Assembly: GCA_003552465.1 (NCBI GenBank)
Contig: PULQ01000058.1
Coordinates: forward strand, 1-34,264
Length of the DNA: 34,264 nt
Direction: 5' to 3'
Source: Dehalococcoidia bacterium
Lineage (GTDB): Bacteria; Chloroflexota; Dehalococcoidia; GIF9; AB-539-J10
Shown here: in pieces, positions 1 to 34,264 of the stretch
Position numbering within the stretch: the stretch's first letter is position 1
Layout: the number at the start of each line of letters is the position of its first letter
Notes under the pieces: generated by a model
What the model saw: only the letters and a program-made list of their open reading frames with translations
Database searches by the model: none
What the model was told of the DNA's origin: nothing
Position numbers and translations under genes: made by a program

Positions 1-1
1 C

Positions 2-334
2 AACAACGGAGTCTCCGGTGAGACAGAGGACGTTTCCTATGCCTCTGGTGGATGCGAAAAGGAGTTCGGCTTGCAGGGCAAGGCGGTTACGGTCGCGACA
101 GGTCATCTGCAGTATCGGCTCGCCACCCCGCTCTTTGATCGCAAGGCAACCACCAATGGACGGGAAGCGCATTACCGAACTCTGATGGTCGGTTACGTTC
201 AACGCATCTACCTGGCCGTTGAGCAGATCGATGTGATGGAGCATCTTCTCAATGTTCGTCCCCTTGGGCGGACCGATCTCACTGGTCACTATGAACTTAT
301 CAGAGTTGAGAGCTTCTCGAAAACTGCCTGCCAT
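2..334 (-). CDS. metF: Methylenetetrahydrofolate reductase MetF, N-terminal part (cut by window start)
   Basis: This is the first 111 codons of a MetF-family flavoprotein, which reduces 5,10-methylene-tetrahydrofolate to 5-methyl-tetrahydrofolate, the last folate step of the Wood-Ljungdahl methyl branch. The ATG is at 334-332 and has an AAAGGAGG ribosome site just upstream. The N-terminus reads MAGSFREALNSDKFIVTSEI; Glu19 in TSEIGPPKGTN matches the family's catalytic Glu. Further family motifs visible are LNVTDHQSS, QMTCRDRNRLALQAELL and NVLCLTGD. The gene lies 11 nt after the metV stop and is the last visible gene of the cluster. It carries on past the left edge, so the rest of the TIM barrel is not seen. 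The family call is secure; whether the protein has extra C-terminal parts is unknown. Confidence 0.93.
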   Translation of the reverse strand, partial: MAGSFREALNSDKFIVTSEIGPPKGTNIEKMLHHIDLLNGQVDALNVTDHQSSVMRFPSIGGCLAIKERGGEPILQMTCRDRNRLALQAELLFASTRGIGNVLCLTGDSVV

Positions 335-345
335 GGCTCCTCCTT

Positions 346-990
346 TCACACGATCCTGGTCATTCGCGGCCGTGGTTCCACATTGTAGTCCCTGGGGCCA
401 TAAAGCTTGCGCATGTAGCCAAGCCGGCCCTGTGCCTTCAGTCGCTGGTATATGAGAGTCCAGGCGCACTCTTTCTCCCTGTCAACCTCACACATGCCGT
501 CATTGGTGCCTCCACAGGGACCGTTGAGCAGACCTTTGTGACAGGCTGTCACGGGACAGATGCCCGCTGTGTCGCCCAGCACGCATTGACCGCACTGGGC
601 ACAGACCTCCTGGTAACGCCCCGGGCCATCCTCAACACCGATGAACAGAGTATCCAGGGCCGGAAAGGCCGGCTTCTCGATATACGAGCTCATCTTGTGC
701 ACCCCCAGGGCACAGCTCATGATCAGTATGCAGCTGGCGTTCTGAATCGCTCCGTTGTTCTCTCTGATCGCCACCTCGGTCATCTCGTCACAGGCAGTCG
801 GGATCACTATCCAGCCAGTCACCAGCTTTCCCAGCTCCTGCAGGTGCTCTCTCATCCGCAGGACCTCTTCCCTGCCCCCGGTCCTGGTCATCGTGGTGCA
901 TGTGCCACAACCGGCGATATACACCCGGTCGAACCCCTCCAACTGCCGGTCGATTTCCTCAAGAAGCTTCGGTCTGGTTATCGATTTCAT
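346..990 (-). CDS. metV: MetV, methylene-THF reductase C-terminal zinc/Fe-S family partner of MetF
   Basis: This 214-residue protein matches MetV, the small partner of MetF in acetogens, which sits between MetF and its electron-donating subunits. An N-terminal Cys pair (AGCGTC, about residues 27-32) is followed by the cysteine-rich signature CAQCGQC, GICPVTACHKGLLNGPCGG and a further Cys in GMCEVDREKECAW. The ATG at 990 has GGGAGG 8 nt upstream. The stop is 11 nt before metF, and the NuoF-GltD fusion ends 76 nt before this start, so the genes are probably co-transcribed. In Moorella the equivalent metVF genes lie beside hdrCBA-mvhD, and in Acetobacterium beside an RnfC-like gene. Here the neighbours are Nuo-like, which suggests a different electron input module (inference). 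Confidence 0.92.
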   Translation of the reverse strand: MKSITRPKLLEEIDRQLEGFDRVYIAGCGTCTTMTRTGGREEVLRMREHLQELGKLVTGWIVIPTACDEMTEVAIRENNGAIQNASCILIMSCALGVHKMSSYIEKPAFPALDTLFIGVEDGPGRYQEVCAQCGQCVLGDTAGICPVTACHKGLLNGPCGGTNDGMCEVDREKECAWTLIYQRLKAQGRLGYMRKLYGPRDYNVEPRPRMTRIV

Positions 991-1066
991 AACTAACCTC
1001 CCGGGCTAAGCTATCCGCGATCGTCACATCGCCCGCCGGTCATGGCTGATAGCCGCACGCTTGTCC

Positions 1067-4000
1067 TCATTTTTCCAGGTCGCATCTCAGGCAACGCCTG
1101 GCCTCCTGTATCGCCTTCTCCTCGGGAAAGCCAAGTTCTATCTCGTCAAAGCTGCCCTTCCTCTCATTGACCGGCAGCTCGGGTATCTCCGGTCTGAATC
1201 GTGGTTCCCACATGTCCTCATCCTCCTCTGCCTTTGTCTCCTCCTCAACAACTTCGGGCCTCAGGTCGTACATCTCAACCGGTGAGGTGTCGCCCCTCAG
1301 GCACTTATCAATGGCGATCGCCCCTCTCCGGCCGGCGGCTATCGCGTCGATAACCATGCCCGGCCCGAGGGTGAAATCCCCTCCGGCGAAGACCCCGGGC
1401 ACGTTCGTGGTCAACCTGTTCCGATCGACCGCCAGCCTCTCCCACCGGGTACGCTCAAGAGCGCTGTCCGCGGGCAGGAACGAGAGGTCCGGAGCCTGCC
1501 CTACAGCAGCGATTACGTTATCCGCCGCAACAAAGAACTCAGAGCCGGGAACGGGAATCGGCCGCCGGCGACCGCTGGCATCGGGCTCGCCCAGCTCTAC
1601 CCGGACGCACTGCAGACCGGTCACCCTCCAGGCGTCGCTAACGATCCGCGTGGGGCTTACCAGGAAGTCCGTCTGCACCCCCTCGGCCAGGGCACCATCG
1701 TACTCGACATCGGTAACAGGCATCTCTTCACGCGACCGGCGGTAGAAGATCCTCACCTGGTCGGCACCGAGGCGCAGGGCTGTGCGGGCGGAGTCCAGGG
1801 CCACATTGCCGCCCCCGATCACAACCACCCTCTGCCCGATGTTAACTGTCTTGCCGACCTTCACGTCTCTCAGAAATCTCAGGCCGTAGTAAAAGCCCTC
1901 GATGTCCTCCAGCTCCCCGGGTATCCCGATGCTCTGGCTCCTCTGTGCTCCCGCAGCAATGAAGACGGCTTCGAAACCGCTGTTCTTGATGTCCTCCACG
2001 GTGAAGTTCACATTGACCGGCCTGTTATACTGGATCTCTACTCCCCGCCTGGCGATGTAGTCGATCTCTCTTTCGATAACCTCTCTCGGCAAGCGGAAGT
2101 CGGGCAGGGCCACCGAAAGCATCCCCCCTCCCACGGGCAGTGCTTCGAAGACCGTCACAGGATAGCCCATCTGCGCCAGGAAGTACGCACAGGAAAGCCC
2201 TGTCGGTCCCGCCCCTACCACAGCTACCTTCTCGCTATGGGTCTGAGGGAAAGGTTCAGGTGCCGGCAGCTCCGCGATGTGATCGAAGTACCAGTCGGCT
2301 GCAAAGCGTTTCAGTGCCTTGATCGCCACCGACTCATCGAGTTCCCCGCGTCGGCATCTGCCTTCACAGGGGTGGTGACATATCCGACCGCATATCGCCG
2401 GGAAGGGATTGCGGTCCCTGATCGTATCGATCGCCTCCAGGTACTCCCCGGCCGCGACCTGGGAGACATATCTGGGAACGTCGATGCCCACCGGACAGGT
2501 ATGTTGACACGGAGATATCATCAGGGCATCGCACACGGCCGCCGGACACTTCCTCTCCTGGATGTGCATCTCGTATTCATCTCTGAAGTAGTCCAGAGTA
2601 GTGAGCACCGGATTGGGGCAGGTCTGCCCCAGACCGCAGAGCGAGGACTCTTTGACCGTCCGGGCTATCGTAAGCAAAGCGTCGATGTCCTCTTCACGTC
2701 CCTTGCCCTGCGTAATCCTGGTCAGTATCTCCAGCATCTGCCTGGTTCCCAGCCGGCACGGCACACACTTCCCGCAGGACTCCTCTTGAGTGAAGCTCAG
2801 AAAATACCTGGCCACTTCCACCATACAGGTGGTCTCGTCCAGCACAACCATGCCTCCCGACCCCATGATCGACCCCAGCCTGGCAAGCGTCTCATAGTCC
2901 ACCGGTGAATCGAGAAACCGGGCCGGGATGCAACCACCAGAAGGCCCGCCGGTCTGCACCGCCTTTAGTTGTTTGCCGCGCGGTACGCCGCCCCCGATAT
3001 CGAAGATGATGGTGGACAAAGGAGTGCCCATGGGAACCTCCACCAGTCCGCTGTTCGCGATCTTACCCGTGAGGGCAAAGACGGCCGTCCCCTTGCTCTT
3101 CTCCGTGCCGATGCCGGCAAACCAGTCGGCCCCCAGGTCAATGATGATCGGAATCGAAGCCAGCGTCTTTACATTGTTGATGTTGGTCGGGTTTCCCTCC
3201 AGACCCGATTGGGCTGGGAACGGGGGGCGGGGACGCGGCATCCCCCGCCGGCTTTCAAGTGAGGCCATCAGCGCTGTTTCCTCACCACAGACAAAGGCAC
3301 CGGCACCTTCCTTGATGTGAACCTCGAAGCCGAAGCCCGAGCCGAGAATGTCCGTACCCAGAAATCCACCGGCCCGACTCTGCTCCAACGCGGTGTGAAC
3401 GCGCTTCACTGCCAGTGGATACTCTGCCCTGACGTAGATATACCCCTCGCTGGCGCCTATGGCATATCCGGCAATCGCCAGCCCCTCCACGACGGCATGT
3501 GGATCTGCCTCCAGTATGGAGCGGTCCATGAAGGCGCCCGGGTCGCCCTCGTCGGCATTGCAGATGACGTACTTCTTTCTTCCGGGAGCGTTCCGGCAGA
3601 ACTCCCACTTGATGGCGGTCGGGAAACCGGCGCCGCCCCGCCCCCGCAGGCCCGACTTCTTGATCTCCTCGATCACCTCCTCGGGAGTCATCGAAAGCGC
3701 CTTCCTCAGGGCACGATAGCCTCCGCGCTCGATGTAGTCCTCGATCTTCTCGGGGTTGATGTGCCCGCAGTTGTTGAGGACGACGCGTTGTTGTCTGTTG
3801 TAGAAGCTCATCTCTGAGTAGTGCGGTATCGCTTCCCCGGTCACAGGATCGTGGTAGAAGAGGCGTGCAACAGGCTCGTTATCACGGAGATGAGAGCTTA
3901 CGATTTCCGGAGCGTCCTCCGCCTGAACGTGAGTGTAGAAGATCCCCTGCGGTTCGATCACCACATTGGGGCCCTGCTCGCAGAAGCCGTGACAGCCGGT

Positions 4001-4129
4001 GAAGTCCACCTCGACATTCGCTATCCCCTGCCGGGCGATCTCTTCCTTGAGCGCCCCGTATACAGCGTCGGCACCGCTCGAGACGCACCCGGTCCCCGCA
4101 CACACGAGAACGATGCGGTGTTCTGACAT
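1067..4129 (-). CDS. NuoF-GltD fusion: NADH-binding flavoprotein fused to a glutamate-synthase-small-subunit-like FAD oxidoreductase
   Basis: This is a 1020-residue multidomain redox protein. Residues 1-95 form a thioredoxin-like [2Fe-2S] domain (C10, C15, C46, C50). Residues 110-510 form a NuoF/HydB core with the FMN motif GRGGAGFP at 163-170, NADEGDPGAF at 191-200, GEETALMASLE near 282, and an N3-type [4Fe-4S] motif SCGKCVPC at 451-458 with a fourth Cys at 498. Residues 525-950 form a GltD/NfnB-like module with a Cys-rich N-terminal region (CQHTCP, CGRICHHPCEGRC), an FAD motif VGAGPTG at 638-644 and a second dinucleotide motif GGGNVA at 762-767. The C-terminus ends with another Cys pair, RRCLRC. 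NADH would be oxidised at the FMN site; the GltD part offers a second FAD/NAD(P)H site. It starts 1 nt after the nuoE stop. No membrane segments were seen, so the complex is probably soluble. Confidence 0.93.
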   Translation of the reverse strand: MSEHRIVLVCAGTGCVSSGADAVYGALKEEIARQGIANVEVDFTGCHGFCEQGPNVVIEPQGIFYTHVQAEDAPEIVSSHLRDNEPVARLFYHDPVTGEAIPHYSEMSFYNRQQRVVLNNCGHINPEKIEDYIERGGYRALRKALSMTPEEVIEEIKKSGLRGRGGAGFPTAIKWEFCRNAPGRKKYVICNADEGDPGAFMDRSILEADPHAVVEGLAIAGYAIGASEGYIYVRAEYPLAVKRVHTALEQSRAGGFLGTDILGSGFGFEVHIKEGAGAFVCGEETALMASLESRRGMPRPRPPFPAQSGLEGNPTNINNVKTLASIPIIIDLGADWFAGIGTEKSKGTAVFALTGKIANSGLVEVPMGTPLSTIIFDIGGGVPRGKQLKAVQTGGPSGGCIPARFLDSPVDYETLARLGSIMGSGGMVVLDETTCMVEVARYFLSFTQEESCGKCVPCRLGTRQMLEILTRITQGKGREEDIDALLTIARTVKESSLCGLGQTCPNPVLTTLDYFRDEYEMHIQERKCPAAVCDALMISPCQHTCPVGIDVPRYVSQVAAGEYLEAIDTIRDRNPFPAICGRICHHPCEGRCRRGELDESVAIKALKRFAADWYFDHIAELPAPEPFPQTHSEKVAVVGAGPTGLSCAYFLAQMGYPVTVFEALPVGGGMLSVALPDFRLPREVIEREIDYIARRGVEIQYNRPVNVNFTVEDIKNSGFEAVFIAAGAQRSQSIGIPGELEDIEGFYYGLRFLRDVKVGKTVNIGQRVVVIGGGNVALDSARTALRLGADQVRIFYRRSREEMPVTDVEYDGALAEGVQTDFLVSPTRIVSDAWRVTGLQCVRVELGEPDASGRRRPIPVPGSEFFVAADNVIAAVGQAPDLSFLPADSALERTRWERLAVDRNRLTTNVPGVFAGGDFTLGPGMVIDAIAAGRRGAIAIDKCLRGDTSPVEMYDLRPEVVEEETKAEEDEDMWEPRFRPEIPELPVNERKGSFDEIELGFPEEKAIQEARRCLRCDLEK

Positions 4130-4130
4130 G

Positions 4131-4619
4131 CTACTCTCCGACCTCCCGGTGTTTGAACAACAGCTCCACCTTCTTCGGGTTCATATGGCCGTGGACATGG
4201 TCCGCAACTACGATATTGGGGGCCAGCGCACAGACGCCGATACACGCCACCGTCTCCAGCGTGTACTCGAGATCAGGGGTCGTCTCGCCCTCTCCTATGT
4301 CCAGCTGCTGCTTGACCAGTTTGAGCACCGTCTTCCCTCCCCGCACATGGCAGGCAGTGCCCCGACACACTCTGACAACCTTTTTGCCTCGTGGCTCGGT
4401 GTAAAGCTGGGTGTAGAAGCTGATCACTCCCTGTACCTGGCTGGGGAAGAGCCTGAGCTTTCTCGCCATCAGCGGAATCGACTGCGGAGGAATGTACCCG
4501 AACTCGTCCTGTATCCTCTGCAGAAGCGGTATCATCGCCCACTTCTGCCCGCTTTGTTCGGAGACGATCTCACCTATCCGGGCCAGATCCGACTCCGTGA
4601 TCGTTCTCGGTTCATCCAT
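4131..4619 (-). CDS. nuoE: NuoE-like [2Fe-2S] subunit (NADH dehydrogenase 24 kDa family)
   Basis: This 162-residue protein is a standard-length NuoE/HydA-family thioredoxin-fold ferredoxin. It has the helical N-terminal region (LLQRIQDEFGYIPPQSIP) and the [2Fe-2S] ligand pattern Cys-x4-Cys (VCRGTAC) followed by Cys-x3-Cys (VACIGVC). In complex I and in bifurcating hydrogenases this subunit pairs with NuoF and passes electrons from the FMN. The stop is 1 nt before the NuoF-GltD start and the start is 27 nt after the stop of the molybdopterin gene, which points to one operon. The ribosome site is a modest AGGAAAGGA about 10 nt before the ATG. Its partner here also has its own N-terminal NuoE-like [2Fe-2S] domain, so the complex would carry two such centres. 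Confidence 0.93.
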   Translation of the reverse strand: MDEPRTITESDLARIGEIVSEQSGQKWAMIPLLQRIQDEFGYIPPQSIPLMARKLRLFPSQVQGVISFYTQLYTEPRGKKVVRVCRGTACHVRGGKTVLKLVKQQLDIGEGETTPDLEYTLETVACIGVCALAPNIVVADHVHGHMNPKKVELLFKHREVGE

Positions 4620-4646
4620 GAAACCACGTCCTTTCCTCTTTCGGGC

Positions 4647-7346
4647 TCATTCAGTGGAAACCTTCTCTATTCTTGCGCTGCATGATTTCATCGCAGGCAC
4701 CTTCGATTCCGCATCCAGCACAATGCCGAACAGCTCATGAACTGGAGTCTGCGGAGAAGACACCGGCATGAAGAGCATGCCCTCACTTACCGTATCCGTT
4801 ATCTTCACCATAGCGCTCGTCTCGCCCGCGGGTGAGAGCACCCTTACCTCCTCACCTTCTTCGACGGCGATCTTTGCGGCGTCCGCCTCACACATCTCCA
4901 CGGAGGAGTGAGGACAGAACTTCGTCAGTCGCGCAGACCTTGAGCTTCTCGAGCCGACGCCGAACTGATAGGGAGTGGTTCCCGTCAGTAAGGTAAAGGG
5001 GTAGTCCTCCTCCCGCTTCTCCGGCGCAACATACTCGACCGGACAAAAGCGGGCAAACCCCTCCGGGAACTGACCGCCATGTATGCGCCCCACGCCATGG
5101 TAGTTGTCCGTCTCGGCCTGATACAGGCTCTTCGCCTCAGCGTCGGCGTAATCAACTCCTTCATACAGGCTGTAGGCCGGCAGCCGGCAACACTCGACTG
5201 CCTCATCCAGCACCTGTTGAGGCGAGGAATAGTCCATGGGAACCCCCATCCTCTCGGCCAGTCGCAGGACTATCTCCCAGTCGGGCAGGCTTTCGCCCGG
5301 AGGAGCGATCGCCCTCTGCACCTTCTGTACCCTTCCCTCGAAGTTGGTGAAGGTGCCGTCCTTTTCGGCGAAGCTTGCCGCCGGCAGCACTACGTTCGCC
5401 AGTCTGGCCGTTTCCGTGAGGAACATGTCCTGCACCACCAGGAACGCGAGCGAACCCAGCGCCTCTCTGACGCGGCCCGAACCGGGAAAGCTCAGCACGG
5501 GGTTCTCCCCTACCACATACATCCCTTTGATCGCGCCCTCACTTGCCGCCTCGATCATCTCCAACGCCGTCAATCCTCTCTCGTCCGGCAGACTCGCTCC
5601 CCACCGTTCTCCGAATCTCGCCCTCGCACTCGCATCCGCTACACTCTGGTAGCCGGGCAGAAACGCGGGCAGCGCTCCCATGTCGCAGGAGCCCTGGGCA
5701 TTGTTCTCTCTCTGAAGCGCGTATACTCCGCTGCCCCTGCGACCAATGCTCCCTGTCAGCAATAGCAGGTTCGCCAGGGCCCTCACGCTGTCCGTTCCTC
5801 TGGTATGCTGCGTGATACCTGTGCCGTAGACGACCGCTGCCCGGCTTGCTTGAGCGTACATCCGGGCGGCGGCGCGGATCTGCTCTCCCGGTACGCCCGT
5901 GATCTCCTCGACACGCTCCGGCGTGTACTCCTTCAGTCCCTCGGCAAAGGCCGCGAAGTTGTCCGTCTTCCTCCCCACATCCTCCTCGTCCAGGAGGCCC
6001 TCGTCGACAATGACTTTCGCCAGACCGTTCACCAGGGCCACATCGGTGCCCACCTCGGGTCGCAGCCAGAGATCGGCGAAGAGAGAGAGCTTCGTCTGTC
6101 GGGGATCCACCAGTATCAGCCTGGCACCCCGCTGTCTGATCGCTCTCTTGATCGCATACTCGACAGCCGGCGCTGAGGAACCGGGATCCGCCCCGATAAC
6201 CAGTATCAGCTCGGATTGCTCCAGTTCGCTCAGATGGCTGGTTGTGCCCGAGAAGCCAAGCGTAGACCCCAGGCCGATGCGACCAGCTGAGTTGTAAAGA
6301 CGGCTGCCGTTATCGATGCTGTTCGTGCCCAGCACCGACCTGGCCAATCTCTGCAGAAGGTAGTTCTCCTCATTCGTACACTTGGACGAGCCCAGGACCG
6401 CCAGGCTGTTGCCGCCATGTTCATCTCTTATCCGCTGGAATCCGGCGGCTACCGCATCGAGTGCCTCTTCCCAGGACGCCTCCTGGAAGCCACCGCAGTT
6501 CCTGATCAGAGGTGTGAGCAGCCTTTCCGGACTGTGGATGAAGTCACACCCGTAGCTCCCCCTCACGCAGAGGGTGCCTTCGTTCACCGCACCTTCCCTG
6601 CCCGGCGTCACCCGCACTACATGCCCGTTCTTTGCCTCCAGGCGAATGCTGCAACCACAGCCGCAGAACGGACAGGTCGTCTCCACCACCGTCTGCGCTG
6701 TTCCTCTGTGTGGTTCTTGTTTCTCCATCAGGGCACCGGTCGGACACAATGCCGCACAGGTGCCACAGAAAGTGCACTCGGAGTTCTCCAAGGGCGTGCC
6801 GCCCAGGGTCGCGGGTATCGTAGCGAAGCCCCGCTGGAAGTAGTCGACAGCACCTTCAACGACCAGGTCCTGGCAGGCTCGAATACACCTTGCGCACAGT
6901 ATGCACTTGCTCAGGTCCCGCTCCAGGAAGGGGTTGACCTCCTCGATCGTTGACATCTGCGGAATCCGCTGCAGCCTCACCAGTCCGATATCCAGGTCGC
7001 TGGCGATCTGCCGCAACTCACAGCGGTTACCCTTGTCGCACACAAGGCAGGAATCGGGATGACTGGCAAGCATCAGCTCGACCACGGTTCTTCGCCGCTC
7101 TATCACCCGTTCGGACTGGGTGTTGATCACCATTCCCGGCACGATCGGGGAGACGCATGATGCCAGCAGGGCGCCGTTCCGTTCATCTTCCACCAGGCAG
7201 ACCCGGCAGGCGCCCACCGGAGTGAGATGAGCGTCGTGACAGAGTGTGGGGATGTCCACGCCCGACTCTCTGGCCAGCTCCAGGATCGTCATTCCCGGAT
7301 GGCCGCTTACCTCGCGACCGTCCAGGGTTATCGTCACCGGCTGCAT
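4647..7346 (-). CDS. FdhA/NuoG-like molybdopterin oxidoreductase with an atypical metal-ligand position
   Basis: This is an 899-residue protein with the layout of NAD-dependent formate dehydrogenase alpha subunits. It has an N-terminal [2Fe-2S] domain (C36, C47, C50, C64), a His-Cys cluster motif near 96-110 (HPDSCLVCDKGNRC), two [4Fe-4S] motifs (CILCARCIRAC and CTFCGTCAALCPTGAL), the FDH [4Fe-4S] motif (TTCPFCGCGC with a later Cys in TLCVRG), the large molybdopterin domains and a C-terminal dinucleotide-binding domain (YPFTLLTGTTPYQFGVGSRS). Where formate dehydrogenases have Cys or Sec followed by His, this protein reads SRLYNSAG: Tyr351 (codon TAC, plus-strand bases 6294-6296) and Asn352. 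GGGAGG precedes the ATG. Many pipelines would call it formate dehydrogenase alpha. The missing ligand makes formate oxidation unlikely; an electron-transfer or NuoG-like role is an inference. Confidence 0.88.
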   Translation of the reverse strand: MQPVTITLDGREVSGHPGMTILELARESGVDIPTLCHDAHLTPVGACRVCLVEDERNGALLASCVSPIVPGMVINTQSERVIERRRTVVELMLASHPDSCLVCDKGNRCELRQIASDLDIGLVRLQRIPQMSTIEEVNPFLERDLSKCILCARCIRACQDLVVEGAVDYFQRGFATIPATLGGTPLENSECTFCGTCAALCPTGALMEKQEPHRGTAQTVVETTCPFCGCGCSIRLEAKNGHVVRVTPGREGAVNEGTLCVRGSYGCDFIHSPERLLTPLIRNCGGFQEASWEEALDAVAAGFQRIRDEHGGNSLAVLGSSKCTNEENYLLQRLARSVLGTNSIDNGSRLYNSAGRIGLGSTLGFSGTTSHLSELEQSELILVIGADPGSSAPAVEYAIKRAIRQRGARLILVDPRQTKLSLFADLWLRPEVGTDVALVNGLAKVIVDEGLLDEEDVGRKTDNFAAFAEGLKEYTPERVEEITGVPGEQIRAAARMYAQASRAAVVYGTGITQHTRGTDSVRALANLLLLTGSIGRRGSGVYALQRENNAQGSCDMGALPAFLPGYQSVADASARARFGERWGASLPDERGLTALEMIEAASEGAIKGMYVVGENPVLSFPGSGRVREALGSLAFLVVQDMFLTETARLANVVLPAASFAEKDGTFTNFEGRVQKVQRAIAPPGESLPDWEIVLRLAERMGVPMDYSSPQQVLDEAVECCRLPAYSLYEGVDYADAEAKSLYQAETDNYHGVGRIHGGQFPEGFARFCPVEYVAPEKREEDYPFTLLTGTTPYQFGVGSRSSRSARLTKFCPHSSVEMCEADAAKIAVEEGEEVRVLSPAGETSAMVKITDTVSEGMLFMPVSSPQTPVHELFGIVLDAESKVPAMKSCSARIEKVSTE

Positions 7347-7398
7347 ACCGGGCCTCCCGTGAAGCGCGGCAGGGCGCAGGAACCTCGCAGGATGGCTG

Positions 7399-8223
7399 TC
7401 AACTCTTACCCAGCCCCTCTGGCCAGTTGGCCGATACGTAGGCGAAGGACTTCGGGAAGTATCTTCCCTCCCCTACCGTCCTTATCCCGGTCAGTAGATC
7501 GGAGCTGGCAGCGCTCTTGGCGATGAAGCCTTGAGCTCCTACCTGCTTGGCAACGAACATGTTCTCCTCTTCGTCATACTGGGTCAGGATCAGCACCTTC
7601 GTCTCCGGGTATTCCTCGGTTATCCGTTTCGTCGCCTCCAGTCCGCTCATCACCGGCATTATTATGTCCATTACCGCCACGTTGGGTGAGAGACGCTGCA
7701 CCTGGTCGATCGCGTCGCTCCCGTTAACGGCCTCGCCTATCACCTCCATGTCCTTTTGCAGACTCAGCAGGGCGCATATACCTTCCCTGACCACAGAATG
7801 ATCATCCACCACCAGCACCCTGATCTTTCTCAGCGTCTTATCCAGGAACCTCTCGGTCCAGGCGGTCAACGAGGCAGCGTCGATCGGCTTGCTCAGGTAC
7901 TGCTCGGCTTCGAGCTTCAGGCCCTCGTCCATACGCCACCCCTTGACGTCACGGTCTTCCGGTGCCGCATCCACCACGATCAGCGGTACCTCTCGAAATT
8001 CGGGGCTCTGCTTCAACCACTGGTGCAGGCGAAAGGCATCTCCCCGCGGCACTATTGTGCCCAGGATGATCAGGTCGGGCTTCTCCCGGTGCGCCGCTTC
8101 CTCCCCCTGTTGTCTGTTGCCGGCACTGAGCACCTCCCAGCCTTTGGTCGCCAATGCCGCCTGCATCTCCGCCATGAACTCCGACTCATCGTCCACCAGC
8201 AGGACCTTTGCCGTGCTTCCCAT
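7399..8223 (-). CDS. Double-receiver response-regulator protein without an output domain
   Basis: This 274-residue protein contains two CheY-like receiver domains in tandem. The first (about residues 5-127) has the acidic pair D11-D12 and the conserved Lys112, but its phosphorylation site is Gly55 (LIILGTIVP) instead of Asp, so it is probably a pseudo-receiver. The second (about 134-255) looks intact, with D140-D141, phospho-acceptor D186 (AVMDIIMP) and a Lys in FIAKSAASS. It resembles the receiver of the neighbouring NarL-type regulator. The protein ends about 20 residues after the second receiver, and no helix-turn-helix follows. The ATG has AGGAGG 7 nt upstream. The gene ends 52 nt before the molybdopterin subunit start. 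It may act as a phosphate sink or a protein-interaction switch; this is an inference. Confidence 0.9.
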   Translation of the reverse strand: MGSTAKVLLVDDESEFMAEMQAALATKGWEVLSAGNRQQGEEAAHREKPDLIILGTIVPRGDAFRLHQWLKQSPEFREVPLIVVDAAPEDRDVKGWRMDEGLKLEAEQYLSKPIDAASLTAWTERFLDKTLRKIRVLVVDDHSVVREGICALLSLQKDMEVIGEAVNGSDAIDQVQRLSPNVAVMDIIMPVMSGLEATKRITEEYPETKVLILTQYDEEENMFVAKQVGAQGFIAKSAASSDLLTGIRTVGEGRYFPKSFAYVSANWPEGLGKS

Positions 8224-8448
8224 CTTTCACCTCCTCTGCTCGATCATCTCTCACGACAGAGCATGGGTACAATGATAGACAACGGGTGCCGGAACGAACA
8301 GAGGTTTTCACCCTGTGCGTGCCGGGATATCGACCCTGGTTTTTCCGGATTAGTTCCCTGTTTGTGAGGGATTGAGCGCCTTCATCGGGCAGCCCGGTGC
8401 CGGGGAAACGCCCTGACTCTGTGAGCGGAACGGGAGAGCAGACAGCCC

Positions 8449-9102
8449 TCAGACGGTGATGATGCCCCTGCGCAGGGCGTACTTGACCAGGTCGGTGCGA
8501 TTGTGAATATCGAGTTTGGCCATGAGGTTGGTCTTGTGTCCGTCTACGGTCTTCGGGCTCACCACCAGCATGTCCGCGATCTCCTGGGTGCTGTACCCCT
8601 CTGCCACCAGCTTGAGCACCTCTCGCTCCCGGTCTGTTAGCTGCTCATAGGGGTCCTGGTTGCCCCTGGTAGCCGTTGATTGCTGATAATCCTCCACCAG
8701 GTGCCTGGCCACAGAGGGAGACAGAAAAGAATCCCCCCGGTGAACCGATCGAATGGCGGAGACCAGGTCTGAAGACGCTGCTGTCTTGCTGATGAAACCG
8801 CTGGCTCCCGCTTCGATGACGCGCAGTACGTATTCCCTGTCTTCGTACTGGGTCAGCACTATGACCCTGGTCCCCGGAAACTCCTTGCGTATGCGGCGGG
8901 TCGCTTCCAGCCCGTCCATAAGAGGCATCGCTATATCCATGAGCACGACTTCGGGCACCAGCTCTCTGACCATCTCCAACGCTTCCCTTCCGTTGGTCGC
9001 CTCCCCGATCACCTCCACATCCCCGGTCAGAGCAAGCAGGGCGCGAATGCCATCACGTACGATGGCGTGGTCATCAGTTACCAGTATCCGGATCTTTGCC
9101 AT
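8449..9102 (-). CDS. NarL/LuxR-family response regulator
   Basis: This 217-residue regulator has a receiver domain (residues about 3-120, phospho-acceptor Asp56 in VVLMDIAMP, Lys in FISKTAASSD) and a C-terminal GerE-type helix-turn-helix (LTDREREVLKLVAEGYSTQE, then VSPKTVDGHKTNLMAKL). An upstream TTG at 9108 is also in frame, but an AGGA element lies 8 nt from the ATG at 9102 and is too close to the TTG, so the ATG is chosen. The gene overlaps the 3' end of the histidine kinase gene by 29 nt, which implies translational coupling and a cognate pair. It is transcribed toward the MetFV gene set, whose expression it could control (inference). Confidence 0.95.
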   Translation of the reverse strand: MAKIRILVTDDHAIVRDGIRALLALTGDVEVIGEATNGREALEMVRELVPEVVLMDIAMPLMDGLEATRRIRKEFPGTRVIVLTQYEDREYVLRVIEAGASGFISKTAASSDLVSAIRSVHRGDSFLSPSVARHLVEDYQQSTATRGNQDPYEQLTDREREVLKLVAEGYSTQEIADMLVVSPKTVDGHKTNLMAKLDIHNRTDLVKYALRRGIITV

Positions 9103-10378
9103 ATCCAATGTCCTGGCCTATCGGAATGCTCGCCCAGGCCGTGGTTCCTGCTCCGATCTTCGACTCGACACGGCTGGTACCGCCCAGGAAGCCCACCCTC
9201 TCCCTGATGCTGAACAGCCCCCGGCCCCGACCGCTCTCCTCCACATCGGTGACCTGGTAGATATCGAATCCCTGCCCGTCATCGCTTACACTCAGCATTA
9301 ACTCATCCGGCTTGTAGACCAGCAGTATCGACGCGTTCTTCGCCTTTGAGTGTTCCGCGATGTTGCCGATCAGCCCCTGGACAACGCGAAAGAGCGCCGC
9401 CTCCACATCAGGAGGAAGCCGCATCTCGGTTCCTTTCACGTCCACTGTTACGTTGATGTCCTGCGGTTGCAGCCTGCTCTTGGCATACTGCCGAACCGCA
9501 GCCACCAGTCCCAGTGTGTCCAGCAACGCCGGGTGCAGGTTGGAGATGATCCTGCTTACCTCCCTGTGTACCTGGACTGTCAACGATTGGACCTTCTTCA
9601 GTCCGGCGATGAACTCGGCATCCTGGTTGCCGGATGCCGTGGACACCTCGATCAGCGCCTCCAACTGCAGCGCTATCCCGGAGAGCGCCTGGCTCGTCTC
9701 ATCGTGCAGCTCGCGGGCGATTCTCCTGCGTTCCTCTTCCTCTGCCACAAGGTTCTGTCGCGCCAGCTTCCGCATCCTCTCGCGCGCTTTTCTCAGTCGC
9801 TCGTTCAGTAGTGCCTGCTCGATAGCTATGCCCAGTTGGTCGCCGATCGAGTGCAGTAGATTCACATCGTCTTTGGTGAAGCGATGCGGTGTATGGCTCG
9901 CCACATTCATCACGCCCAGGACATTGTCTTTCGCTCGAAGCGGCACGCTGATGAACGCCTTGAGACCCTCCAGAGTTACCAGGTCGACACGGGCGGCATC
10001 CGGGTCTGACGATATGTCCTCCAGCAGCACCGATCGATTGCTCTGAACTACCTTTCCCGCGATACCTTCACCCGGCCTGATGCGCATTTCCTCGACGTAT
10101 TTGTCGGATAGACCGTGATGCACACGATAAAAGAGCATCTGGCTCGTCTCGTCAAGGAGCATGATCCCTCCGACCGTCCCGTTCATGATGTTGAGCACAT
10201 TGTCCAGGCCGATCCTGAGGATTGCGTCCAGATCATGCAGACCGCTGATCGCCGCCGAGACACGGCTCAGGGCCAGGAGATCGTGATGGTGTTTCGCAGT
10301 GTCCCCGCCCTGATCCGATACGGCCGGATCAGGACCGGTTGCACCGGCGACTGCTTTGGCTCTTCTACCTTCACTCAC
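9074..10378 (-). CDS. GAF-domain histidine kinase (HisKA_3/NarX-type), cytoplasmic
   Basis: This sensor kinase has a GAF domain (about residues 35-190), a short coiled-coil, a HisKA_3 dimerisation/phosphoacceptor helix with ERRRIARELHDETSQ (His225 from the chosen start), and a HATPase domain ending with the G box GQGFD and GRGLFSIRERV. No transmembrane segment is visible, so it probably senses a cytoplasmic signal through GAF. Two starts are possible. The ATG at 10435 has no clear ribosome site. The GTG at 10378 has GGAGGA about 10 nt upstream and is preferred, giving 434 residues. The 3' end overlaps the response regulator start, the usual pattern of a cognate pair. The ligand is unknown. 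Confidence 0.93.
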   Translation of the reverse strand: MSEGRRAKAVAGATGPDPAVSDQGGDTAKHHHDLLALSRVSAAISGLHDLDAILRIGLDNVLNIMNGTVGGIMLLDETSQMLFYRVHHGLSDKYVEEMRIRPGEGIAGKVVQSNRSVLLEDISSDPDAARVDLVTLEGLKAFISVPLRAKDNVLGVMNVASHTPHRFTKDDVNLLHSIGDQLGIAIEQALLNERLRKARERMRKLARQNLVAEEEERRRIARELHDETSQALSGIALQLEALIEVSTASGNQDAEFIAGLKKVQSLTVQVHREVSRIISNLHPALLDTLGLVAAVRQYAKSRLQPQDINVTVDVKGTEMRLPPDVEAALFRVVQGLIGNIAEHSKAKNASILLVYKPDELMLSVSDDGQGFDIYQVTDVEESGRGRGLFSIRERVGFLGGTSRVESKIGAGTTAWASIPIGQDIGYGKDPDTGN

Positions 10379-10719
10379 TATCGGTCGTTCCTCCGTAGTA
10401 GCCGCAAACTGACCGGAGCGGTCAGCATAGCACATGACGCGCTCTCAGGTGAACCCGATCGCACCGGGTTAGGCCGGGCTGTTAATACCATACTCCATTT
10501 CCGCTCGCCTGCATAGTATACCGGGCTCGGGTAACCGGCGCCCCTGACTTCACCATCCCCGATCGGCCTCGAATCCACTTACCGCCCCGCCGATCCCCAC
10601 CGCTCATGCCGGTGACTCTCTTCTCTCATATGCCTGCCGACCAACGGTTCAACGAACTGTGCATTGCCGGCAGATCGCCCGGAATGAGCGGGCAGGCCGT
10701 CCGGTCCGGCCCGCCCGGT
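10379..10719. other. Intergenic stretch, 341 bases, between the histidine kinase and the next minus-strand gene
   Basis: No convincing gene is seen. The minus strand has a TATACT hexamer (plus-strand bases 10512-10517), but the hexamer 17 nt further upstream is a poor -35, so a kinase promoter here is possible but not shown. The first 57 bases next to the kinase are open in its frame up to the ATG at 10435. Confidence 0.5.
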
Positions 10720-11355
10720 TCAGACTGCCACCTGAACGCATAAACGCTTCGGCCTGTATCTGTCCAGGAGCGCTGCTCTTGAAAGCCAGATTTCCTTGAG
10801 CTCCAGGCGCTTTGCCCGGAATCTGGATTCCTTGCCCGCCTGTAGATGATGGACCTGCAGTAATCGGCCCATACAGACGAAAGCGACCTTCTTCCACATG
10901 GTATCGGGTATCTCCTCAACCTGGAATCCCAGACGGGCTGCTCCCGCGTAGAAGAGAGTGCTGCCATGAAGCGCAACAACATCTTCGAACCTGCCGTCGG
11001 CCATCTGCTGGGCCAGGAAACAGAGGTCGTATCTGAGGCTACCCAGTATCTCCCAGGGTGACTCAGCAGTTGCGGAGTTCAGCTTCCGCCTTCTATCAAA
11101 CCAGGCGTCATTTATATGTAGCTCCATGATCCTGTCGCCCCTTCTCACCTCACAGCCGTCATCCAGTGTAATCGTGTTGCCCCTGTACCGGCGAAGGTCC
11201 TGGCTGATGATCGCCGTCCCATCGTCTCTCAGTGGCCTCATGCGATATCTCACTCTCAAATACCTGCCTGTGACCGGCCACAGTAGCTTGCCGATCCAGA
11301 ACGGTGTCCTGCTGTTCCGCTCCATGTGTCTCCCCGGTATGTCGGCATTACTCAT
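10720..11355 (-). CDS. Hypothetical protein, possibly YkoP-like
   Basis: This 211-residue protein is basic and has no signal peptide or transmembrane segment. A central stretch, CEVRRGDRIMELHINDAW (about residues 70-88), recalls the YkoP-type domain found alone or with polysaccharide deacetylases in Firmicutes and Chloroflexota; that link is from memory and weak. The C-terminal half is helical and rich in Arg, Leu and Lys. Two starts are adjacent: GTG at 11358 and ATG at 11355. GGAGG lies 7 nt before the ATG, so that is chosen. It is divergent from the winged-helix regulator at 11528 and could be its target. Function unknown. Confidence 0.75.
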   Translation of the reverse strand: MSNADIPGRHMERNSRTPFWIGKLLWPVTGRYLRVRYRMRPLRDDGTAIISQDLRRYRGNTITLDDGCEVRRGDRIMELHINDAWFDRRRKLNSATAESPWEILGSLRYDLCFLAQQMADGRFEDVVALHGSTLFYAGAARLGFQVEEIPDTMWKKVAFVCMGRLLQVHHLQAGKESRFRAKRLELKEIWLSRAALLDRYRPKRLCVQVAV

Positions 11356-11396
11356 CACAACACCTCCACTTCATCGGATCCGTTTCTCGCGGCCTC

Positions 11397-11425
11397 TTGC
11401 CAACCGTGCTGCGGTAGTGTATCAT
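11397..11425 (+). promoter_or_regulatory. Predicted sigma-70-type promoter for the winged-helix regulator
   Basis: TTGCCA (11397-11402) and TATCAT (11420-11425) are separated by exactly 17 nt. The implied transcript start is near 11432, about 96 nt before the ATG at 11528. It sits in the divergent gap between 11355 and 11528. Confidence 0.6.
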
Positions 11426-11527
11426 ATTTTTTCGTTTCTTTGGGAAATCGGCCGCTGTAAGGCACCCGGGTAGCGCCGGTGGTTATCGCCGGGGCTGCCG
11501 GCAAAGGCAGGAAGACAGGCGATCAGG

Positions 11528-12271
11528 ATGAAGGCGACAGATCAGGGTAAACCGGCTATAGCACTCACCTTCAGGCAGAGCGCATTCCTGAGTAAGGTTC
11601 TCGACGTCTACCGGGAGGCGCAGTGTCCTCAACACTACAGCGTGATCGCCGACCAGCTGGGGTTGAGTCCTTCCGCTGCCTACGACATGCTGAAGATATT
11701 GGAGCAGAAGGGTATGGTGAAATCTGAATACGTGAACCCCAGGGTGACCGGGGGTCCGGGCCGGTCGACCATTCTCTTTTCACCGACGGCAGAGACGACC
11801 GACCTGTTCTCTCGAGTAGCCGGGGAGAGTCACCACGATGAAGGGTGGGAAGATGTTAAGGCCCGGATTCTCGCCGACCTGCGCCGCGGAGTAGATTCAG
11901 AGCATAACGACCTGCTGCGCGAACTGGTTGATCGAATCCCCGAAGCGCAGTCGCCCCTGGTGCACTGTGCGGAGGTCATCACTGCCCTTTTGATTACCCT
12001 GAGGGAGACCGGCCACACATTCGGCCGGCGAAGCCCGGTCGGCCAGTTGCTGGAAACCCGTGTCAGCAGAATGGGTATGAGCATATTGGCCGGGCTTGCC
12101 CTTGGTCTATGCCTGGCGCACCGGAGAGTTCAACAACGGCTAAGCGGGTTCCACCGGCATATGAGGAGATACGAAGAGTCACTGGGCGAGGTGAGCCCGG
12201 AGAATCTGACGCTGTTGCACCGATTTACCTGCGATGTCTGGAAAGCGTTGGCGAGATCACCGGAGCAATAG
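11528..12271 (+). CDS. Winged-helix transcriptional regulator of unknown specificity
   Basis: This 247-residue protein starts with a winged helix-turn-helix (about residues 14-70: LTFRQSAFLSKVLDVYREA, then QHYSVIADQLGLSPSAAYDM as the recognition region, then LEQKGMVKSEY). The fold resembles the DNA-binding domain of LexA or MarR-like proteins. The remaining 170 residues are mainly helical and match no ligand-binding family I can name. The segment around 160-185 (SRMGMSILAGLALGLCLAHR) is hydrophobic but short and is probably buried rather than membrane-spanning. The ribosome site is weak (ATCAGG directly before the ATG). A promoter-like pair lies at 11397-11425. It may control the divergent gene at 10720-11355. 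Confidence 0.8.
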   Translation: MKATDQGKPAIALTFRQSAFLSKVLDVYREAQCPQHYSVIADQLGLSPSAAYDMLKILEQKGMVKSEYVNPRVTGGPGRSTILFSPTAETTDLFSRVAGESHHDEGWEDVKARILADLRRGVDSEHNDLLRELVDRIPEAQSPLVHCAEVITALLITLRETGHTFGRRSPVGQLLETRVSRMGMSILAGLALGLCLAHRRVQQRLSGFHRHMRRYEESLGEVSPENLTLLHRFTCDVWKALARSPEQ

Positions 12272-12289
12272 ATGCTTAGCATTGAAACA

Positions 12290-12307
12290 GACCGTTGCGT
12301 AACGGTC
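12290..12307 (+). terminator. Perfect 7-bp hairpin after the winged-helix gene (weak terminator or operator)
   Basis: GACCGTT and AACGGTC form a perfect 7-bp inverted repeat with a 4-nt loop (GCGT), 18 nt past the stop codon at 12271. No T-run follows, so a factor-independent terminator is not certain. A protein-binding dyad is the alternative. Confidence 0.35.
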
Positions 12308-12407
12308 ACAACACGGCCGACAGTGCAGCCTGGACTGGATGCGAGTTCCGGCATCCACGGATTGAGGGGCTCTGCCGGTACTTTCGGAAGATTGGAGTTT
12401 GCAGGAA

Positions 12408-13001
12408 ATGTCTAATAACAATGGCAGACGCGGCCCATCTGTTTACAGACTGGCCAAACTCATTGAACGACTCGGTTCCAGGGGGTACTTCCTGGGATCC
12501 CTATGGGAGAAAACGCATGAGCGATTGGTGACGGCAGAGATCAAAGGTGCCTCGCTTACCGACAAAGACAGAGTTCTGAGTATAGGGTGCGGCTCGATCC
12601 CGTATACCGCTACGATTATCGCACGAAAGGTCGGCGCACGCATCACTGCTGTTGACAATGATTCGATGGTGGTCAGAAACGCTTCGAGTTATCTTCTCAA
12701 CAGAGGATTTGGAGACCTGGTGAAGATCGAGGAGGGTGATGCGCTTGATTATCCTATCTCGGATTATGATGTCATAATCGTCTCTCTGGGGGTAATGCCG
12801 AGAGATCTGATTCTGGGGCAACTCCATCTTCAGTCGAAAAACGGAACAAGGATAATATACAGAGGCCCGGCCGGTATTCTGGCAAAGCTATGGGACGAAC
12901 ATTTGTCGGATAACCTCAAAGGAAGAACCGTGTTCTCCGGCAGATTCCCCTGGCAAAGATCGGTAGTGCTGTCTCACGAACCTCCGTCTGACTCGCCATA
13001 G
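12408..13001 (+). CDS. Small class I SAM-dependent methyltransferase-like protein
   Basis: This 197-residue protein has a Rossmann-type methyltransferase core. Motif I is VLSIGCGSIPYTATIIA (about residues 55-70), an acidic residue follows at the end of beta-2 (ITAVDNDSMVV), and a motif near EEGDALDYPISDYDVIIVS matches the motif II/III region. The glycine-rich loop followed by Pro recalls nicotianamine-synthase-like enzymes, but this is only a hint. An in-frame TTG lies at 12399. The ATG at 12408 is preferred because TTGGAG lies 10 nt upstream. The substrate is unknown. It follows the winged-helix gene on the same strand after 136 nt. Confidence 0.75.
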   Translation: MSNNNGRRGPSVYRLAKLIERLGSRGYFLGSLWEKTHERLVTAEIKGASLTDKDRVLSIGCGSIPYTATIIARKVGARITAVDNDSMVVRNASSYLLNRGFGDLVKIEEGDALDYPISDYDVIIVSLGVMPRDLILGQLHLQSKNGTRIIYRGPAGILAKLWDEHLSDNLKGRTVFSGRFPWQRSVVLSHEPPSDSP

Positions 13002-13149
13002 AGCCGCAGTTCAGGTCAGGATGACGGTCAACCCCCGGCGCCTCGCATCCCGCGGGGGTATCAGGGCGGAGTTCCCGGCGGGCCTGTCCTTCCCGGGGAG
13101 TCTTGACTCAACGCTGCGATCAGAGCATTTCTGATGGAGGTGAATACGC

Positions 13150-13653
13150 ATGAGTGAACGCGAGATCCCCAACTACTCGACCGGCTATTGCTTCGGCTGT
13201 TCAACGACCAATCCCCACAGCCTGCGGCTCCGGTTCTGGTATTCCGAGAAGGGATGCTTCACCAGATGCACAGTTCCTGACTACCTGTGCGGCCTGGATG
13301 GTCTTGTCCACGGTGGAATCCTCGCTCTGATTATGGACGATGTCGCACAGTGGACCAATATAGCACGTCTTGGCCTGCTCGGGGTCACCCGCAGCATGGC
13401 GGTCCAGTACCACAGACCGATGAAGACCGATACCGAGATGATCGTGGAGTCTCAGATCATCAGCCGCGAGGAGAAGGCTGCTGTCCAGCAGTCCACAGTT
13501 CATTCGGCCGATGGCACTCTGGTCGCCGAATGCAGGAGCGAATGGATTTTCCCCAGGCTGTCCACGATAGCAGGCATAGCGGGCATCGATGAAGCGAAGT
13601 TACAGGAGTTCATGGCCCACTACCCGACCAAAGAGCAGACTGCCGACCGGTAG
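13150..13653 (+). CDS. PaaI-type hotdog thioesterase family protein
   Basis: This 167-residue protein has the single hotdog fold of PaaI/4HBT acyl-CoA thioesterases. The signature LVHGGILALIMDDVAQW (about residues 54-70) carries the conserved HGG and the acidic residue on the following helix. The N-terminus has a CFGCSTTNPHSLRLRF motif, common in the subgroup of PaaI-like proteins with an N-terminal Cys pair. A strong TGGAGG ribosome site lies 10 nt before the ATG. It would hydrolyse a CoA thioester, substrate unknown. It is convergent with the radical SAM gene. Confidence 0.9.
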   Translation: MSEREIPNYSTGYCFGCSTTNPHSLRLRFWYSEKGCFTRCTVPDYLCGLDGLVHGGILALIMDDVAQWTNIARLGLLGVTRSMAVQYHRPMKTDTEMIVESQIISREEKAAVQQSTVHSADGTLVAECRSEWIFPRLSTIAGIAGIDEAKLQEFMAHYPTKEQTADR

Positions 13654-13741
13654 CACTCGGTGCTGCGCATCATCCCGGTCTATCTTGTCTGGGGCCGGGC
13701 ACCTCTGACCCAACTACATGGCCTGATGCCGGAGACCATCA

Positions 13742-15292
13742 TCAGCCGTGTCTGTCCAGTGGCTCTCGCATTTGTTCCAGTCCGCTAATATCACCGGATT
13801 GGGGTACACGTACCTTCTCGGCGACCTTGCGGAAATGGAATCCCTGAACGGCAAGTGCAATGGACAGGGGGAAAGCCCTGGGTCTTTTCAGCAGGGTCCA
13901 GATAACCAGTTTCCAGTAGTGTATCCTCCCCTTTTCCCTGCATCCCAAAGCCCATGTTGACCTTATCAATGCTGTTAGATACACAGGAGAGATCCTGAAC
14001 TTCCCCTTGTTGCCGGGTCTGTATTCCCTTAGAAAGGTCCTGATACGCGCATAGTGTTGCTTCGGGGCGTAGATCGTATCCACCACATGCTTGTATCCAT
14101 TAACAAGTATGTCGCGACCCATTTTGGGTACCAGGTTGGTCGACCCATCTGTGTTATCACCGGAACCCACGGAAAGTATACGGTTCTCCTTCTTCAGACG
14201 TTTATACAGTCTTGTCCCTGGAGGAGCATTCAGCAGACCAACCATAGCAGTGACGATTCCACTCTTCTGAATGAAGTCGATCTGGCTTTTGAAGATGGAA
14301 AGCGGGTCGCTATCAAACCCGACGATGAACCCTCCCTGCACCTGCAACCCGTAGTTCTGCATCTTCTTGACGGCGGCCAGCAGGTCGCGCTTGTTATTGT
14401 GCGACTTGTTGCATTCGACCAGGCTCTCCTCATTCGGGCTTTCGATGCCCACGAATACCATGTCGAATCCCGCCGCAGCCATCAGGCGCATTAGCTCATC
14501 GTCATCAGCAAGGTTTATGGATGCTTCCATGAAGAACGTGAATGGGCGTCCTCTGTCTTCCATCCACCTGATAACTGCAGGCAGGATCTCCGACTTCAGT
14601 TTCCGCCTGTTGCCGATGAAGTTATCGTCGACGAAGAATACGCCACCTCGCCATCCCATGTCATACAACGCATCCAGTTCGGCCACTAACTGGCTTTGAT
14701 CCTTGGTTCGTGGTCTGCGCCCGTTCAGTATCACGATATCGCAGAACTCACAGTTGAACGGGCAGCCTCGAGAATACTGGATACTCATGAACTGGTATTC
14801 GTTCCTGTTGATAAGCTGCCACAAAGGCACAGGCGTCTTCCTTATATCCGGGAATTCTTCAGATGCGTAGATATGCCTGGCACAGCCCTTCTCCAGGTCC
14901 TCTACGAGGAGCGGCAGTACGGCTTCGGCCTCGCCGAATATCAGATGATCTATTCCCTCAAATCCAGAGTCCTCATAGCCGCGCTTGAAAAAGGGACCAC
15001 CGGCAACGATCCTGGTACCCAACCTTCTGCACCGATCGATGACCTCCCTCGCCGAATCCTGCTGCGCGATCATGGCGCTGAGAAACACATAATCGGCCCA
15101 CTCAAGGTCTTCATCCTTAAGGGTTGTGGTATTCAGGTCCACTAGCTTCTTCTCCCATTCCTCGGGGAGCATCGCGCCTACAGTCAGCAGACCCAGAGGA
15201 GGGAAAGTGGCCTTCTTTCGAACAAATCTCAAAGCATGCTTAAAACTCCAGAACGTATCCGGATACCCGGGATACACCAGCAATATCTTCAA
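13742..15292 (-). CDS. B12-binding-domain radical SAM protein
   Basis: This 516-residue protein has an N-terminal Rossmann-like B12-binding-type domain (about residues 1-140, starting MKILLVYPGYPDTFWSF), a radical SAM barrel with the CxxxCxxC motif CPFNCEFCD near residue 191, and a C-terminal DUF4070-like region. A DxHxxG cobalamin-binding motif is not obvious in the N-terminal domain, so cobalamin use is uncertain. Related enzymes methylate or rearrange lipids and cofactors; the substrate is not known here. The start is a TTG at 15292-15290 with GAGGAG 6 nt upstream. It overlaps the stop codon of a small upstream gene as TTGA, which implies translational coupling. Confidence 0.9.
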   Translation of the reverse strand: MKILLVYPGYPDTFWSFKHALRFVRKKATFPPLGLLTVGAMLPEEWEKKLVDLNTTTLKDEDLEWADYVFLSAMIAQQDSAREVIDRCRRLGTRIVAGGPFFKRGYEDSGFEGIDHLIFGEAEAVLPLLVEDLEKGCARHIYASEEFPDIRKTPVPLWQLINRNEYQFMSIQYSRGCPFNCEFCDIVILNGRRPRTKDQSQLVAELDALYDMGWRGGVFFVDDNFIGNRRKLKSEILPAVIRWMEDRGRPFTFFMEASINLADDDELMRLMAAAGFDMVFVGIESPNEESLVECNKSHNNKRDLLAAVKKMQNYGLQVQGGFIVGFDSDPLSIFKSQIDFIQKSGIVTAMVGLLNAPPGTRLYKRLKKENRILSVGSGDNTDGSTNLVPKMGRDILVNGYKHVVDTIYAPKQHYARIRTFLREYRPGNKGKFRISPVYLTALIRSTWALGCREKGRIHYWKLVIWTLLKRPRAFPLSIALAVQGFHFRKVAEKVRVPQSGDISGLEQMREPLDRHG

Positions 15293-15462
15293 CTTACGCT
15301 CCTCTTCGGGCTCTTATCGACATACATCTTGTGTCTCAGGCACGAATCAACAGGAATCAGCCTGATCCCGTGTCTGTCGTCCTCTATCAGGTCCACCGGT
15401 TCTCCTGTCGCCATAAGAATCACCGCCTCCGTTGTCACAATCCGGGATGCCGCCCTATGCAT
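15289..15462 (-). CDS. Small hypothetical protein translationally coupled to the radical SAM gene
   Basis: This 57-residue open frame starts with ATG at 15462-15460 and reads MHRAASRIVTTEAVILMATG at its N-terminus. Its TGA stop (15291-15289) overlaps the TTG start of the radical SAM gene as TTGA. Codon third positions are GC-rich like the neighbouring genes, and the radical SAM ribosome site lies inside its last codons. The middle is acidic (GEPVDLIEDDRHG) and the C-terminus is basic. I recognise no family. A precursor peptide or small subunit for the radical SAM enzyme is possible but unproven. Its own ribosome site is weak. Confidence 0.5.
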   Translation of the reverse strand: MHRAASRIVTTEAVILMATGEPVDLIEDDRHGIRLIPVDSCLRHKMYVDKSPKRSVS

Positions 15463-15479
15463 AATCCACTTCAAGACAC

Positions 15480-15507
15480 ACACAGGCCGGGGATGCCCGG
15501 CCTGTGT
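15480..15507 (-). terminator. 12-bp GC-rich hairpin after the zinc-ribbon gene
   Basis: ACACAGGCCGGG and CCCGGCCTGTGT pair perfectly over 12 bp with a 4-nt loop. It starts 22 nt after the zinc-ribbon stop and ends 17 nt before the small ORF at 15462. There is no long U-run after it on the minus strand (GTGTCTTG), so it could be a terminator or a transcript-stabilising hairpin. Confidence 0.55.
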
Positions 15508-15529
15508 ATGCCCTGTGGTCAGACCGGCA

Positions 15530-15835
15530 TTATCTACTCGCTCTGACTCTCTTGAAGCAATCGCTACAATAGACCGGCCTACCGTTGGTAGGCTCAAAAG
15601 GGACTTCGGTCTCTTTGCCGCAGTCGGCGCAGACAGCGTGGAACATCTGGCGCGGGAGACCGTATCTGTCCCCACCACTGCTGTTCCGCTCTGTCTTCCG
15701 CGCTTCTCGGCATGAAGGGCAGCGCTTGGGCTCGTTGGTATAGCCCCTTGACTGAAAGAACTCTTGTTCCCCAGCGGTGAAGCTGAAGTCAGTCCCGCAA
15801 TCGACACACTGGATAGCCTTGTTTTGAAAACTCAT
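15530..15835 (-). CDS. Protein with two zinc ribbons
   Basis: This 101-residue protein carries two Cys4 zinc-binding modules. The first (residues about 10-43) has CVDCGTDFSFTAGEQEFF and RCPSC, as in the widespread 'probable zinc-binding' family. The second (about 69-95) has CADCGKE and YCSDCF. The first module is clearly paralogous to the gene at 25775-25990 (IQCVDCG / IQCCVCG, TFTAGE-like, NEPKRCP / NDPGRCP). The ATG at 15835 follows GGAGG at a 7-nt spacing, and both lie inside a predicted hairpin shared with that paralogue. Such proteins may bind RNA or other proteins; the exact role is unknown. Confidence 0.88.
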   Translation of the reverse strand: MSFQNKAIQCVDCGTDFSFTAGEQEFFQSRGYTNEPKRCPSCREARKTERNSSGGDRYGLPRQMFHAVCADCGKETEVPFEPTNGRPVYCSDCFKRVRASR

Positions 15836-15929
15836 TGGATGACCTCCTCTCTTTCATACTTAGCTAGAGCCCGGGTCATCCAATACTTGGCATAATTCTA
15901 ATGAGATTATAAGAAGCTTGTAACAACCT
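15836..15929 (-). promoter_or_regulatory. Conserved 5' leader with a hairpin that would mask the ribosome site (copy 1)
   Basis: These 94 nt align without gaps to 25681-25774 upstream of the second zinc-ribbon gene, with about 68 of 94 positions identical by hand count. ATTGGATGACC (minus strand, 15884-15874) is a perfect 11-bp inverted repeat of GGTCATCCAAT (15844-15834), which overlaps the ribosome site and the AT of the start codon; the loop is 29 nt. Further upstream a smaller hairpin (ATAATCT, loop CATT, AGAATTAT with one bulge) lies at the same position as a hairpin in copy 2. The very 5' part (AGGTTGTTACAAGCTTCTTA) is almost identical in both. The layout suggests cis-acting control of translation. 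Confidence 0.75.
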
Positions 15930-15950
15930 AAACTGAAACTACTAACCTGT

Positions 15951-15979
15951 ATCATACGCCAAACTGAACCGGATAGCAA
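15951..15979 (-). promoter_or_regulatory. Predicted sigma-70-type promoter for the zinc-ribbon leader, copy 1
   Basis: On the minus strand, TTGCTA (15979-15974) and TATGAT (15956-15951) are separated by 17 nt. The -10 ends 21 nt before the conserved leader. The matching promoter of copy 2 sits 20 nt before its leader. The implied 5' UTR is about 108 nt. Confidence 0.65.
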
Positions 15980-16054
15980 ATGCAGCGGGGTATCCCTGCT
16001 GGCAAGAGGACCGCCTCACCTCAAATTCGGTGATCTTCGCCGGCAACCGATGAC

Positions 16055-16696
16055 GTGATTCGCTGCTCGGTGGCGCACAATAAGCCGCCCGATAAGCAAC
16101 AGGATTACGAATTGAGCATCGTCCACTCAACGATCGCTCCACCGCCTGATCGAGCGCCTCTGACTTCACTATCCCCTATAGGCCTCGCCCCCTGTCATCG
16201 CTCCGGCAATCCCCTGCACTCTTGGCGGTGGCTCCCCTCTGACTCTCTAGGAAACCGCTTCAAGGCGGCAGCGGTGACCGCCGACCTGCCTCTGGAGCCG
16301 GATAGCCCCGTCGACCTCGGTCTCCAGGAGTTCTGCCGCAGGTGTCGTAAATGCGCCGCCGGATGCCGCGCCAGGGCTATCTCAGATGGCGAAAAGGTCA
16401 TGATGAATGGCTATGAGAAGTGGCCGTTCGATGCCGATCGTTGCACCAGATATAGAATCGTTAATCAGGGCGGCTCTTCATGCGGACGCTGCATCAAGGT
16501 CTGTCCCTGGAACAGGCCCGAAGGCTGGACCACCAACCTGGCAAGGTGGATGGTGAAACATACTCCGTTCCTGGGCGGGCTCCTGGTCAGAATGGATAGC
16601 GCCCGCAGTCACGGCAAACGTGACAAAAGGCACAAGTGGTGGCTCGACCTGGAGGAAGCTGACGGGGCTCTGAGGATTCCCAGGAAGACGAGATAA
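16055..16696 (+). pseudogene. C-terminal remnant of a reductive-dehalogenase-family (RdhA-like) Fe-S protein
   Basis: The open frame spans 213 codons, but family resemblance begins only near 16223. From there it reads NRFKAAAVTADLPLEPDSP, VDLGLQEFC and then two ferredoxin-type [4Fe-4S] motifs: CRRCRKCAAGC, and a lone Cys (DRCTRY) followed by CGRCIKVCPW. The spacing, the ADLPL segment and the KWPFD element before the second motif match the C-terminus of RdhA and related corrinoid Fe-S proteins. The corrinoid-binding body, normally about 300 residues, and any Tat signal are absent. The first cluster lacks the usual Pro after its last Cys (CRA instead of CP). The GTG at 16055 has no ribosome site. 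A decayed gene is most likely; a domesticated ferredoxin-like protein is the alternative. Confidence 0.7.
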
Positions 16697-16905
16697 CCAA
16701 ACCGAACTGTAGTATCTCCGGCGCAACTGCACTACACAAGATGGCTCAATGTGTGACCAATCTCCAACAACAGTGGTTGATGCCAAACACTTACGACTAT
16801 GATGGAGTAGAAGTTGCACAAATGGCTCTAAAGGTCACGATTTCAGTCTGGTGGCCAGTGCTGTTGTTATCAGATTTCTCTCTGTCCCTGCAGCACTCCT
16901 CTGTG

Positions 16906-17988
16906 CTAGGATTCTCTGACCATGCATTCCCAAAAAGACGAGGGAACATACTTCGCTTGTGGGCTATCCTGTCGCAGAGGGTGATAAGTCATATCCCTAT
17001 AGCTGAAAACAAACGGATGGGTCTCAACCCCCTGCAACTGTCCTTCTTCATTCACCCAGGCCTTCAGCGCCGCCGTGACCCGGGTGGCGATTTTTCTCAT
17101 GTTAGTCACCCAGTTCCCCAAAGAATAGATGATCAACCGGGGAGCACCATCCGGCCCGGGCCAGATTTCCGCGGGCTGGAGCACATGCGGGTGATGGCCG
17201 ATAAGCAGGTCCACCCCGCCCTCTATCAATCGGTGAGCCATGTCAACTTGGTGTGCAGTGGGACCTAACTCAAATTCGAGTCCCCAGTGAAGGCTCAGAA
17301 GGACCATGTCTCCCGCTTCCTTCATCTCCGCCACCGTCTTTAGCAAGTGATCGAACCCGTTAAGCTCACTATTACAGTTATTGAGTCTTAGAAAATTCAC
17401 CGGACTGTGGGCGTGATTCCTCCGGCGGTTAGTGCTGTGAGTGAAGCCAGTTATAGATGCCTCTCGTCCTCTTATCGTGAGAGTCTTGAAAGAACGCCCT
17501 CCCTCCCTCCTGCCCACATAAGGTATGCTCCTCCTCTGTAGAAAATCAACAGTGGCTTCCAACCCTTCCCACCCCATATCCAGACAATGGTTGTTGGCAA
17601 TGTTCAGGCAGCCTGGCCCTAATGGAGCCAAGACCAGATCGAAGTATTCGGTGCTTCCGTTGAAGCGGGGAAATCCCCGCAGGGGTGTCGCTGGCTGGAT
17701 GGGAAACTCCAAGTTGGCAAAAAGCAGGTCACATTCAAGTATTCTTGCAGGCAAGCTAGCATAGACGTCTGGCCTTCTACGGAAAACAAGCTTGTTAACC
17801 ATTACGTCTCCCAGCAGAACAAGGGCGATGAACTGATCTGCGTTGTCGGGCTTTTCGGGTATCGGTGATGGATTGAGAGCCTGCGGAAGCGACGGCTTGA
17901 AAGGCCCGAACAGAGCTTTGTCGGCATAATCCAAAGCATCCCAGAATGTGAAGTGTTCCAGGGTTCCCTCCAGCTCAGTGCGCCGCAT
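16906..17988 (-). CDS. CapA-family metallophosphoesterase-like protein
   Basis: This 360-residue protein has the PGA_cap/CapA fold motifs in order: LLGDVMVN (about residue 58), FANLEFPI, IANNHCLDMGWEGL, LSLHWGLEFE, LIGHHPHVLQ and IIYSLGNW. These are the metal-ligand and catalytic motifs of calcineurin-like phosphoesterases. CapA proteins act in poly-gamma-glutamate or capsule synthesis, but many homologues have other or unknown roles. No signal peptide or membrane anchor is visible, so this one is probably cytoplasmic. GGGAGG precedes the ATG. It lies 24 nt after the stop of a membrane-protein gene on the same strand, so the two are probably one operon. Confidence 0.9.
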   Translation of the reverse strand: MRRTELEGTLEHFTFWDALDYADKALFGPFKPSLPQALNPSPIPEKPDNADQFIALVLLGDVMVNKLVFRRRPDVYASLPARILECDLLFANLEFPIQPATPLRGFPRFNGSTEYFDLVLAPLGPGCLNIANNHCLDMGWEGLEATVDFLQRRSIPYVGRREGGRSFKTLTIRGREASITGFTHSTNRRRNHAHSPVNFLRLNNCNSELNGFDHLLKTVAEMKEAGDMVLLSLHWGLEFELGPTAHQVDMAHRLIEGGVDLLIGHHPHVLQPAEIWPGPDGAPRLIIYSLGNWVTNMRKIATRVTAALKAWVNEEGQLQGVETHPFVFSYRDMTYHPLRQDSPQAKYVPSSFWECMVRES

Positions 17989-18012
17989 ATAAGACCTCCC
18001 TTACAACCATCT

Positions 18013-18483
18013 CTACTCCGGAAGCATATCAAGAAGCCAGCCGGGAACCAACTCGGGTGCCACTCGCATGCCTGCTTCCATAATACCCACAACTGCCAGA
18101 GCACAAAGAACTGCACCGACGAACAGCAGAAGATATATCTTACTTCTCCTGAGCCCCGCCAGCCTGCCGATCAAGGGAGCAACCCATATTCCGATAACCG
18201 GTCCCAAAAAGGCCGGAGTCCAGTCCGCATGCCTTTTATAGTACAGCGAGACACGACTCCTCTGACTCCTCTCCACCAGACTCCTGAAACGACTGAGCTT
18301 CATCAGCCTCTCGACGAGGAGATCTACGAAAGGCACCGCTGCATAATAACCGGAGGCTGACCAGACGAGGGCTGAGATCGAGTCCATCCCCATGACAAAA
18401 GCAGTCGGTATGGCGACATAGATCCCAAGATACGGGAAAAAAGCGATTCCAAAAGTGATAACAACCTTGACCCCATAGTGCAT
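18013..18483 (-). CDS. Small integral membrane protein of the COG2426 (putative small multidrug export) type
   Basis: This 156-residue protein has several hydrophobic segments: VVITFGIAFFPYLGIYVAIP, a second near residues 32-58 ending in PFVDLLVERLMKL, AFLGPVIGIWVAPLIGRLAG, and YLLLFVGAVLCALAVVGIM. The central basic loop (SLVERSQRSRVSLYYKRHAD) and the layout match the 'putative small multi-drug export' family, which has no proven transport role. The ATG at 18483 follows AGGTGAG. The 24-nt gap to the CapA-like gene indicates co-transcription, so a cell-envelope role is plausible. Confidence 0.75.
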   Translation of the reverse strand: MHYGVKVVITFGIAFFPYLGIYVAIPTAFVMGMDSISALVWSASGYYAAVPFVDLLVERLMKLSRFRSLVERSQRSRVSLYYKRHADWTPAFLGPVIGIWVAPLIGRLAGLRRSKIYLLLFVGAVLCALAVVGIMEAGMRVAPELVPGWLLDMLPE

Positions 18484-18834
18484 CTCTCACCTGCATTACT
18501 GTCTGATTTGCTACCCAGTGTATGTGTACTCTTCCATATTCCCCATTCTTAGATAACTGCTTGACTCGATACTTCGTTGGTCACAAGTCAAAATGAGACG
18601 GCTTCTTTGGGCGTATGCCATTATATACCAAAGCAGGGGCATGAAGAATGAACCTTACTCCAAGGATCAGGACAGTTGCTCTATAGTTCGCTTTGATCAG
18701 AGGTACTTGCCGTCGCCTAACCGTCTTTACACGCCTTTTGACAAGACCCCGAGAATAAGCATGGCTACAGCGCCTCTAGTCATAGAGTGTCCTCTGAACA
18801 TAACAAGATGAAACAGTGTTCAATGCGCCGGTTA
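18484..18834. other. Intergenic stretch, 351 bases, between two minus-strand genes
   Basis: No gene is supported. A small inverted repeat is present (TTGACT near 18564 and AGTCAA near 18588), too weak to call. It separates the CapA/membrane-protein operon from the PLD-ATPase gene. Confidence 0.4.
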
Positions 18835-20805
18835 TCAGCGTCTAAGCAGACGTGAAAGAAACCGGTGCCTTTGAGGCGGCTCCCCCAGCCACCTGTCGAA
18901 CTCCTTTGGGTTCTCGACAATGATGGTATTTCCACGTCTGTGATGCTTGACTGTCTGTGGCAGGAAACTCTGGTAGTCGTTGATTTCCCAGTGCTGCATA
19001 TCCTTGGTGAATGTTATGAGCTTACGCTTGCCCTCATTCTCGGCGGTAGCTTTACGTAACCCATGAAGCAAGTCCTGCCAGTCCTTACGTCCGGGGTCAT
19101 AGAGCTTCTCGATAGGTTCATTGGGGAAGAAAGCAGGCAACGCACGACCGGCGCGTTTGTACAAGTCTTGCATCACCAATCTGGCAATCTGAAGCTCGTC
19201 ATCGCTCGGCAATCCATCGGCATCCAATCTGTCCAGGTATAGATACGAAAACCATTTGAATATGGGGTTCTCCCGGGCAAACAGCTCAGCAAGCCTTTCC
19301 TTGCTGCTCTCTGTCGGAACGAAGTGAACATCAAAATCAACTCTCTTCACTCTGGATTTTGCCCATTCTTTCAGTCTGGGAGTATTAGATGAAATGACAA
19401 TCTGTGGAGACACGTACTGGTCTCTCCACCAACGTTCCCAGTAAGACTTGAACACATCCTCGATGCCCGGAGTCCGGGATGGATCCACATCATCAAAGGC
19501 CAGGGGGAATGCCGTCCCGGTCAAGAGGGTGTTCTGTATCCGTGTCTTTGTGAAATCCTGGCGTGAGAGTGCCTCCATCATTCTCCCTGACACCAACCTC
19601 AGGACAAAACGCAAGAACGTAGTCTTGCCATTCTGACTCGGCCCGTATATATAGAGAAAGCGAGGTCCCCGGGTATCTACGAGTCCGTATCTTGCTCGCT
19701 TGGCTTTCATATACTCATGGGCAAAAGGTGTGAAGAACACATAGAGTAGAGCCTCAAACATGCTCGCCTTTGTGGCAACCGGATCTGAGGACTCTGCCAT
19801 GTCTACGGTGTTCAGATAAGACTCGAGCATCTCAAGTGATTCGTTGACAACCGCGGGTTCTGGAACTGGTTCGCTGAGCGATGTAAGCGACGCGTCAATG
19901 CCCAGAAGGAGTTCCTTTCGTTCTCTTGAAACAAGCAATAGAGGAACCCTGTGGTTCTCGTACACGAACCTAATGTAGGCCGACTTGTTGACCTGTAACT
20001 GATGTTGGCCGGCGGTTACAGGCTTTAGCGGCATCAGATGGCGCTCAATTCGCTTCCTAGCCAAATCTGTTTCCGGCAACCGGAGCAGGGTAACCTTCTC
20101 TTGTTCTGTGTCGCCACCATCCATGAGGCTGCTCGACAGTTCATTGAACACTTCCCTCATCTCCGTGTCTTGCTCGTCGGAAGCGATAGACCCCTTGAGC
20201 CAGGCTTCGATCAACTGCCTTCTATCCTGCTGGCGGTTTTCCTCCAGGAGTTCTTTGAGGTCGCCCATGAAGAGGCTGCAGCCACGAAGATGGGACCGGT
20301 AGTCGTGTATTAGCTGTTCAAGAACGGGGTGACCGGGTGGAATATCCAAATACCACGCATAGTTCGTCTGTCTTCTGGCGTCCTGGGCGGTGACCGTCAG
20401 ATTAGCGCTCGTCTGGATAACGCGGGTGCATTCCTGTTTCTCAAGCAGGTAGAGCTTCGTATGTATTGTGTGGTTAGGAACGTAGATACGCATGGTGCCT
20501 TCTTCTACCAATCCTTCAAGGCGCTCAACTAGTTCAATCGGCTTCTGCTCCAGATTGCGCTTGTAGCTCTGAGTGAGGTTTTCGCCAACGACAACCTCTA
20601 TGCAGGCATAGCCCCGACGGTCGATGAAGTCCAGGAGTAGGTCAGGTGAGACTACGTAGGAGACAGCGCGCATTCCGGTGAAACCATCGAACAGTTCATC
20701 AAAATCCCTCCTGCGAGCTATGAGCCGGGTCTGGAGAGGGGACAAACCAGCAAAAAGGTCTGACTGCATTATGTTCTTGCTTCTTCTCGACTTAGCATCC
20801 GGCAT
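18835..20805 (-). CDS. Phospholipase D-like nuclease domain fused to a P-loop ATPase (possible defence effector)
   Basis: This 656-residue protein joins two catalytic modules. Residues about 20-180 form a single PLD-type domain with H115 and K117 (IHTKLYLLE) and N135 (TSANLT). It has one HxK motif, so the active site would need a dimer, as in Nuc-type nucleases; the usual Asp after HxK is Glu or absent. Residues about 375-530 form a P-loop NTPase with Walker A GPSQNGKT (388-395), a Walker B-like FPLAFDDVD (433-441) and a sensor-type IVISSNTP ending at 476. The ATPase resembles SF3-helicase or AAA proteins more than ABC or SF2. It starts 26 nt after the end of a nuclease-like gene fragment. 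PLD nucleases beside ATPases are common in antiphage systems, but I cannot assign this one to a named system. Confidence 0.8.
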   Translation of the reverse strand: MPDAKSRRSKNIMQSDLFAGLSPLQTRLIARRRDFDELFDGFTGMRAVSYVVSPDLLLDFIDRRGYACIEVVVGENLTQSYKRNLEQKPIELVERLEGLVEEGTMRIYVPNHTIHTKLYLLEKQECTRVIQTSANLTVTAQDARRQTNYAWYLDIPPGHPVLEQLIHDYRSHLRGCSLFMGDLKELLEENRQQDRRQLIEAWLKGSIASDEQDTEMREVFNELSSSLMDGGDTEQEKVTLLRLPETDLARKRIERHLMPLKPVTAGQHQLQVNKSAYIRFVYENHRVPLLLVSRERKELLLGIDASLTSLSEPVPEPAVVNESLEMLESYLNTVDMAESSDPVATKASMFEALLYVFFTPFAHEYMKAKRARYGLVDTRGPRFLYIYGPSQNGKTTFLRFVLRLVSGRMMEALSRQDFTKTRIQNTLLTGTAFPLAFDDVDPSRTPGIEDVFKSYWERWWRDQYVSPQIVISSNTPRLKEWAKSRVKRVDFDVHFVPTESSKERLAELFARENPIFKWFSYLYLDRLDADGLPSDDELQIARLVMQDLYKRAGRALPAFFPNEPIEKLYDPGRKDWQDLLHGLRKATAENEGKRKLITFTKDMQHWEINDYQSFLPQTVKHHRRGNTIIVENPKEFDRWLGEPPQRHRFLSRLLRR

Positions 20806-20831
20806 TGCGTCTGCCTTTCATCTCTGTTACC

Positions 20832-21275
20832 TTACTCCACTGGGCAGCGAGTACATGCTTCTGGAGTCTCTCCTGTGTAGAGAGCCATCTCAAAGTCGCG
20901 TGCCCTGGTGATCTTGCTCTTCAGCGCCTGCCCCGAGAAATCACGGAGTCTTGCCGGCAGCCTCACAGCCAGAGACGACAGTATCGGTCGCCCTGAAACA
21001 GCTAACCGCAGGCCCAGCCGTTGCCGCGCATCCGATTCGACAGAGACAGCCGGTATGACTTCGGTGCCCACGACAACCGGGGACACGTGAGGTTCAGTGA
21101 TAAGGATATCCGGTCTCTTGGTGATGCCCTTGAGAACATCAGTGTTCTCAGACCGTACGACTCCTATGAAGCGCCAAAGGCTCCGCATCTCCATCAATAC
21201 TTCCGCCAGGGCGTCGTCTATCGTGTGTTCAGTTGTCGCCATTGCACAGACTGATGCCCAGCCACGCTGAGCCAT
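20832..21275 (-). CDS. Truncated nuclease-like or DNA-modification-associated protein (hypothetical)
   Basis: This 147-residue frame begins MAQRGWASVCAMATTEHTID and contains KRPDILITE followed by PVVVGTEVIPAVSVESDARQ. A PD...(x)E arrangement of this kind appears in restriction-endonuclease-like domains at the N-terminus of larger DNA-methylase or helicase proteins. That comparison is from memory. The frame stops abruptly at ARDFEMALYTGETPEACTRC PVE, and a one-base shift would only extend it by a few codons, so it is probably truncated. GGAG lies 9 nt before the ATG at 21275; another ATG at 21296 lacks a ribosome site. It is followed after 26 nt by the PLD-ATPase gene, which suggests a two-gene unit. 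Confidence 0.55.
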   Translation of the reverse strand: MAQRGWASVCAMATTEHTIDDALAEVLMEMRSLWRFIGVVRSENTDVLKGITKRPDILITEPHVSPVVVGTEVIPAVSVESDARQRLGLRLAVSGRPILSSLAVRLPARLRDFSGQALKSKITRARDFEMALYTGETPEACTRCPVE

Positions 21276-21634
21276 GATCTTCCGCTCCCACTGCATTCTA
21301 CTACAAGTCTACTGGTGTTGGCAGCAACATACTCTGCCGAGCAGGCAGCATTGATCTCGGGAGTCGCTTGCCTCCAACAGACGCCCGACAACACTCGGGA
21401 TTGTCCATCTGCTCACTTCAGCGCGGCTATAGACTGAAATCGCGCACACTTGACGGGGGTGCCAATGAGGATACTGTTTTAGGAGGGAGCGAAGCTCCGG
21501 GCGGGACAAGAAAACCGCAGCCTCTGAGTTGAACCCTCACAGCGATAAACCGTTGCCTGTAACAAGAATATGGTGTATAACAGCATTGTCAATCCCGGGG
21601 GCGAAAACGCAAGTCGCAGAATAGGAGGTTTACA
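21276..21634. other. Divergent intergenic stretch, 359 bases
   Basis: It separates the minus-strand nuclease-like gene from the plus-strand DUF4242 gene. It holds the promoter-like pair at 21553-21581. No other gene or repeat is supported. Confidence 0.5.
21553..21581 (+). promoter_or_regulatory. Predicted sigma-70-type promoter for the DUF4242 gene
   Basis: TTGCCT (21553-21558) and TATAAC (21576-21581) are separated by 17 nt. The implied transcript start near 21588 leaves a leader of about 47 nt before the ATG at 21635. Confidence 0.6.
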
Positions 21635-21904
21635 ATGGCAAGAATCATCATCTTCCACTTCACTGACCAGGGAAAAGTGCCAAAACTCACCGGAGAGGAA
21701 CTGACCGGCCTTCGGACACAATTCCTGGATGTGCTCAAGGATTACCCGGATGTCCACTTCAACGGGATGTTCATTGACGAAAACGGAATGGGCATATGTG
21801 ATTGGGAAGCTCCCAATCCTGATGTAGTCAAAGAAGTGGTGCAGAAGGCGACAGGCTTTCCACCCCCCGACCCAACAATACAGGTAAACCAGGTATTGTT
21901 ATAG
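21635..21904 (+). CDS. DUF4242-family protein
   Basis: This 89-residue protein matches the small DUF4242 family, which includes SCO4226-type ferredoxin-fold proteins. Typical elements are FHFTDQGKVPKLTGEE, HFNGMFIDENGMGICDWEAP and the C-terminal IQVNQVLL. SCO4226 of Streptomyces has been described as a nickel-binding protein; whether this one binds metal is not known. AGGAGG lies 7 nt upstream of the ATG, and a promoter-like pair lies at 21553-21581. It appears to be a single-gene unit. Confidence 0.85.
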   Translation: MARIIIFHFTDQGKVPKLTGEELTGLRTQFLDVLKDYPDVHFNGMFIDENGMGICDWEAPNPDVVKEVVQKATGFPPPDPTIQVNQVLL

Positions 21905-22121
21905 CGAAGGGACGAAGTGCAGCCCGGCCGGCGGATTCGGTAAGCCGCCTGCCAGGAGGGCGAAGATACGGCCGGAAGACCACCAGTTGCCGGTGCCTGT
22001 CCTGTCGGTTACCTGCATAATCTACAGGATAGTTCAGCATATCAGGATCTCACTGGCGGCCTCCATGCTATGATGGCGGTAGCTACAGGAATCGCTAGGC
22101 TCACTTCTGGACGGGCGGGCA

Positions 22122-22619
22122 ATGAGACAGGATTTCTCCTCGGTCGAAGCCATTATCGAAATCCCCAGAGGCAGCCGCAATAAGTATGAGATCGACCATG
22201 CCACCGGGAAGATTCGCCTGGATCGAGTGCTCTTCTCCTCTGTTCACTATCCGACTGACTATGGCTTCATCCCGAACACAAGAAGCGCCGACGGAGACCC
22301 TCTGGATGTGTTGGTACTGGTTGAAGAACCGACTTTCCCGGGTTGTCGTGTTCGGATTAGACCGATCGGTGTTCTGTTGATGCGAGACGAGAAGGGCGTG
22401 GACGAGAAGATTCTGGGGGTTCCTCTGGCTGACCCCAGATTTGATGGGATAACAGACATCGGTCATGTTCAGAAGCATTGGCTCACCGAAATCGATAACT
22501 TCTTCAATACCTACAAACTGCTGGAGAAGAAGCTGGCTGAGGTGGAAGGATGGGACGACTCTACAGCGGCAATCAGGGTACTGGAGAAGTACTGGACTGG
22601 GGATGAAGATCCTGGCTGA
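22122..22619 (+). CDS. ppa: Family I inorganic pyrophosphatase
   Basis: This 165-residue enzyme hydrolyses pyrophosphate to two phosphates and pulls biosynthetic reactions forward. The family signature is clear: IIEIPRGSRNKYEID near residue 10, YPTDYGFIPNT with the active-site Tyr, and the metal-binding signature DGDPLDVLVL (about residues 57-66). Later Asp, Lys and Tyr positions (DEKILGVPLADPRF, HWLTEIDNFFNTYKLLE) are also present. Length is normal for the family, and it is soluble. The ribosome site before the ATG is only a weak GGCGGG. The gene stands alone between the DUF4242 and tldD genes. Confidence 0.96.
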   Translation: MRQDFSSVEAIIEIPRGSRNKYEIDHATGKIRLDRVLFSSVHYPTDYGFIPNTRSADGDPLDVLVLVEEPTFPGCRVRIRPIGVLLMRDEKGVDEKILGVPLADPRFDGITDIGHVQKHWLTEIDNFFNTYKLLEKKLAEVEGWDDSTAAIRVLEKYWTGDEDPG

Positions 22620-22722
22620 GCCGTACAAACCTGAACACTGTCCTGGTTAGACCTCGTATGCTGTGTTGTGCCGCCAGACTGCCCCATAAGGTGTTACCCA
22701 TGTTGTCGGCCGGCACAAGCCC

Positions 22723-22751
22723 TGGCAATGAGTAGGCTTAGAGGTTATAAT
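22723..22751 (+). promoter_or_regulatory. Possible promoter for tldD-tldE
   Basis: A perfect -10 hexamer TATAAT lies at 22746-22751, 62 nt before the tldD ATG. The hexamer 17 nt upstream (TGGCAA, 22723-22728) matches TTGACA at only three positions, so the -35 is weak. Confidence 0.4.
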
Positions 22752-22812
22752 ACGTGCATCGAAGGGTGTGTTTTTGGGATATTGAGGAAGACTTCAGCCA
22801 GAGGAGGCGCCT

Positions 22813-24177
22813 ATGTTTGACAACCTGAGAGCGATCATATCAAAGACAGATGCGGATTACGCCGATATTCGCTACGAAATACTCCGGGAGGCAAGGATTG
22901 TCTTCAACGGTGCCGAATTAGGGGAGATCAGCTCGAATACCACCGATGGATACGTATTGCGGGTACTCAAGAACGGCGGCCTGTCCACCATAGCCTTCAC
23001 AAAGGAGACCGATGCCGAAAGAGCGATCAAGAGCGCCATGGAAAATGCCCTTATCCTCTCACGCAACACGAAGAAGCCCGTCGTGTTCGCCCCAACCGAG
23101 GTAATCAGAAGCGCCTTCTCGCCACCCTTGAAAGAGGACCCGCGGAGGATTTCAATCGCAGAAAAGCTGGAGTTAACCCGGCACTACAACGACATCCCCC
23201 TGAAGCAGGAAGGGATCAGTATGACTAACCTGCAGTACAGGGAGGTCGCACGAGATAAGTACTTCGCCAGTACCGAGGGAAGCGAAGTCAGAGAGGAGCT
23301 GATCACCACAACCATAAATGGGATGATTACCAGCAAGGACGGGAATCTCATCCAGAACGTGAGGGTAGGGGCTGGAGGAAGCGACGGATTTGCCATCCTC
23401 AGAGACCGGGATGAGGTGTTTGAGAGGAAAACGGGAATCGCCCTCGACCTTCTCCGGGCAAAGCCGGTAGACGCGGGGGTATACGATGCAATACTAAATC
23501 CCAATATGGCCGGAGTCTTCACCCACGAGGCGTTCGGGCACTTCTCTGAGGCCGACCTTATCGAAGACAACCCCACGATGAGAGAGAAGATGAGAATTGG
23601 AGCGAAGCTGGGGAACGAGGCACTCAACATAATTGATGATCCAACGATGCCCGGCCAACTGGGGTTCTATATGTATGATGACGAAGGGGTAACGGCCAGA
23701 CCGGTTCAACTGCTGAGAGACGGGGTTCTGGTGGGGCGCCTGCACTCGAGAAGGACTGCCGCAGCCTTTGGAGAGCCTTTGACTGGCCACTCGATTGCCG
23801 AAGATTACCGCTTCGCTCCCATCATTAGGATGGGGAACATCTTTATCCAGCCGGGAACCAACAGCTTTGAGGAGCTTAGTGAGGAACTCGACGATGGGCT
23901 ATATATCCTCGACGCCAAGGGAGGGCAGACCAGCGGGGACACCTTCACCTTCGGCGCTCAGTACGCCTATAGGGTCAAGAACGGCAGACTGGGGGAGATG
24001 ATTCGTGACATCAATATCTCCGGGAATCTGTACCGGACCATGCAAAACATCACCGCCATCGGAAGTGATCTGACGCTGAGTGAAACCGGCGGGTGTGGTA
24101 AAGGGCAACTGAACATTCGTTCCTGCCACGGCGGGCCACACATACTTGTAAGAAACGTTGTCATTGGAGGTGCGTGA
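22813..24177 (+). CDS. tldD: TldD-family metalloprotease subunit
   Basis: This 454-residue protein carries the TldD zinc motif HExxxH as HEAFGH at residues 238-243 (THEAFGHFSEAD). It also has the family's C-terminal elements GGQTSGDTFTFGAQ, IRDINISGNL and GGCGKGQ followed by GGPHILV. TldD forms a heterodimeric protease with TldE that degrades unfolded peptides and, in some hosts, matures modified peptides such as microcin B17. The start has GAGGAGG about 8 nt upstream. The stop overlaps the TldE start by one base (TGATG), so translation is coupled. No peptide-modification genes are visible nearby, so a housekeeping protease role is likelier. Confidence 0.95.
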   Translation: MFDNLRAIISKTDADYADIRYEILREARIVFNGAELGEISSNTTDGYVLRVLKNGGLSTIAFTKETDAERAIKSAMENALILSRNTKKPVVFAPTEVIRSAFSPPLKEDPRRISIAEKLELTRHYNDIPLKQEGISMTNLQYREVARDKYFASTEGSEVREELITTTINGMITSKDGNLIQNVRVGAGGSDGFAILRDRDEVFERKTGIALDLLRAKPVDAGVYDAILNPNMAGVFTHEAFGHFSEADLIEDNPTMREKMRIGAKLGNEALNIIDDPTMPGQLGFYMYDDEGVTARPVQLLRDGVLVGRLHSRRTAAAFGEPLTGHSIAEDYRFAPIIRMGNIFIQPGTNSFEELSEELDDGLYILDAKGGQTSGDTFTFGAQYAYRVKNGRLGEMIRDINISGNLYRTMQNITAIGSDLTLSETGGCGKGQLNIRSCHGGPHILVRNVVIGGA

Positions 24178-25481
24178 TGGATGCACTGCTCGAAATCGCC
24201 AGGAAGGTCAGTGATCAGGCGGAGATCTACTCCCTGGAGCAGGCGATCGATTCCGTTTCGTTTGAGGATGCGAAGCTCAAGGATATCGATAGCAAGCTGC
24301 AATCGGGGACTTCCTTGAGAATAATCAAGGATGGGAAGCTCGGATTCGCATTCACCAGAAACCTGATCAACGGCGAGGAACTCGTGCAAAACGCGCTCGA
24401 TTCTCTGAGCGTTGAGGCGGGCTTTGACCTCCCCGTCACGCAGGATCCTGCTCAACTGGATACCTATGACCCGGCTATCGAGACTCTAACCAATACCGAT
24501 ATCGTGGATGAGTGCAACAGGATCTGTGAAATCCTCGGTCCCGGAAGAAGCGGGCAGATCAACATAGAGACCGGACGTGTGACATCAAGGGTGCGAGTCA
24601 TGAACAGCAATGGAACCGACCTCTCATCGAGGTCGTCTCAATACTATTGCTACACTGCAATCATGTATCCCGGCTCATATTCCTCGATAAGCCGACTGAT
24701 GGCTTCGAAGCGTTTTGAGAGAATGCCTGACGAACACCTGAACTTCATTGTCGACACCTACGATAAGTCGCTGAAAGAAGCGAGTCCCCGCGGAGGGAAG
24801 ATGAAGGTGCTCTTCTTGCCGGGCACCATCTATAGTCTGATGTGGAGGCTTGCGAGCGCCACGAACGGAAAGAGTATCTATGAAGGGACATCGCCGATCT
24901 CGGGCAAACTGGGGGCTGAGGTGTTCGACCATCAACTTACCGTATACAACGACCCCCTCAATGATCAGTTCCCCGGCGCCCGCAGCTTTGATGACGAGGG
25001 TACAGCCTGTCGCTACTTCCCGGTAGTTGAAAACGGTGTCCTGAAGAATTTCTATTATGATCTTCATTACGCCGACAAGCTGAACGCAAGTCCCACCGGG
25101 CATGGATTCAGGAGCGCCATGTGGGGCGGCGATTCGATCGCCATGAAACCCACCCCGTCTTTGGGTCACGGCTTCATAAAGCCCGGCGACAGGTCTCTGT
25201 CAGAGCTCATAGGGTCGATCGATCGTGGCATCATCATCGTCGGTGTGCTTGGAGCCCACAGTGGCAACATCCCCAATGGTGATTTTTCGATGGGCCTCAG
25301 CCCGGGACTATATGTGGAAAAGGGAGAGATAGTGGGTAATGTAAGGGACGCCATGGTAGCTGGCAACATCTATGAGGTGATGAAGAATGTGCTGGCGATC
25401 GAAGATACCATCTACCCGGCAATAAGGGGAACCTTCCCGGCTATGTTGTTCGACAGCGTGAGTGTAGCCACTAAGTCATAA
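24177..25481 (+). CDS. tldE: TldE/PmbA-family protease partner
   Basis: This 434-residue protein is the TldE/PmbA partner of TldD and, as usual for this subunit, lacks the HExxxH motif. Family features include LDTYDPAIETLT, GGKMKVLFLPGTIYSL, the GKSIYEGTSPISGKLG segment and the C-terminal GVLGAHSGNIPNGDFSMG region. A GTG at 24174 is also in frame, but GGAGG lies 6 nt before the ATG at 24177, which overlaps the TldD stop as TGATG. In the known complex TldE completes the chamber and TldD supplies the zinc site. Confidence 0.95.
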   Translation: MDALLEIARKVSDQAEIYSLEQAIDSVSFEDAKLKDIDSKLQSGTSLRIIKDGKLGFAFTRNLINGEELVQNALDSLSVEAGFDLPVTQDPAQLDTYDPAIETLTNTDIVDECNRICEILGPGRSGQINIETGRVTSRVRVMNSNGTDLSSRSSQYYCYTAIMYPGSYSSISRLMASKRFERMPDEHLNFIVDTYDKSLKEASPRGGKMKVLFLPGTIYSLMWRLASATNGKSIYEGTSPISGKLGAEVFDHQLTVYNDPLNDQFPGARSFDDEGTACRYFPVVENGVLKNFYYDLHYADKLNASPTGHGFRSAMWGGDSIAMKPTPSLGHGFIKPGDRSLSELIGSIDRGIIIVGVLGAHSGNIPNGDFSMGLSPGLYVEKGEIVGNVRDAMVAGNIYEVMKNVLAIEDTIYPAIRGTFPAMLFDSVSVATKS

Positions 25482-25631
25482 GCGGTAAGCTTTCAAGGTG
25501 TGGAATGCAAGGGATTATACAATCGCCCGGACCGTGTGGTGAGGACAGTCTTGGTCTGTTGTTAAACCACGCCAGCACCCCTCCGTAGCCAGCCTCTCGG
25601 CAGCCATCCTTGACGCAGCCGACACGCCTGT

Positions 25632-25660
25632 TTGCAGACCGGTCCATTTCAGTGTATGCT
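25632..25660 (+). promoter_or_regulatory. Predicted sigma-70-type promoter for the zinc-ribbon leader, copy 2
   Basis: TTGCAG (25632-25637) and TATGCT (25655-25660) are separated by 17 nt. The -10 ends 20 nt before the conserved leader at 25681, against 21 nt in copy 1. The implied 5' UTR is about 108 nt. Confidence 0.6.
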
Positions 25661-25680
25661 TGATCAACTAGTCTGGTCTC

Positions 25681-25774
25681 AGGTTGTCACAAGCTTCTTA
25701 CAATCTCCACAGATTCGTACCAGGTATTGGATGGCCCGGACTGTGGCTACTATCTGATAAATGGAGGTCATCCT
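25681..25774 (+). promoter_or_regulatory. Conserved 5' leader with a hairpin that would mask the ribosome site (copy 2)
   Basis: This leader aligns gap-free with the one at 15929-15836. ATTGGATGGCC (25726-25736) pairs with GGTCATCCTAT (25766-25776) with one mismatch and one G-U pair, and the loop is again 29 nt. The 3' arm covers the end of the ribosome site (GGAGG at 25763-25767) and the AT of the start codon. A small upstream hairpin, AATCT-CCAC-AGATT, lies at the same position as the hairpin of copy 1 though its sequence differs. The 5' block AGGTTGTCACAAGCTTCTTA is nearly unchanged. Confidence 0.72.
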
Positions 25775-25990
25775 ATGATCCTCGAGGACAAGTCGATACA
25801 GTGTTGCGTATGTGGAACTACCTTTACCTTTACTGCAGGGGAGCGAAGGTTCTATGCGTCCAAAGGCCTGACCAATGACCCCGGGCGTTGCCCTAAGTGT
25901 CGAAAGGAAAGGAAACAACAGAATCGCGGCCTCTCCGGTAGCTGGTCTAGCTACGCCGACAGGGCAAAGCTCAGCAGAGAATTCCAGTAA
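25775..25990 (+). CDS. Single zinc-ribbon protein, paralogue of the gene at 15530-15835
   Basis: This 71-residue protein begins MILEDKSIQCCVCGTTFTFT and has one Cys4 zinc ribbon (CCVCG and RCPKC), then a basic tail. It corresponds to the first module of the two-ribbon protein at 15530-15835; the second module is absent. An in-frame ATG lies at 25727, but the ATG at 25775 has GGAGG with 7-nt spacing and matches the paralogue's start and leader, so it is preferred. The earlier ATG falls inside the conserved leader hairpin. Function unknown; RNA or protein binding is a reasonable guess. Confidence 0.85.
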   Translation: MILEDKSIQCCVCGTTFTFTAGERRFYASKGLTNDPGRCPKCRKERKQQNRGLSGSWSSYADRAKLSREFQ

Positions 25991-26341
25991 GGGTGCGCGG
26001 CGGTCAACCCTCCGTACGTGTTTCGCCTGCCCCACTGCCAGACACTAAGACCCTAAATATGTCTTTCCATCGTATACAGATGGGTTCTCCATTTTGAGGC
26101 CATAATCTGTAACTCCAGGTTATCGCCCGCTTCCGGGGACACCGTACCGATCAGGCCTGGCTACTCGTCTACCCGAGGAGTAAGCGATCGGCTCTTTGTG
26201 AAGCTACGTACATTGTGATATAATCAGAGCTAATGGGAGGCGGTCAGGTAAGGGAAGGGCCGAATCTCCACCGGCTAATCAGCACAACCCCGGATCTCTG
26301 GCGACCCCTTAGCAGGTCTTCCTCAACGAAGGCGAATACCT
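25991..26341. other. Intergenic stretch, 351 bases, upstream of the sigma factor gene
   Basis: It holds the promoter at 26196-26224 and a leader of about 110 nt before the sigma factor ATG. No gene is supported and no clear terminator follows the zinc-ribbon gene. Confidence 0.5.
26196..26224 (+). promoter_or_regulatory. Strong predicted sigma-70-type promoter for the sigma factor gene
   Basis: TTGTGA (26196-26201) and a perfect TATAAT (26219-26224) are separated by 17 nt. The implied transcript start near 26231 gives a leader of about 110 nt. Confidence 0.7.
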
Positions 26342-27814
26342 ATGGCTGGAGGACGAAGCATCAACGTGGATAGCGACGGGATATTGGTTGAAGGCCTGCT
26401 CACCGATCGAGCCGGAGTTGAAGGTGTCAGCGCCCTATTCGAGCGAGTTCAAGAGAAAGAAGAAGTCGACGATTTCCTGCCCGACGAAGCCGACGGGAGC
26501 AAGCCTCAGCCGGTGCCAGGGGACTATGAGGCAATCGACGACTCAACCCGTATGTACCTTCAGGAACTGGGCAGGGTCCCGCTGCTTACAGCTCACGAGG
26601 AAAAGGCGCTATCACGCAAGATAGAACTGGGTAGACACGTAGAAAAGCTTAAGGATAATCACGTCAGACAGTACCACAAGCCCCCCTCTGCAGTTGACAT
26701 TGTCATTGAGGTGATCTCCCCTCTGTCCGATGCATACTCGGTCGTTCAGATTATCGAAGAGCACGTCGGCATTGGTCATTCCGGCAATGTCGTAGAGACG
26801 ATCAGTAATCCCGACTTCCGCTCTGCCATCGATATCGTTATAGCCCCCTCGTTAATAGCTGCAAGCGCCAGCGGGATAGATACAGGCACCACTGAGGCCG
26901 AAGAGTCCCTGGTGGCTCTCTCAGTTAACAGCCAGCTTCTGTCCCCGCGATTGCTGGAGTTCCTGGCTGGACATGGAACTTCATGGTTAGAACTAGGGGC
27001 TCTGCTTGCTAACAAGATGTTCCTATCTCAACTCGATTCTCACAGCAGTGAGTTCAGTGCTTATTTTGAAGAGGTGAGAACCGAAGCGGAAGCGGCAGAA
27101 AAGCACCTCACCGAGGCAAACTTGCGCCTCGTGGTCAGCATAGCTAAGAAGCATATCGCACGTGGTACTCCCTTCCTTGATCTTATCCAGGAGGGGAACA
27201 TCGGCCTCATGCGGGCTATAGATAAGTTTCAGTATAGAAGAGGCTACAAGTTCAGTACCTACGCCACCTGGTGGATCAGGCAGGGCATAAGTCGATCTAT
27301 AGCTGACCAATCGCGCACCATTCGTATTCCGGTACACATGGTGGAAACAATGAACAAGCTATCACGCACAACGCGGCAGTTGGTTCAGGAACTCGGACGC
27401 GAACCGAGCCACGAAGAAATCGGCGGCCGCCTGGATATGTCCCCGGAGAAGGTAGAGGAGTGCATGGCTTTGTTCTCCCATCAGCCGCTGTCGCTAGACA
27501 CCCCCATCGGCGAGGACGCCGATAGACGTCTGGGCGACTTCGTTGAAGATCGCTCGAGTCTTGCACCAACTGAAGCCACTTCACAGCAGCTGCTCAAGGA
27601 ACAGATGGACAGAGTGCTCAGTGAACTCACCGAACGAGAGAAGAAGGTGCTGCAGCTTAGATTCGGACTGAGAGACGGATGTCCTCGAACTCTGGAAGAG
27701 GTGGGCAGAGAGTTCAATGTGACTCGAGAAAGAATACGACAGATCGAAGGCAAGGCTCTGCGCAGGTTACGTCATCCCTCCCGCAGTCGAAAACTCAAGG
27801 GATACCTGGAGTGA
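26342..27814 (+). CDS. rpoD: RNA polymerase sigma factor, RpoD/SigA type
   Basis: This 490-residue protein has region 1.2 ([20 protein letters not shown], about residues 66-85), region 2 ([38 protein letters not shown] and [14 protein letters not shown], about 254-325), region 3 ([14 protein letters not shown] onward) and region 4 with the helix-turn-helix ([20 protein letters not shown], about 453-472). Between regions 1.2 and 2 lies a variable insert of about 150 residues, as in many primary sigma factors, but this one has no obvious family match. The short region 1.1 is acidic. The protein fits a primary-type sigma factor. Its own upstream region has a near-consensus promoter, which agrees with housekeeping control. 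Confidence 0.9.
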
Positions 27815-27925
27815 TTCGCTGGATGGTATGTCAAGCATAATACTATAGGCTCTGCTTCTCTGCCGCTCGTCGAGGAGACTACCCCAGACTATCCTCCCGC
27901 CGGAGTACAGCCCGGCCCATGAAAC

Positions 27926-27948
27926 TGCATTGCCTTCACAGCAATGCA
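27926..27948. terminator. 8-bp hairpin between convergent genes
   Basis: TGCATTGC and GCAATGCA form a perfect 8-bp inverted repeat with a 7-nt loop. It spans the stop codon of the zinc-ribbon/DUF4177 gene and lies 112 nt past the sigma factor stop. Neither side has a strong T-run (GTTTCAT on the minus side), so it is a plausible but weak terminator. Confidence 0.45.
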
Positions 27949-28259
27949 CGTTCAGATATCAGGATCACCTTGTCCGATTCGCCCTTGGCGCCTGACGGCA
28001 TCATCAAGTGGCACAACCTCCACCCAAGCCGAGCCTCCCGATTCAGAGTTGACTCTGGCTCAGGGATTTCCCTGGACGCAAAGAATCCCAGTCCCTTCTG
28101 CGCCAGAGTAATCGTCTTGTATTCGTACCTCTGCGTGCCTGACTCCATCGGCACCCCTCCTTGTTCAGCGGCCGATGTTACCTCAAGCCCACGCCCACAA
28201 CCGGTGCAGAACGCAGCGCCCTCTGGTGACTCCTTCCCACAAGTGCTACAGAACGGCAC
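27936..28259 (-). CDS. Zinc-ribbon and DUF4177-like protein
   Basis: This 107-residue protein begins MPFCSTCGKESPEGAAFCTG and has an N-terminal zinc ribbon (CSTC and CTGC). A DUF4177-like domain follows (YEYKTITLAQ near residue 45, then LNREARLGWRLCHLMMP and KVILISERALL). DUF4177 domains are small alpha/beta folds of unknown role. The start is GTG with GGAGG 7 nt upstream. A promoter-like pair lies at 28293-28321. It converges on the sigma factor gene, and a hairpin at 27926-27948 spans its stop. Confidence 0.82.
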   Translation of the reverse strand: MPFCSTCGKESPEGAAFCTGCGRGLEVTSAAEQGGVPMESGTQRYEYKTITLAQKGLGFFASREIPEPESTLNREARLGWRLCHLMMPSGAKGESDKVILISERALL

Positions 28260-28292
28260 GGCTTAACCTCCTATGCTGTTGATTCGACAGAT

Positions 28293-28321
28293 AAGATACA
28301 CCGGTACAGATGCTCTGTCAA
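28293..28321 (-). promoter_or_regulatory. Predicted sigma-70-type promoter for the zinc-ribbon/DUF4177 gene
   Basis: On the minus strand a perfect TTGACA (28321-28316) and TATCTT (28298-28293) are separated by 17 nt. The implied transcript start near 28286 gives a leader of about 27 nt. Confidence 0.65.
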
Positions 28322-28386
28322 TGCATCCGCCAATGGAGTCAGGTGCTGTTCGCCAACCCGTGATCGTGTGAAAAGCAGGCGGTAAC

Positions 28387-28587
28387 GTGAATATGCCGGC
28401 AGACGCCTATCTCGACATCGAGACCACCGGCCTCTCCTGCGAGTGTGCCGGTATCACGGCTATGGGGATCTACCTGGTCCGCGGCGTCGATGACAGGCTC
28501 GTGCAACTGCTCGGCATGGATGTGACCGCCGGAAATCTCCTCGAGTCCCTGGCCGGGGTGCAGGCTATCTACACCTACAACGGCAGC
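28387..28587 (+). pseudogene. Truncated duplicate of the YprB-type exonuclease gene
   Basis: Bases 28402-28587 are a copy of 31318-31503: 186 bp on both sides with no gap and about 18 mismatches by hand count (about 90% identity). The frame starts GTG-AAT-ATG and reads DAYLDIETTGLSCE, with the DxE motif of DEDD exonucleases. It ends just after TYNGS, where the intact copy continues with RFDLPFIY. Beyond the break the frame runs antisense through the 3' end of the neighbouring flavoprotein gene, to 28773, so most of the nuclease is missing. A non-functional remnant is most likely. Confidence 0.8.
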
Positions 28588-29696
28588 GTTATTACTCTTT
28601 CGGGAGGAAGGACTCGATTCAGTTGCATTGCGCCGAGCATAAGGATTCCGTTCCGCAGTTGCCTGGAGGGAGACAGACTCTCTGCCAGCGACTCGTTCGT
28701 GGCGAATATGGCTCGTTGCTTGGCTTCATTTCTGTCGATCTTCCGCGTCATTCCTTCTAGCAAACGACCATAAGCCTCACACGCCGGATGACCAGTCTCT
28801 TCGGATTTTAGAATGGCTTTCACGGCCAACCGCCCACTTAGTGCGGCATTGTCCATACCTACACCACGGTACATGTCGACTAAACCGGCGGCATCGCCGG
28901 TCATCAGAATGTTTCCTGCGCCGGGGAAAACCACTCCCTTCACTTGTGAGTCGAAATTCTCCGTCCTTACTACTTCTCCCCGCAGTGAGAATCTCTCTTC
29001 AATATAGTTGAAGAAACGCTCTGCATACTCTAGAGGTTCCGGGTCGGCACCCGAACCGATCACCCATTGGTCGTCCTTCAGATACGCCCAGGCGAACATG
29101 AGGTTGGAGAACTCACGTTGGTAGAACATGTACAGCGTATTGGGATCCATGTTCGTCTCGCCTTTGAAGTAGAAGTTGATCGCCCCACTGGTGGCCTTTG
29201 CATAGAAGTCGTCCGGCCGCAGTTGCTTCCTTATCCACGAAGACAACCCGTCTGCAGCGACAAGGTAGCGGGTCTTTACTTCAAACTCGCTGTTCTGACC
29301 GGCACACTTGGCCGTTATGGATTGGCCGTCTTCATCAATCCCCGCCAATAGGACCTGATCACGGAATTCAACTCCGGCATTCACGGCAAGCGAGTTAAGC
29401 CAGCTATCGAACGTCGACCTCCAAAAGCTGAACATGCGCATCTTGCTTCTCATGACCTTGCCGGAAGGCGTCGTCATCTCTACCTTGGAGAGATCGTTGC
29501 TACATAGTGCTTCTCGAGGTATTTTCTCCCCGATCAGTTTGTCAAAATAGGAGAATTGTATCCCGGAGCATGGCTTGTCTCGCGGGGTCTTGTCTTTCTC
29601 AATGAGCAGTGTCTTCAGACCGTGTTTTGCAGCAACCTTTGCAGCTATAGAACCTGCTATCCCACCTCCGACTACGAGCACATCATATTCGTCCAT
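28575..29696 (-). CDS. FAD-dependent oxidoreductase, geranylgeranyl-reductase family
   Basis: This 373-residue flavoprotein has an N-terminal FAD motif (YDVLVVGGGIAGSIAAKVAA), the family's DKPCSGIQFSYFDKL segment, YLVAADGLSSWIRKQL, and the second FAD motif GNILMTGDAAGLVDMYRGVG. Relatives saturate isoprenoid chains of quinones or lipids, or act on other unsaturated substrates; the substrate here is not known. The upstream GTG at 29705 abuts the GAGGGA element, while the ATG at 29696 has it at a 9-nt spacing and is chosen. The last four codons and the stop fall inside the truncated exonuclease duplicate on the other strand, so the native 3' end may have been altered by that event. Confidence 0.88.
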   Translation of the reverse strand: MDEYDVLVVGGGIAGSIAAKVAAKHGLKTLLIEKDKTPRDKPCSGIQFSYFDKLIGEKIPREALCSNDLSKVEMTTPSGKVMRSKMRMFSFWRSTFDSWLNSLAVNAGVEFRDQVLLAGIDEDGQSITAKCAGQNSEFEVKTRYLVAADGLSSWIRKQLRPDDFYAKATSGAINFYFKGETNMDPNTLYMFYQREFSNLMFAWAYLKDDQWVIGSGADPEPLEYAERFFNYIEERFSLRGEVVRTENFDSQVKGVVFPGAGNILMTGDAAGLVDMYRGVGMDNAALSGRLAVKAILKSEETGHPACEAYGRLLEGMTRKIDRNEAKQRAIFATNESLAESLSPSRQLRNGILMLGAMQLNRVLPPERVITLPL

Positions 29697-30248
29697 ATCG
29701 ATCACTCCCTCAACTCATGATTCTCGAGACTCCTCGGATTCATACGCGGCGGTGGGGACACCATACCGATATCAGGAACCCCTGGCGATTCCCGATATAC
29801 TACACGAATTTGGCCTGCCAGACCAGATGGCCTGCCTGCCCAATATACTCACCTGGTTCGTTTCAACATCGAGAAGCATGAAGATCAGATAACCCCGAGT
29901 CAGCTCGACGGCATCTCTTTGTGGTGCCCGGACAAGTGTCTTCAGTACAAGGATGGACCCTGTATATCGCCGGGAGTGGATTGCCGGTTGGCCGCGGTGG
30001 ATGCAGACCGGCAACCCACACCGAGTAGTTAGGTGCACTTTCACTCAGATCGTTCAGTCCGAGCACAGGCAGGCGTTGATGCTACTAGGCTGTCTGATAT
30101 GACATATAATGGAACATCAACCGGCATGCCCCGGTCGACACCCGGGAGCGTGATAGAGCCGTGTCCGCGGGTTTGACAGCGTAGAGGGGGGATGGTGTAG
30201 TATTAACCAGGGTCTGGAATGACCCGGATTCTACTCGGGAGGAAGGCA
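29697..30248. other. Intergenic stretch, 552 bases, divergent
   Basis: It lies between the minus-strand flavoprotein gene and the plus-strand DUF948-like gene. A perfect TATAAT occurs at 30105-30110 without a good -35 at the usual spacing. No gene is supported on either strand. Confidence 0.5.
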
Positions 30249-30527
30249 GTGCTCACGGATATTCAACTGGTTCGGGACCTGGTTATCATTGTCTCCGGGA
30301 TTGTCGTTACCGTGGCAGCCATTATCGTGGCCGTTACGATGACATCGATCTACCGCAAGGCCAATGATATCCTGAAGTCTACAAAGGCAGCCGCGGTGAG
30401 GCTTGAAGCGCTGGCTATCATTGCCGGTGATGAGTTGTGTAAGCCGATGCTTGAGGTAGCTGGGTTCATGCAGGGCATAGCCGTGGGGATTCGCGAGATA
30501 GGCAAGCTATTCAAGAAAGGAGAATGA
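30249..30527 (+). CDS. Small membrane-anchored protein, DUF948-like
   Basis: This 92-residue protein has one N-terminal transmembrane segment (LVIIVSGIVVTVAAIIVAVT, about residues 11-30), then an amphipathic helical part (SIYRKANDILKSTKAAAVRL) and a basic end, LFKKGE. The pattern fits DUF948-type envelope proteins, which often precede YtxH genes as here. The GTG at 30249 has GGGAGG 6 nt upstream. A longer frame from ATG at 30219 has no ribosome site. The next gene starts 1 nt after the stop, so the pair is co-translated. Confidence 0.75.
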   Translation: MLTDIQLVRDLVIIVSGIVVTVAAIIVAVTMTSIYRKANDILKSTKAAAVRLEALAIIAGDELCKPMLEVAGFMQGIAVGIREIGKLFKKGE

Positions 30528-30528
30528 G

Positions 30529-30771
30529 ATGTCGAAGGACAACAATGGATCTGGATTTGGCAAAGGGTTACTGGTAGGCGCCGCTATCGGTCTGGTGATT
30601 GGCATCCTCTATGCCCCAAAATCCGGAGCTGAGACGCGAGCGCAGCTAAAGCAGAAAGCAACGGAGGCGCAAGCCAAAGCAGACGAACTCATAGGGGAAG
30701 CCAAAGAGAGAGCAAAGAGAATCATCGAAGAGGCAAAGAGGACGGCAGCAGAAACCAAGGAACGAGCATAG
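30529..30771 (+). CDS. YtxH-domain protein
   Basis: This 80-residue protein has the YtxH layout: a glycine-rich N-terminal hydrophobic segment (GKGLLVGAAIGLVIGILYAP), the characteristic YAPKSGAETRAQL motif and a long charged Ala/Lys/Glu helix likely to form a coiled coil. YtxH proteins are small membrane-anchored proteins, some linked to general stress in Bacillus. AAGGAG precedes the ATG, inside the 3' end of the DUF948-like gene. A short GGCGG-GTA-CCGCC hairpin right after the stop (about 30775-30787) may end the transcript, though no T-run follows. Confidence 0.88.
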   Translation: MSKDNNGSGFGKGLLVGAAIGLVIGILYAPKSGAETRAQLKQKATEAQAKADELIGEAKERAKRIIEEAKRTAAETKERA

Positions 30772-31302
30772 GACGGCGGGTACCGCCTAACAGGCTCGAT
30801 GATCGGCTTCTGCCGGTTCATCAGTTCCCTCAAGCGAGTGCAGACGGCGACCATCGGCTCATCTCCCCTGATCATCTCCGGCAGGATCGCCGTCTTCTCC
30901 CCGGTGGAGCCGATCTTCCTGTTCGGGAAACAGATTCCTTTTCCGTAGCCTGACTATGCCTTATCCACCCCTCCAGCCAGGACCGGAAGTGTTCAGCTTC
31001 TGTTCCCGATATGCCTGCTTCCCTGTTCAGCAGGCAGGGACTGAACACTGCTGCGGATCGTGCGATTACGGATGCTCCGGTGATGGACATTGACAGTTCT
31101 CACCGATTACCCTATCGTACTGATATCAGGACAGTTTCTGGCAAGAGGTTGCTCGATTCAGTTCTGCAGAGATTGGGCCACTCGTATTAGGCGGCATGAA
31201 GAGTTCTGTGAGTTGTCGGTCACTGGCTGTACCCGGCCGGCTGGCTGTTAGACGATGAAGCGTTCGACAGTTTCATCCTCGGGTAAGTGGAGACCTGAGC
31301 AG
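30772..31302. other. Gap of 531 bases with possible decayed coding sequence on the minus strand
   Basis: No intact gene is supported. On the minus strand two stretches in different frames have gene-like codon use. One (near 31060-30910) includes EHFRSWLEGWIRHSQATEK, and the other (near 30900-30790) includes EMIRGDEPMVAVCTRLRELM. A single frameshift near 30905-30925 would join them. The family is not recognised. Confidence 0.35.
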
Positions 31303-31794
31303 ATGGCCGGGAGCTTTGACGCCTATCTCGACATCGAAACCACCGGCCTATCGTGCGAGCATGCCACTATCACGGTGATCGGGATCTACCTGGTCGACGG
31401 CGTCGATGACAGGCTCGTGCAACTGGTCGGCATGGATGTGACCGCCGGAAATCTCCTCAAGTCCCTGGCCAGGGTGAAGGAGATCTACACCTACAACGGC
31501 AGCCGCTTCGACCTCCCATTCATCTACAGCTCGCTGGATGTCGACCTGGAGCGGCTCTTCAGTCATCACGATTTGATGTTCGACTGCTGGCGAAGCAATC
31601 TCTACGGCGGTTTCAAGGCAGTTGAGCAGAAACTGGGCATCCCCCGGCAGCTTCAGGGCATCAACGGATGGGACGCTGTACGGCTGTGGTGGAGATACCT
31701 GGATGGTGGCGATCTGGAGGCCCTGGCTACGTTGCTTGAGTACAACCGGGAAGACGTTGTGAATCTCAAAGTGCTGCGGGAGAGGCTCCGATGA
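31303..31794 (+). CDS. YprB-type RNase H-fold exonuclease-like protein
   Basis: This 163-residue protein belongs to the RNase H-like (DEDD) exonuclease group named after Bacillus YprB. The first acidic motif is DAYLDIETTGLS near the N-terminus, the second is YTYNGSRFDLPFI, and the third is NREDVVNLKVL near the C-terminus, a likely source of the last acidic ligand. An in-frame ATG at 31255 lacks a ribosome site, while the ATG at 31303 has GGAG 10 nt upstream. Bases 31318-31503 are duplicated, truncated, at 28402-28587. The substrate is not known. Confidence 0.85.
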   Translation: MAGSFDAYLDIETTGLSCEHATITVIGIYLVDGVDDRLVQLVGMDVTAGNLLKSLARVKEIYTYNGSRFDLPFIYSSLDVDLERLFSHHDLMFDCWRSNLYGGFKAVEQKLGIPRQLQGINGWDAVRLWWRYLDGGDLEALATLLEYNREDVVNLKVLRERLR

Positions 31795-32455
31795 CACTGC
31801 AGGTTGAAGCCGAGAACCCATACATACTGCCTTCTGCAATGTTCTCGCGGATTCTCAATCCGGTGCTGGCAGAGGCCTCCCGGCTAACACGTCGCGGAAT
31901 CTGAAGTACCTCATCGGTTCGTCCATATCAATGACATCGTGAGTGCTGACCGCGTATTCGCATGCAGGTTAGTGCTCGATCCCTCTTATCTGCCCGCTGC
32001 GATCGATCCAGTCAAGTATCCTGACAATCCAGACCGACGAAGAGTGGAAGTAGCGGGCCATATAGCCGACCTGCGTGTCCTGATACAGCAGGGGCCTGAT
32101 GAGGAGGAAGGATCTCCCGCACCGGGGCCACGTTAACAGATGTACCTTCCCGTTCAACTGTCGGGGGATTGAGCATTCCTGGCAGTTGTGGCGAGGGGCG
32201 CGAGTATCTACCACTAGAGGTCCCGCAGTCCAGCAAACCTATGGCAAGTCTGTGGCCGAACCGGATTGACTGTCTGTCGTGGCAGGTGCATAGCAGTCTG
32301 GCCGCCTGGCACCCAACAATGCTCGGAGTTGTTCAGCTCGGCGTTAACGGCGGATAACGCTGCTAACAGGTCCCTCATTCTTGTGCATACCACACATGCC
32401 GGTCTGTTGACAGGCGTTTCCCTACTGATACAATAAGACCTGGAGGCTCCCTGAG
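31795..32455. other. Gap of 661 bases with a possible gene remnant
   Basis: No intact gene is supported. A 37-codon frame (31791-31904) overlaps the exonuclease stop as ATGA and may be chance. On the minus strand, 31969-32214 ends with a protein-like stretch (GYMARYFHSSSVWIVRILDW) with GC-rich third positions; it has no ribosome site or recognised family. The promoter at 32407-32434 serves the next gene. Confidence 0.35.
32407..32434 (+). promoter_or_regulatory. Strong predicted sigma-70-type promoter for the GLUG lipoprotein
   Basis: A perfect TTGACA (32407-32412) and TACAAT (32429-32434) are separated by 16 nt. The implied transcript start near 32441 leaves a very short leader, just enough for the GGAGG ribosome site. 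Confidence 0.65.
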
Positions 32456-33853
32456 ATGAAAAGAGTTAGCGCCTATCTGATTGTGGTAGCATTGATCGCG
32501 GGGATGATGGGATGTGGCCCTGCTCCTGGTTTTGACCTGGAGATACGGGATTGGTATGGCCTGGATGCCGTCAGACACAATCTTGCCGGCCGCCACCGTC
32601 TGATGAACGACCTCGATTCGACAAGTCCCGGCTATAACGAACTGGCAAGCCCGTCGGCCAATCAGGGCAGGGGATGGCTGCCAATAGGGGATACTGATAA
32701 GCGGTTTAGCGGGCGTTTCAGCGGTAACGGTCATGAGATAAGAGATCTGTTTATCGACCGCCCTGGCGAAGGGCCCGTGGGGCTCTTCGGTGTTGTCCAT
32801 CTGGGCGTAATCCACGGCGTCGGTGCATCAAATGCCACCGTGACTGGCTGTCATTGGGTGGGTAGTCTGGCCGGATATGTTCAGCGCGGCACCGTGAGCT
32901 ACTCCTATTTCAGCGGCAACTTGACTGGCAATAACCAGATCGGCGGCCTGGTGGGACAGTGTGATCGAGGCATCATTGAGAACTCCTATGCCGCCGGCAA
33001 CGTGACTGGCGACTTGTTTGTTGGCGGCCTTGTGGGAGTAAGTGGCGGCAACGTGACCAACTCAGTTTCGACGGCCAGCGTGTCTGGCGACGAGGGCGTT
33101 GGTGGCCTGGTGGGATACAACTCCGCGGGCACTGTAGACAACTCCCGCTCTGATGGCACGGTGGTCGGCAGGCTGAGCATTGGCGGCCTGGTAGGTGTTA
33201 CTGAAAATGACGGCATCCTAACTAACTCAAGTTCGACAGCCACGGTCACCGGCTCTCAGATGGTTGGCGGTCTCGTGGGAAGCAATCTCAGGAGTAATGT
33301 GAGTAAGTGCGCCTCCACAGGCATCGTCACCGGCGAGCAAGCTATCGGCGGACTGGTGGGGTTCAACACCGGCGCTGTAGCAAAGGCCCAATCCACAAGC
33401 AGCGTAAGCGGTGATATCTCTCTTGGCGGACTGGTGGGAATCAACGCAGGCAACGTGACCAACACATATGCCAGTGGCCCCCTGTTCGGTGAGCGGTTCA
33501 TTGGTGGCCTCGTGGGACGGAACGAAGGAGGCAGTATAGATAACTCCTATGCCGTCGGCAATGTGACTGCAAATCAGGATCCCGGTGGGCTTGTGGGGGT
33601 GAATGACGAAGGGACGGTAAGCGATTCCTTCTGGGATGTGCAGACCTCGGGAATGGACGCGAGCGACGGAGGCACAAGCAAGACCACGGCCGAGATGATG
33701 GATATCGCCACCTTCACGGACACGGCGACGGAAGGCCTGGATGAACCGTGGGACATGGCCGCGGTCGAGCCCGGCAAAACGGATGATGCGTACACCTGGA
33801 GCATAGTTGACGGCCAGACCTATCCCTTCCTGAGCTGGCAGTCTGTCCCCTAG
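32456..33853 (+). CDS. Surface lipoprotein with GLUG repeats
   Basis: This 465-residue protein has a lipoprotein signal peptide with Cys20 in a lipobox-like MMGC, so it is likely anchored to the outer face of the membrane. From about residue 135 to 390 it carries nine GGLVG repeat cores plus a degenerate GSLAG, each followed by a Thr/Ser/Asn-rich turn (such as NVTNS or VSGD). These are GLUG motifs, which form parallel beta-helix-type stacks in cell-surface and adhesin-like proteins. The C-terminal segment (SFWDVQTSGMDASDGG, SKTTAEMM, YTWSIVDGQTYPFLSW) is the usual cap of such proteins. GGAGG precedes the ATG. A role in adhesion or polysaccharide binding is plausible but unproven. Confidence 0.88.
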   Translation: MKRVSAYLIVVALIAGMMGCGPAPGFDLEIRDWYGLDAVRHNLAGRHRLMNDLDSTSPGYNELASPSANQGRGWLPIGDTDKRFSGRFSGNGHEIRDLFIDRPGEGPVGLFGVVHLGVIHGVGASNATVTGCHWVGSLAGYVQRGTVSYSYFSGNLTGNNQIGGLVGQCDRGIIENSYAAGNVTGDLFVGGLVGVSGGNVTNSVSTASVSGDEGVGGLVGYNSAGTVDNSRSDGTVVGRLSIGGLVGVTENDGILTNSSSTATVTGSQMVGGLVGSNLRSNVSKCASTGIVTGEQAIGGLVGFNTGAVAKAQSTSSVSGDISLGGLVGINAGNVTNTYASGPLFGERFIGGLVGRNEGGSIDNSYAVGNVTANQDPGGLVGVNDEGTVSDSFWDVQTSGMDASDGGTSKTTAEMMDIATFTDTATEGLDEPWDMAAVEPGKTDDAYTWSIVDGQTYPFLSWQSVP

Positions 33854-34051
33854 CAGAGCTCGCAGCTGGATTACTGGTCGGAAGTCGCGACACGCGCATG
33901 GGCAGAACTGCACGATTGGGCGAAAGGTTCACGCTCCGCTGTCACACTACCCTTTCTGACAGAGAACTGCAATCCTGTGATGAGAGCGGGTTCGGAGTCG
34001 AGCCGACACAGGTCGGCATCGCGGTAATGCCGCACCTGTTCAACCCTGAGA

Positions 34052-34141
<90 letters not shown>

Positions 34142-34205
34142 GTCGCCAACCCGGGCTATGTCAATGCCCAACCATCGGATGATCCCGGCAAACATCCGCT
34201 CGATG

Positions 34206-34264
34206 CGGAGAGGGTGGGATTCGAACCCACGAGGCATTGCTGCCTACCGCTTTTCGAGAGCGGC
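34206..34264 (-). tRNA. tRNA-Ser(CGA), 5' part cut by window end
   Basis: The visible 3' part has anticodon loop CTCGAAA (anticodon CGA, Ser codon UCG), a long variable arm, and the same T-arm and acceptor 3' strand as the tRNA at 34053-34141. The three bases after the discriminator read CAT, so CCA is not encoded here. The 5' acceptor and D-arm lie beyond the window. Confidence 0.92.

Follow-up and report, generated by a model that had tools for sequence, protein, structure and literature searches.

The DNA analysed here, a window of 34,264 nucleotides that comprises an entire contig of a 1.8-Mb Dehalococcoidia genome (87% complete), carries two copies of a conserved leader RNA that is predicted to act in cis as a bistable translational switch, likely cold-responsive, for RNA-remodelling proteins. 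Two-state translational control by the leader, taken alone, appears probable; a cold response, taken alone, is favoured with moderate confidence, and the complete reading is favoured slightly less than either of its parts. As far as the libraries show, the leader is an undescribed cis-regulatory RNA family. A preliminary description had proposed just such an RNA, able to hide the ribosome site, and this proposal is borne out by further copies, by conserved arms with some compensation, by an upstream -10 element and by the absence of an Rfam match. Among the roles suggested for it (thermosensor, cold-response element or autoregulatory site), which we infer, the gene context (RRM, DEAD-box, little CspA) and a modest predicted cold opening would favour a cold-response element.

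The two leaders were aligned over 94 nt each, at 15836-15929 on the minus strand (copy 1) and at 25681-25774 on the plus strand (copy 2), and are identical at 68 of 94 positions without gaps, as had been claimed. Both follow a well-supported promoter with the TTGC-type -35 element and 17-nt spacer of the preliminary description, TTGCTA-N17-TATGAT in copy 1 (-35 at 15974-15979, -10 at 15951-15956, minus strand) and TTGCAG-N17-TATGCT in copy 2 (25632-25637 and 25655-25660, plus strand), and the distances of 21 or 20 nt from -10 to leader were reproduced. Of 97 homologous leaders, 89 have a -10 hexamer 18-23 nt upstream of the GG with which the 5' element is aligned, and 76 have their best -35 at 17-nt spacing. 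This conserved placement puts the predicted transcription start, about 15943-15944 on the minus strand for copy 1, just before all conserved RNA; transcription from downstream of the hairpin, which had been named as a possible refutation, is thus not predicted, as the -10 is upstream of the whole structure. The resulting leader RNA of copy 1 is approximately 109 nt long and ends at the base before the ATG (15836-15944, minus strand), and that of copy 2 spans 25666-25774 on the plus strand; both are matched by covariance models, copy 1 by the two models R1 and R2 described below. Copy 1 precedes a gene for a 101-residue zf_Tbcl and zf_Tbcl_2 protein (15530-15835, minus strand; Pfam PF13451, 9e-19, and PF23477, 2e-20) and copy 2 a gene for a 71-residue zf_Tbcl protein (25775-25990, plus strand; PF13451, 6e-19). 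No solved structure resembled the zf protein by sequence. Directly 3' of the copy 1 gene, at 15470-15520 on the minus strand, is a terminator-like GC-rich inverted repeat, which suggests a monocistronic copy 1 transcript. Downstream of the copy 2 gene and on the same strand is a gene for a sigma-70 family factor with regions 1.2 to 4 (26342-27814).

High sequence conservation adjoining a promoter could also point to a DNA-level operator, with the inverted repeats serving as transcription factor sites. This is the least probable of the readings considered, because the predicted start site precedes the conserved blocks, and because the pairing strands span approximately 110 nt and change via G-U intermediates and some compensating pairs, which is the mark of an RNA.

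The leader can adopt two competing folds. The 11-bp inverted repeat with a 29-nt loop that had been claimed was recovered at 15884-15874 / 15844-15834 in copy 1 and at 25726-25736 / 25766-25776 in copy 2, the latter with one G-U pair and one mismatch as described, and it covers the 3' end of the Shine-Dalgarno (SD) sequence, the spacer and the start codon. In state B, the sequestering hairpin GGAUGACC:GGUCAUCC is formed and the ribosome-binding site is hidden. The sequestor arm is ATTGGATGACC in copy 1 (15874-15884, minus strand) and ATTGGATGGCC in copy 2 (25726-25736, plus strand). The opposing ribosome-site arm is GGTCATCCAAT in copy 1 (15834-15844, minus strand), where it overlaps the start codon and the 3' end of the SD sequence GGAGGT (15842-15847, minus strand; by eye, complementary to the 16S 3' tail of relatives over an extended stretch), and GGTCATCCTAT in copy 2 (25766-25776, plus strand). 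In state A, the GGAUGACC arm is instead taken up by a conserved 5' strand in a long 5' hairpin, and the sequestering hairpin is blocked; this fold appears when the RNA preceding the SD arm is folded alone. The preliminary description missed this anti-sequestor half of the element, a conserved 5' strand that is predicted to compete for the sequestering arm. For copy 2, the competing 5' hairpin that it overlooked, and not the sequestering hairpin, is the minimum free energy (MFE) fold.

Four helices make up state A, all on the minus strand in copy 1. The outer helix H0 pairs TAGTT (15937-15941) with AGCTA (15861-15865) and shows A-U/G-C exchange at its second pair, and H1 pairs AGTTT (15930-15934) with GGGCT (15868-15872), with 87% of pair cells paired. 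The anti-sequestor GGTTGTT (15922-15928) has GGATGACC (15874-15881) as its state A partner, as supported by prefix folds and pair counts, and the apical stem P1, GCTT:AAGT with a variable terminal hairpin, occupies 15885-15917. The 3' strands of H1 and H0 (15861-15872), placed by the prefix fold and pair counts, fall within the loop of the sequestering hairpin, which would explain why the loop of state B is conserved. In copy 2, the anti-sequestor is GGTTGTC (25682-25688, plus strand), and its pairing in the MFE fold has a probability of at least 0.98 from 4 to 37 °C. Across homologues, the consensus is UAGUU:AACUA or UGGUU:AACCA for H0, AGUUU:GAACU for H1, GGUUAUY:(G)GAUGACC for the anti-sequestor and (A/G)CUU:AAG(U/C), followed by a variable tip, for P1. 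The smaller upstream hairpin of the preliminary description is indeed kept, with compensation in all four P1 pairs, but it is only the apical part of this much longer hairpin.

Three other structural candidates were discarded. A pseudoknot joining the 5' element to the loop of the hairpin was less well supported than the nested hairpin; a CUCU:AGAG mini-helix in the state B loop had no evolutionary support in the event test; and intrinsic attenuation did not fit a hairpin that, by eye, has no following U-run. Natural variants of the arrangement were observed as well. Locus L157 (G256:C27) contains tandem leader-zf_Tbcl units at 321-441 and 601-708, and the second unit retains the sequestering hairpin but lacks the 5' anti-sequestor strand, one half of the switch having been deleted naturally. 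Seven leaders (L210, L211, L213, L215, L217, L220 and L224) form a subtype in which the sequestor and SD arms, approximately CCATGGATGACC and GGTCATCCATGG, pair through the start codon and a different 5' strand, AGTTTG or GGTTTG, pairs with CAAACT. This subtype may be an alternative way of building the switch.

Evolutionary support for both folds was assessed in 89 distinct leaders. The main helix of state B had 98% of its cells paired, and state A had 89%, compared with 25-52% when the partners were slid by one to three columns. At H0 pair 9-107, AU was found in 42, GC in 28 and GU in 13 of the 89 leaders, and P1 showed both-sided changes in four of four pairs. As regards covariation for the stem, which had been named as a check, substitutions preserve pairing more often than expected, but no single pair was significant by APC-corrected mutual information against a phylogeny-preserving null. 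Pair 9-107 is the top covarying pairable column pair and has an E-value of 5 under the strict form of that null, so that covariation alone is not proof. Because no single pair was significant, an event-based test was used, which asks whether inferred substitutions preserve a pair given the background substitution types, with slid and chance-helix controls. Pairing was kept in 52 of 67 substitution events for state B, against an expectation of 29.5 (z 6.0; slid controls up to 3.8), and in 168 of 299 for state A, against 112 (z 7.6; slid controls up to 3.7); the 401 chance 5-bp helices of an earlier alignment scored at most 4.75. Some columns serve in both folds, so that the two scores are not independent evidence; taken alone, the 5' side of the anti-sequestor, unused in state B, reached z 3.8. 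At the level of whole helices, H0 and P1 stand out, the observed covariation sum being reached in one and two of 80 simulations, respectively. The corresponding numbers were 8 of 80 for P3 and 5 of 80 for state A as a whole, and neither the anti-sequestor alone (50 of 80) nor H1 alone (56 of 80) showed covariation.

The covariance-model search of Chloroflexota that had been proposed as a check returned further copies. Model R1 matched 109 of 294 Dehalococcoidia genomes, with up to five copies per genome. Model R2, which contains the untranslated part only and therefore cannot be driven by the coding start, matched 31 of 400 Chloroflexota genomes, every one of them Dehalococcoidia; among these 400 genomes no leader was found in other classes. 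The genome studied here has four copies, with covariance-model E-values down to 1e-19, the match of copy 1 being by construction because that copy was part of the model. Four of its five zf_Tbcl genes carry the leader; the fifth paralogue (L005; G000 contig C156:6901-7038) does not. The zf_Tbcl protein itself is encoded in 91 of 98 genomes of the class, and the leader is thus confined to part of it, single-contig, near-complete genomes of one Dehalococcoidia family included. Scanning the proteins of named genomes yielded 80 loci, almost all from Dehalococcoidia/Chloroflexota and almost all leader-bearing. One record titled Deltaproteobacteria (L085, JAUVYB010000003.1) contains a typical Dehalococcoidia leader and zf_Tbcl gene and is probably a misassigned bin or contig. 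At gathering score, the 4227 models of Rfam release 15 matched only a tRNA in the window, and over 15780-16020 there was no relevant match up to E = 10. Literature searches on zf_Tbcl, on the cold response of Dehalococcoides and on RNA motifs of Dehalococcoidia gave nothing on this leader. An RNA of this kind is thus new to Rfam and to the literature searched.

The genes behind the leader were classified for 108 distinct leaders with readable downstream DNA, the counts being minima because flanks were short. In approximately 96 of the 108, the leader stands before an intact zf_Tbcl gene; within 900 nt, an RRM gene was seen in 43 cases and a DEAD-box gene in 13. The element is thus not limited to zinc-ribbon genes, since RNA-helicase and RNA-binding-protein genes also carry it. 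Six leaders (L114, L117, L120, L123, L137 and L232) are followed by a decayed or truncated zf frame and then by a DEAD-box helicase; in L114 and L123, the zf_Tbcl start codon itself is gone, yet the leader is kept ahead of the helicase gene. In L208 and L151, the helicase begins at the start codon of the leader itself, and in L238 and L239 an RRM gene comes after a lost or shortened zf gene. Locus L208 (G012:C3) has divergent back-to-back leaders, at 1501-1617 on the minus and 1740-1844 on the plus strand, for zf_Tbcl and a DEAD-box helicase, and the helicase start codon directly behind its leader is TTG. The leader-linked helicases are DEAD/Helicase_C proteins most like CshA/RhlE, yet score under the cut-offs for those families. 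The RRM protein of the present genome exceeds the NCBIfam cut-off for 'RNA-binding regulator', and its gene, the only RRM gene found in this genome, sits right behind the C52 leader and its zf_Tbcl gene. CSD cold-shock proteins were found in just 17 of 98 genomes of the class; no CSD gene was found in the present, incomplete assembly or among the downstream genes examined (zf_Tbcl, RRM, DEAD-box).

Such a gene set could also belong to a protein-autoregulated leader without temperature sensing, whose translation would be switched by its own product (zf_Tbcl, RRM protein or helicase) on binding to one of the two structures. All three are putative RNA-binding or RNA-remodelling proteins, and the cold-induced helicase crhR offers a precedent of known autoregulation (PMC3485376). 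Furthermore, there is similarity between the sequestor arm UUGGAUGACC and the 16S 3' end found in relatives, CUGGAUCACC, so that a protein acting on the 16S 3' end could also bind the leader, and a comparison by eye shows the SD arm AGAAAGGAGGUCAUCC to be complementary to that tail at 15 of 16 positions. On the other hand, this resemblance may be no more than the consequence of a very strong SD and of the sequence that pairs with it. In-cis binding by the zf protein alone is made unlikely by the sharing of one leader among three different protein types and by leaders that persist before helicases after decay of the zf gene. Autoregulation of this kind is considered rather unlikely. The leaders kept on helicase mRNAs that have lost the original start codon (L123, L114) would also suit an mRNA-stability or processing element, such as an RNase III or RNase E site or a cold-box-like stabiliser, and a long 5' hairpin at the very start of the transcript could stabilise the mRNA. 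However, a stability element would have no need for a sequestering arm conserved exactly against the SD, the spacer and the start codon, as is the case here, and this explanation is improbable.

The preferred reading, a switch between states A and B, was followed by predicted folding. Before the SD arm is made, the anti-sequestor helix has a mean probability of 0.93-0.94, which falls to 0.02-0.03 when the 5' element is shuffled. Nascent RNA is predicted to be dominated by state A, and most full-length RNAs at 37 °C by state B. The 5' strand lowers the cost of exposing the region from the SD to +13 by 5.2 kcal/mol at 37 °C (88 of 90 leaders) and by 6.8 kcal/mol at 10 °C (86 of 90). The SD hexamer was not predicted to be more unpaired in state A than in state B; we infer that the gain in accessibility would concern the SD 3' end, the spacer and the start codon. 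At equilibrium, the predicted cold shift is small, state A averaging 0.33 in full-length RNA at 10 °C compared with 0.23 at 37 °C; cooling from 37 to 10 °C raises state A by more than 0.1 in 22 of 90 leaders and does the reverse in 3 of 90. Some copies are predicted to be entirely in one state, and those of the window lie at opposite ends, copy 1 being all-B at every temperature and copy 2 all-A. A strong equilibrium thermosensor is thus unsupported for most copies, and because the cold bias is only modest, a kinetic handover is proposed.

The computations show that the leader, both of its folds, the placement of its promoter and its association with these genes are conserved; a translational effect, with temperature as its signal and feedback by the products, is proposed for the handover and would run as follows. 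During transcription, the 5' half would fold as one long hairpin (H0, H1, anti-sequestor and P1) and so take hold of the GGAUGACC arm. When synthesis reaches the SD arm GGUCAUCC, the captured arm could pass to the sequestering hairpin, and state B, in which the start codon, the spacer and the SD's 3' part are paired, would repress translation. In the cold, or where refolding is slow or RNA chaperones and helicases run short, state A would persist and the very strong SD would be used, yielding more zf_Tbcl protein, RRM protein or DEAD-box helicase. These proteins, or warmth, would restore refolding, and state B would then end translation. The leader points to a likely role for the uncharacterised zf_Tbcl proteins beside RRM proteins and DEAD-box helicases. 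It also suggests a cold-response route for bacteria largely without CspA, with one switch RNA ahead of several RNA-remodelling genes. More tentatively, it may represent a new class of bistable cold-responsive leader that coordinates an RNA-remodelling regulon in mostly CspA-less bacteria and whose products speed the open-to-closed handover, a possibility that we would not yet favour.

Several known systems share features with this leader. As in the expression platforms of translational riboswitches, an SD arm and a 5' anti-sequestor were computed to compete for one sequestor arm, and since the product is expected by family to bind zinc, a small molecule or an ion such as zinc could be the ligand that stabilises the 5' hairpin. 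Yet state A is a nearly continuous long hairpin without a conserved multi-way, aptamer-like junction, in which the anti-sequestor hairpin is the whole 5' half, and the two pairings account for nearly all conserved bases. Moreover, the genes belong to RNA metabolism and not to transport or biosynthesis, none being ligand-linked, and even at E = 10 Rfam had no relevant match; a riboswitch is considered highly improbable. Heat-type RNA thermometers such as ROSE and FourU likewise occlude the start site with a hairpin, whereas here the sequestering hairpin is predicted to be stable at 55 °C and above, the bias is to cold opening and neither family is matched in Rfam. Cyanobacterial rbpA1 and crhR, which encode an RRM protein and a DEAD-box helicase, are cold-induced (PMC6789579); no report of a common leader for rbpA and crhR was found, whereas here one leader family serves RRM, helicase and zf_Tbcl genes. 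Members of the cspA family of Escherichia coli share a long, cold-box-containing 5' UTR (PMC6719143), and cspA mRNA made in the cold takes a fold in which the SD is exposed (PMC9947658). Both systems have a long conserved leader (approximately 110 nt here versus 145-160 nt) ahead of several small nucleic-acid-binding paralogues. The two folds computed here may, like those of cspA, differ in exposure of the ribosome site, and RNA transcribed in the cold would then be expected to adopt the open one (PMC9947658, PMC6719143). They differ in that no sequence or Rfam relationship was found, in the two-hairpin handover with one shared arm, and in the genes served, which here are zf_Tbcl, RRM and DEAD-box genes of Dehalococcoidia only and not a CSD-domain gene. 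Of the systems compared, a cspA-like cold-responsive translational switch would, by analogy, fit the leader best.
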